Shown here: positions 1 through 64,000 of the stretch, piece by piece
Position numbering within the stretch: the stretch's first letter is position 1
Layout: every line of letters starts with the position of its first letter
Notes under the pieces: model-generated
Databases searched by the model: none
Seen by the model: the letters and a program-made list of their open reading frames with translations, nothing else
Told to the model about the DNA's origin: nothing
Assembly: GCA_015956445.1 (NCBI GenBank)
Contig: WIUZ02000002.1
Coordinates: forward strand, 2,728,001-2,792,000
Direction of reading: 5' to 3'
Source: Thelephora terrestris
Lineage: Eukaryota; Basidiomycota; Agaricomycetes; Thelephorales; Thelephoraceae
DNA: 64,000 bases
Translations under genes and position numbers: made by a program

Positions 1-3000
1 CGAAGACAGAAGCAACCTAATGTTGATCTTCCCCACTCTTGCGATTCAACTCGCACGAAAATTCTCGCAATTCCGGTCGATGTTCATCCCATTGGTGCAA
101 TCTGATCCAGGAGTTGTTCATGGGTCACTGTATGATCAGATGAACAAGTTGATCGTTCAACCCCTCGTCGAATCCTCCATTTCGACCGTCATTTTGATCG
201 ACGGATTGGATGAATGCAAAGGCGAGGAACCTACTTCGGCAATCCTGGCTGTTCTTGGCCAACTTGCAGCCGAGATCCCCAAGGTTAAGTTCTTCGTCAC
301 CAGTCGCCCCGAGCCCCGCATTCAAGAAGGCTTCCGGCTCCCGCTCTTGGTCAAAGCAGTGGACGTGTCTGTCCTCCACGAGGTTGAGGCCGGTCTGGTC
401 GACGGCGACATAAAGCTGTTCTTTGAACACAGAATCTCCGAACTCAAGGGCCGTCGACATGGACTGGATGACTGGCCGACTGGAGAACAACTGGATCTGC
501 TCTGCGAACGCACAGGAGGGCTATTTATCCACGCTATGACTATGGTCAGGTTTATTGAACAGAAGGGCGTCGATCCCAGGGAACAGTCAGATCGCCTTCT
601 GCGATCACTAGATAGCAGGTTCGAGGGGAAGGCCAAGTTCAAGGCCTACCCTACACTTGATTCGCTCTATGTAACGATCCTCCAGGCGGGTTTCGGTGAC
701 GATGACCCAGATGGCGACCCCATGGTTCAAGCTGTTCTCGGTGCGGCAATCCTGGCTACAAACCCCCTCTCCCCAACCACAATTGCTACACTCCTAAGCC
801 TCGATACCGAACACGTATTCCGCATCCTATCATCATTGCATCCACTCCTCGTTCTACGGGAGGACGTTAATCACCCTGTCCGACCCTTCCACGAGTCCTT
901 TTCAGACTTCGTCCTCGATCCCGCACGGTGCATCGATCCAAGGTTTCGCGTTTACCCTCCAGATCATCATACGGAACTTCTTGCCGGCTGCCTCAAGATT
1001 ATGAACCAAACACTAGAGCAGAATATTTGCAAGCTCCCACATGGGGTCGCCAATTCGGAAGTCGTTGACCTGAGGGAGAGAACCGAAAAACACATTGACC
1101 AAGCTTTGCAATACGCCTGCCAGTCGTGGCACAAGCACCTCGTCCCCACGATACCGACACAGTCACCCGACATCATACCTGCTCTCCGCCAGTTCCTCGA
1201 AGAGAAGTTTTTGTTTTGGTTGGAAGCACTCAGCGTTCTTGGTGCCGCAAGGGAAGCGGTTGACGCATTGAAAGTGACTGAAACATTGCTGGAGGTATGC
1301 TGTGTTTCATTTCCCATTCATCTCTCAAAATCTTACTCGAACTAGATCTGGGCGTCGCCGGTCCTTGCCGCCAGCCTCGCCAGAGACTACCTCCGTTTCG
1401 TAGTCACATTCTTCGAAGCTATCAGCACGTCCGCTCTCCATATTTACCACACCGCACTTCCATTATCACCCCAAAAGTCAATCATACGCAAGCTGTACGA
1501 ACGATATGCCTGTCCCACGGCGAGGATCGTGCATGGGCTATCACTTTCGTGGGAACCAATTCTTGCGACCTTCCCTTGTCAAGATTTTCGCAACGTGGCT
1601 GCGTGGTCCCCGTGTAATAGGTTCATCGCCATCGCGGGGTTCGGATCTACGAAAATAGACATCGTGGACGCGGCGACTTTCAAGCAACTCAACACTTTCC
1701 AGTCCCCCCAGGAAGATAAATCTCGACACAAGTGGCTTAGTTTCTCCCCGGACTGCCGCTTGTTAACACAATTCAGTGATTGGGGACTCACAGGTTGGGA
1801 CCTTCACACGGGTGGTCCGGCTGGTACCAGCCGGAGGGATGGTTCTTCTTGCCGGGGATTCTCTTCCACGTATTCTATGGATGGAGGGATAGTTGCAATC
1901 GCGTGTAGGAATCTTAGCGACACCACTGTCGCCATTGCCACCTACGATCTTCTCTCCTGGACACTCGTATATTCTTACACACATCCAGTAGGCCACATCA
2001 TACCTCCAATTTGGACTCATGACGAAAACATCCAATTCGCCACTGTGGAGCCGGGATCTATCAGCATATGGGAGATTGGGTTCAGCTCGATGAAAACGTT
2101 AGCAAAGGTCGAGTCTTTACGTCTCCCAGACGAAATCCGCTTTTCAAAAAACCATCTATTCCTTCCCACTCTTTCCCGACTCGCCTTCACTCTCCCAAAG
2201 AAGGTTTTGATCTGGGACGTCCGGGATTCGAAGCTTCTTCTAGATTTTACGGGCAAGGACGAATTCTCTCGATTGTCTTTCTCCTCCGATGGCCGCTTCT
2301 TTGCGTGCGCAACCCGTCTAGAACTTTTCGTCTGGAAGGAGACTCCAGTTGGCTACACACTTCATCAGAATCTTGCATTCGGGGGAACGCGTAAACCCAC
2401 AGGCCTGCTTTTCTCCCCGAACGGAGAATCAATCGTCGCGGCTCGCGATCCATCAGTTATTTTATGGGCAACAAGAGATTCCATACTTACCCCCTCCACC
2501 ATCACAGATCGACCTGTTCAAGATCGGTACGACTTCCTTCCGGCATTTTCCTCAGATAAAACGTTGGCGGCAATCGTTCAGCCGGAGGAAAAGGAAGTCG
2601 TAATTCTTGACCTCGAATCCGGTGATCCACGACTAGTTGTAGATGTGGGTATGGAGATTAGTTGTCTGAGGATTACTGGGAGCATGGTTGCTGTCGCCGG
2701 ATGTGAGAAGGTAGTTGCTTGGGACATACCTGCGAGGGGCTCTGTTGTCAACGCCAGGGTGAACATTACCGATAGCGTCCACGCGACAACGTTCGATTAC
2801 TCAGCGCCGTCTCATGTCCCACTGGCGTTCGGACTTTGGGTTTCGCCCTTGCGAAGGGGCTCATCAGAGGGCTTACCCGCTGCCCTAACCCGTCCTCGAG
2901 ATCTTTATGTACTACCCATTTTTGGATGTATCCTAGTGGATTCCACGCAGCGCCTATCTGTCAGCGCGTTGATGCGTTTGACCACAGGAGATGGGTGCAG

Positions 3001-3731
3001 TGTGGGGGGTCAGACTCAATCAGGTGGGGCGCTCCCTGCCTCGGCACCTTCTTGACATTGGACCATGTAGGCGTAGCTGACAGTGACGCAACCTACACAG
3101 CCGACTGAATGCCTGCCATAGACAGGACTTTTCATACAAAGATCTGTCGATCCAATCTACCCCACACTTCATTCAGTCGGCCTTCTCCGAAGATAAGGTC
3201 GAAAAACAACAAAGTGCTGTGTCTTGGGTGAGATTGGAACCGAAGAAGCCCTCCACCTTCACCAACACATCAATATCCCCTAATCTCGACTATATCGCCA
3301 TCATAAAAGACACCGCGAATTTTTCCCACCAGCTGAACATTCACGACATGTGGACCGGGGGGCATCTCGCAAGTACCACAGCAGCCCTGGCGTCGGTTCC
3401 ATACTTCGCTTCAGACGGACGCAGCGTCTGGTGTGTTGGCAGCTCCAAGTCCGTGGCCGGGTGGATAATCAACGAGGAGAGCGAGTCTCAACTCATCAAG
3501 TTGGAACCCCTGGGGTCAGACGTTTATCCATTGGGAGTACTGCCCTGGGAATCGTCTCGTGGTTACGAAGTTGCGGACGATGGGTGGGTACTGAGCCCCA
3601 ACCAGAAGCGACTTCTGTGGCTACCTCACTATTGGCGGCCAGATCAGACGGAGAGAGTTTGGCAAGGACGATTTTTGGGGTTTTTGCATGGTGAACCACC
3701 AGAAGTTGTCATTCTTGAATTTTTCGAGTAG
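1..3731 (+). CDS. NACHT-WD40 STAND protein, 5' end outside the window, 3' part interrupted
   Basis: This is the downstream part of a fungal NLR-like signalling ATPase. The window opens inside the NACHT domain, just after the Walker A region; a Walker B-like LIDGLDEC motif and the sensor-like FFVTSRPEPRI follow. The first exon runs to 1294, an intron occupies 1295-1345 (GTATGC...CTAG), and exon 2 encodes a beta-propeller with WD40-like repeats (WSPCNRFIAI, FSSDGRFFAC). The last blade at 3219-3731 ends in GEPPEVVILEFFE, exactly as in the paralogue at 4762-9444. Between about 2806 and 3250 there is extra sequence absent from that paralogue, and the reading frame differs on its two sides, so this copy is either interrupted or uses an intron I could not define. 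Such proteins are thought to sense non-self and signal through an N-terminal domain, here outside the window. Confidence 0.85.
2806..3250. repeat. Extra segment in the propeller of the first NACHT-WD40 gene, with an internal palindrome
   Basis: Comparison with the paralogue at 4762-9444 shows about 440 bp of extra DNA between the codons for TTFDY and SISPNLDY. It holds a perfect 12-bp inverted repeat, GCCGACTGAATG at 3100-3111 and its complement at 3170-3181. I see no clear terminal repeats or target duplication, so insertion by a small DNA transposon is a guess. It could also be an unrecognised intron. Confidence 0.4.
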
Positions 3732-4761
3732 TGACCCGCGCACATCTATCTTTCTTCCTTCTCATCACATGTATCCAACTTCTGTCCCCCGTCTCATTCA
3801 AATTTCTGGCGAAAATATCTGGTTTATCTGTTATGGTTTCTGTTACTTGCGCTAGCTATCACTTGTACTCGCCCAAATCACACTTTGTTGACGCTCCCAC
3901 ACAAAAGGTTCTGGTTGTTCGGGAGCCTCGATGAGTCACACGGGGCATTCATTCAACGTCAATTGTCATTCCCCAAGGCCGTGCAGAGGATCTACAAAAG
4001 GTCACGATGTACGTGGGGTTGTGGTGTTGTAAATATGTGACCAGCAGTGACCCAGTTTGTGCTGAAGTGTGATTTGGATGGCTAGCCCGCGAGAGCGGTC
4101 AAATCAACGGCGATACCTAAGGGAATCATATGATGAACGCTTTGCTTGGTGCAATGTAAGAGCAGAATGGCGAAACTTGGGCTCTGCGCTGAACGGGCCT
4201 GGGAGAGTTGGTGAGACGCAAGGTAACAGCCGTGTCCCAAAGTTTGGAAGGATGTTCTGCTAGTTGAAATGTTGATATTGTAGCCCGGTTCCACTGCCAG
4301 CGATACGAAAGGCACAGCATGGGAAAGAAACCAGATGAATTCCCTACCACATTCTGGAGAGCATCTGCCATCGTAGTTGAGCAGCGCTTGCTTGCTTGGA
4401 GACTAACCGATGGAAAGAGTTCGAGGTTCGCCCGGCCATGTCTCAGGGAATAACGAGTCACCTTGCACATATCCGAAGGATATCTTTTTGCATTTTGCGC
4501 GGATGCAAACGGGAGTCTCCGGCGGATACCATCAGATGCCATCTCACGGTGTCAGATCCGGTTAGACGCCTTCTATACACTTACAGAGTCTTGTTGCATG
4601 GGCGGCGGGGGTACGTGGCTCGGGAATGTTCCTCAATATACGTGTGGGACAACGAAGGGTACTTCCGGGGTATTATGCGGGGTTAGAGGGGCGCGTGCTT
4701 GAGCGTACTTGGGTCCACCGCCCACCCTCTGGATCCACGCTTTTCTTCCCCCTTGACGCAG
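3732..4761. other. Intergenic spacer between the tandem NACHT-WD40 genes
   Basis: About 1 kb. The first bases after the stop resemble those after the second gene (GTAGTGACCCGCG in both), so the tandem duplication includes the 3' flank. I see no gene, RNA or repeat in the rest, which presumably holds the promoter of the second gene. Confidence 0.5.
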
Positions 4762-7700
4762 ATGAAACATTTCTTGAAAATAAAGCGCAAGAAATCTCCT
4801 GAGCCTCCACACCAGCCCACTTTTCCTGGAGACCCATTTAGCCTCGATCCTGGACCACCCGAAGGTGCGCCATAGAGGCTTTCTCGTCAGGACTATATGG
4901 GTTATCCTGATGTTACTGTGGCACTAGACGGGAGAGGCGGCACGGATCCCTTTCGGAATGGCATGGATGTTGGGCAAGAACCCACTGCGTCGGGTCCTCC
5001 GATGTCTGGTCTTCTGATTGGTGGCTCCGGCCACAGAAATGGCGAGTGTTCTTGATTCCTGTGCGCAATTGAGGCCAACATTCATCCGGGTTCCTGTTAT
5101 TCTGGCCACCAGTTGTGGACGCTAGCGACACTGGATGGAGGGGGATTGACGCGGCAGAAGCTTCCAGGGGTACGTGACAATGTGATGGTGCTCACTCCCT
5201 CTCACCGTGTACCAGCGGCAAAGAGAGCTCGTAAGGGTGCTTCCCTCGGGGACGTAAATGAGGCCACAGAAAAGTTTGGTCCTCTTAAAGTTGTCCTAGG
5301 GGCCATCCCTCCTCTTTTTGCCAATCGTGAAGTTCGCCCATACTCATTTTCCTATAATTCTCCGTTGACGAACAAATTTTTAGGGGAGCGTCGCGGCGGG
5401 AAACAAGATTAAAATGTCCTCTTCCGGGTAGCTACGTTAGAGGAACATTTCAGCTTGCCACCGGCTGACGTGGCAGATCAGAGGCGCCGGGATGAATTGA
5501 TACGGTATACCAAGTTCCCATTTTTACGCTCAGTACTGACTCCCTCCTAGCAATTCCAGGGGAATCGAAGGACAATTATGCTCGTTGTGTAAGAAGCCGG
5601 AGTGGCAGCAGCTTACCGATCACGCCCAAGACGAAGAAGAGGCATTCAGACTTCTCGAAGACCTACAAGTTGCTGTTGTCGACTATCAGGTTCGTTCGCA
5701 ACCTGACAGTTCCCTCGGTTTTGACGATGACAACAGATGGCGCGACAAACGATGATTTACAACCAAGAACTCAAATCAATAGCGAGTTTTTCCTTTGTGT
5801 CACATTTGGTCAACGTACTGACCATTCTTGGTAGGACCCAGGTTGGATTATATTCTATATTTCTATGACCATTCCCTGATACGCTCCATTCCCTCCTCAG
5901 CGGAAGCGGCTGTCCTCAATCATTTCCGCTCTGCACGACAGGCCGAGTATCGACACGGCGACCGCAATGGCTGTCTCAGGGGAACCCGTGGAGCCATCCT
6001 GGATGAGATTGAACTCTGGTCGTACGACTTCTACAAGCCCTCTGTCTACTGGTTGAACGGGCTCGCCGGAACGGGGAAGAGCACTATCGCACAAACGATC
6101 TCAGAGAGAACCTTTGCAGACGGACGACTGGGCGCCTCCTTCTTCTGCTCGCGAGATTTTGAAGACCGAAGTAACCTGAAGTCCATCTTCCCCACCCTTG
6201 CGGTCCAACTCGCGCGCAACTACCCCAAATTCCGATCGATCTTCGTCCCACTGATTCAGGCAGATCCAGAAATCGTCCATGAGTCTCTGTATGGCCAAAT
6301 GAACAAGTTGGTAGTCCAGCCCCTCGTCGAATCCTCCGTTTCGACCGTCATCGTGATTGACGCTCTGGACGAATGTAAAGACGAGGAACCCGCTTCGGCA
6401 ATCTTGTCGGTCCTTGGCCAATTTGTGGCACAGATCCCAAAGGTCAAGTTCTTCGTCACCGGTCGTCCGGAGCCACGCATTCGAGAAGGCTTCCGGCTCC
6501 CGCTGTTGGCCGAAGCGACGGATGTGTTTGTCCTCCACGAGGTAGAGTCGAGTCGAGTCAACAGTGACATACGGCTGTTTTTTGGACACAAATTCTCCGA
6601 AATCAGGAGCCGAAGACGTGGAATGGATGGCTGGCCAACAGCAGAACAACAGGGCCTACTTTGCGAACGCACAGGGGGGCTATTCGTCCACGCCATAGCT
6701 ACGGTCAGGTTCATCGACCAGAAGAATGTCAATCCCAAGGAACAGTTGGTTCGCCTTCTACGATCGCCAGATAGCAGATTCGAGGGAAAGATCAAGTTCA
6801 AGGTGAATACAACACTGGATTCGCTCTACATCACGATTCTCCAGGAGGCCTTCGGCGACGACGACCCAGAGGGTGACCCCAGAGTCAGATCTGTTCTCGC
6901 TGCTGTCATCCTGGCTATGAACCCTCTCTCCCCAGCAACCATCGCCACACTCCTGAGCATTGACACCGAAGATGTGTTTCCTCTCCTGTCATCGTTACAC
7001 TCACTCCTCGTTCTCCGGGAGGACGTCGATCACCCCGTTAGACCCTTTCACAAGTCTTTTCCGGACTTCATCGTCGATCCAACCCGGTGCATCAATCAAA
7101 GGTTCCATATCTCTCCCCCAGCTCACCATGCGGAATTCCTGCTCGGCTGCCTCGAGACGATGAACCGAAGACTGGAGAAGAATATGTGCAAGCTTCCAGA
7201 TGGGGTCACCAACTCAGAGGTTGCCGACCTGAGGGAGAGGACCGAACAATACATAGACGAAGGTTTGCAATATGCCTGCCAGTCGTGGCATAAGCACCTC
7301 ATTCACACAACACCCGTGCACTCGCCCGAAATCGTGCCTGTTCTTCGCCGATTCCTAGAAGAGAAGTTTCCATTTTGGTTGGAGGTGCTCAGCGTTCTCG
7401 GTACCGCAAGGGAAGCGGTTGACGCGCTGACGGCGGCTGAACAATGGCTGGACGTATGTTCCGCTTCATTAGCATCGATTCTTTCAAATCTCACGCGGGC
7501 CACACCCAGACATCGCCAACTCCAACCCCCGGTCTCGTCAAAGACTACTTTCGTTTCGTAATCACATTTTTCGAAGTCATCAGCACTTCAGCTCCCCATA
7601 TCTACCACACCGCAATCCCCCTATCACCCCGAGGGACGACCGTACGGGAGCTGTACGAACGGTATGCCAGTCCCTTGGCTAGAGTCGTACATGGGTTGCC

Positions 7701-9444
7701 CTCCTCGTGGGAACAAATCGTTGCAACCTTCAACACTTACAACGGTGATACCCTGGCTGCCTGGTCCCCGTGCAACAGGTTCATCGCCATCTCTGGGCAC
7801 AGTGAAATAGGCATCGTGGACGCAGTTACTCTCAAAAAACTCAACACCCTAGAGTGTGGCGAATCTGAAACCTGGCGGCTTAGTTTCTCTCCAGACAGCC
7901 GCTTTTTAACGCAATTCAGTGACTGCGCACTCACGAGTTGGGACCTTCAGACAGGTGGTCTAGTCGGTACCACCCTACTCGTGGATCAGTTTAGTCCCCG
8001 TAGCTCCTCGTCCACATATTCAGTGGACGGCAAGATTATTGCAGTCGCATCCAAGAGTCATGACGACACCACTTTCACCATTGCCACCTATGATCTCCTC
8101 CCGAAGGCACGCTTATATTCTTACACTCCCCCAAAAGGCCACCTCATACCTCCCATTTGGACTGACGGCGAGCGTATCCGATTTGTCACCATGGTGCCAG
8201 GATCAATCAGCGTATACGAGGTTGGGTTCATCTCGATAAACACGTTGGCAGAAGTCGAGACTTTGCCTCTTCCCGATCGAATCCCCCCTTCGAAAAACCT
8301 TCTATTCCTTCCCACTCTCTCCCGACTCGCCTTCACACTCAAAGGAAATGCCTTGATCTGGGATGCTCGGAATTCAAAGCCTCTCCTAGACTTCGTGGGC
8401 AGGGATTCGTTCCGGGAAATGTCTTTCTCCCCCGACGGTCGCTTCTTTGCTTGCACGACCGACCGAGAACTTCACCTTTGGAAGGAGTCTCCTGTCGGCT
8501 ACACGCCTCACCAAAATGTCGTACTCACCGGCCTTGGTGAATCCGCGAGGCCGCTTTTCTCCCCAAACGGAGAATATATTATAATGCTTAACGGTTTCTC
8601 AGTCAACTTATGGCCCACGAGCGATCCATTCACGCCCCCCTCTAGCATCCCGGATGGACATGGCGATCGGGACGACTTCCTTCTGGAATTTTCCGCAGAT
8701 GAAACGTTGGCGGCGGTCGTTCCTCCGGAGGGAGGCAGGATTGAAATCATCGACCTGGAGACTGGCGATCCACGGTTGGTCATTGAGGTGGATATAAGCA
8801 TTTATTGTATGGGGTTGACCGGGAGCATGGTCGTTGTCGCCGATTACGATGGTGTGGCAGCCTGGGACATACCTGCAAGGGACTCTGCCCCCAACGCCAG
8901 AGCGATAAAGAGGGACCTTTTTCACCAGATGACGTTCGATCATTGGCCATGGACTCCTTCCCTAGTGAAATCCACCAGGTCAATATCCCCTGATCTCAAC
9001 TACGTCGCCATCACGCTAGAGGACAGAGGATCCCCCGGCCAAATGAACATCTACAACACGTGGACCGGGGAGTGTCTCGCGAGTGTCCCGACGGAGCCTG
9101 AGTCGAAGCCACACTTCACTCCAGAAGGATGTGAGGTCTGGAGCGTCCCCCTTTCCGGGCCTGTGGCCAGGTGGACAATCCCCGTGGCGAGGGGATCCTG
9201 CCTCCTCAAGCTCGAACGCCTACCGCCAATCGCGTGTCCGTTGGGAGTCACGCGCCCCTCGGAATCGTCTCATGGTTATAAAGTCCAGCTAGATGGGTGG
9301 GTTCTGAGCTCAACCCAGAAGCGGCTCCTGTGGTTGCCTCACCATTGGCGGTCACTTCAGTGGAGCGAATGTTGGCAAGGACGGTTCTTTGGGTATTTGC
9401 ATGGTGAACCACCGGAAGTTGTCATTCTTGAATTTTTCGAGTAG
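4762..9444 (+). CDS. NACHT-WD40 STAND protein, complete paralogue
   Basis: This is a multi-exon NLR-like protein. I place the start at 4762 because a short exon there encodes a basic, proline-rich leader (MKHFLKIKRKK...) ending at a GTGCGC donor, as is usual in this family. Small exons between about 5.1 and 5.8 kb give a helical region that includes LLEDLQVAVVDYQ. The large exon (about 5899-7453) holds the NACHT core: YRHGDRNGC, Walker A GLAGTGKST, SFFCSRDFEDR, Walker B VIDALDEC and FFVTGRPEPRI. An intron at 7454-7509 separates it from a long exon with a WD40-type propeller (WSPCNRFIAI, FSPDGRFFAC). The catalytic motifs look intact. Borders of the small 5' exons are uncertain. The gene faces the seven-TM-like gene at 10037-11281 tail to tail. 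Confidence 0.88.
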
Positions 9445-10036
9445 TGACCCGCGGACAGCCATTTCTTCACCGAGTTCTCTCCGCATGTATCCACTGTATG
9501 TCCTCCGTATTTAAATTCCAGCTGACAATGATATATACATCACGGTCTCATACTATGTATGTATTTATTCAAATCTAACCATCTTCTCGTATCGCATTCC
9601 ACTGAGTTCACCCGGCGCCACTAGTACTCACTCGTTTCGATCGCCCTCCGGGGCCCATGCACTTGCCACTTTCTCGCTCTTTGGGATACAGCCGGTGTTG
9701 CGGTGATCACCGCTTGATGCGGGCCGGAGGGAGTATGATGGTGATTTGTGGCGTTTGGTCAACACTTGGTTTGCAGCTACGCTATGAGAAACAGACGTTA
9801 CACGCAACACATACATACATATAAAGATTAAGCGAGAGCAACTAAAGCAAGGGAATCGAAGCGATCTGATACGGAAACACTGAACGAAGGAAACGTCGGA
9901 AGCTAAGTGAAAAGACTGAGGGGAAATATATACAAAGATGGAGAGACTGCATATCTGCAGGGTAGACGCGGCGAGAATGCCGATCGGTGCGAATGAGAGA
10001 TAAAGATGTCTCAACAGCGGCAAGATGTCGAGTCTC
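9445..10036. other. Convergent intergenic region
   Basis: About 590 bp between two converging stop codons. It presumably holds both 3' ends. Stacked TATA/CATA runs (for example around 9810-9830) are the only visible structure. Confidence 0.4.
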
Positions 10037-11281
10037 TTAGGCCTTGTCGTGATGGACTTCGACATCAGGAATGGTCTCAATGTTACCACCCGTCGACTCC
10101 CCTTGAGATATGAAACGCATCGAACCGATGTTTCCGGAGACGATAGTTTTGCTCGTCAGCGCACTCTGGTTTGCGACTCGTAGAGTGATGAGGAATGGAG
10201 CGATGACCTGTTCGGCGCCGTGATCAGCCAGCTGTACCCTAATAGTGCGCCACACCGAGGAAAAGGAAGAAAACCACGACCTGGTTCTGGGCGAGGATCG
10301 GCAAGAAAATATCCGCAACCCAACTATTGGCACCCCACGGGCCAATGAACAGTACGGAACTGACAGCGTATAAGGCAGAAGACTCGATAAGCATGGTTAC
10401 AACGGCGTTGTACACCCCACCTCCTTGGGCACCCAAAGCTTTTCGAATGTTCCTGCTATGCCTGATGAGTTGGATAACGATCAGGAGCGTGAGGAGGATG
10501 TTGAGCGATATCGAAATTGAGAAGTATGGAATGCCGGTTCTTGAGCCCAGGGAGTTCAAGATGCTACTCGGTTGCGAGGTCTGGTAGATGAACAAGATAC
10601 CCATTCCTGGATCGAGGGAGCATTAGTCGTGAGCGTTACCATCGGCTTGCGGAATGCTGGAGTACGTACCCACAGAGGCGAGGTACATTAGGAAGGGAAA
10701 AGCGATGACCCAGTGGTTCTTGGCATAGATGACATAGCAACGATAGAGCTGGGTAGATATTGTGTTAGACACCAGGACGCCCGGGCTGATACTGGACTCA
10801 CCAAAAGGCCATCGGCCAACCAATTGTTTAAGAGGACCATAAGGTTGGGAACAAGGTTTATTGCCTTGTAATAGATGGAAAGCTGGTATCCAAGAGGTCC
10901 GGAAGGTAATATGCCATCGACGCCGGGAAACTCTCGGTTATCGATGTAGGAAATTGATTGAAGGTCGAGGCTCGTCGCGGTGTACACGGTCACGAACGAG
11001 AACATGACCACGGCGTGAGCGACGAGTGGCCACTTGATGCCCCCCTTCGTGCGATTTACGGGGTCGAACAATGCGCCCATACACTGGAAAAACATAACGA
11101 TCACAATGCCTAGAATGGCGGATCGATGAGAATGGGGAGATGGTCGTCTGTGTCGGCGTACCATAGAATATCGCGCCAAGGAGGGCTCCGGCGAAATTTG
11201 CCTTCTCCGCAAGTAAAGAGAGTATGGGATTTGTGGAGCGTTGGGATTGTTTGACCAGGGCGTTTGAGAAGAGTCAGACAT
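10037..11281 (-). CDS. Seven-TM-like fungal membrane protein, copy A
   Basis: The gene has about five exons on the minus strand, starting at 11281 (MSDSSQTPWSN). Conserved blocks shared with the copy at 34750-36071 are NPVNRTKGGIKW-like (here DPVNRTKGGIKW), DLQSISYI.NREFPGV, LNNWLADGLL, YRCYVIY and IAPFLITLRVAN. Hydrophobic segments fit about seven membrane spans, followed by a polar C-terminal tail. The first exon needs one base more than is present near 11207-11209 to join NAPQIPYSLYL to the frame of AEKANFAGALLGAIFYG; a GGG read as GG would explain it. No function is established for this basidiomycete family. The topology resembles the DUF6533/DUF6534 proteins, so a receptor-like role is possible but unproven. 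Confidence 0.8.
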
Positions 11282-12698
11282 GGCCCAGACGTGCAACTGA
11301 GGGATTCACGGAGGGCGGGTAGAGAGAGGATATTTGGATAGAGGGAAGACCCTGGTGCATAAGAGAGGAGTGATGGAGGTCAGCATCTTATAACTACCTG
11401 AAGACCAATTTACCAGTGATGGAGAACGCGTGAGGCGCTGATGATCTGTGATGCATAGCTATCCTGGTGGAGTGGAAGCGCGACCCTGCGGCACCAACGC
11501 GCTGAGCTCCGTTCCCTGTTCATCAAAGTTCACCCGTGACAAGCACTTACATAAAGACTCGGCGCTAAGCACCAAGCGATAGCCGCCGCTGGCAAAGCGA
11601 GAGTTGTCCCACCTATTCCTCGGTATTCATAGTGTCGGAATACCGATCGTTCTTGCGAGCGGCGATGGTGGGAAACGAGCTGCATCTGATGCCGTGTGTC
11701 ACGACTCACCAGCAACCAAACTGCCGCGGGTGGTTCAAATTAAGATCCGTACTCGCTCCGGAGAGGTTGATCTAATCATCGAAGAGGGTTTCAAGGTCCA
11801 GCCGTCGAGCCGAAGGCCTGAATGTTTGATCTCATCTCATCGCGAGGTCCTGCATCTCCTTTACCAGGTTCAGGCCTCCTGCCGCAGGACCTCGGAGCCT
11901 TTTGCCCTTAGAAGTTCGACGTGGCCTTGACCATTGCATCGGGTAGAGGGTACTACAACACCGACGAAATGACATCACAGAGACAGGTCGCGGACGGTGA
12001 CAAAGAATCCGCCCAAACCAGGCGCCTTGGTTGAATGCCCCACCTTGAATTCAAACGTATCACACGTTTCGGACATCTGTTTGTTTGTTCAAAGAAGGGA
12101 CGATTGCCTCCGGGGAGCCTGAATGATGCGCTCTCTCGGATAGCCGCCGTGTTGAATGGAGACATACCGGGACAAATGTGTTCTTTGATAGCAGGCGCAA
12201 AGGTCCCATTGTCCTGGATCCTTAGCGTCGGCGCTGAACTTAAATTCTGAAGAGGCAGCAGCCCCACATTCCTCCCCTCCCTATGTTCCAAATGATCGCA
12301 GCTCTGCTCACTCAGTAGAGCCAGGCTGAAGGTCCTAGTAAATGCACACGAGGTTTGGAGAACGTACCAAATGTGGTGCTATATGACTCGGCCACTTGAA
12401 AACCTCGGACACTTCCTCCAGTCTTGCCGAAATTCAGGGTCCAGGATCAGTCTAATGGCGAGGAGAGGCTTTGTGGGGCTTCCAGCATTTTGTTGCGGCG
12501 GGGCCCTGGCTAAGGCGAGCATGGTCAAGTGGCGCAGATGCATTTCAACCTTTGCAGCTGCAACGTTGTTTTCAGTCTGGATGCTGTGAATCCGCGGTGC
12601 CAAGGCGGTACGTGTCTCAGTTAGCATTCCCCGAAAAAATGATGATGCACGAGTACAAGAAATACAGATCAGGCAAATGTACAAATGAAAATAATCCT
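11282..12698. other. Intergenic region upstream of the seven-TM gene, downstream of CUL3
   Basis: About 1.4 kb. Several short open frames exist on both strands, but none shows a recognisable domain, a consistent splice pattern or similarity to other genes here. I see no RNA gene or repeat. Confidence 0.4.
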
Positions 12699-15689
12699 TC
12701 ACGCCTAAAGTTCATCGTCAGACCAATGACCACTAGATCATGATAAACACTCACCATGTAATTGTACGACTTCCTATCGTCACATCGCTCAAGATACTCT
12801 CGCTAAGGAGGCACAAGGTGAACTGGACGGGCGAAGAGAGAGGGGAAGCCACCTACCTCGATCAGACCCTCAATCCGTTTCTTGATATCCATCGGATTCC
12901 GGCTGGAATCGAGGGATGAGTTGTCGTGTGACCTCGTTAATGAGGTCATTGTGGTCATGTGCTTCCTATCCTTCATGATCCTGACAATGCATGCCTGCGA
13001 ACCATCCTTCAGACCCCTCCTAGTGTAAGAAACGAGTACTCTACCTCTGTTGGTGTCTTCGCTCCTCATCGATCCTATGGTGTGTCTCCTTTCGTTCCTC
13101 TGTGCTTTCCACCTTCGAAGAGACTGTACTGATCTTGATCTTCTGAAGGCTGACGTGAAATCGTTGTTAACGAGAAGGAGTCCCCAGAATTCACATCTCG
13201 GCCCTGGCGGGTGCTTCTTCAAGATCTTGTACTTTGGCACATGCCAACGATTGAAGATTTCGTGAGAGTTCGCCGTCGGGGATATTAGTGGCCATTTTTA
13301 TTTCCTTTGGGCAGACAAAAAACGTCATACTCTAGGCGTGCTTTCCATTGGCTGGGGACCGCTTACCTCATACGTCTGGAACCCATCATCCTCGAGATCC
13401 TCAAAAAGCAGAAGAATCACAAGCGCGATGGTTGAAACGGTCAGGTCGTGCTTCCTCGCCTTGAACTGTACCCGAACATCGACAGTGCCCATAGACGGCT
13501 GCCAAGCGAGTCTTCGACCGGTGTGTTTCGCAAGGTAATACGCCTCGAACGATTTGGTCGCTTTCCACGAGCACATCCGGTAGGGTGCATGTGACTGTGG
13601 CAGCTGATGGCCAGTAGGTGGAAGTCATAACGGTGACACTGATGAAACGGAGGGCGCCTACAAAGGCGTCAGAAAGAGCCTCAGATACGAGACTCTCGCA
13701 TACCGTCGTCCTCTCCAGATGAGCTCTGTAGCCATCCATCGTTTCAGCCGACAGCTTCATGTCGTTGAACATGCCCTCGAGCTTTTGCGTGAACTGGTGA
13801 CCACACTCGACTTTCAGCTTGCCCAACATTTGTCGTTCTGCGTCATGAGAGACGGACCGGCCCAGCAGCAGCCGCTTGGCAAGATGACCTTTGTAATAGC
13901 GTTCGAACACGTCCTTGTCGGTGAGATATCGGAACACGGTAATAGTCTTGTCTAATGCGGCATCGACCTCGAGATCTGTTTTCTGAAACAGTATTAGAAG
14001 GAACCATTTTCGTTGGTGGGAACTTACATCCTTGACTCCCTTCTTGAGATTCTCGTCAATAAACAGAGATATAAATTCAGGAGCTTTCGGGTTGGTATTG
14101 ATGAATTTTTCAAAACCCTGAAAGCTCCTCATCAGACAATGTATGCATGCGCTTCACATAACCGTACCTCAACCGTCGCAGTCTCGAGTTCTCGATCGGA
14201 ATCAAACGCCTCTGACCAGACGCGATTGAATTTGTCCTTCAGGTCTAGTACGTCCTGGACCCACTTCAGAGCCTGCTGAAGCGTCTGAGACCCCGTCATT
14301 TTTTGCTTGGCCTTGCCTTTCCCCTTTGCACTCCCTTCGACTCCCCAAGTTCGTCCGCGGCATCGAACTCCGCATTCATATTAATCTCATTTCCTCGACG
14401 GACAATCGAATCCTTGAACGCGCTTCGTATGGTCGGGACTCCCGCGTCGACTCGTTTGAATAGCTTGTACATGAGATTGAGGGATTGAACCTTGTCCGTG
14501 TCAATCATGGTGTCCATCCCAGAATTGGGCATATAAATGACAGCTGAAAGGTGTGGCGCGAGCAATGTCTCTTCCAGGATCACCTGCAGTAGCGGTGCGA
14601 TCTGTGAAGTGAGGTAGCGTTGGGCACGAAGGATTTCCTCGATGAACCGTTTATCCACCTATAAACCATCCACGGGTTGACACTGGTTCAGACGGGACCA
14701 GGATCAGGCACCTACATATGCAAGGTATTCAGGCGCGCTGAAGGACTCCAACCTTCGCTTCCCCTCAGTTTCGTAGAATCTCCGTGTCTCTTCCAGCAGT
14801 GGTGGCTTCAGTTTCTCAAGATAGACTGGCTGCGCAGCACGGTCCCCCCGCAGTAGGGACAAAACTTCGACGCACCCCCGGACGGCGGACTGGTTGATCG
14901 CAAACCCGTCCCGTTCCACCCGCACTTCGTCGAGAACGGCGTCGATGAGGTGGCCCTCTATCGGGGGTACGATTATGTGTGTGTGGAATAACAGGACACC
15001 GGCATCGTAGATGACGGGGAGGTGTTGCGCTGGTGCATACACTCGATCCTGGGGCAGATAAGCGCCTCAGCCACACTCGGACTTGGGAGAAAAAAGGGCG
15101 GAGGGAGACGCACTAAGTACTTTAGGATGTCCCGCAGTTTACACAATCCAGATTCGTGGTCGTCCCAGACACATCTGAACGCCTTGAGCAGCTCCTCCCC
15201 TTCTTTCGCCCGAGATATCATATCGCTCCGGACTCCGGTGGGAAACGCGGGGATCAGCTTGTCCTTGATCATTTTCTGTAAATTCTCGACGACGAGAACC
15301 TTGACGCCTTCATAGAGCTTTTCTGACTGTTTCCCGAGGACTAAGTTGTAGCCAAACCGATGGTTCTCTTCGAAGGATAAGTTCGCCGCGTTCTGTGCAA
15401 AGATCTCCCGGATGTTGTGTGAGAGCCTCCTCCACGTTTCATCCAACGACATATCCGAGGAGTTCTGAATAGTATGCGGTCAGATTGCAGTTCCAGGCGA
15501 TGCGAGGGCAATTTCTACCCTTGGAGGCCTCTGTGAAAGATATATTAATGAGGGAGAGATCACCAGCCACACTTTGTTGATCACAACTCACTATTTTCGT
15601 CTTCTTCTTCTGAGATGCTGGTGATCCAGTTTACCCATTCAGCTTGTAGCGGTTACCAAGCATAAGCTGGGAGACTGACCGGTAGACAT
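12699..15689 (-). CDS. CUL3: Cullin-3, scaffold of BTB-type ubiquitin ligases
   Basis: CUL3 bridges BTB substrate adaptors and the RING protein Rbx1. Visible are a KKKTKI|RPPR basic N-terminus, SLDETWRRLSHNIREI, cullin repeats (VDKRFIEEILRAQ, EFISLFIDENLKKGVKD), the cullin-homology block YYKGHLAKRLLLGRSVSHD, the neddylation segment IVRIMKDRKHM with its conserved lysine, KKRIEGLIE and a YLERCDDRKSYNYMA ending. RPPR sits on a 12-nt micro-exon (15519-15530) and the last exon encodes only Ala-stop (12699-12704). Reading the conserved protein needs about eight single-base frame changes (near 14340, 13565, 13234, 13203, 13169, 13149, 12953 and 12900), nearly all in homopolymers and without nonsense substitutions, which suggests sequence error more than decay. 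The start at 15689 is tentative. Exportin-T lies 284 bp upstream on the same strand. Confidence 0.85.
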
Positions 15690-15972
15690 GGTTGAGGGTG
15701 GATGTGCGCGTTGGGAAGGTGATCGCACATGAGATCTGTGTGGCCAAGCCTGGCGTTTGGTCCGGGATGGGCGTCTGTCCAACAAATCCCACATTACGGC
15801 GAAATCTCCGTGCACGTCAACGTCGAAGATGCTATGCGGAAGGCAGCGGATACAGCGAAGCATTACGGTATGGAACTAGGTTCACGCGAGAGGTAAACGC
15901 GAGGTAAATTAGAGGGAATCCATATCAACGACGGAGTCGAGAACCAGAAAAGAAAACCGCATCTATCATGTA

Positions 15973-18900
15973 TTATGACCCTCCGTGGGCAGCGCGAACA
16001 ATATCCGTGAGATACTTTTTGAATGCCTTGCTGTCTAAGTCTCGTAATTTCGTGACGAAATCGAGGGCCATCTCTTGTGGCCAGCCCTGAGAGGGCAAGA
16101 AGGCAGAAACGAAGAAGTCCAAGGTTTCTTGACCCCTAGCCTTGGCGACTGTTTGGTAAAAGGAAGCGATCTCATGTGAGACCTTACGAATCGTCAGCAT
16201 CAGAGAATCGGAATCTCTAGAGAAGCCCCTCACTAGCATCACTTGCCCGTCCTTGGTGTTGAACTCTGGTAAGGAGAGCACACGGAAGGTAGCGGGGATG
16301 AGCCTCTCGTATATGAATCGTTCGAAGCCAGGCAGTGGCTGGGGTGCACCATCAGGTGACGGCACCGCCCAAACGTTGACGCAACGCGCAAGGAATTGGA
16401 GCGCTGAACGCTGACCCGCCGGATCTGTGAGATCTATGACCACCCGTTCCATCATTTCCAGTAAGCCCTCTAGCTGGCCCTTGTTACCTACGATCACGAG
16501 CGGAGGATGAGCAGCTGATCAGTCGGCGAGAGCGATTTAGACACGCACGTTCTGACAAAAACACTCCTTGCAACTTCGCAGTCATGATGCTGCTCAGCAG
16601 GATCAAGAATCCCTTCTTTGATTCTCCGTGGGTCAGCGCATCATCTGTCCCGCTCGCAGGCTGTGCCAGTAGTTGAGAAATGTGGGTGGTTAACGGCGAT
16701 ACAAGCTCGTCCAGGACTTGGAACATGGCGTCCTGAATTCAGGGGGGTCAGCATAATCTCGCTTAGTCTACACTCGCTGACCTTTAGGCGGTGCACGAGC
16801 AACCCGATAAAGTTCATGAAATCCGCGAGTTCCGAAGGTTCCGAGTGCGCCAAGAGATTCACCATCAACGGAGGGATCAGATCCGTGATACTACTGCCGG
16901 TCGGAGCGACAATCCTCGCAAATGCGAACCGGGTCTGCAGTAGGTTGAGCTTTTCAGCGTCAGAAACGAGAGCGAAAATCAACGAAACGCACAGCATCTC
17001 GAACTCCCTTCACAACATTGAGTTGCTCCAAGCACACTAAAATCGCCTGCCCAATCTCGCGAAATACTTCTATTGGTGGAATGATATACCCCTCCGGCAA
17101 TGGGGAAGGAATTTCGGGGAATCCTTTCGCAACGTTCCCAAGCGCCATAATGGTATGATGAATTTTCAGGACCGCCATGACATCGTTCGAAACCTTCGCC
17201 ACTTGCAAGAGGCTGGGCAACTCTCCCATAAGCGGTTTCACGATCGACCTCAAAAGGGTTTCTGACCGAGTCGGATCCTTGAAGAACAACGAGTTGAGGA
17301 TACCCGCAGTTTCGAAGAGATAGATCTGGGAGTCGAAGATTCCGGGGTTCTTTATCGCTTCCGTGAGGAGGTCCTGAATTTCTGGGCTTTCGAGCTCTGG
17401 TAGGTCTACTTGGATAGAGAGGAGGTCTCTGATGTTCTCTAAGAGGGAGGCAGCAAGATCTTGTGAGATCTCGTTCCGCAGTTCCTTGATGAACCTGTGG
17501 AAGAGGTAGAACACTCGTGCTCTGACGCTAGAATCTTGATTATGCAGGCCCCTATTGAGGTGATTTTAGCTATCATGCGGAAGCCGGGACAGTGTGACCA
17601 CGAACCTTTGGTCGATCATTGCGTGCAGGGTAGGCATGATGCATTCCTTGCGGACCTTGAAAAAGTCGGTATACCGTGTGGTCGTTTCGAAGAACTGGAG
17701 AGTGACAGTGTGGTGCGGATATGCTGAGATGCCGGAATGAACAAGGGTATACAACATTTGCCCATGGGCGGTGAGAGCAAACTCCGAGTAATCCGTGAGT
17801 TTCCTCTTGTCCTTGTCGATCACCGCTGGTGTCTCGCAGAACGCTGCCCTCCCCTTACCGCCACCAGCTGACGAGAGACGATCAGCAGAGATTCCATGCA
17901 TGTAGGAGTGGGCTCACATTTATTGATTTCGCCGAAGATGTAAACCAAGTACACCGCGAGTTCAGCGTCTTTCCATTTTACGGCAGCTCCATTTTGATAA
18001 GCATTCAAGGTGTTCATGGCGAGCGTTTGAACCGCACCCGTGACTAGCGAAGGATCGATGACCAATACCGAGTCCATAAAAGTGCGTAGATCCTTCAAAA
18101 ACGGGTCAATGATTATGCATCTTCTAAAAAAAACCTCTGGGAGATACCTTTCGTAAGACTTCAAATGCGGCCCTATCGTCCTCATCCAGATCGGCCGGAT
18201 CCTCTTCGTCGTCCCAGCGTAATTTCTCCAACAAAACCTCCAGCAAAGGGGTAAGGAACGCTCGCGTTGCGTCAGAAATTGGTTCTGCCGACGCTTTCCT
18301 GGCTTTTTTGTGCTATGGCTTTTCAATGGGTGATTCACAAGTTTAGGGACCGGGAACTTACGGCAAGGAGCACCGTCGACAGGAATGGGAACACGGTAGA
18401 TGACGTATCATCGTACGTGTCAGCCAAGAATCGTAACATCACTGGGAGGGTTTGGTCGGTTAGACGCGTGGCTTCCGTCCGAACCTCGTCGTGGGCGTCC
18501 TTAGAGAGATTTGGTGAGATGCCTCCAAGGCAAACGATTCTAGAAGTGACACGTACCTCCGAAAGCTTGCACAATTCCAGACCCAGAACATTGAGTAGCT
18601 TCCCAAGTGCCTCGCGGTAAGACTCCTCTCCCTCATCCGTGTCCTCTCCGCGAGCGACCTGTTCCTTCCTTGTCCGCCCCTCCAAATTCGCCAAAACATC
18701 CGCCAATGAGAGGACCTTGATTAGCTGTAACTTGTCTCCTGATTCCTTGAGACCCTTTGAGACGATTCGGGATAGAGAAACGCAAGTTGCGAGTCGGATG
18801 GGGAGAGCGGCGTCAGAGATCAAAGTGAAGAGCAACGGGACTGTTGTGGGCGTGACCGTGAGGTTGATGTCTACCCACCCGACATACGATCCAAATGTCC

Positions 18901-19765
18901 GAATGCCCCAATCTACCACTTCTTCCGCCTGTTCAAGCTCTTTTCGTGATTTTCCCGAGTCGGAATCCGATCTGAGCTTGCTCAACTTCTCCACATTCGC
19001 AGCGATGATGGTCAAAACTGCTTCGTTGATCCTAGCAGCATCTCGTTCTCGTACAGCATCACGCACACGTCCGTCCCTTGCATGCCGAGTTGGATTGTGT
19101 ATTCGCGCGGCTTTGAGCATTTGGTCAGCAACTTCTCCGGAAATCTCCAAAATTAGGTGGAACAACAAGAGCGAGACATGGGGGTTAAAAGTGGAGGATG
19201 AGGAGGATCCCGGTCGGCTGATAAGGGTGAAGAAATCGGCGAAGAACGTTGGCCATTGTTCTACATAGGTTCGGAGGAAGAATAGTGACAGTGTATGCGA
19301 GAATTTGTTTCTCAAAACTGGATAACCCTTGTCAGTACCGGAGGAGGGAAGGCTGTAGATACGACGCACATGGTGAAGTAGCTTCAGCTGGCCCATAAAT
19401 ATACTCTGATTGAATGTATTTCACGAGAGATTCTTGGATGATCTTGAAAGCCTCAGGCTCTAGAGAATCGAACCTATCTATCGTCAAAAATTTAACAAAA
19501 AACCATGGACAGCTGACTGAACCAACCTGTTATCCAAGAAATCGTCGAGGACTCTGAGAGCGAAGAATCTAGCTTGTGGGGGATATTTGCGTTCGCTTCC
19601 TTCGGCACCCGGTTCGACGAAGAGAGCCAAGACCCACCGCCAGGTCATCTGGGCATTTTGTTGGATGGAAGAGAGGTATTCGAGGGCCTGGGAATGCAAG
19701 GAAGTCTGGGAAGGATCCGATGCGATTAGAATGGCCTGGGTTATCTGATCAAGTTCTGGATCCAT
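15973..19765 (-). CDS. XPOT: Exportin-T (tRNA nuclear export receptor, Los1/XPOT family)
   Basis: A karyopherin that carries mature tRNA out of the nucleus with Ran-GTP. It begins MDPELDQITQAILIASDPSQ, followed by the QALEYLSSIQ and FFALRVLDDFLDNR helices typical of this family. After short introns comes LRNKFSHTLSLFFLRTYVEQ-WPTFFADF, the most diagnostic exportin-T block, then a long HEAT-repeat solenoid (ISDAALPIRLATCVSLSRIV; VRTEATRLTDQTLPVMLRFL; GQMLYTLVHSGISAYPHHTV; IGLLVHRLK) and a C-terminal exon ending IVRAAHGGS. About ten exons join in frame at canonical sites without any frame correction, unlike the neighbouring CUL3. Length is about right for the family. Yeast calls it LOS1. Confidence 0.88.
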
Positions 19766-20150
19766 AGGGTGTACGAGGCAAAGTTGACCAATGGCACGTT
19801 AGAAGCGATGTATATCCCCGTTTCACCGGTTAGCAGGTCGTTAATACACAACTGGCGGATGGGTCAAAGATTTTTGAAGTTGTGGATAGAATTGAGAAGA
19901 TCGATCGCGTGCCCCAGTGGTGAGTGATCTTGACTCAGCCGCACAAGGGGTCACGGTGCAAGTGTAAGCTTAAGCGTCGGGAAACAACAGCATTTTCTAA
20001 TTGAGATACATAACATCGAGTCTAGGAGGAATACTATTGAAAAATGACTACGGCGTATACCAAGTTTAGCTGAGTAAGTGGCGTTAAGCGCGGTCGTGAG
20101 AACTGCTGGGTGGCATTGTGCTTGATGGGTAAGGTAAGGAAAAGTCGAGA
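19766..20150. other. Spacer between exportin-T and the F-box gene
   Basis: About 385 bp. Presumably the exportin-T promoter and the F-box gene 3' end. No gene or repeat seen. Confidence 0.4.
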
Positions 20151-21784
20151 TCATACAAAATCTAGAATATATAGGCTACCTGTGTAAAGTCCGAGACAAA
20201 CCCTACCAGTAACTTCGTCAAATGCCAGCGACTGGCATTCCCGTGGGGAGAACGGCAACTCCGGATCGGGGGGCAAAAGCACACCCACTGCTGGCTTACC
20301 ATGACCGACAGGCGCAGACAACTTCATCAGCCGGAACCGCTGGGATTCCCAGTCATGCTCCAACCACACCGCACGATGCCCTCGCGTCCCAATCTTAACG
20401 AATTCGATCGAAGTTGATCCTGGAACCACGAATTTTCGAGGCTCAATCACCTGTGGCTGACTCGGGGGCTGGCCGCCACCATTCAAGTTCTCCGTGCAGA
20501 AATGGACGAGATTCCCACCTCCGATATGGGATCCGCGTACATCGAATGAAACCATTGAGAGTCGAGAGCATCGACCAAACCGGGGTATGTTGATGCTATC
20601 TGAAATCGCAAAATCGGGGAGAGAAAGACTAGGAGTAGGGATGACGTTGAAACTAAACGCGATCGGGCCCAACCCTTCGCCTTGCGACTCCGGGCATGTT
20701 GTATTCCCAGGAAATATTGTATCAGGAAGGCCGTATATCCGCATGGCAAAGCTCTGATTCAAGATGCCGACCAAAATAATCTGGCCATGTGCCAACCGAA
20801 TGCTAAAGTTAGTAAACCGCTTTCATAGAGTCCCAGTCAGATGGAGTCGTTGCGGAGCATCGAAATTAACGTACTTCGACAAACTTTGGATCAACCATCT
20901 GCTGGACACCTGTAGCGTAGTTGATGAGTAGGAGTTGATGGTGGTGGTTGAGCGCATCATCTGCTACAACGAAACTGGCTGCCACAATGTCTCCGTGGAT
21001 TGAAACCTCGTGGATTACGCCCGGTAGATCGCGCGGTCGTGGTATGCTCTTGATCGGCGACTGCGGGACATGTGTAAAGTCAAGGCGGCCAAGCATAGGA
21101 AGTTTGTGTACTTGGATCACTCTTACAACGTGGATCAGCGTGGGTGAGTACCATTCAAACTATTCTGACTCACTCGTGGTCGCCTATACACATGCCAATG
21201 GCAAGTGAAACCCAGGAACAATCAGGATGGGAGACGATGGCAAGATCTCTGTATGTCCCGGTGATTTCCATCTGTGCGGATCGGTATATGGCATCTACAT
21301 CTTCAAGACACCAGAGAGAGATGGTCGTGCTGAGACGCCATAATGGTCGATTGCGCTGTGCTGTAACCAACCAGCGCGCTCCAGGCAACAAGCGCATCTC
21401 ATCAATGGGAACACCACCCGGTTCTTGTAATACGGGAGTCATTCGTGTGATGCGAGAAGTCGGTTTCCTCCAGTTATGCTCTAGCCTGATCGCTTTGATA
21501 ACGATCCTTTGAAGTTCGGCGCCAGAAAGAGAATTCGAGTCCACGTCAGCAGGGATTTCGAGAGGGATTCTGATTGTGGGCACAATCCTATGCCAAAGAT
21601 AATCACTTGATCCAAGAGCGTACAACATGCGACATGTCTGCGTGGCAGCAAGGAGTGAGCCCACGTGTAGTCACGTAGTCGGATGATGACCCACCTGTTT
21701 CAAAGAAAGAATGTCAAGAACATTGCAGCGGAGAAAGACCTCCAGCAAGACGTCTTCAGGTGCTGATTCGAAGATGCTGGTCAT
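20151..21784 (-). CDS. F-box protein with a C-terminal propeller-like region
   Basis: Likely a substrate receptor of an SCF ubiquitin ligase. The start at 21784 gives MTSIFESAPEDVLLEVFLRC, and the first exon ends LDILSLKQ before a GTGGGT donor; the next exon continues TCRMLYALGSSDYLWHRIV. Together this is an F-box of the usual P-x-D-(I/V)-L form with the terminal tryptophan. The remainder (SLWCLEDVD, VVRVIQVHKLPMLGRLDF, MRIYGLPDTIFP, VCLGLYTGSLYILDFV) has the short beta-strand rhythm of fungal F-box/propeller proteins. The substrate is unknown. It is divergent from the gene at 21995, with 210 bp between start codons. Confidence 0.8.
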
Positions 21785-21907
21785 CTTGGGCCTTTGGCTT
21801 GTTTCAGGGAACCTGGTAAGGAGTCCAGGACGGAAATGGAGTGACCTCACGTGACTTCCGACCCCGGTCCGATCTGATCAAGAGGGGCGCCTAGTGGCCG
21901 GGGCTAC

Positions 21908-21916
21908 CATATAAAG
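21908..21916 (+). promoter_or_regulatory. TATA-like box for the gene at 21995
   Basis: CATATAAAG lies about 80 bp before the start codon, in the short divergent promoter shared with the F-box gene. The position fits a core promoter. There is no experimental support. Confidence 0.45.
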
Positions 21917-21994
21917 GGATGATGCGGTCAAGTAACTAGTTCCTTCCACTGTCCTCCCATCTACTTATCTATCTGTGCATCTACTGGGCCCTAC

Positions 21995-24438
21995 ATGGAT
22001 ATCTCTGACAATGCCCTTGACTCAGAATATGAATGTATATCCAGCTCAGAGTCTCTCCTAGACACAGACTTCAGCGAACAATCCGAGGACGAGAATCAGT
22101 TCACCGACTACAACCACTCGTACGCTGCTTCTCTTTCGCCACAACTCTCCGGTAGTAATTTCAGCTTCAGGGACAGCGACGCTACCGGTCCTTGGATTGG
22201 TCAACCTCCAACCGACGATGAAGAGCCACTCGACCACCCCTTTGTCTCCCCCTCCGACAGTGACAGCGACCTCGATCAAGAAGCAGCACCCGTGAAGACA
22301 GACAACCCGGAAGATCAGAGGGTCAAGGAAGCCCTAGATCAAAGCATGGTTAGCACGCTGAGTAGCTCACGCTCTGGATCATTCGGGCGGTCCTCCATGA
22401 GTTCATCCCGACCCTCGAAAGACATCAGATTGTCGTTCCCAGACCCCATCGCGAGTACAACCGATGATATACGTAGGTCATACGAAGAGCTTGACGCATC
22501 GGCCACCCGTCGTTCCCGTTCGCGGCGCAACTCCCACGAAGACCAGGTGCCTGCGGAGGCTGCACCTGAGTCAGAATCGATCACCGATTTATGCGTGTCA
22601 TCCACGCAGGAGCTCTCCCCACGCGACTCAATTCCATCCGCAATTCTAACCGCGACCGACCTATTCATCGTTCTTTATGGATTCTCAATCGGAGACAAGC
22701 TAGACCTCGTCGACAGATTATTGCGCAGTCACTCATCTGGTTCCGGACTTGAACTGGTCGACACTATTCAAGTCCACCCACCGTGTTCTCAGATTCTAGC
22801 CATTCGTGAGCTGAGGTCCCCCAACCAGTTTCGTGGAATCCCGCCCCGTGTTGTTACGATCATCGACAAGACTCAATCACTTGATTTCCGTGTATGCCCG
22901 TTTTATCCTCCATTCGAATGGCTCAACTTAGTTTCTTTACAGTCGATCTCTGGATTATCCTACGACAAACCATCTCTAGGTATCATATTCTTCCCGCAAC
23001 GAGCATTCTCCGTCGTACCGGATCACACTTATTACTTGCCCTTGGTCGCATCCACTTCGTACACGAAGGACACTCCAGGAGGCATTGACAGTGTGAGAAG
23101 CTCTGCAGAGTCTAACTGGAAGGATTTAGGTGTTTCACATGATAAACTGCTCTTCAACCTCCCGGCAAGCCCTGTTGTCGAGACTGAAACAGTGATGGAG
23201 TATGACCCCAGGATGGTTTCTGCGGCTTTCAAGAAGCTCATACCGCCTCTCGAACCCGTCAAGGACCACACAACTCTCTGTGTGGAACATAGTGGTCGCT
23301 GGGGTCGTTTCATCGCCAGAACATATTTCTCCGAGCCTCTCGTCATGCACATCTTGTACGTTGGTGTATTACGTTTTTATCGATCACTTTGCTAACTTTC
23401 GATAGTTTCGGATTGATGTGCGCCCTGGTTGGGTACATCGCGACGGGCAGGACAGACATCCCTGTCGCCCTTGTTCCTGCCTCAACCGCTATCCTCACTC
23501 TCCCACCGAATGCCGGAAACCCCGGATCGTGGGCAGCAAGCGACGATGGAAATAGTCAGCCTGCTATTTCTATCGCAGTCCCGACCTCTACTGTTAGCTC
23601 TTCGATCCTACCGGCAATCAGTAGCAACCTCGGCCTTACCATCTTCAACCCTCCCGGCTCACTATCCGTTGTCGACTCTCCACCCCTACAGGCTCCACAG
23701 CCGTCAACGCCCGACAGTGCGAGTAGTCCAAGCTCGAGTACCCCTTCTGCCGAACACCGTAACAAGAATCTCAATCAAGATGTCATCAGCCGACCGACCA
23801 ACAATGCCCTGGTCATTAGCCATGATTCCGAACCATCAGCTCTTGCTCCTTCTTCCGCCACTCCGACCCCCAAGCCAGACATTAAACACCATGTGAAGTC
23901 CTCTGAGAACTCCGAAAAGGGCAAAGGTCGTGAAACGGTTGAAGACGTCTTACACGACCTCTCGCTCCAACTCGCCTCCTCTGTCACCTCTGTCTCACAA
24001 GCCCTCGACATGGACTTTATTCGTGCTCTCGCAGCCTCGTTCAACCGCGAAGTCTCGGAGATTATCGCCTTTCTTGACCAATTCGTAAGAGAGATCAAGT
24101 CTCAGGGCATAAACTTCTTCGAGGACCCCAAGAACGCTATGAAGAAGCTGAAGAAGAAGCTGACAAGAGGGAATAGACAGGCCAAGAAGAACGCCAAGAC
24201 TATCGTGGAGGTTGGAGAGCGATTCTTTGGGATGGTAAGGTCCGGTCTCGAGGCCGCTGCTGCTGTTACCCGTGAGACGGAGCAAGGAGAAGTTAAGAAG
24301 AGCGGGAAGAGTACGAGGGGCGCACGGGCGAAGGAAAGGGCCTTGAAGATGCACAAGAAGGTGTTCAAGAGCGAGGAATGGTTGAAGCACCAGCGGGCTA
24401 TTGCAGAAAGACGGGCAGGTCCGGTGCAAGCTCATTAA
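21995..24438 (+). CDS. Uncharacterised basidiomycete protein, one TM segment, coiled C-terminus
   Basis: Two exons: 21995-23355 and 23406-24438, joined across a 50-nt intron (GTACGT..., branch-like CTAAC, TAG), giving about 797 residues. The N-terminal third is acidic and serine-rich (SSESLLDTDFSEQSEDENQ). A middle globular part follows (LFIVLYGFSIGDKLDLVDRL). At the splice junction a hydrophobic stretch, FFGLMCALVGYIATG, may be a membrane helix. A serine/proline-rich disordered linker leads to a basic, charged helical C-terminus (MKKLKKKLTRGNRQAKKNAK; RAKERALKMHKKVFKSEEWL). I recognise no domain and assign no function. The splice is well supported because both exons stay open only in this combination. 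Confidence 0.75.
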
Positions 24439-27050
24439 AGTCTCTGCGCGGCCCCCCCGTCATCCCTACTCGTGTTTTCTGCCCATTCGCCCATTCTCCC
24501 GCCTTTGTTACCCCTCTCACGGTACTCGGTTATGTGGGTGGGCAAACGTCGATCGTGACCCATCCACCGCATTCATTCCCCAGGTGATTCTCTTCGTTGT
24601 TGCTGCTCCATCCCCCCCTATCCATGATTTTGTCACGTCTTCCATACATTGCTTCCAAGGTGTTTTCTTCCTCCGCTGAATATGTTTATGTACACCGCTC
24701 CCACACCACCACTCCTTGTCCCTCTATACGTTTCTTGTGCCAGACTTGTAGGTTATGAATTTGAATGAAACGTGATGTATGTATAAGCGCCCAAAATGAT
24801 AGGAGGAACTATCGGACCGAAATATCGCAGTGCAGACAGTGTTAGGCTGGAATCCAGCCTCGAATTTCAGAGCGAATTCGGAGGAGGATTTGAGGGGGGG
24901 GCTGCTGTTGGGGGGACGCTCTGACAGTGTGATCTTTCCCTGGAGGGTGTAATCATGCTCCCATGATTACGACGTCATTATGTTCATGTTGAATTACAGT
25001 ACAGTATATAAACAATATTCGACCTCGATTACAGTAGGATACCTCTCTGTCTCTCTCTCTCAAAACAAACCGTTGTCCATTCTGTTGCCGTTCTGAGTGT
25101 TGCCGCCTCACGGCGGCTTCCAGAGGGATAATTTCAATGCTTGGGAGACAAGACCCGAAGCATCTCTAAAACTCGATGCCTGGGTGCAGTTCAAACCCGG
25201 CGAGCGCTTCAACGTCTCCTGATTCCTATCCAATTTTTACTCGTGTTGTCAAGTGCCCTGGACATTCATGATGTTGGGGGCGGTCCAGATTGTCGTGTCT
25301 GTACAAGGCCGATCTCGCTACACCCGCCGAAACTTGAGCCCTAGTACACGCTGTTGGCTCTTCGCTATTTGTTGCAACATAGGGCGCCAGGAGCTACGTT
25401 GCGGGTGACTTTCGCCTGGTTTCCTCCCAGCTCGCCGTCTAATCAAGAAATATATCGACGCAGAGTGATAAAGTGATTCTTCGATTGGACCGTCCGGCGT
25501 CCAGCCTTGACAACATGCATCGCTATACACTGAACTCCCGCGAGGTGCTAGGTGGTTGATATCTGCGCGTGCAGCGGCTCCAGACGTACATGTGCACATA
25601 CTTGCCTGCAGAGCGCGTTCTTGTGGGTGAACCGGACATCTAACGGCACTCGGCATTTAAGTCTAATGTTGATCCGAGATACAGCCAAGACAGCGGAACG
25701 TCCAGTCTGTATTCCAGGCCGATCTTAACCGATAACCGGCCCCGTTCAAACGTTCATCGCTCTGCTCCCCACCCTCAGGTCTCTCTTTAGTTCAACTTTC
25801 AGTGTACAAGCCCTATGACCTCCAACAGTCATATCGATATTCAGCCTCAAACCGGGCGAATATTGGTGGTTTTAAATGGTCGTCGAGACTATTGCTGGAG
25901 CTGCTCGGATGCTCGGTGTGACCGGGGGCCGAAATCGTTGGGCATATCCCAGCGGGCCGTTCCCCTGAGGTTTTTCCAGGTAAGAACTCGTGCAAAACTC
26001 CAAATAGGGTGGTAATACAGCAAAAAACAATCGTGCTTTCGATGAGAAAGACTCGGACCGCCTTTGTAGGTGGGCCGCCACAAAGCGGGAGCGCTGTGGA
26101 CGGTGGACGTTTTTTTCACCGTATACGTCCCCCAACGAAATGCAAGTGCAGTACGCTACATACAGGCAGAAACCAACGCGTCACCCAGCCGGCATCCGGG
26201 AAAATTCAGAATCCGGCGATCAAGGTTCCCTTGCCCGATGCCCAGGTTCAGGTACATATTATGAGCCTGAACCGGTCGAGCACACCGCCCACAGAACGCT
26301 CACGCCTAAGTGCCCTGCCTTGTGTAGGTCCATCTTTCTGAGCGGAGACCGATTCCAGAGGACCTACAAAAACTTCCTCCGAAGTGACTTGCTTATTGAA
26401 GTAGGTGATGTCTAGCGCGACCTTTTGAATATCGAAGGCATCAAGGTCCTGCGTCAACATCGGGGTAAGTGCTCAACGAACTTTGGCCCCGAGAAACTGG
26501 ATGAGGCGGAAGGGTTGTAGCGAGTCCACCCCTCGCTTCCGACTCTCTTGGAGGATTAATGCATCGCCTGCGCAAGTTGGTCTCCAGCACGAGTGGCACC
26601 ACTTCTCCTGTTTGTTCTTCGCGGAATGCCCCGTGCCGAGGCTGAACGGGATGGAGAGGAGGTGGAATACACAATCATGTCCCATTCCACACGCCTAGGC
26701 GCCGCGGGCAAGCACTGGACGACAGAATTTCAAAATTCTTAAAGCGAAAGATCAAAGAGAACAAAGATGGGATAAGTAGCCGCTCTTGCTTACCCGCATT
26801 GACATTTGAGGTCGGAACGGGACGTGTGGCTGCGCCCAAGGCCGTGTGGTTCTTTTCCGCCTGCAATGATGAGTCTTCGGGACCGCGAATTCCGCGCCCA
26901 AGCGCCTTGTCATCATCAAAGGAGCATGTACACTAGTATGTGGGGGACCTTGGGCGATATCATTTGTGCCTCTAAGCGCTTGGAAACTGCAACCCGGCGT
27001 GGGTCATCAGGGACTATTCAAAGGACGATACGCATCGCTTCGTTCATCTC
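24439..27050. other. Long intergenic region
   Basis: About 2.6 kb without a gene I can support. It contains a CT-rich simple repeat at about 25041-25061 and short G runs near 24895. Open frames on both strands overlap one another and show no domains. Confidence 0.4.
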
Positions 27051-27060
27051 AAATATAAAT
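27051..27060 (+). promoter_or_regulatory. TATA-like box for the gene at 27153
   Basis: AAATATAAAT lies about 95 bp upstream of the chosen start codon, a normal distance for a core promoter with a short leader. Inferred from position only. Confidence 0.45.
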
Positions 27061-27152
27061 AACTCCCGAGGGTTTGAACTCTCGAAGGCCACCCGCTGAC
27101 CTCGTTGCACCAAACACCACCCTTCAATTTCACGACGACCCAGCTTACAGCA

Positions 27153-29016
27153 ATGCCGCAGAACAGAATGCTCGACTTCGCTGGTTTCCCTGGCCTCGAC
27201 AAGGATTATCCCAGTCTCGGCAACCTCAGCGTGGTAGACGACTTCTTCAGTATGCTCGACGGGGATAGGAATACATGTCTTGAACCATACAGCCATCGGT
27301 GTACTGGGAATACCACGAGCGAAATGTGGTATGTTCATCCGTCGGAATGTGGCGACCTAGGCCAGCTGTACGCGGGGGTAGAGGTCTTGGGAGACCTAAA
27401 TTTCCCCTCAGATCTGTATGACGCCACCATCCCTCCGACTTCCCTGTACCCGGGAAACCGAGCATTCCTTGATGAAGGTATGTTATGTGTTCCTTCCCGC
27501 GACTGTCGTTCAGGTATTCATCCACCCGCCACAGGACACGACTCGCGCCTTTACTCAGGTGTGGGCATGTACACCTCCTCGCACCAGTCGGCGACCATCC
27601 CTTCCTTCGCCAGCTGCACTCCTTCTCCCATCCCGACCCTCTCCTGTGGTTGTAAGTCCCATCTTTTCTCCGAAGATATATGTCAGCTACTTACCCGATA
27701 CGGTCAGCCTGGCCCCCCTCCTCTAGCTGGTATTCCGCGCCTACAACCGTCATCGCCAACCCGATCGCCCTAAACCACGTCGCCCCTCACTGGGAAGAAT
27801 TAGATCTCAGTTTCCCTAACTTCCTCCCCGCGGAAGGACAGTCCGACCTGTCGGTTTCCCATCTCCCCCCACCTTGCATCATGTCCGGGCAGGAACGTGA
27901 GTGCACTTCCCCCATATTTCAAAAGCCGACTCACTTACTCACCATCCAACATGCAGCAAAGGCCCAAGACCCCAATCTTGATCCTTATAGCCTCGACCCG
28001 CGCATCTTGTTTCCCCCCAACCCTTTTCCAGTAAGTGTGTCCACTGTCGCGATCAGAATCGATCATCTCACACAACTTTTTAGGATGTTACTTCGCCTCG
28101 GACACCCCTTCCGGCTTCTGTCAGGTCCTCTGTCGGTCCCCAACGGGCCACAAATCGCGCGAAGAAGACAAGGAAACGCAACGCCGTCAGGTCAACCAAG
28201 AAAACGTGTGGCATTGGCGAGGGTAGGCGCAAAGACAGTTGGGATGTAATCCTTGTCCACTTCCGAGCAAGACTTCGCGAAATCGTTCGGAATGGCCAAT
28301 CCCCCCAGAAGTTGACACCCAAGAAGGATCTCGTCTCCAAGATCGTGAGACTTGTGAGAGAGGAGCTCAAACGATCAGTGAGCTGCATCTTTTTCCGTTT
28401 TTTTGCTTGCCGTCTCCTGACTTCGCGAAAAAGCCACTCCATGACGCCAAAGCTGGGGAAGGAAACCGCCCTAGGAATGTGGAGGACTACCTCACCGGTA
28501 TACTCAGGGAAATCATCCTAGTAGAACCCACTCCCACACCAAGACAGGAAGGATCAGAGGAGACTAATATGAAGGTGGTCGTTTTCGCGAGAAGTAAGCA
28601 CTTTTGTACTCAGTCCCGACCTGGTTTACCGATTTGGTTACGCTGTAGTTGCGGACATACTTGACGCCAGGCTGGTGGCCGTAAACCAACACGTGGCACT
28701 CCGACGACTGTCAGACGGTCCCCAGCCTGGAAAGGGGCCCCATCTCGAGCAGACGGAGGGCCGGGTCAAGAAGAACCGATGGGAAAGGATGAAGCGGAAC
28801 GCGGAACGATGCCACTTGGAGAGGATTAGCTACTTGTTCAAGGTAGCAGATCCACAAAGCACCTGGACAAGAGTGGACGTTCTAAGCTTCGGTAAGTTAA
28901 TCTCCTTCGACTAATGGTTCACATAATTACCCACTAAATCCATCCCAGCTGTCGTTTTCCTCCTTTGTGGTCCCGACGCGTTCTCGTCGGGCTTCGTTGA
29001 GGCCGTGTCTGACTAG
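27153..29016 (+). CDS. bHLH-like regulator with about seven exons
   Basis: The start at 27153 (MPQNRMLDFAGFPGLDK) follows a TATA-like box. Later exons join at canonical sites, for example GQER|KAQDPNLDPYSLDPRIL at about 27.89-27.96 kb and the final join LSF|AVVFLL (GTAAGT...CCCAG), reaching a stop at 29014-29016. The C-terminus reads RVKKNRWERMKRNAERCHLE, a loop (VADPQSTWTRVD) and VLSFAVVFLLCGPDAF: a basic helix, loop and hydrophobic helix as in bHLH DNA-binding domains. A second basic-plus-helical block (RRKDSWDVILVHFRARLREI...VREELKR) lies upstream. A transcription-factor role is inference. Boundaries of the second and third exons (27.5-27.7 kb) are uncertain. Confidence 0.6.
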
Positions 29017-29699
29017 CAGGGACTGTAGATGGATTGTAGATTAGAACGGACCTATACCCCTGTAGTCTATACAAACGCCAAATACCCGTTCATACTCTTC
29101 CGGTCCAGGCTCTTGTATACAAGGTAGTATACTTAATTCACCTGTTGTTAACTCGGATGACCCAGAGCGGCTCGCAAGCATTCTGTATGAGTTGGCGACA
29201 TCGGACGCGTTGGGGACCAAGGCAACCGATGACATAAGGGAAGAGGAAGCTCCAAAGCGCCAACATTACATCTCCATGGACCACCGAACACAGATTCCAC
29301 GTCGTCAACAGAACCCGCGCGTACGTCCCTCGCAATTGATCCATAAACAACGCCCAAGACCGCGTTACAATTAGCGACACCGGGGGAGTTCGCTGCCACA
29401 GACACAAGCTGGATACACGTATCTTTGCATTGGGAAACCACTAGGGGTGCCAAGGCCCGATACCCCAGCGTTCCTTCTCAAATGGGGGCACACTCCCGTG
29501 ATTGAAAGAAGTCAAGAGGATAATCATTTGTAGAGCAGGCAAAGCGCCGCAATCCAGTCATCGCCTCCCCCATTGTGATTGCGGAGGAAAATCCTGAGGG
29601 ACCTTGCAATTTTTCAAGTCAACGTTTGAGTTGAAGTGTTTGTTGACGTGAGAAAAGAGGTCTGATGTAGTGATCCGCGAGTTTTCACCGGTGTGTGTC
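29017..29699. other. Spacer before the TPR relic
   Basis: About 680 bp. No gene or repeat recognised. It may include decayed 5' parts of the adjacent NB-ARC-TPR relic. Confidence 0.35.
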
Positions 29700-30571
29700 G
29701 CCTAGCATTTGCTCAATGTCTTCACCTCCTCGACCCGGACTCTGTCGACATACGTAACGGCTTTCTTGATCATCTATACTGGCACCAACCGCGGCATACT
29801 GTACTCGGGCCAAAGATTGAACGGCTTCCGGATGACCGCCGCTGAAAGCCCAGGAGCTTGCTCAAGCTCTCACAGCTGTTTGGTTCGGTCGGGGATCATA
29901 TCGAAGAAAAACGGCTCCTCAATCGTGCCTTAAACCTTTGGAGAGAGCAAGCGGGTGACTGTTGGGTTGCTTACGCTGAGGCAGCTAGCCGAGGCAAACC
30001 GGATACTAGGCCTCCGCGAAGGGGATACAACAAGCAAAAGAGTTGTTGGAGACTTCTGAAAGGCTCGGTGACAAGAAGGAGCACGCATGGTGTTTGACCG
30101 ACCTCGCGCGGTTGTGGCTCGACCTCGACAAGGCGAAAGAAGCCGTGACGCACTTGATCAATCTCCTGGATAAAGGTCAAGAATTTGCGCTATGTCGATC
30201 TCACCGTCTGCTTGGCGATATATCTCGTTGCAAGAAGGAGAAGGCCATTTGCCATTATGAAGCGGCCTTTGCCATCGCGTCCACATTCAACTGGGGCAAC
30301 TTTTTGGATCCATCACTCCCTGGCAAGGCTGTTTTTCAACGAAGACGAGTTTGACGATGCACGCGCCCACATCGAACAAGCCAAGCAGCATGCGGGTGAT
30401 GATACATATTCCCTTGGTCGCGCGATGGAGATGCAGGCCTGGATTCGCTGTCGACGACGCAGGCTCGGAGATGCGACGTTCGGGGCTTTATCCGCAATCG
30501 ATATCTTTGAGAAGCTCGGGGCGGCAAGGGACCTAGAACGCTGCAGAGCTCTTCTCCGAGAGATCGAGTGA
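29700..30571 (+). pseudogene. 3' relic of an NB-ARC-TPR gene (TPR region only)
   Basis: Pieces in different frames match the TPR half of the gene at 31249-34325 in the same order: HLLNVFTS against HLLDVFTP; LKLSQLFGSVGDHIEEKRLL against LFELGRLFYEVRDLAEARRLL; AICHYEAAFAIASTFNW against AIYHYEKGLKIASAFNR; RAHIEQAKQHAGDD against SAHIGQLKLDAGNN; and EKLGAARDLERCRALLREIE against ENLRIAEKAELCRYLLWEID. At least two frame changes and in-frame stops break it. There is no nucleotide-binding domain, so this is a dead tandem copy. Confidence 0.75.
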
Positions 30572-31248
30572 GCAGTGCAAAGACCGGGATACCTCTGGTG
30601 GACTCGATTCCGAGGGTGGGCTTTGAATCGTGATACCTATCACGCCGATTAACCCTCTTCGTTATTAGTGTGTTGTATACCTGGAGGCACGAGCCATTGA
30701 TCCGAGTGGATACCTCATTCCCGAACACCGCCGCATTCCTACATCTCCAAGGTCCTTCACTGTCGCAACGGTTGCTACCTGTCCCCCGTTTTGCATTTCC
30801 CCTTCCATGCCTATTTTATCATTGACCTGCATTGTGCATCATCTAACCCTACGTCTCTCATTTGTCATCCGCTATGCATTGACCAAATTTTAAACCGTCT
30901 TTTTGGTTTGGGTTGTCATTGAGGCCGCGAATGATATGAGAAGAGAGCCCAGAAGGGCGTAGTATGGATCCCGCCACTCACAGCAGCCTTTGGCCTTCTT
31001 GCTATTTTCGTGGAAGCCAGGTTCGCGCTGTTCTATTCCTGACAGACCGTGACCTCTGTACGATGTTGTTTAACAGCTTATCGCGCCGGTGCTTACCGTT
31101 CGTCAGACCGCCAACCGAAGCGCAGCCAAAATTACGCAGCCTCCACTGGCTGCACAAGGCATAACAGCCGCCCGTCTCTATTGAGTAGAGTGCCTCGTGA
31201 TCGACGGACCACCTTTCTTCTCATCTCCCACTACAGTATCTCTCGACG
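30572..31248. other. Promoter region of the NB-ARC-TPR gene
   Basis: About 680 bp between the relic and the intact gene. No coding feature supported. Confidence 0.35.
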
Positions 31249-34200
31249 ATGGCTTCCAATTCCCGGCGGTCTGGAGGGCGCGGTGGCGTTCTTCCAAAGT
31301 TAGATGTGGCCCTACAATTCTTAAGTGGTGCGAAGGACTCCTGTGGTTTCGCGCCGGCCCAAATCGCTTTTGGTACGGCTTGTGTCCTTTTGACTATGAT
31401 CAGGGTACGTTCGCTCCTATCTTTCGACGGCGAGCTTCCGGTTCACGATTACTCAGGATACCATGAGCAACAAACAAGACTTTGTCAATCTCGGACTGTT
31501 CTGCGTTAAAGTTTGTGAAGCTCTCGACCGGGGGTTGAAGGAGAGGGGATCAAACGATCTCAACGAGTCCGTGCACAAGGCCATCGAACAACTGACAACG
31601 TGAGTTACGCCAACAGTACCCGCACGGAGCGATCCGCTTATCGAGGCCTGAATCACAGAACTATGGCTGAAATCCAGGGAAACGTCACCCAGAAGGGTCA
31701 ACAGAGTTGGGTCTCCGGATTCATAAACGCGAGGGGCGATAAGGATGCTATCGCCGGCTGGAAGCAAGAGCTCACGATGGTCCTCGACGTGTTCCAGGTG
31801 CGCACATTCCATTCTTTTTGGCATTCGCTAACGGCACCCTGCCAGACCGAACTGATGGTCAATGTTTACGTGGTGGCTGAGCGCGTTGAACGAAAACTGG
31901 ATGTATTCATTAACCAGGAAGGTGCCCCGGGTCAACATCTTCCGGTAAGTGAGGCTTCCTCTCCACTACCAAATGGATACTGACCCTCTTCCAGGCCCAA
32001 GCCAGGTCAGTTATAACGAATACGATAGGATTCATAGTCTTACATTTCAACAGCATCCCTCTTGGAGAATCGCCTCCCTCGGCGCCGAAGGACTTTTTCG
32101 GGCGCAACGACCTGATCAAGGAGATCATTGATCATGCTGAAAAACTCGAATCCATCGCTCTCATCGGCGCAGGCGGGATTGGGAAAACGTCAATTGCCCT
32201 CACTGTCCTTCACAGCGATCGTATCAAGCGCCGTTTTGGCGACAACCGCCGATTCCTCCGTTGTGATAAGTTCTCTGCCTCGCGTGCAAATTTCCTCGCA
32301 CAACTCAGCAATGTCATCGGTTCCGGCATAAAGAATCCTGAAGATTTAACCCCACTTCGTCCATTCCTGTCCTCAAAGGCGATGATCCTGATCCTCGACA
32401 ACGCGGAATCAATTCTCGACCCTCAGGGAACTGACGCTGGAGGTATATATACCGTTGTGGAGGAGCTGAGTCAATTCAGCAACATTTGCCTGGGCATTAC
32501 CTCCCGCATCACCACCATCCCCCCACAGTGCAAGCGGCTAAAGATCCACACACTATCGATGGAGGCGGCATGCGACATCTTCTACAGCATCTACGGCGAC
32601 GGCGAGCGGTCCATAGTTATCGAGGATCTTCTCCAACAATTAGACTGTCACGCTCTCTCAATAAAGCTACTCGCTACCGCCGCGTCCCACAACGTGTGGG
32701 ATCACGATCGACTGGCACAGGAATGGCGCACGCGTCGCGCGCAAGCACTCAGGACAAATTTCAACGAGAGCCTGGCAGCGACCATAGAGTTATCCCTCGC
32801 TTCTCCAACATTCCGCAACCTCGGCCCCGATGCTCGCAAGCTGCTCGAAGTTGTCGCCTTCTTTCCTCAAGGCATCAACGAAAACCATCTAGACTGGTTG
32901 TTCCCCACCATATCCAACCGGAAGGACGTCTTCGACAACTTCCGCATTCTCTCCTTGACGTCTCGAAGCAGCGGCTTCATCACGATGTTGCATCAGGAAG
33001 ATGGCTGTCAAATGTTTTTTGACGTGCACTTTTCGCGACTTCCCATCGCTTATTTGACACTTTATTACTATATTTGGTTCGTCAACTTCTCAAGATCCAC
33101 GACATAACTTCTAGAAGTACGTACTTTTCCCTTCTTTCTGCCTTTTCTTGCAATAACTTACGAAAAGAATGAGAAAAGCCATAAAACACTCATTCCCAAC
33201 TATCCTGATGTGGCACCGATCAGAGACTATCTCTGTCCCCAACATCCAACATCAGCCCCACTCCTCTCTGCAACCAAGGACCGCTACTTCACCCGGTTGT
33301 CGATAGATGTTCATCCCGAAAAACCCGGGTTTGAGGAATCTCGGTGGATCACATTGGAGGATGTAAATGTTGAGCACCTGCTCGATGTCTTCACACCCAA
33401 GGACGCGTACCCGGACGATGTATGGGACGTTTTTTTTCACTTCCTGGAGCACCTCTTTTGGCACAAACCACGACGAACTGTGCTGGGACCAAAGGTTGAA
33501 GGCCTTCCCGACGATCACCATTCCAAGCCAAAATGCTTATTCGAGCTTGGACGGTTGTTTTATGAAGTTAGGGATCTGGCAGAAGCAAGACGACTCCTCA
33601 TTCATACCTTGAAACTCAGGAGACGGCGGGGGGATGAGCCTGGGGTTGCTCAGACGTTAAGATGGCTCAGTGTCGTGAATTTGTTGCTGTTCAACTTCGA
33701 ATCAGGGATACAACAAGCGAAGGAGGCGATAGAAATTCGGGAGCAGCTCGGTGACCCGATCGGGCAAGCGGATTGTTGCAATTACCTTGCGGTCGCGTTG
33801 TTCCACGACGGACAGATCGACGCGGCAGAAGACACGTCATACCGAGCGATCCACCTCGTCTCCGAGTCAGATCAAGGCCAACAATCTGTTGCCTGTGAAT
33901 CTCATCAAGTTCTTGGCTGGGTATACAATCGCAAGGGGGAGACAGAGAAGGCCATTTACCATTACGAGAAGGGTCTCAAAATTGCATCCGCTTTCAACCG
34001 CCACGATCTTCTATTCGAAATTCGCTTTGATCTGGTGTCGCTGTTTTGCGATCAAGCCAGGTTCGACGAAGCAAGCGCTCACATCGGACAACTCAAGCTG
34101 GACGCTGGTAATAATTTCTATAACTTGGGTCAAGCAACGAAGATGCAGGCTACTATTTGGTATGACCAAAGAAGGCTCGAGGATGCAAAATCTGAGGTAT

Positions 34201-34325
34201 TGCGCGCGCTCGAGATCTATGAGAACCTCAGGATTGCAGAGAAAGCGGAGCTTTGCAGGTATCTCCTCTGGGAAATCGATATGGCAACGGAAAGACACTC
34301 TGCCAGTGATCACGCTCGCCGGTGA
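31249..34325 (+). CDS. NB-ARC-TPR STAND protein interrupted by a MITE-like insertion
   Basis: Exons at 31249-31404, 31457-31599, 31659-31797, 31846-31944, an 11-nt micro-exon 31995-32005, and 32054 onward join in frame. The N-terminal ~190 residues look all-helical (LDVALQFLSGAKDS; FCVKVCEALDRGL; VAERVERKLDVF) and may be a helical effector domain like those on fungal STAND proteins. Then FFGRNDLI, Walker A GAGGIGKTS, Walker B MILILDNAES and a GxP-like LDCHALSIKLLA define NB-ARC. From 33211 follow PIRDYLCPQHP, VEHLLDVF and at least five TPR units to EIDMATERHSAS. A 220-bp insertion (32991-33210) separates the halves; read straight through it gives a stop at 33105-33107. Unless it is spliced out, the TPR half is not translated with the NB-ARC half. 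It converges with the membrane gene at 34750. Confidence 0.85.
32991..33210. mobile_element. MITE-like insertion in the NB-ARC-TPR gene
   Basis: The 220-bp segment starts with CATCAGGA and ends with TCCTGATG, perfect 8-bp terminal inverted repeats, and is flanked by TG on both sides (32989-32990 and 33211-33212). Removing it with one TG restores ATG TTG GCA CCG ATC AGA GAC, that is MLAPIRD, the continuous sequence I expect for this protein family at that place. It is AT-rich, non-coding and too short for a transposase, so a non-autonomous DNA transposon fits. The element family is not identified. Confidence 0.65.
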
Positions 34326-34749
34326 GCTTCTGGAAATGATGCCGTTTCCTTCACCTGCTAACTCCCTTCCCAGTGCGTTTGACCCTATCAAATACCTCAA
34401 GGAACGCTTCTCAAAGCGCTGACCCCGGATCTGGGCGGATGTCTCATTACACAGTCTCCTTCCCCCATTTCTGTCCCAAGGATATCCCTCTTGTATTCGT
34501 TGGCCTCCTGTAACTGTCCCTCGATTCCCACTTCATTGTTTTGCCGCTTGTGCTAGTTGGTCTTTGTATGATGGTAGATCCCTTGGACTGATCATTCCCT
34601 TCTACTTGGATTTCCTCTCTCCCGTCTGTATGTCTACATGAGTTGTATGTATCGTGCATGATGTATCCAACAAGATTACGGAAAAGTCTTCCGGTCAAAC
34701 GTCAAAAGATCGTCAAATATAACAATTATAGAGGTCGCTTTATGCCTTA
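34326..34749. other. Convergent intergenic region
   Basis: About 425 bp between two converging stop codons, presumably both 3' ends. Nothing else recognised. Confidence 0.4.
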
Positions 34750-36071
34750 TCAACTTGGAACTTCCTCGATGGCATTCCCCACCCCATCGCCAAGCCTTTC
34801 AAAGGCTCCACCGTTCGCTTCCGTCGAACCCGTGGGGTTCTCGTCAGAAACGGTCTCATCACCACCTGTCGACTCCCCTTCACTGCTCCTGAACCGCATC
34901 GAACCGACACTCCCGCTGCCAGAGGTAATATCTTCGCTCGTCAAGGCTCTCCTGTTGGCGACTCGTAGGATGATGAGGAATGGGGCGATGACCTGCTCAT
35001 CACCACGGTTAGTTAACGAAGGCTGCGGTGGGTCAGGAAATACAAAGATGTCACGAACCTGAACCCCGGCGAGGACTGGGGCGAAGAAGAGCAGGGCGGG
35101 GCTGTTGGCTGCCTCTAGCGCAATAAACAGGACAAGAGCAACAGCATAAAGGGCAAAAGACTCGACGAGCATAGTGGCGACGGCCTTGTACGATTTACTA
35201 GTTGCGCCCGAAGCCCCGATGGCATTTTTTATGTCCCTGTTGTGCAGAATGAGTCGGATAACAATCATGAGTGTGAGGATGACGTTGAGCGCCAGGGAAA
35301 TTGAATAGTATGCAGTGGTGAAGTTGAAGACGCTGACGTCCCCCGAGGGAATGCCAGGTCGTGAGTACATGTAGATGTCCGCAATGCCTATGGCTTTATC
35401 AGCAGCGTTAGTGAGGAGTGCTGTTGTTGAGAACTCAGCACCCACCCAAAAAGGCGAGGTACATCAGGCACGGGAAGGCGATGATCCAATAATTCATAGA
35501 GTAAATGACGTGGCAGCGATACAGCTAGAGGATTAACCCACGTCACACCCAGGTGGCCGACGTTGAGACAGAACGTACCAAAAAGCCATCAGCCAGCCAT
35601 TGATTCAGTTGGAACACAATGTTTGGGACAGTGCTGATCGCCTTGGAGTAGATGACTTCCTGGTATCCAAAAGGCCCAGGAGGAACCTCGCCGCGGACAC
35701 CAGGGAATTCTCGTTTTTCGATGTAGGAGATAGATTGAACGTCGAGGCTCGTCCCAACGTCTATCGTAAACAGCGAGAACATAAGCACAGTGTGGACCAC
35801 CAGTCCCCACTTGATGCCCCCCTTTGTGCGGTTGACTGGATTGAGCAACGCGCCCATACACTGGACAAATAGAATGGTGACGATCCCTAGATTATCAGAT
35901 CAAACAGACAGAGTGAGCTCATGTAGGCGAACGATGAGTGGACGTACCATATAACATCGCGCCGATGAGATATCCGGTGAAATTGAACTTCTCCCAAAGG
36001 TACAGTTGGTAGCTGATTTGTGGAGCGTTTAGATTACCGTGGGACCAGTGTTCCGCCCGGGGGTCAGGCAT
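34750..36071 (-). CDS. Seven-TM-like fungal membrane protein, copy B
   Basis: Paralogue of the gene at 10037-11281. The start at 36071 gives MPDPRAEHWSHGNLNAPQIS and WEKFNFTGYLIGAMLYG, then a GTACGT donor. Later exons contain NPVNRTKGGIKWGLVVHT, SLDVQSISYIEKREFPGV, LNQWLADGF, YYSISLALNVILTLMIVIRL, VATMLVESFALYAVALVLFI and VIAPFLIILRVANRRAL, consistent with about seven membrane helices and a polar serine/glutamate-rich tail. No frame correction was needed here, unlike copy A. Function unknown. It lies tail to tail with the NB-ARC-TPR gene, just as copy A lies beside the NACHT-WD40 gene. Confidence 0.82.
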
Positions 36072-37348
36072 GGCTCACGTGCATACAACTTGAGGGGGTT
36101 TCTGTGAGGGAGGGTAGGCGAGGGGGGGCGAAATTGACGAAAGGGCCTCAGAGTTGGTTGGAAGGAGGTGGAGGGGGGCCAGCAGGTTATAAACGAAGAG
36201 TTCAAATGGGGGGCGATGCATCAGGAATGTGATAGGCAACAGAGAAAAAAAATAATGTTCTTGCTTCTCGTCCAGTGACGCCGACACATCAGTGATACTG
36301 CAATCAAAGGGGATGAAAACAGAGTTTTTTTCATCGTTACTGATGGACAAGGACAATAAGTAGAAGAAGTGGGCGTCACCATTCCGTTGGGCTAGGGGCT
36401 GGTATACTGATCCGGATGATTTTATGGATGGCGTTGTAGTACGCCTATAAAGAGAAAAATTGACCCTGCACAATAAGTACAAGTCAATGCGCCATTTGCA
36501 ATGGAGGACCCACACAAATCGGCCGGTGGGAAAATACGTCGAGCCATGATCGCAGTGTTCAATGTTCAATGCTGTCAATACTGATGCCTCTGTGACGGCT
36601 CCCCGCAAACTGGATTTCGTGAGTTTCCGACCAGGTTATAGAGTCACGAACTAACCAGGGAAAGGGTGAAACAATCGGTAGATAGTGCCGCTTCCACCTT
36701 TCCCGATGGACTTTATCTCCTGATTTCTGCAGGTTGTGAACCTTTTGTTACTTCTCGCAGATCTATTGTTCGAGTCGCAGGACGCACGCGGCAGGGTCTG
36801 AAACCGATAAAGCGCCCAAAATATTCAGACTTGATCCACAGTTCGAATGGCTTCTATTGTGAGTACCACCCTCCTAACGCGATGGAATTCGGGAGGAAAA
36901 CCAGCCTACTAAACAGTGACGCGAGCCAAGCGGGAGTCCAGTCCTTAGCCTTGAAAGGGAGGAAGTGACGAGCGCTCTGATTCCAGCACTCTTAAGGTTG
37001 CAACGGGTGCTTTTGCGCGATGCGGGAAGTCGGCCGAGTACAACCCACTCACATAGATCCAAACTGGTGCCCAATTCACGTCGTGGCCCGACATTGTGAT
37101 CGATCCTCTGGGGACTTTGCCACCAGGCAACCTCAGGGATAACGGTAGAATCGCTCTCCACTGGCCCCCACCACGTCCTCTGTCCCTTTTCTAAATCCCG
37201 AGGGCGGCAGTAAAAATGAATCCTGAACTGGCATTTATTTTGTCGTTAATGCATCGCCGAGCGGCAGGAAAGAAACCGACGATGATAGATGATCTCCAGA
37301 AGAACGGACCCAGCGGAATAGTCTAGTCCGACCAGAGAGGGGGTCAAC
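36072..37348. other. Intergenic region
   Basis: About 1.3 kb. A 177-codon open frame on the minus strand (36075-36608) overlaps the upstream region of the membrane gene but has no domain or splice support, so I take it as chance. No RNA or repeat seen. Confidence 0.4.
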
Positions 37349-38017
37349 TCAGCTGCGCACAGGCGCAGGACCAAGAACGACAAACTCAATGTCACCTGTC
37401 AGCGTAGCTTGGAAAGGAATGACCAACTCCACCGTTTGAGCCACACCTCGAAGACTGGGCCGAGTAGAATAGGTGGCAGGAAGGGCGGCGGCCAGGGAAG
37501 TCCGAGTACAGGTGTCCCAACGACTTCCGACATCCTCGATGGTGGATTGAGGTGAATTGTCCGTCCAATCTCCGGCGCTGGTATCGATGATACGAACGAT
37601 TTGAAACCAGAGGGAGCGCACCAGATTCTCTATTCGATTCGATACACGAACTCGACAGACAAACACGCTGACGGAGGTCAGCAACGGCCAGAACGGGGGA
37701 ATGATAAGGGGGGGAGGGGTAAGCCCGGAAGGCCGTCGTGAGCTACACCCCCAAATCACGAAAAGCAGCCCGCGGCACATTGGCCCACAAGTCAAAGGTG
37801 AGCAGACGACTTACGGTTGGGGATCGTCGCAGCTCGATCGGATCGCTTGATCCTGATTCACCTGCTCAGCTTCACCCTCCTCACGAATCACCGAGATGAC
37901 GTCTTTTACTAAGCTTTTAATGTCCGATCTAGCCAATGTGTCACTCGAACAGTGAGTCGGTAGAGACGAATCAAGGACCGTCAGGGCAAAGAGGAGGCAA
38001 CAGTGCGAGCACAGCAC
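37349..38017 (-). CDS. Possible small protein of unknown function
   Basis: Two exons fit: MLCSHCCLLFALTVLDSSLP from 38017, ending CDDPQP at a GTAAGT donor, and an exon after CTCCGTCAG continuing VFVCRVRVSNRIENLVRSLW to GPAPVRS. Together they would give roughly 170 residues. The first 20 residues are hydrophobic and cysteine-rich and could be a signal peptide. I recognise no domain. The reading stays open across the splice in one phase, which is the main support. It could equally be non-coding. Confidence 0.35.
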
Positions 38018-38941
38018 GAATCACGGAGTCGAGGTGGATAGTAATCTTCCACCGCTTTACGCTTCCGTCGTTATGTCGTCATAGTAGGATGTGACCAGCT
38101 GTAATCAGACTCGACGGGGATCAGAGTGAAGAAAAGCGGGCTTATGACCAGTGTGGCAATTGCTGAGAAGGCGATTGTGATGACGTCGCCGCCCGTCATT
38201 AGAGTCGATCATTCCCATACATCCTCCTCGCTCTCTGTTTGACCTGCGAACATCAAGTACATATTGATAAGAGATATATATCTGGGCTACCGACGACATC
38301 AGCAAATACATAAGTCTCGTTAAATACAACCAAGATCGACAAGATATCTTTCTCTCCGTCCCGGTTGTGTATGCTTGATTAGGGTTCGGTATCGGGCTTT
38401 CTAAATCGTGGACAGATGAAGAGGGGGGGGGGGGAAGGAGAAACATCAAAGGCCCAGAAGAGAAGCAAAACACGACGAGATGGAGACCTGGGGAGAAAAC
38501 AGGAGTCGAAAGAGGTAAAGAATAAATATAGGAGGAAACACTGGAGAGCGATCCGGTACAGCGATGGAGAAGGACGCAGAGGAAGGGTAATCTAGCTATC
38601 GAAGCAGTTTGGTTTCTACGCTACAAGGAAATGGGGGAGATGTGAGGTGAGAGCGAACCGATAATGTTAGATACGGTTGGGAGGTCTTGGGGACGATAGA
38701 TAGTACATACGGGGAAGATACGAGGTCCACGACAGAATGCACAATAATAGAGGAAAAAGCGATGGCAAAACGAACGAGAAAAATATAGCAGATGGAAGGT
38801 TGCAGGATCATTAGAACGTGCGACCAAAGGAATCGTGGACGAACGTGTGGGTTCTAATTTGATGCGCCAAGCATCGAGGCGGTCTTGACAGAATGACCCA
38901 ACGAGAATGGGCTGGCATTGGACCCGTTGTTGGCAGCGTCA
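38018..38941. other. 3' flank of the Crz1-like gene
   Basis: About 920 bp. The stretch around 38590-38640 is similar to 60769-60812 downstream of the kinase-fused copy, so the duplication that made the fusion carried this flank too. A 12-base G run lies at 38423-38434. No gene seen. Confidence 0.45.
38423..38434. repeat. G homopolymer (12 bases)
   Basis: A simple poly-G tract in non-coding DNA. Its length may be unreliable in the assembly. Confidence 0.8.
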
Positions 38942-41301
38942 TTACATCATTACGCCGCTCATCCAGTTATCGGGCTCAGCTTTGACATTGCCACGGTAAT
39001 CGCCGCCGATGGAACCCATACCGCCGAGGTCCATCGCCACGAAGCTACCAGCAGAGTCCGGAGGGCCTGATCCCATCGAGTTTCCAGAGCTGAGCCCAGC
39101 GGAACTGATGGTGCCATTGGCTTGGGCTTCGTCCTGAGCCTTCTGACAGTCCTGTCCTCCCTCTGAACGGACTGGAAGGATTGAGTCGACGATTGGTTAG
39201 ATGAAACGGAGATGAACTTACGATGACGATTGAGCGCGTCCATCCTTTGAAACGATTTGTTGCAACCCTCACACTTGTGTGGCCGATAATTGAAATGAAG
39301 CTGCTCGTGGCGCTTGCAGTCATGGGCCCTTGCAAACCCTTTCCCGCACCCAGGCCACTTGCACTGGAATGGTTTCTCCTCGTTATGTGAACGCATATGG
39401 CCTATACAGGCAGGTGAGCACTATTTCACGTAGTAGTCGATGTGACGCACCTTTGAGGTTGAAGTGACGAGTGAAGGTACTTCCGCACCCAGGAACAGGA
39501 CAAGCAAAATTCGCATCCGTCTTCCTTCGCCTTTCGCTGGCCTCCGCCGTGGCCGTGGTCGTAACGTTAGGTTTGCTGACTAAGGATCCAGGGGTCGTGG
39601 AGTTGCCCAAATGGGGGTCCATATCTGCAAGATTTGACCCTGGGTCGAGTTGTTGACCAAGCTCCCCGATACCGCCGGGTGGCAATCCAAATGAGGAAGC
39701 ACCGTAGGCCGGCATTGATGTAGGTCTGCTTCTAGAAGAGACCGGGAGGCTTTGCGGACTGGGGATGGATGGTAAGGGGTCGTAGCCAAGGAGTGGGGAG
39801 GCCTTTGGGCTGGGATAGGGACTAGCACGAGAGCTCCCCGGTGTACTGTGTGGTCCGACTCCGCCACGATCCCTAGAACCGCTCGAGCTCCTCCTATGAT
39901 GACCCCGATAGAAGCTGGAAATAGGCTCTGTTGGATGTAGAAACTGCTGCCCTGCGGCACTGAGATTGTCCGCCGCGGTACGAGCGATAAATTCCGGATG
40001 TGATGAGGGTGGATAAGAGATTCCGCCCTCAGACCTAGAATGCCTATGCCCGGATACCCTTCCACCACCATCGGATCTAGCTCTCCGTAGACTGGGGGCA
40101 GTAAATGCCATTTCAGGGCTTAGGAATTGAGAATCCGTTTGTGGCTTTCCCCCAAAGCTATAGTTATCGGATACACCCAGTTGCGGGGAAGTGTTGGAGA
40201 AAGCGGACTGGTAAGTATCGGAGGAGAACAAGACCCGCGCCTGTGGCTGTGGGCTGGTGGATGCGAGAATGTCGTTGGGATTTACGCCGGTCTTATTGTG
40301 ATTATAGGAGGAAGGATCGGGAGAAGCGACTGCCCATGCTGGTGGTCGGGTGGATGTGTCAGACTTGCTACGGGTCCGTGGCTGCTGAGGAGCAAGGTAG
40401 TTGTCAAGGGCGTTTGATTGCGAATTGCTGAAATCGGAATCGATACGGGTATCAAATGGGATATTGTGAGGAGTCGCTTCCGTGTTCCAAGTCGGAGGGG
40501 CCGAAGCTGTGAAAAAGGAGTAAATCTTTGATATGGAGGGAAGATGGGAAATCAAAGTAGAAAAAGCGTACTCTGTGCTGGATTGTTGATAAACGGAACC
40601 GTGTGAGGGAGTCCCCCTGAAATGGGCGTGGCGGGGACGATGTGTAGCTGTGGTCCATTCATAACACCGCCGTCGCCTTGGGGTGCATTGATCATGGGAG
40701 TGTTTGCGCGTAGATCTCCGGGATTCATGGAAGGAGAAGCGTCAGGGATGAGTATGGAGGGAGGGGACGGAGGTTTGTGAGAAGGGGAGCTCGGTTTGTC
40801 AGGAGGGAGCAGGGAGGTGCTCCAGTGTGGCGACTCGAACCTAAGCGATTCGAAATTGTGAATGGGAGGGGAACAGGGGTTGTAGTGGGAGTGAGACGAA
40901 ACGGAAGAGGCTCGGGAGCGAGATTCGCTCTCTTGTTCTGGAAGGCCGTTAGAAGAGCCGGGCGAGCTGTGGTCAAAGGGTTGGTCGAAGCCACCGTCGA
41001 TTGGAGGAGTTACTGAGACTGAGACATGAGGGTTCATGAAGTTGAGAAGCGGATTGGGGATATTGGAGGGGGCGTCGTATTCCGCTGGGTCGTAATCTGG
41101 TTGGTCGCTGAGATCGGTGACGTCGAACTCGAGCTCGGAGAAGGCGGTGCAGGGAGAGTTCTGGTAAGAACCGTTATAAGAGGGTGTCTGAGGCAGGTTT
41201 GGAGAGGGGGCGGTAAAGTCGAATTCGAAGCGATTGTCGATGGAAAGGTCTGGGGAACCATAGCCCTGACTCTGGTCGTTTAAATAGTCGTGGCTATCCA
41301 T
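38942..41301 (-). CDS. Crz1-like C2H2 zinc-finger transcription factor
   Basis: Exons 41301-40572, 40506-39451, 39401 to about 39229, and a last exon to 38942 join in frame. The N-terminal ~600 residues are disordered and rich in Ser, Pro and Gly. Three fingers end the protein: [19 protein letters not shown] followed by [23 protein letters not shown] followed by EQLH; and [18 protein letters not shown] followed by RSEGGQDC. The order, the linker after finger 1, the AHDCKRH core of finger 2 and the final DALNRHLRSEGG...C resemble calcineurin-responsive Crz1/Prz1 factors, so a calcium/stress role is a reasonable inference. A PSILIP hexapeptide in exon 1 resembles the calcineurin-docking PxIxIT motif but lacks the final threonine. 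Another C2H2 family cannot be excluded. Confidence 0.85.
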
Positions 41302-44300
41302 GGCGGGGGAGGGGGGGAGGGGTTGTTGACCTGTGCAGCGAGTTTGACCCCTTCGGCTGGCTGTGTGCAAGAGATCGAGATGAAGATTGGAGGCAAGAGG
41401 AAGAAAAAAAAGAGGATGGGAAGAGCAAGGACAACTAATTCAAACTCCGCCCCTCTTTCTCTAACAGGCCTCACTCACCACAAGAGGCCGCTGGGTAAAT
41501 AAATTCTGGTTACTTTCCCGCCAGAGGCCACTGAAGAGACGACCAGCATATCTCGGGATTTTTCCTGCACTCTCCACGGTCTCCAATCGATGGCCACAAT
41601 TTCATGTCACGATGTAGATCGCATCCACCCCTGCAGGTCTGAGTCTACATTCCTTCAGACTCAGAAACGTGGATCTGTTTCAGTCATCGTTTTTTTCGTT
41701 TTTTCTTCCGTTGGAGTTTTGCTTCCGGCTGCCGCATGCAAGCCTCGACACAGCCTCACAGAAAGGGGTGCAGGCGCCGGCGTCGGAAGCCAGATTTTCT
41801 CGTTTCCTTCTCGCCTACCTCAAGGTATCTATTGTTGAGGTTGACAGTTATCCACCAAAGATCTGAAGGCAACCACCTTGGCCTCGGTTCGGTAATGTGC
41901 CAACATTTCACTTTGCTTGGGCCACGTATTGATCGGAGGTGAATGACCCAACTCGCCGCGAGGCTCGAGTTCCTTAATGTGCCTGTTCTCATTATCGAAA
42001 ACGTGAATGTTCGTAGCCGACGACCGTGAGTCCCATTTCACCCGTTTCACTGTCCAATCATCTGTCTGATATCTTTCCAGTTCCAGTGGATGATCGTCTC
42101 GCGTAATGATCTTGAGCTCTACCCCTGTGTCTCTATTAGGAAGTTAGCCTCCTTCCGCCCGATGATTCAACTATCTGACCCTACACCCAGAAATCCCTTG
42201 GTCTGAGCTCACAGACCGGCTCAAAACCCACGTTGACCCATTCAGGCTCATCCATATGGCTTTTCGCCATTCAATTTTATATTCAGGGTGTGAAATACGG
42301 CTGCTCACGAATTGAGAGACAGAAGTTAAACAGCTTCACGTAATCCACATTGTGTGTATTCCTCGGACCAGCATGAAACTCCCAGGCTCTAGTGCCCGAG
42401 ACAGGAACTTCTTACTCACGAAAGTCCATGGTTTTATCCGACATGCTCGCCGTGAGGCTCACCGCTTGATGACAACTTTCCCTCTGCGGTCAACTCTCGT
42501 AGAGCCCAGGATGCAAAGGTTCAGGCGGCCCAATCATTACGAGACGATACATCGATATTCTACCGTCATGGGAAGCGGTCCCTGGGTTGTTGGCAGGCAA
42601 GAACTCGTTCACCTTCTCTCTATCGTGCATCCTCATCACGCTTCTAGCTCGTTTCATAGGAAAAACGTTCAAGGTCAACGTCGGCTCGATCCCGGGCACC
42701 CTATGTGAAAGAACCTCCCCAAGTAAGAAAGAAATATCCCGACGATGTGCTTAGAACTAATTACTCTATTAACAACAGGCGCCGCTATCCTCGTGGTTTG
42801 CGTTTCATAGAGGTTCGTTTCAACGGCCTGAGAAGCACGATACAATGAGCTAAATCCAACGGAGTTCAGACAGTCGATATATCTCGCTCGACTCGACTGC
42901 GGCGAACTTGTGCAACCCATTGCACTGCTCCCGGGTATCTCGGGGCTTCGGAGCGACCGACAACGCAAGGCCATCAGCGTGCACGGTTCATCCGTCACAC
43001 GACGGGTTGAATCATCAGCTTCGAAAGATTCATTTCCGTACTCGTATCCCCGTTGCTGGAGCCACCCTGACTCCATGATGAAAATCTGTAAATCGCCGCG
43101 CAGCGTGGTGCGTATGAATTGGTGCCCACGAACAGAAAGATTTCGAGTCGATCTAACATTCGGTTTTTGCCTCCCACCCTGGATTTGTGCAGCAAAATTG
43201 TGTGGACATTCAACGTCTAAACGTTGACCCTCTACTATCTAATTTCAGACGACCCACGGATGAGAACAAGCGCTCCGGCGGGGTCATCCAGAGTTGGCAC
43301 CAACGCCCTTGAGTTAGGTTCGTGGTTCTAAATTTACTCCCGGGTGGCAGTGAAGAGTGACGATAGCCAGCACAGGCACGCCCGGGATATGTCACCGACT
43401 TCTAGACTAGCCGGCGAGGCTGTACGGCACCGCCCCAATCCACGTGACATAAGGGCGGTTTCAACGAGGATGCGGCGAGGCAAACGATGACAGTTACGTC
43501 GACGGCTGAACAAGCCGGATCGCTCACGGAACCGTCAATTTTGCCGATTCTGGGCCTTCACCGTGATGCCATCGTCAATCTCGCTCGTACGCTTGAATAC
43601 CACTTTCTCACCCATGTGTTTGCCTTGCGCATTGAGCGGTTTTGCACCCAATCTACTGATTAGTGATACCCACCTCGGAATGATCCGTTCTCCGCTCGAC
43701 GTGCTACATGAATGGGTTGCGCTCACGGAAATGCTGTGTTCGAGGTGAGTTCGAAACGTTACTCAGGCCACCGGCTTGGTCGTCGCGGTACCACATTCTA
43801 TCCCCGCGCGGTCCGAAATAAATTGCGGACCTTCCTTCAGGTTTGCACCTACTTATCATCAAATCAATGAGCCAAGCAAAACCAGAAGGGATTACGGGAG
43901 CGTTTGTCGGTTTCACCTTTAAAAGGACACTCTTTCTTACCGACGAGTCTCATATCTCTATAGGCGGCTATCGTCACAAATTTGAGCTTAAGCATTGTAT
44001 CTAAGCTCATGTTATGCTTCGAAGGGTTCATCAAGATCTGCTTCTGAAACACCCCTAATGTCTGGGAACAGCGCATACGTGTTGGGTATGTATCTATCCG
44101 CTTCCCACATCTTTCTCCTCGATACAACGCACTGAGGGGCCGCGGCCGATCAAAACGCGAAGTTGACACACCAATCAGGGCGTGAGAAGTTTCAGCTTCC
44201 CGCTTCTCGGACAACTCCGGTCGCCGAAGAAGTTGTGGCCTCAGGTGCTTCAAGCACCCCCCACGCTTGTTGCATTGAATGCGGTCTGCACGGCCAACAA

Positions 44301-45238
44301 TTCCGGATGTTTGGGGATCATATATATCATACTCCAGTAAAAACACTCGCGGATATCCAACAGCGCTGTCAAAACATCCGCGGTGACGGACGTTTATAGA
44401 TCTCCCCCAATGGCGTTGACTGTATATCCGGGGATGTCCCACCCGATCTCCTTGCACATGGGTCCTCAATTCTTCAGTCGTGTGAATGTTCCAATTTATT
44501 GCTATCTTCAGGTGCTTGCGTTCAGACGCTTCGCCGCTCCCAGATTAGGCGAAACGATCCAAGCTCACACGGAATCCTCCCCATCGGGTAGCAGCACCGG
44601 TGGTCTGTCACCCTGCTAGGCCAAATGAACAATCCATGTGAACCCCGTTCGACCGCGACCCGTGTGTTGTCACCGGTCCGCTTGCAGCGAAGGGGTGTAT
44701 CAAGGGGCTTCACAACAGCTAGGTAGTAACACCTCCCACCCTCGGTCCCTTCGGGCTTACCTCAGGCATCACATCAGCTATGGTGTGAGGCTATGAGCTC
44801 AACCCCTTCTATCATTGCCGTAGCACCTTTCCCAACTTAACTACAATCGCCGATGATAACCTCTTAAGTTTCGGTTCCTCACCGAACGCTAGTACTTTGG
44901 TGCAACGGCGGCAGTATACTTATCATCGAATCCTGCCTCGTAATATCTCGCCCGTGAGCTCAGGTTAAATATGCGTTAACTCCCACGCAGGAATCCGAGG
45001 TCGAGTATCTCCCAACGATGAGGTGCTGGAGCTAATCTCTGATAGCATCCGCCTCCAGGCCCCGGTCCATTCTAGGGGTTTATCCGAGTCACTGCCCACA
45101 CAAACAGATAAGATAGCGGTAAAATGTGCCCAAGAAATAAGCAAAATAAACGAAACATTGCTACACTAAATACACCCATCCAAATCTCAACAAGGAGGTA
45201 GAAGTCCAACGATGCTCGACGCATGATACACGAACGTT
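41302..45238. other. Large region without recognisable genes
   Basis: Almost 4 kb. The part next to 41.3 kb probably holds the promoter of the Crz1-like gene. Open frames of 60-200 codons occur on both strands (for example 43864-44469, minus) but overlap each other, lack domains and do not form a splice-compatible gene. I found no terminal repeats, tRNA or transposase. It may be old repeat-derived DNA. Confidence 0.4.
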
Positions 45239-46785
45239 TCATACATCGCGCACTATGGATGATGTGTCAAACATCATCGGCGCCTGTCCCGAAGTATTTA
45301 TCCATTCGGCGATCGAATCCATGTTCGTTTCGAGGATGGGATCAGGACGGTCCCTTTGACAGTCCAGAGACTCGTGAACTACATCCTCGTCGACATCCTC
45401 GATGTTCGTCAACACGCGTGATAATATCGACGATGGGGCGGAACTTGCGACCCCTACGCTCGTTCCAGAATATTCACCTGACTCTCGGAGGTTGAGCATT
45501 AATCGAGAGGCCAGCACACTAGCCAGACTGACGACCATGTCAGCGTTCCTTCTGACTTATCTGAATGATGTTCTCACATGTTCGTCATCGTCACCGGAAC
45601 TCCGCGCATTTTCTCCTTGAAGACGACGTGAGAGTATGTACAAACCGCTGATGGTGAAACTCACAGCCCCATGCTGCTCCATTGAAATCAGTCGAAACGT
45701 TCCATAAATCGGCAATGGGCACATACCAAGAGAGGGATGACGGTGGATAACATCGCTAGGGTGGTGACTCTGCATGTGATTCTTGAGCATCCCCAATCCC
45801 TCAACAGGAGAAACGATATGTACCCGTAGTACATGACGCCTAGATTGTTAACTCAGTACCGTTTAAAACTGTCTCAGAAGATGCCCTTACCATCTCGTAT
45901 TAGTACGTGGGTGAGTGCGTTGTTTTTTCCACTCCTCCGTTTAATGTAGATCACCCGCACGAGCGTCAGCACGACCACAATGAAGTCGAAGACCATAACA
46001 CTGCCCCAAATCACAGCCAGACCTGAAGCGAAGTCATGAGGGTCAGAAAAATGCGTAGTGATACCGTGAAACTCACGCCATGGCCTAGCAAGGTTGGATG
46101 AGCAACGGCGATTACTAGACGTACTTGAATTCACTCACTCAGACTCTGAGAGAGCGCTGTTCAAGCAGTTCATATTCCCGCCGGAAAACGATGAACCCAT
46201 CGCATGTTTTATGCCCTGATGAAGCATGTACTGGATCGATTCACTTCATTTCAGGGAGCGGATAGGCCTGATTTCGGTGGTCGTGACTCACTGCACTGAC
46301 TGCAATGGCAGTGAAACCTAAAGAGGTCAACCCAGCGAGCACCGCGCGGCTCCTGTTATACAAGGCGTAAGTCCTCGTGATGAAGATCGCTGGTCATCGG
46401 TGAGCCAACTCTCTGCGGAAAGGTCGTATGCCATCGGAAACATACACCCAATAACAGTTTGCATCATAAACGTCAGGATTTGACGATAAGGGAAAAAAGG
46501 CTTGCAAATGCGATTCAAAGCAGAATTGTGCCGGACAACTCTCTGGAGGATGAACGGGACGTGGCCTATGACCCCAAAGTATCGGTTGAGAAAGAACAAG
46601 ATGGATCCCCACTGCTTGAAGCTATGCTGCGACCAAAACAGGCGGAGTTCGAGGTCGAAGGTCAACGCGTAATCGTAGTAGAGCAGTGCTGTGTGGTGCG
46701 CTGCAGTCAGGACGCTGGGCAAAATGATATATACGCAAGATATGACCCATACTGAGCGCAATGACCGAACCGATTGCTTGACCAT
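45239..46785 (-). CDS. DUF6533-type multi-pass membrane protein
   Basis: The first exon, from 46785, has YYDYALTFDLELRLFWSQ and ILFFLNRYFGVIGHVPFIL, the signature of the basidiomycete DUF6533 N-terminal membrane block. After an intron comes AIFITRTYALYNRSRAVLAG, then MGSSFSGGNMNCLNSALSES, TSSNRRCSSNLARPW, VIWGSVMVFDFIVVVLTLV-RVIY, and a last exon VVSLASVLASRLMLNLRESG with a polar tail. Together these give about seven membrane helices. The function of the family is unknown, although the topology suggests a receptor. The join between the exons at about 45.85 and 45.54 kb is unclear, so the 3' half may be decaying. Confidence 0.7.
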
Positions 46786-47405
46786 GGGACCTGGTTGAAG
46801 TCAAATATTCAAATCAGCATTCGCACAGAAGGGGTAGAAAGACGAAAACGACGCAACTGGCCCCGATCAATATAAGTCACTGCCTCGGAACCCATCTGTG
46901 AGCAAGGAAAAGGGAGATAAAACCAACGACTACATCTTTCCCTCGGGTTAATGAACCTCCTTCACCTCGGGCGACTTTCTGCGGGATCAGCCTATCAGTT
47001 CAACTAATTGCTCCCCGAGATCACAGTTGTATAACACTGGTGGCGGTTGCTGATGTGAGGTCTTCAGACTTAGCTCTCCCTCTAGTTGACCACTTTTGTT
47101 CGACATTTGCGGCGAACCTCTGGGGATCAAGGGTCGTCTCTCGACATATGAACGCAGGTGTGTCGGATCACTGATTCACATCGGTTGGGTCGGGGACTAG
47201 AGCATTCAGGGTTAGAAACGCGTGGGATACAATTGCCGCTATGCTTTCTACAGAAGCTGTCTTCGAGTATCCCACGGTGGCGGACCCTGGGCGTTATCAC
47301 TCTTGGTGGGAGTTCGGCTAGCTGCGACCCGAACATCGTCAGACCCGGATAATTGGAAAAGATTCCACTCAGTCATGTATTTTCAATGAAAAAAGCTTTT
47401 TTAAC
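46786..47405. other. Spacer between the DUF6533-type gene and tRNA-Val
   Basis: About 620 bp. No gene or repeat recognised. Confidence 0.35.
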
Positions 47406-47479
47406 GGTTCGGTGGCGTAGTTGGTTATCGCATCTGTCTAACACACAGAAGGTCCCCGGTTCGAGCCCGGGCCGAATCA
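47406..47479 (+). tRNA. tRNA-Val (anticodon AAC), copy 1
   Basis: 74 nt with no intron. The acceptor stem pairs GGTTCGG with CCGAATC (one G-T pair), followed by discriminator A. The D loop contains AGTTGGTTA, the anticodon loop is CTAACAC with anticodon AAC, and the T arm has the GGTTCGAGCCC form. CCA is not encoded, as expected for a nuclear gene. It is identical to the copy at 49303-49376. Confidence 0.95.
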
Positions 47480-47480
47480 C

Positions 47481-47485
47481 TTTTT
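47481..47485 (+). terminator. RNA polymerase III terminator
   Basis: Five T residues one base after tRNA-Val copy 1. Confidence 0.75.
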
Positions 47486-47899
47486 GTCCACTTTCTAGTC
47501 AGAGTTTTGTCGGAAATAGTAATGGCGGCTTCGCTTGATTCAACACGCGCAAGTGCGCAGGTCATTGCGACTTCATGTGAAAGCAGATGTTTCAATTTCA
47601 TTAGCCATCGGAGGCACTGCCAGTCCAACTCAAGCATATGTGATTCCTGGAAAACGTGAAGGGCGTGCGTTTGTCGGGAATCGAAGTGTGACCATCGGAA
47701 CCCATCAAGCATCCTGCCCCTCTTCGGTTGGGATAGCAATGAGGCAGCCATCGCAGGGAACTCTACAGACAATCGCTCGTCGCGGTCCGGGACACGATAG
47801 ATTCTCCGATAACAATGGACATAGCGTGGAACGACCCAGATATAAATATAAGTCAATCATGACCGCCAGACAGACCGGGGCGGGAGCGCGAGGGGGTTA

Positions 47900-48000
47900 G
47901 GCACCTCCCGCACCAGAATATTTTCAATCGGAGTGGTTCTCAGAAGCGAAAGCATCAATCTGGGCCCTCATCCTCCTAATTCATCCTTTGTCCTTCGTCC
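47900..48000 (-). pseudogene. Fragment of the last exon of the gene at 49821-52577
   Basis: GCGAAAGCATCAA.CTGGG.CCTCATCCT occurs both here and at 49881-49910, where it encodes the C-terminal MRTQFDAFAS segment on the minus strand. Only about 100 bp remain and no coding capacity survives. It marks the far end of the tRNA-containing duplication. Confidence 0.6.
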
Positions 48001-49302
48001 GGCGGAGCTCAGACCTGAATAGGGAAGCGGTCTACGAGGGACGACGAATTTCCTGTCGCAGTCACCAGGCCCATCCAGAAAGAGTATTCCTAGGATTCGT
48101 CGGGATTATTTCTTGAGGTCATCAAGTACGAACGCGGGCCTAACTTAATTTCTGTTTGGTGTCTCAAAAAAGACGGGGAATACCCAGCAGAAGGAAACCC
48201 GGGAAGAATGGTCGCGATGAGTCCCTAATACGACCCTGAGGGCTCACCTCGCATTGGGGAAACTGGCGCAGTCGGGAAGGTCGGGTACTCGTGCGTGTTA
48301 CTCTACAGAGGTTATCATGGTGGTAATTCATTCGAGCCATTTCGAAAAGTATATCTCGCATCCAACTGTAGGAACGGAAAAGGGGTTGAGTAGGAGTCCG
48401 GCTTCCGCTTGCATTGTGGCCCGTTAACCAAGTTTCCACGGGGAGTAATGTGGATGAACATTCAGAGGACGCAAACGGCAGCGAGATGCAGAGGGTTCGT
48501 CATGGCAGGCAAATCAGAGTACCGTCGTTCCACACTTCTGGTAGGTATTTTTATAGTTCCGCCTTCAGACAGGAGCGCAGCGATAGGTGTGCTCCTCTTG
48601 TTCAGAAATCTGATCCAACGCGGCGCACAGGATCGAGAGTTACGATATAGATCATCGACCTTCCGGCTTCAAGGACGATAACAGCCTAGGCGACGGTGAA
48701 AGCCACAGCGCGGAAGGTTCCAGCAGGTTGCCTAGACCGATGTCGCCGTACGAGTAAGGCACAACCCTACCGAAGGCTCCCCAAGTGAGCCTGACAATCC
48801 ACGCCGCGATTCAGATTCAGCCGAATGGAATTGCTAAGCGTGTGCCTAATGGGGCACCTGCGCAAAACCACACCTTCGCTCATAATCCCAATCGCGCCCT
48901 GAAACGAGAGCCGCCACACCACAGGTATAACGCACGTAAAGCTTCCCTTGTAGCCCGTTTCCTTCGCTACAGAAGAGACCCTCCTCTGGCACCTTGAGGT
49001 CGTCCAAGGCCAAGGGTTCAGGTTCAGGATGCGCGGCTGTTAGGCCTTCCTTCCCTCTTGACGATCTAAACCCCCGCGTCCCTCGTCGTCAAAAAGCAGG
49101 CAACGCCCTTGTGCCCTTCGCCCGGGTCAAATGCCTTGGTAAAAGGGAAGTTCTTCAGTGGCGGTCGCATTGGCAAGAATGAGGAAAGTACATTCACCTT
49201 CAAGTGTGAGTACAAATCTACGACGTCCGATCAAATCATCAGCGCTGGAGGTCGCCTCAACGGGAGTCACGTGGGTTGGTCTGAACCCGATTGTTTTGCA
49301 AC
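48001..49302. other. Spacer between the two duplication units
   Basis: About 1.3 kb. Short open frames occur without domains. No RNA gene or repeat recognised. Confidence 0.35.
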
Positions 49303-49376
49303 GGTTCGGTGGCGTAGTTGGTTATCGCATCTGTCTAACACACAGAAGGTCCCCGGTTCGAGCCCGGGCCGAATCA
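49303..49376 (+). tRNA. tRNA-Val (anticodon AAC), copy 2
   Basis: 74 nt, identical in every base to the copy at 47406-47479, with the same anticodon loop CTAACAC. Its flanks differ from those of copy 1. Confidence 0.95.
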
Positions 49377-49382
49377 TTTTTT
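49377..49382 (+). terminator. RNA polymerase III terminator
   Basis: Six T residues directly after tRNA-Val copy 2. Confidence 0.75.
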
Positions 49383-49820
49383 GCCCACCTCAATCAGAGT
49401 CTCCCGTGTTGGAATTAGTCCGACTCCACTAAATCAAACATGCATAAGTGCGTGGGATGACGTTGTATAACCTCGCAATTCAGAACAGGAGGTTCAGTGG
49501 CCCTATGACTAGCCTAGAAGCATAGATTATGCGGATTCCCGCCAAATGTGAGGGTTGTGCGTTTGTTAGAAACCTGCAGATGTGTGGTTCCATCAGGTTT
49601 CTGTAACTCGCGCCTCTTTGATTGGGTGTCAGTTTTGTGTAATACGCGATATGACGCAGGCATTACAAGCCAGGCCTACGGACGATCGCTCATCGCGATC
49701 TGAGACTTAATAAATCTGCAACAACATTAAACATACATCACGTGTTCGAACAGCATAAACCCAGATGAAAAAACCAAGTCCGATAGCAAGCAAGACGAGG
49801 GAAAGACCGCGAGAGGGAGT

Positions 49821-52577
49821 TTAAGGACCCCCCGGGGTGCTCCCTAACGGAGTGTTCCCCATTGAGGTGGTTCCCATAGACGCGAAAGCATCAAACTGGG
49901 TCCTCATCCTTTTCGTCGCAGAATCCAACGCAGCACTAACGCTCTCTCTCCTCCTTTTCGATCCCATCCCGCTCACACGTGTCCCTCCACTCTGAGGCGG
50001 AGGCAAAAAGTACTTTTCGATCCTCGGTCCTTGGGGCCTCTTCTTTCCTGGACTTCCCAACCCTACGATCGGGCTTGAGTGAAGGAGGGCGTCCATAGTG
50101 AGAGGGGCAATGGATGGATCAATTTCCAAGTTCCTTGGGGATTTCTTCTTGCACTAGGCGTCAGTTAGTCCACACTCAGCCGGTCGTGGAGACCAATATG
50201 GGGCGGCGAAGGGAATACGGAACGGTGTGGAAGGAGCGTATATTGGAGGAGGGAATAGGACGAAAGACTTACGTTCTCTAGCTCAGGCTTGCCCCTCCAT
50301 TTACTAATTGCCTCGAAGAAGCGGAGCATGGCGCGCTCTAACGGTTCAGTTGGATACTGCCAGGATATATCCTCAAGATGGGTCAAAAGGTCTGGGCACC
50401 TCGGCTGAACATCGTAGAACTAGATGATCAAAGTCAACACGAACAGCCACACATTTGGCGGATAGGACCACACTCTTACCCTTGTAAGTCGTTCCTCCAT
50501 ATCGTACTCGTACTCCTGTTCAGGAGCCTCCTTCGCGATTTGCTGCTGTTCCACCGCCAGCGAATTGATAGAGGTCGCTCGTTGACGCAGAGATGGGAAC
50601 AGAACTTTCGCAGACTCTATGATTGTTGGGAAATCATCTGGGTCGAATTCCTCGTATGGGTTGTCGTGGTGGTGGTGCTGGCTATGCAGTTGCTGATGGT
50701 GATGATACTGCTGCGCCGAACCCTCATTGTCGCCCTCTTCCAAAGGACTGGGAGAATCTTCGGTAGGGATGTTCAGCACGTCGGGGCGTAACCCCAGCCC
50801 GACCTTCATCAAAGTCTCCAATGCACCGAGGCCTTTCCATCCGCCGCACACATAGCCCTCCAACACGGCCCTCGTCAACAAACCGGCGCAAAGACCATAC
50901 CATTCTGCAGAAGGTCGCAGAGCATACAACTGCATGTGGATCTTCTCACCGTCCCCGCTCACAGATTCCGGCCCACCCGGAGAAGAATTGTTCTGTTGCT
51001 GAGCAGGGGAGGGGGTCCTAGGATCGAAGCTACTAGTGCTCATTGCCCGACCCTTACCCTTGGGGGGCGAAGATGGCTGATTCTGGGTTTCGCTTGAGTT
51101 CCACTGGGGCGCGCCCACGGACCCTTTCTCGTCAGCCTCAAGACCTAGTTCCATAGCGACCAATGCACTAAGGTTCAAGAACCTTCGAATGAGCTCGACG
51201 AGGTTGGTGGACCCGTGATACCTCCTCCGCAAGAGGGTGTCGTCCTTCTTCGGGCCGGAAGACAACCCAGACCCGATCCCGCTCCCATCCTGCCAACCGG
51301 TGACTGTGTTAGGATGTCCAGCGGGGAAGGAAGTAACGACTGGCCTCCGGGACGCTTGACCGCCCCGAGGGGGAATGCATATCGTGCAAGCGGTGTAGAG
51401 GTGACGGGGACAACGCGGCGCGGGCGAGGTGGACGGATCAACACCGGCAGCGAACAGGGCGAGGGCGTGAGCCGAGGGAGTGGTGGGATGACGGTGTTGA
51501 CGTGAAAAGTGATTGGCGTGCTTCAAAGAGATAACGTTAGATTCAGATAATGATATCATCGTAGTGACTCACCGAAATGGAGGAGGGGATCTCTGCAATC
51601 AGAGAGCAAATAGGGAGGAGGGGGACTATTCCGTGTGGTAGATAGGTGTTGAGGGCTTGCCTGGATGGGGGATGCGATTCGCGAGCGAAAAAGTCGTTGA
51701 TCAAGGTAGCCAAGGCAGCCCTCAGTCGTACACCGTTCGGAAGCGTGTGTGGGTGCGAATTCGTTCCGACTGGAGCCTGTTTCTTTGGTTCGGGGGAGCC
51801 CGGAGAGTCAGCAGCCTCATCAGGGTGAAGAGGTCGGACTTCCGGTGGTTGATGAAGCATAGAGGCAACGACTTTCTCTACGCTTTCGCTGCGAGTTCGC
51901 AAAGCTTTTGCGAGTTGGGGATCCTTAACAGCCAACCTGGCGTCCTCGCTGTCCGTAGACCAACCGGAGCGATGTCTGAGGACGGACACACATTCGCCAT
52001 CACTTGCAGCCTCGTCTTCCTCTTCGAAGCTCTCCGGTCTCTCCCGATGGACGTAGTTCACCGAGGATGAACCCCCTGTCCGGTCGGTCATCCCGAGCTC
52101 TGCTCGCGCCTGGGAGAACCTAGTACGACTGTGGACCCATAGCAGATGGTCTATGATTAAAGTCCTCGTGGACTTCTCTCGAGGCGGGATGGAATGGAGG
52201 TGATGGGCATGTTTGTGAGCGGGCGCTCTGAAGAAGGTTTGCGGGTTCTGCTTCCCGGTGACCGATGGCGCAGCTGGGGTGGAACCGTTGTTGTCGGGTG
52301 GCGGAGGAATGGGGGATTGGAATAGGAGGGGTGTGCGGATCGCAGGGAGCAGCGGGGTAGCCCCCGTCGGATAATAGGGAGTCGCGTTTTGTGGGATGAT
52401 CATAAAAGGCGGATGAGACATCCTGGAGGTCGCCGATGCCGCTATATTGGCGCGATCGTCTGGGAACACGGCACTTCGTCGACGACGATGGGAGGAGGAG
52501 GAGAACGGCAAAAGCAAGCTGATCCACGGTAGATGTCGGCTAGGGTAGGATCCATAATTATTGGGGGGACGCATCAT
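49821..52577 (-). CDS. Uncharacterised, largely disordered basidiomycete protein
   Basis: Four or more exons from 52577 (MMRPPNNYGSYPSRHLPWIS) to 49821 (TPLGSTPGGP). Ordered patches are RTLIIDHLLWVHSRTRFSQA-RAELGM, LRAALATLINDFFARESHPP, LVELIRRFLNLSALVAMELG, WYGLCAGLLTRAVLEGYVCG followed by GWKGLGALETLMKVGLG, and PLERAMLRFFEAISKWRGKP. Proline-, serine- and histidine-rich linkers lie between them. The last exon holds GSKRRRESVSAALDSATKRM, which may be a nuclear signal. Introns near 51.5, 50.4 and 50.2 kb have good sites (GTAAGA...CTAG; GTAAGT...CTAACTGACGCCTAG). I recognise no named domain. The gene is divergent from POLD3 with 424 bp between start codons. Confidence 0.75.
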
Positions 52578-53001
52578 TTGTATTGTCGCCGAGGGTCGTC
52601 AGGATTAGGCCAGGCTCCGACCGCAATACGCTTCCCCGTTATGAAATTAATCCCTGTCTAATCTCTCTATACGACTGCGGGGAAAGAACCGTGGCATTCT
52701 AGTGTCTTATCATGCCTTCGCATCCCCCTCATCTCGCCCCGAACTTCTCCCAAAAGGTCTACGCACACCCACAACTTCCTCGCATCATCCGACGAACGTT
52801 CGAACGACCCAGAGCGATCTGGCCATCCCGGTTTTCTCCCGCGGGTCCTCACAGGTTCCCATCTCACAAACGATTTGCGAATTCTCTCATGTTCCGCTTT
52901 GATTCAACCACGCGATCTGCCCAGTTCCGAGTTGGCGCACGTGGGACCACAAGATGATCTCCGGGACGCGTCCTATCGATCAACTTTCCATCCCTCTCAT
53001 T
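52578..53001. other. Divergent promoter region
   Basis: About 420 bp shared by the gene starting at 52577 (minus) and POLD3 at 53002 (plus). No obvious TATA box. Confidence 0.4.
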
Positions 53002-55084
53002 ATGACCACCGAGCAAGTTCGCGACTATCTCGAGAAACAGCTCTTCATCGAAAACACCGTCGTATGTGAACTCGAATATGTCGAAAAATTCCGACCGACG
53101 AACAGCAGATCTCGTTTGATAGGTCACATATCGGCTCCTCAGTCGCGAGTTGGGGATCCACGTGAACGACGCGAGATTGTGAGCCGGTCGGAAGGTCCAC
53201 TGTGTTGGGTTTATGACTTGTGCTGTCTAGGGAACTCCAGAAGTACAGGAGCCTACGGAAGGACGTGCACGCCACGTACGTCATGATAGGAACCCCTCCG
53301 TCAAGATACGGCTTCGACAGCGATCCCTTCATGGAGATCGACGAAGAGGCGGCCAGGAGGTGGGCAGAAAACACAGGCGGCGAGGCCGTACAAGAGAGAC
53401 TGATGCTCCTCGTTTCCGAGGACGAGCTCGAAGGTGAGTCATCAGCGCGGCATTCCGTTCTCTAAATTTGCTCTCATCACCCACCCTCATGTGACAGATT
53501 CAAAATCTCAATTTTACATCATCGACTCCATAGATGTCTACAGCCTATCAGCGGTCTATCTCATTGTGCGCATCCTCCCCCCATCCACGTCCAACGTTCC
53601 TCTTCAGAGGCTTATACTGCGCCGATAGGACGCTGATCTGGTATGCAAAGAAAATGACCGGATTCGGGAGCTCGATGCCCAAGACAAGACTGGAGAGTTG
53701 GCCAAGAAAGTTGGTCTGATCGTCGGCCACCACGTGAAAAAGGTGTTCTAAGCCCTCGAGAGCATGGGGTTTTTTGACTGATATCTCTGGTTGTCAGCGA
53801 AAGCCGGTGAAACGTGGGCTCAAAGGTAAAGGGAAACTAGGAGCTACGGCGACTACCTCGAAGCAGCCCACCGTAAAGAAAGATGCCACGGTCAAGAAAG
53901 ATTCGACGATCAAGGCTGAGCCAACGAAAACTAGCAAGGAGCTCACAAAAGAGAAAACGAGCATTCCCATAGAGAAGAAGCCGACCAAGGCCGGCACGCT
54001 CGATTGGAGCAAAGCCAAATCCAAGGCCGAGAAGGAGAAGGAGAAAGCAGACGAGCTGAAAGCTAGGGCGGAGAAGGAGGCAAGAGAGGCAAGAGAGAAG
54101 AGGGAGAAGGATAAGGAAAACCCGAAGCCAAATCAGGCGGAAGAGAAACCTGCGGAGGCGGTCAAGGTCATTGTGACCTGCGCATTTATCCCCGTGTCGT
54201 GGTCTGACGCAAATTACAGAGGGGGGTGAAACGGAAGACGAGAGCCATCGAGTTATCCGACTCTGAACAATCGGTAAAACCTCCTTCGCCAGAGCCCCAC
54301 AAGGGCGCATGGCTCAAAGGAAGGGTAGTCGTCTCAGATGACGAGGAGTCTGATGAGCCCAGACCACGAAAGGGGAAGGGAAGAGCCAGCGCACAAAGCA
54401 CGGACGTTGAGGAACTCGGACGAAGCGTTCGAGCCATGATGGACATCGACGACGGTAATCCCCTACCATACGGCACCCAAAAAACAAAAGCTGAATCCAG
54501 ATTCCAGAGGAGGTCGAGAGGGTCACGAAGGCCACCGCCGCCGCTCTTACCAAGCCGATCCCGAAATCGAAATCCAAGGTGGTCGAAAGTTCCGACGAGG
54601 AAGAACATGCCGAACGTAAGGATGAGGAGGATTCGATGTACGTCGACGACGAACCCGCAGAGGCCAAGCCGAAGCGGTCGAGAAAGAAAGCGGAGAAGAA
54701 GGTCGTGCCCGTCGGGAGCAACGGCTTGAAGAAGAAGCGGGTCGTGAAGAGCAAGATGTCCACAGATGAGAGGGGTTACATTGGTGGGTGTCTAGGTTCT
54801 CGTCCGCTTACGGCGCCCGTGGCTGAAACCCTTGCCCTTACTCAGTGACCGAGGACTACTCCTCGTACGAATCGGTCGACGAAGAGGAACCCGAAGAGCC
54901 TGAGAAACCAAAGAAGAAGCTAACCTCCAAACCCTCGGAATCCAAACTCAAACGAACCGCGTCTTCGAAAGCGACTAAAGCGCCTTCGAAAGAGGTCAAG
55001 AAACGGGCCTCGATGGGCGGCTCGTCAACGAAACCTAGCGCGGGGCAGGGCAGCCTCATGAATTTCTTCGGCAAGAAATCCTGA
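53002..55084 (+). CDS. POLD3: DNA polymerase delta subunit 3 (POLD3/Cdc27)
   Basis: Accessory subunit that ties polymerase delta to PCNA. The start at 53002 gives MTTEQVRDYLEKQLFIENTV, and a short intron joins VTYRLLSRELGIHVNDAR, the classic family N-terminus. Next come ELQKYRSLRKDVHATYVMIG, DSKSQFYIIDSIDVYSLSA and DADLVCKENDRIRELDAQDK. The C-terminal half is lysine-rich and low in complexity with acidic patches (LSDSEQS, SSDEEEH, YESVDEEEPEEPEKP), as in all family members. The RGYI|VTEDYSSYES join is diagnostic, and the protein ends with the PCNA-binding box QGSLMNFFGKKS. About nine exons. One intron at about 54457-54515 (GTAATC...TTCCAG) is needed to keep frame. The protein acts in the nucleus in lagging-strand synthesis and repair. 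Confidence 0.9.
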
Positions 55085-55692
55085 GTGACTTCCTTCCGGA
55101 CTTCCCCCTCCCCCCCTCCAGCGTCTTGTATCTAATGATGATGCTGATCAAGGGTTAAGCTAACGTGCTGGAGGTGGAGATCAACATCACACGAGAATCG
55201 ACGGCAGAGGCGGATCAGAACCATATGGCTTCGCTCTTTATCTATTTATCGCTTTCGCCGCCAGATCCCGAGCTCGACAGCGAAGCTTACCGCCATCCAC
55301 CCAACTATTGCATTAATCCACCGTCGAGCCGGGCTTTTGGGGTATTTTTCGTCGTTAGATGTGACAACACTACTATAGGGCTACTGCTTTACTACACATG
55401 TGTATATATATACAGCAATTCGGATGGTGATGCGATGCGAGCGTCCGGGGATATATACAGGGGAAACATTAAATAAATACGGAGGGGGGGGGGGCGCCAC
55501 GGTATATACGTCCTCGTCGTCAGAAAAGCTCTCGAGGCAGAGTCCATGCTCTAAGCGGATATGCTCCTGTAAGCGGCAGAACAAGGAACTGCCGGCAGTC
55601 GAGGACCACGGGGCCGATTCGACATGCTCCTGATACATCGGGGTGGGCTAGAAGTCTCCTTCCGGGACGATTCTCCAATGAGCGGTTGAACG
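55085..55692. other. Convergent intergenic region
   Basis: About 600 bp between POLD3 and the DUF6534-type gene, with TA-rich runs at 55398-55420 and a G run at 55484-55494. The membrane gene could extend to 55551 if its last intron is spliced differently. Confidence 0.4.
55484..55494. repeat. G homopolymer (11 bases)
   Basis: Poly-G tract in non-coding DNA beside TA-rich runs. Confidence 0.8.
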
Positions 55693-57688
55693 TCACCGCA
55701 TTCGTTGCTCGGGCGCCCCTCGTTCTTTTGGCCGCGACACACGTCTTCGTCCTCTTCCTGAGTCACGGGTAAGTATTCGACCAGTCTGCTGGGTGTTCTC
55801 GAGTGGTTCGAAGCCCGTGAAGTCGGACGCTACGGCGGAAAGAGGAAGAAAAACGTGAGCGATATCCGATCGTGTGACGGGAGCCTCAGGTACCTCGAAC
55901 TTCTCCACACCCTCCAAGAAGTCCCGCTAAACGAAGTAGGTGTATGAGGATGGGTTTGAAGGGAAAAGGGAAAGTGGAGGTCACGAACCGAAGAACGGAG
56001 ACTAAGGCTGGGGATCCGGGGAGTGCTGTGCCGTTGAAGGACAGAATTGATCCTCGGGTCCAATTCAGGGCGAACGACAGGCCGCGAATTAAGTGACGAG
56101 AACATCGTGATCAAGTATACCTTTCTAGAAAAATATATATAAGCAAATCAAGTTTGTTTTTCAATCGTCTCTGAGGATGCGCTCACCCCAGAGGGTAGAA
56201 GAATATATAGAAGCTTTATAAAGTCGATTGATCAGGCGCTTGAATTAGGGGGGCCGACGCCGGGGTAATAGGACTCACGCTCCGCCCTTCTACAGAGAGG
56301 TATTCAATACGCACATGGTCAGAAATGAATGCAGTTCGGAGGGAAACGGACCTCCGCAGCCAATGCGACGAGCAGAGCTATGGACCAAACGACCGTCACG
56401 AGGCCGTTGTGAATGCTCACTGTGGTTCGTCAAAAAAGCATCCGTGGTCAGCCCCCTTTCGAACGGCCCAGAACTGAAAGGGAAAACGTAAATTGTGTCC
56501 ACGCCGTGCGACTTACTGATTTTGATCCTACGAATCAAATGGGCTGCTTCCCCCAGATCCCGATTTGCGCGATGCCTCCGCTACGAAGAATAGCTCGTAA
56601 GTATGATCCACTCGGAGGTCCCCCGCTAGAAGCCTTGCGCTAGATCGTGGACGTACCAAAATCATCGTGAGGGTAGTTGTGATCACGAGATCGCAAACCA
56701 CGGAAGAGCCGACCCAGCCTATGATGACACCCATGAAATGCGGGAAATCGGGGAGCTGGCCATCCTTTATCGTCAAGACCGTGTACGCGATTCCACCGGC
56801 TGTGAGTTTGAGGGAAGATGAGCGTGATCGGGGAAGCGACCGGGAATTGCCAGCGCACCGAATTGAGGGATGGCCAGGACCACGGTGAGAACGAAGAGGG
56901 CGAAGTTGGTCGAGAGAACCTTTATCCTCCAAGCGAAGAATATTTGGACGCTGCCGGAAATGAATCCCTGTGGCGTTAAGACGCGTCGGTCTTCGCTCCG
57001 ATACAATACGAAAGGCTAGAGAAAGCAGAACTCACGACGAGTGCAGGGTCTATGTGTATGTTTCCGGAGAGAAGCCAGGGAGGCAGTTCAAGTGAGAAGC
57101 TTAACCTTCACGATTCAGATTGTATTTTGAGGCAAACTCACAGATCTGGAACACTGTGACGGTGTTATGTTAGTGACCGACAATACTTTGCGTGGCGAGG
57201 GGGGACGTACTTCGTAGGGATATTTGGGGAACGTCCGCGTCGTCTACGAAGTGTTGTCGGGGGGTGTAGGCAGGGCGGAAAGGTGTGGCACTCACGGGAG
57301 TGCTTGATTAGGATGGTCCAGATTATTCCGACCCCCATAAACGTCTGGACCGCATCTGCTGCAACGAGAGCCCCGACCTGCAGAATCCACAATGAACGGG
57401 TGCTCGTCGTCGAGGATTTCTTGACTCACGAAGGCCTTGACCCACTTGCGCTCGCTAATCGAAGAACACGCATCAGTGCTAGAACTTTGCTAGACACGTA
57501 TGCACACTCACTTGGGGTAGTTGGTGAAGAAGTTCAGCGCCTGGAAGGAGATGACGCCGCACAACCAAAGCGAGATGAACACGCCGAGTAGGATGTAGCC
57601 CAGCCTGGAACAAGTTGGACCGTTGACGAGGTTCAGAAACAACTTGGGCGCGAAAGACTCACGGTCCCTCAGCAGAGGAGTCAGGCAT
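55693..57688 (-). CDS. DUF6534-type multi-pass membrane protein
   Basis: The start at 57688 gives MPDSSAEGP, and an intron then leads to LGYILLGVFISLWLCGVISF followed by QALNFFTNYPK, the standard first helix of this basidiomycete family. Later exons give ADAVQTFMGVGIIWTILIKH, GFISGSVQIFFAWRIKVLST, FALFVLTVVLAIPQFGALAI, VIIGWVGSSVVCDLVITTTL, TVSIHNGLVTVVWSIALLVA and KVYLITMFSSLNSRPVVRPE. About seven membrane helices are followed by a polar tail. The family has no proven function; a sensory role is often assumed. The last two exons and the stop are uncertain (55693 or 55551). It is divergent from RAD51D at 57945. Confidence 0.72.
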
Positions 57689-57944
57689 ATCGAGGACACA
57701 GAAATCCAGGGAAGAGATAGGACATCAAAAGGGAGAAATGGATTAATAGACTGCCGTCCTCCGCTGTTTGGCCGAACTGAGATCATTTGAAATCGAGGAT
57801 AATCTCGGTGCGAAATTCAACACGTTCCGCGTGATCCTTTTCAATACCTCCGGCCTGTTTTTCTGCTGATCTGTCCGTTCCCGTCTCCTCAGGGGTGTCA
57901 ACAGGAGCCATTCCCCTTGCAAGTTTTTCCACCCGAACGACCAC

Positions 57945-59267
57945 ATGCGACTTTCATCATTCTCCCCGGAGCTTTTACCCTCAGCCCTCGTCGATGCCCT
58001 GCGAGCCCTCGGAATCGTCTCAGACGCCGACCTTTTTCTCTCCGCCACTCCTCTAGAAATCTGGAGAAAATTACCCCCAGATCTGATGCCGTTCTCCGAA
58101 TTTGAGCGGTGTGTAAAAGCTGTGATGCTTCGATGTGCCCTGCCCGGTGTCGTCGCTGCTCAAGTCGATGAACGGCGCCCCGCATCGGATCAATTCAAAC
58201 CCGAAACCGGCGTCGGGAACCTTGACGGCCTCCTCGGGACGACCTTGCGAGATTCCGTCGTCGAAATATCTGGACGACAGGGGAGCGCAGCTACTGTATG
58301 GTCTCTCCTCCTGACCTTCCTGTCTCCGGCTCAAATATTTGCACCTTCGAAAGACGCTCGCCTTGCAGATCACGTGCAATCAATTATCCCTCCACCCGCG
58401 AGCGACGGTCTTGTGGGTCGACACGACCGGGGATTTCTCACCAGCCAAGGCGAATACCGTCCTCCGATCAACAGTACCACACGAGGTCTGTTTCCTGGAA
58501 TGCCTGGGCGGTAGCGACGCTGACAACGGGTATTCATTAGGGAACGCCTACCGCGCTTCAGCGGCTACAGGTCGCACTCGCGTTCGACATCGATTCCTTG
58601 TTCGAGATACTGAATTCTACAACGGTGGGCGCTTGGAGACCGCTAGATTTTCTTCGTTTTTGGCCAACCTCCTATAGTACGATGATGTCGGATGCCTCGT
58701 CATCGACAATATCGCGCCTATCCTTGGTCCAAACCTCAGCGCGGTTACTGCGGAAGGTAGAGTCCCCACCCATGGTTACAAACGCCACACTCACCGGTGC
58801 ACGCGTCTAGGTCACGCCGTCATGACGACCCTCGTGCGCACCCTCCGGACGATCTCCCGCAACCACCACCTCACGTCTATTGTACGTCAAACGCCCTACC
58901 TCATCTAATTCTCGTTATATAAGGCTTTCCTGATCGCAGATCACAAACACCTCGACCTTGATGCCCGGAGGAGGACGAAACCCAACCTCAGCCTTTTCTG
59001 GAACCACCGCGAAACCGAGCCTCGGGCCCACCTTCTCGTATCTCGTCGATGCTACTCTCTGGCTGGCTAAAGCGAGCCAGGTATTGGATACCGACAGGGA
59101 GGACCTGTATATCGCGGAAATACTCAAATCACGGAAGACGGTATCTCGCCTCTGCCTCCGAGATCACAGTTTGGCGTTGTTGATACTATCTTCCGCAGGC
59201 CACAGGCTGGTGTTTTCTCGAGTTGATCGGCGGGGCGTTCAAGAACGCAAGACTCGAGCTGGATTGA
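57945..59267 (+). CDS. RAD51D: RAD51D-like recombination protein with a degenerate Walker A motif
   Basis: Seven exons (57945-58295, 58354-58485, 58541-58624, 58678-58756, 58811-58881, 58940-59140, 59199-59267) all join in frame to about 328 residues. N-terminal helices (LPSALVDALRALGIVSDADL) precede a RecA-like core: GNLDGLLG, VVEISGRQGSAATTLALQI, VLWVDTTGDFSPAK, ALQRLQVALAFDIDSLFEIL, Walker B CLVIDNIAPIL, MTTLVRTLRTISRN, ITNTSTLMPG and KPSLGPTFSYLVDATLWLA. The AFDIDSLFEIL block and the KP-LGP-F segment match RAD51D better than other RAD51 paralogues. The phosphate-binding loop reads GRQGSAAT where GxxxxGKT is expected, so both the glycine and the catalytic lysine are replaced. RAD51D acts with other paralogues to support RAD51 in homologous recombination. 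Confidence 0.82.
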
Positions 59268-60240
59268 TAGTCCGAGACTGTTCCGCTCTTCATCACGCGT
59301 CTGGCTTCAATCGACACTCAATAGGGCAGATTGATCACCGAAGGCTATGAACCGCGCCACGAACGGACTTTGGCCCCATTCAACGACTAAAGATACGCTT
59401 TGCCTTCCTTTGGACAGATACGAGCTGATCGCATTGCACGGAATCCTCCGGGATGAGCTGAGTGGGCTGGCGTAGCGGATCGCCGCGGTTGGTCGTCGCA
59501 TCATAACACCGCTCTTGACAAAAAAGATGTTTTCTTGCGATATGATTTCGAAGAATCGACTGGGCCAGACCAGAGAGAGAAGGTGATAACTGGTGACCGG
59601 TGACCCTGGTGCGATCGGTCTCAGGGAAAACCTACACTCCTCAGGCCTCATGGTCCGCCACCCAACTCAAACCCATTCGCCACGCAGCTGAGCCGAGCGT
59701 CGCCTTGCTCAGCGTGATCTCATTGAGCGATTGATCCGTCGTCCTCTACGCGGGAAAGGACATTCTAGATCATAAAGCTAAAGCTTGAAGCCGAGGGCCG
59801 TAACCCACGGTCCCAGATACTGGCCGGCTGGCGGAAGAAGTGGATTGAACCTCCTGAGCACCGCGTCTACTTGTAACGACCCTCCTGGTAGGATGCCTCG
59901 TGCTCGTATTGGTTCCTGAACGCGAACTCAAGCTTTCGGATACAACTCCTTTGATAAAATGAAGTGTCGACGCGGCGGATCCGTTGAAAGGTGCCAGCGG
60001 TGCGCGAGTGCTCTTGCCACCAGATCCAATACCCCCAGCCACCACTTGAAGGGCTCGTGTCATGGTACGGGTGTTGACTACCACTCCTGCCAACCCCAGT
60101 GCCATCGACGTCTCTAGTGGAGGGTAAAATCTGCGTTGGGTCAACATAGTGTACGGTATCTGTGTGTCATCGTATGGACCAAAGGTAGAAAGGTGTCCAC
60201 CCATTGTCGTGGCAATCGCGAGAGCGTGGTCCTAGACTGT
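59268..60240. other. Intergenic region downstream of RAD51D
   Basis: About 970 bp. A 144-codon open frame on the minus strand (59770-60204) has a glycine/serine-rich sequence but no domain, so I leave it out. No repeat or RNA seen. Confidence 0.35.
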
Positions 60241-60270
60241 GGAGGAATGGCTCTGAATACACAACCAATC

Positions 60271-60399
60271 AGTGTTTTCAAGGGCGTTTGATTGCGGGGT
60301 GCAGAAATCGAAATCGGTGGGGGTATATCGAACATTGTATCTTGGGAAGCCGCTTCCGCGTGTTCCGCGTTGGGGGGGGGGAGCAAAGCTGTGAAAAAG
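60271..60399 (-). pseudogene. Relic of the middle of the Crz1-like gene
   Basis: GGGCGTTTGATTGCG, AAATCG, GAAGCCGCTTCCGCGTGTTCC and AAGCTGTGAAAAAG appear here in the same order and strand as at 40407-40520, where they flank the first intron of the Crz1-like gene and encode the start of its second exon. About 130 bp survive and do not read as protein. It lies downstream of the fused copy that lacks exactly this part. Confidence 0.65.
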
Positions 60400-60768
60400 T
60401 CACTGTTGACATCCAGGTAGGAATATTGGCCAGCTAGGGAGGCGTTGTTACCGGATGGGTTGTAAATACCTCAACATCAGCAAAACCGTCCGGCTGCTGT
60501 GGCGCAGGGGCGGGGGTTTAATTTACCCTCAATCATCTGTCGTGCTATATGTCCGATCGTGCTGCGGGCAACCGATGCATCGATGAGAATTCGCACTTCG
60601 GAAAACGCAACCCATTGTTTCCGTTCCGATTGTCTTGCCGGATCGTATATACACAGTTAGTACCTACTCCGTATAATTCGAGCCTCCTAAACGATGAAGA
60701 ATGGAGGAGAGGGGGGAGAATTACAATAAGCCCAGAAGAGAAGAGTGTCTGTTGCAGCGGAAGGAGAG

Positions 60769-60812
60769 AAAGCTATTGAAGCAGTTTGATTTGTGCGCTA
60801 CAAGGAAATAGG
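60769..60812. repeat. Duplicated 3' flank of the Crz1-like gene
   Basis: GAAGCAGTTTG-TTT and CGCTACAAGGAAAT are shared with 38597-38632 downstream of the Crz1-like gene. Conservation outside the coding part shows that the zinc-finger half of the fusion arrived by DNA duplication and not by retroposition. Confidence 0.6.
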
Positions 60813-60918
60813 CATCGTTGTGAGGGAAGAGCGTACCGACGACGTTGGGTGTGATTTAGGGGTGCAAACAAATGCGGCGGTCGATGCGCGATAATCAAGG
60901 AAGAAAGCGATGGTGAGC

Positions 60919-63900
60919 TCAACGAGGGGAGCTCTGCAAATCGGGCGCGTTGTGGATCGATGGTGTGGGGCCTGATCCCATCGTGTTTCCAGAGCTGGGC
61001 CCAGCTGAATTGACGGTACCGCTGGCTTGGGCTTCTTCCTGGGCCTTCTGACATTCTCGTCTTTCCTTTGAATCGACTGGAATGCACTGAGTTGAGGATT
61101 GATTCGATGAGAAAGAAAAAGGACTTACGGTGTCGGTTGAGCGCGTCCCTCTTTTGGAATGACTTGCCGCAACCCTCACACTTGTGGGGTCGGCGATTGA
61201 GATGAAGTTGCTCGTGGCGCTTGCAGTCGTGAGCCCTGGCAAACCCTTTCCCGCAGCCAGGCCATTTGCACCGAAATGGTTTCTCGTTGTGTGAACGCAT
61301 ATGTCCTACGCGGGCAGGTAAATCCTATTCCACATGGAGGCCACGGTGACTCACCTCTAAGAGCGGAGTGCCTAGCGAAGGCACTTCCACATCTAGGAAC
61401 AGGGCAGGCAAAAATCGCGTCCGTCTTCCGTCGCCTTTCACTTGCCTGCACTGTGGCGGAGGTCGTGACGTCAGATTTACTAACCGTTGTGACAGAAGAC
61501 GCGGAGGAATTCAAAGCGGGTTCCACGTCTGGAACGTTATACAACTGTCGTCCATTGCCTTGGGTGGTATTGATCAGCGGAAAATCCGCGTGTAGGTTAA
61601 GTTCGGTGTTAAAGGGCTCAGGGGTGAATAAAGGGGAGCTCGGTTCGTCTGGAGGAAGAAGGGAACTTAGACTCCAGGATCCAACTGGCAGTTCAAGGGA
61701 TTCAAGCGGGGAGGCCCACATGGTAGAAGGGGAATTACTCGAGGAGGCGAAGTATCCAGTCGAATCATAATCTCCGACCTCGTAGTGGCGGAAGCTCCCA
61801 ACGAGGCCGCCATAATAGGGAGTCTGAAACGGAATTGAAGAGGAGGCGGTGAAGTCGACTTCGGGGTGGTCTTTGACCTGAGGGTCTATGGAGCCCTGGT
61901 AGTTTATAAAGTCACGGCCGCCCAGAGGGGAGGGGCCACTGCGTTCTGTAAACTGCGCAGGCGAGCCCGGTTCTTCAAGAGAGAAAAGGATGGAACTCCA
62001 TGGGGAGCCGGATCTAAGCGATTCAAGTGGAGGGGCTGTTGGCGACGTTTCTCTCGAAGCAGATAAATCCGAAGTGGTGTGCATCAGTGAAAAAGCATCC
62101 GCAACTTCAAGAAGAGGGAAAGGAGATGGGGCCGGAGGCGTATTTTGCTTGTCAGTGGGAAGGGAGGATGGGGGTTGTTTATCAAACTCCAGCTCGGAAA
62201 TTTGAAAGCCTAAGGGGATGTTGTTATCAGGTAGGGCGTGCACATCTTGCCCATCGGGAGGGGATATATGGCCTTCGATGCCGAGAACCCCCTTCACTCC
62301 TTCGTCTTCAGGGCACATTTCCAGGCACTGAAAAACGTCTTCGACACTGGGACGGTCGCTTGGTTGAGGCATCCAACATTGTTCCAACGTGCTCCACAGG
62401 CGGTCTGCGAACCCCTCCTCGCGAAGAGGGCGTTCGCCTTTCAATACCTTCACGAAAACTGTTAAATCTCTGTCTTCGCGGAAAGGCGGGTTCCCGCTAA
62501 CGATTTCGTAGATGACCATTCCCAGAGAATAACAGTCGGAGGATTTTGACGGGCGACTGGTCTTGAGCCCGAAGTCCTGCGGAGAGATACGCTCCGGGCT
62601 CATCCATCGAGCTGTACCACCCTGTGCATATGAGCTGGAGGACAGAAGGTTTGCAGGGTCTGAGATGATCGTAAGGAGACCAAAGTCTGCCAGGTGGGCA
62701 CGGCAACTTTGGTCGACCAGTATGTTAGCCTTGATAGAAAGATATAGTAAGATGGGAGAATGGCGCTCGGGTTGAAAGCTTACCCCCTTGAGGTCTCCAT
62801 GAACCACTCCCCGTTCATGAATGTAGATCAAACCCCTTGCGGCGTCTCCCAACTAGATGAGTTGTCCGATTACCAATAAGATTGAAGCGAAAGGGGCGAG
62901 GTGGCGAAAAACCTTACCAGCTTCAATCGGTCCGCGTCCGGGTTTGCCTCCACAAACTCGTTGAGGTTTCCATTGGGCATCCAGTCCGAGATCATTGCAA
63001 ACTGATTCATGGTCATCGTCACCCCTATCAGCGGTAGGACATTTGGATGACGGAGGGTCTTCCACGTTATGGCCTCCTTGCAGAATCTCTGCACAGGGCC
63101 CTCAGTGCACGGGTATGTGGAGAGTGCATACTCAACGACTAACCCCGATCACCTTCCCCAAATCGCTGTTTGAGAATATCCTTATGACCTTCACGGCAAC
63201 ATCCTTGCCGCGATATTGCCCCTTCCAAACGTCCGCGTACCCACCTTTATATAGCGCGTTGCCGGTTGGATCGTAGCACGCGGGGATCTCCATTGCTTTT
63301 GGAAGGAGTGCGTGGCGACCACACGTCCTGTACAGCGGCCTCAGACACTGGTTTTGGGCCCATGGCGAAAGATCGGGCATATCTAGTGCCTGTTGACGTG
63401 ATATATCAGCATAGGTTCTGCGAGATATATAGGCCTGCGATGATGAACCAATGTGCAACGTGCCTCGTTTATCACATCAATAAAGGTCTGTGCGTCGTCC
63501 CTAGGAAGGTAGCGAATCATGTCAACCACATCCTTGCACATGAGGATCTCCTCGATTAGAGAGGGTAGCTCATGCGGGGCAAACTTGCGTCTAATCAAGC
63601 GTTCAAAGGCTGAAGTACCGAACAGTCAACATTCCGCACAAGATCGGTCGCGGTAAGGCCAATTCTCACCTCCAGGCTCAGATACAGAGGTTGCGCCGCC
63701 AACAGAATGCATATACAGCTGTTGGGTGACACCTGAGCGCACAGGTTTGTCTCCGTTAAAGGGCAGGCTCGGTCTATCGAGATCATCGAGTATATCTTGG
63801 ATCTCTGTCTTGTATCCTTCAATCATTCCCTTTTTGTATTTGATTTGCGGAGTGCTTGTTCCTCTCTTGAGAGTCCGATGGATCTCTAATGTTACCCTGA

Positions 63901-64000
63901 GATTTCGTATTGAGCAGACATGCCCAAGGGCATAAGGCCAATCAACATACCGCCCTAAGTCTTCGAGTGCGACCCTCGTGGATTCGTCGAGATCATCAGC
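60919..64000 (-). CDS. TKL protein kinase fused to a Crz1-like three-finger C2H2 domain, 5' end outside the window
   Basis: Exons before 62784 encode a helical N-terminus ([36 protein letters not shown]), the N lobe with glycine loop [11 protein letters not shown] and VAVK lysine, [20 protein letters not shown], and HGDLKG. One exon, 62729-61355, then reads without a stop through [23 protein letters not shown], the rest of the C lobe, about 260 disordered residues, and finger 1 ([18 protein letters not shown]). Two further exons add [36 protein letters not shown] and the ending DLQSSPR at 60919. Kinase residues look active (K, E, D of HGD, DFG). Finger cysteines and histidines are kept. The zinc-finger part derives from the gene at 38942-41301. 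A kinase that carries its own DNA-binding domain would act in the nucleus; that role is inference. Confidence 0.82.

Follow-up and report, generated by a model that had tools for sequence, protein, structure and literature searches.

Crz1 and Prz1 proteins, such as PuCRZ1 and C. neoformans Crz1, are calcineurin-responsive C2H2 transcription factors that regulate genes under calcium stress. PuCRZ1, a mushroom protein, is reported to be nuclear and to bind GTGGCG (PMC10115967), and the authors of a study on C. neoformans Crz1 report no convincing calcineurin docking site (PMC3520850).

A second group relevant here is formed by the expanded TK-like and TKL kinases of mushrooms, including FslK and its relatives. 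To our knowledge, the function of these expanded families is largely unassigned. A survey of FslK counts additional domains in only 16 of its 241 members (PMC3937382). In plants, a kinase or receptor is joined to an apparently captured extra domain in kinase fusion proteins and integrated-domain NLRs (Lr9, Sr43, Pm4, YrU1), and kinase fusion proteins are reported from plant immunity (PMC10260399, PMC10260397).

Here, we describe a gene of Thelephora terrestris whose predicted product carries a kinase followed by Crz1-type fingers, most likely a real chimeric gene. We document its structure and reading frame, its parent gene, selection on its kinase part and a decayed sister copy, and we consider it plausible that the predicted fusion protein is a DNA-binding kinase. 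An agaricomycete Crz1/Prz1 gene is the source of its fingers and basic stretch as well as of its pieces of exon 1 and its C-terminal stretch; unlike Crz1/Prz1 proteins, it has a kinase in front and lacks the middle region and the motif PxLxIVPATP. It resembles the expanded mushroom kinases in its PF07714 domain, GERP motif and many genomic paralogs (at least 93 matches to this kinase family in the genome) and, unlike most FslK members, its kinase has an additional domain. The apparent capture of an extra domain is shared with the plant proteins, for which a resistance role has been shown; any such role of the fusion described here would be hypothetical.

Gene model and predicted protein

The window, the whole 64,000-nt stretch of DNA analyzed, corresponds to positions 2728001-2792000 of contig C12 (3.46 Mb) in a genome of 40.6 Mb and 60 contigs. 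At its other end, 2-1345 and 5822-7561 (plus strand) contain long frames that by eye resemble a NACHT-type NTPase, followed by WD40-like frames. The fusion gene lies on the minus strand and has 10 exons encoding 948 aa, with its start at 64287, beyond the window edge, and its stop at 60919. Its exons are as follows.

64287-64153, minus strand: exon 1, beyond the window edge (gene model)
64093-63951 (in-window part 63951-64000), minus strand: exon 2 (gene model)
63670-63896, minus strand: exon 3, N-terminal region of the kinase protein (gene model)
63464-63609, minus strand: exon 4, followed by a GC-AG intron with donor GCACGT (gene model)
63144-63389, minus strand: exon 5, glycine-rich loop and VAVK lysine (gene model, Pfam, motifs)
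62918-63088, minus strand: exon 6, kinase N-lobe (gene model)
62784-62852, minus strand: exon 7, catalytic loop HGDLKG (gene model, motifs)
61355-62729, minus strand: exon 8, kinase C-lobe (DFG, SPE), tail, Crz1-derived linker and first part of finger 1
61129-61305, minus strand: exon 9, remainder of finger 1, fingers 2 and 3 (gene model, Pfam, DNA alignment)
60919-61076, minus strand: exon 10, shortened Crz1 C-terminus and stop TGA (gene model)

This model confirms the central claims of the sequence-only reading: it contains an open exon of 1,375 nt (62729-61355) that starts at ANILVDQ and ends within finger 1, and two further exons (61305-61129 and 61076-60919) that finish the fingers in frame and run to a stop. 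All nine introns have an AG acceptor; eight donors are GT and one is GC, and all seven donors of the kinase part, GC included, are matched in two paralogs. Residues 262-515 of the protein match PF07714 (Pfam, E 4e-41) and include VAVKV at 281-285, HGDLKGAN at 374-381 and ADFGLL at 393-398, so that the VAVK lysine, HxD and DFG of a kinase domain are all present. The "TKL" label given by the earlier reading is only approximate, since among the best 60 of 2555 matches to solved chains TK kinases (EGFR, Lyn, Lck) are mixed with TKL kinases (CTR1, B-raf); we call the kinase TK/TKL-type. Pfam recognizes zf-C2H2 at E 4.1e-10, with the strongest stretch at 878-897. The remaining fingers were recognized by eye, giving three Crz1-type C2H2 fingers with complete zinc ligands (also by eye), preceded by the basic stretch ERRRKTDA.

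The frame is free of stops and frameshifts across 948 codons. A linker of 258 codons remained open in the kinase frame in 1 of 2000 dinucleotide-preserving shuffles. An assembly artefact is unlikely, as the window contains no N, the contig is 3.46 Mb long, and a second kinase-Crz1 locus is present on another contig.

Linker and fingers derived from a Crz1-like gene

An intact Crz1-like gene model of four exons lies 20 kb from the fusion in the same window. The parts of the locus related to this parent gene, all on the minus strand, are listed below.

38942-41301, minus strand: parent Crz1-like gene, 731 aa (exons 41301-40572, 40506-39451, 39401-39222, 39171-38942)
61959-62198, minus strand: copy 1, derived from Crz1 exon 1 (Crz1 41139-40783), same frame, the weaker copy
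61557-61913, minus strand: copy 2, derived from Crz1 exon 1 (Crz1 41289-40675), same frame
60968-61484, minus strand: stretch 79% identical in DNA to parent Crz1 39063-39580 (DNA alignment)
60771-60839, minus strand: remnant of the Crz1 3' flank (38594-38661, 81%; DNA alignment)
60274-60428, minus strand: downstream relic, kinase tail into Crz1 exon 2 (DNA alignment)

The parent is 77% identical to P0002, presumably the sequence of a relative, and the Crz1 part of the fusion groups with the parent, P0002 and P0003 (100/99) in a tree mainly of mushroom Crz1 proteins. P0003 (551 aa) itself contains a PHD finger and a Crz1-like finger region. A further copy of the Crz1 gene, at C42:9772-12127 on a 23-kb contig, scores equal to the window copy and is perhaps an alternative haplotype.

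The two exon 1 copies are supported at the DNA level (best E against Crz1 exon 1 of 1e-4 for copy 1 and 6e-8 for copy 2) and the protein level, where 2 of 1000 shuffles reached the score of copy 1 and 0 of 1000 that of copy 2. The linker is Crz1-derived, as had been proposed; its similarity to Crz1 sets in further upstream than proposed, near 62198, owing to the doubled exon 1. All seven Crz1-derived blocks checked are in the Crz1 frame as well as the kinase frame, in agreement with the earlier claim of a single reading frame from the kinase through the C2H2 region. The accompanying statement that nearly the whole factor was captured is too strong: Crz1 residues ~224-534 and the last ~36 have no counterpart in the fusion in shuffle-tested alignments and in the comparison with the parent. 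Plain BLASTP aligns fusion residues 584-936 to Crz1 351-695, which would place the Crz1 middle in the linker; we rejected that part of the alignment, as 119-809 of 1000 shuffles reach the score.

A kinase gene that ends early in the linker, with a separate finger gene beginning inside exon 8, is a reading we consider highly improbable. The linker contains in-frame methionines at which an internal start is possible. Against two genes, no stop lies between the kinase and finger domains, copy 2 is without Crz1's own start codon, in-frame kinase joins are allowed at three further loci (C45, C58_828 and C58_834, described below), and a protein of Mycena alexandri with both domains is recorded as a single chain.

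Downstream of the fusion, the relic consists of a kinase tail (60372-60428, 86% identical to the tandem kinase described below, C run included) and a piece of Crz1 exon 2 (60274-60399, 73%). The joining of these two parts in the relic indicates that the locus was rearranged more than once.

The helix of finger 2 (ARAHDCKR) is the same in the fusion and the parent. In finger 1, the fusion has ARHSALRG where most others have TRxFNLKG, and the changes include N to A in finger 1, at what we take to be a base-contact position, and R to K in finger 3. Given these contact changes, the binding site may differ from that of Crz1 or binding may have been lost. The motif PxLxIVPATP, which in its sequence appears to resemble the calcineurin docking motif PxIxIT, is found in the parent and in 73 of 115 listed proteins with the finger-1 pattern; the fusion lacks it, as do the other 42. 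Neither this motif, with its presumed docking role, nor a serine-rich region, both expected of a Crz1 protein, is found in the fusion, in which the parent's middle is not significantly represented.

We propose that, in a large family of mushroom kinases, a gene of TK/TKL type may have gained Crz1 coding sequence that replaced its ordinary tail; along the protein, two partial exon 1 pieces form the linker and are followed by the basic stretch and then by the three fingers. The product would be translated as one protein, enter the nucleus via the Crz1 basic stretch, bind a variant of the PuCRZ1 site GTGGCG, mainly by the unchanged finger 2, and phosphorylate proteins at the bound promoters. Because the fusion is without the docking-like motif, control by the kinase and not by calcineurin is expected, and the fusion would act at Crz1 promoters under this control. 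We give about even chances to a real chimera that tethers a kinase to Crz1-type promoters, freed of calcineurin docking. If true, the union of a kinase with sequence-specific DNA binding in a single protein would bring a signaling step directly to promoters.

Sister kinases, selection and other C-termini

Two kinases related to that of the fusion bear on its history.

C45:1993900-2004000 (L016, L072): decayed kinase-Crz1 copy, apparently split by an insertion of ~6.7 kb
C12:2792901-2794980 (L010 2901-4980): tandem kinase, upstream of the fusion and just outside the window

In the C45 copy, the kinase is 83% identical in coding DNA and is followed by a 61-nt intron of matching phase and then by Crz1 residues 420-598; the remaining Crz1 part (598-728) lies ~6.7 kb further along on the same strand. 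The intervening ~6.7 kb looks like an insertion in the finger exon, and a 20-nt inverted pair (85%) near its ends has an E of 5.7, non-significant alone. The C45 kinase also has a TGA within an N-terminal exon; judged from these features, this sister fusion is decayed. The tandem kinase is apparently frameshifted near its N-terminus. In a DNA tree, the fusion and C45 kinases are paired at 93/89, a moderate support that fits one ancestral fusion, and in a protein tree of kinase exon 8 the relations among the fusion, tandem and C45 kinases were unresolved.

Selection was estimated from rough counts with scaled site numbers; for the kinase part, these are changes unique to one of the three copies over 525 codons, with 81 codons that differ in all three excluded. 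In the window copy, 44.2 synonymous changes stand against 29.8 non-synonymous ones (omega 0.20). The corresponding numbers are 22 and 54 for C45 (omega 0.73) and 50.8 and 48.2 for the tandem kinase (omega 0.28), whose N-terminal count is inflated because it appears frameshifted. For the Crz1 part, the counts are 10 and 15 in the window copy (omega 0.44, Fisher p 0.034), 11 and 32 in C45 (omega 0.85), and 7 and 6 in the parent (omega 0.25). The kinase part is clearly under strong purifying selection, and constraint on the Crz1 part, including the fingers, is weaker; some of the changes on the kinase branch could be older than the fusion.

These data bear on whether the gene is a young functionless chimera, assembled by rearrangement from kinase duplicates and pieces of genes and heading to decay, which we consider unlikely. 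The TGA and insertion in C45, the apparent frameshift of the tandem kinase, the relics downstream of the fusion and the weakly constrained Crz1 part are as expected from such a history. It is harder to reconcile with a window copy that has an uninterrupted 948-codon frame, a kinase omega of 0.20 and retained zinc ligands.

The kinase clade to which the fusion belongs also seems, on sequence grounds, to carry other captured C-termini. We surveyed the sequence downstream of 17 kinases: the window, C45 and two C58 kinases, the tandem kinase (where the next gene begins after ~0.7 kb), and 12 loci with ~1.5 kb each. Second copies of the downstream sequence were sought at six of the 17 loci, and at five of these part of another gene lies behind the kinase. 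For 6 of the remaining 11, at least one downstream frame was scanned against Pfam, with no match. The two C58 kinases lie in L017 (C58:825001-835000).

L017 9515-7328, minus strand: kinase C58_834, readable into part of a Zn2Cys6 factor
L017 4257-1962, minus strand: kinase C58_828, readable into part of a LIM-domain gene

Both tails contain a stretch like Crz1 exon 1 (tblastn within 10 kb, E 8e-8 for residues 170-245 and 4e-5 for residues 179-236), which a genome-wide Crz1 search at E <= 1 did not return, and a donor that by eye resembles that of Crz1 intron 1. With hand-chosen splice sites, C58_828 can be read in frame past this donor into a partial LIM-domain gene, with homology from L017:3380; the other copy of the LIM gene (L076, C58:1029.6-1032.5 kb) has, by eye, its own N-terminus. 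C58_834 can be read in frame across a scar left by that LIM gene (L017:8606-8699, 78%) and, again with hand-chosen splice sites, from L017:8570 into the Fungal_trans region of a Zn2Cys6 factor. The other copy of this factor (L075, C58:1021.6-1023 kb) has a Zn cluster by eye, which the kinase-linked copy is without; in the Pfam scan of the genome the Zn cluster of L075 was not among the matches, perhaps because of introns. The omission of the Zn cluster at the C58_834 homology breakpoint speaks for capture. The other LIM and Zn2Cys6 copies contain stops in the frames searched, which include introns and one wrong frame.

Behind kinase C1_3965, a 109-aa stretch begins within 300 nt (L007 2200-2526, C1:3965865-3966191). 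It has one other copy in the genome, at C6:790381-790697, and no kinase is listed on C6 among the at least 93 matches. The stretch matched no Pfam family; it reminds us of what we take to be a chromatin-remodeling subunit. The added domains at the C58 and C1 loci are separated from the kinases by an intron or gap and could be neighboring genes. Two further candidates were rejected: the C12_2026 kinase, whose tail is Crz1-like by eye alone and for which a single downstream frame was searched without finding a second copy, and a Crz1-like gene at C1:4052855, which is 18 kb from the nearest listed kinase of the family.

One interpretation of the fusion, possible though doubtful in our analysis, is that it is an integrated bait: the kinase would be a sentinel to which a duplicate of some host regulator is attached (Crz1 here, LIM or Fungal_trans in paralogs), and an intruder that targets the genuine regulator would trip it, in the manner proposed for the plant kinase fusion proteins and integrated-domain NLRs. 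In line with this, kinase fusion proteins exist in plant immunity, paralogs are trailed by different partial gene copies, each with another copy elsewhere, and the C58 junctions are in frame with the hand-chosen splice sites. A decoy should be copied from a host gene that is retained, and the parent of the Crz1 part is indeed intact; for the C58 domains, other copies exist. However, an immune role of this kinase family is purely putative, the DNA-binding residues are partly kept although a pure bait would not need them, and at C58 an intron separates the joined parts, which could be adjacent genes. The exchange of C-termini is better explained by a bait, and the kept fingers by promoter tethering. 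Retained copies and tail scars make the integrated-bait idea testable in fungi.

An extension of the bait interpretation that we also think improbable would be an exchangeable C-terminal slot, with successive in-frame captures (Crz1, then LIM, then Zn2Cys6 without its DNA-binding domain) that left earlier scars and provided baits in fungal intracellular surveillance. Repeated capture of host regulators within one clade would offer a handle on what mushroom kinases sense or control. If true, capture of the tails of various regulators would be an unrecognized route for the rewiring of fungal signaling.

Similar architectures in other species

Returning to the promoter-tethered chimera, the same domain order was found in one protein, P0112 of Mycena alexandri (831 aa), in which a kinase (175-428) is followed by Crz1 fingers. 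It was the only one to combine a kinase with C2H2 fingers among the 120 of 182 listed proteins similar to the Crz1 part of the fusion. An orthologous fusion was not found among 5.8 billion proteins (120 of 182 matches listed). In a second protein search, none of 3120 candidates, kinases included, reached E <= 0.001, a weak negative. With P0112 as the query, 8000 candidates were scored and 2620 matched; among the 120 listed, P0112 alone has both domains. The sequence-only reading knew of no described family with this combination. Given P0112, the architecture is not unique to this locus; among the open-licence papers listed, no title or abstract start described a fungal kinase joined to a transcription-factor domain.

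The origin of P0112 appears to be separate. Its kinase shares 83% identity with P0128 of Mycena rebaudengoi, the one other Mycena kinase in the tree, and groups with P0128 and not with the eight kinases of this genome (100/100). Its Crz1 part forms a clade with Crz1 of Mycena, Roridomyces, Pleurotus and Lentinula at 100/99, on a long branch whose placement is flagged as unsure. Over most of this part, P0112 is 46-57% identical to 11 of 13 Mycena-group Crz1 proteins, and to the other two it aligns over 98 and 172 residues at 82% and 62%; for comparison, M. sanguinolenta Crz1 is 65-73% identical to 10 of 12 other Mycena-group Crz1 proteins and 59% and 44% identical to the remaining two. These placements and identities suggest a diverged paralog joined independently to a kinase, unless P0112 is a merged gene model. 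We rejected common ancestry of the two fusions, as the trees are against it, though P0112 is long-branched.

Mycena kinases similar to P0112 carry other Pfam-confirmed domains, GATA in P0194 and ARID in P0153; together with the C2H2 fingers of P0112 itself, this variety counts toward the bait interpretation. Crz1 of Rhizoctonia and Ceratobasidium is joined to an ABC transporter in three records (P0052, P0058 and P0100), which are probably merged models.
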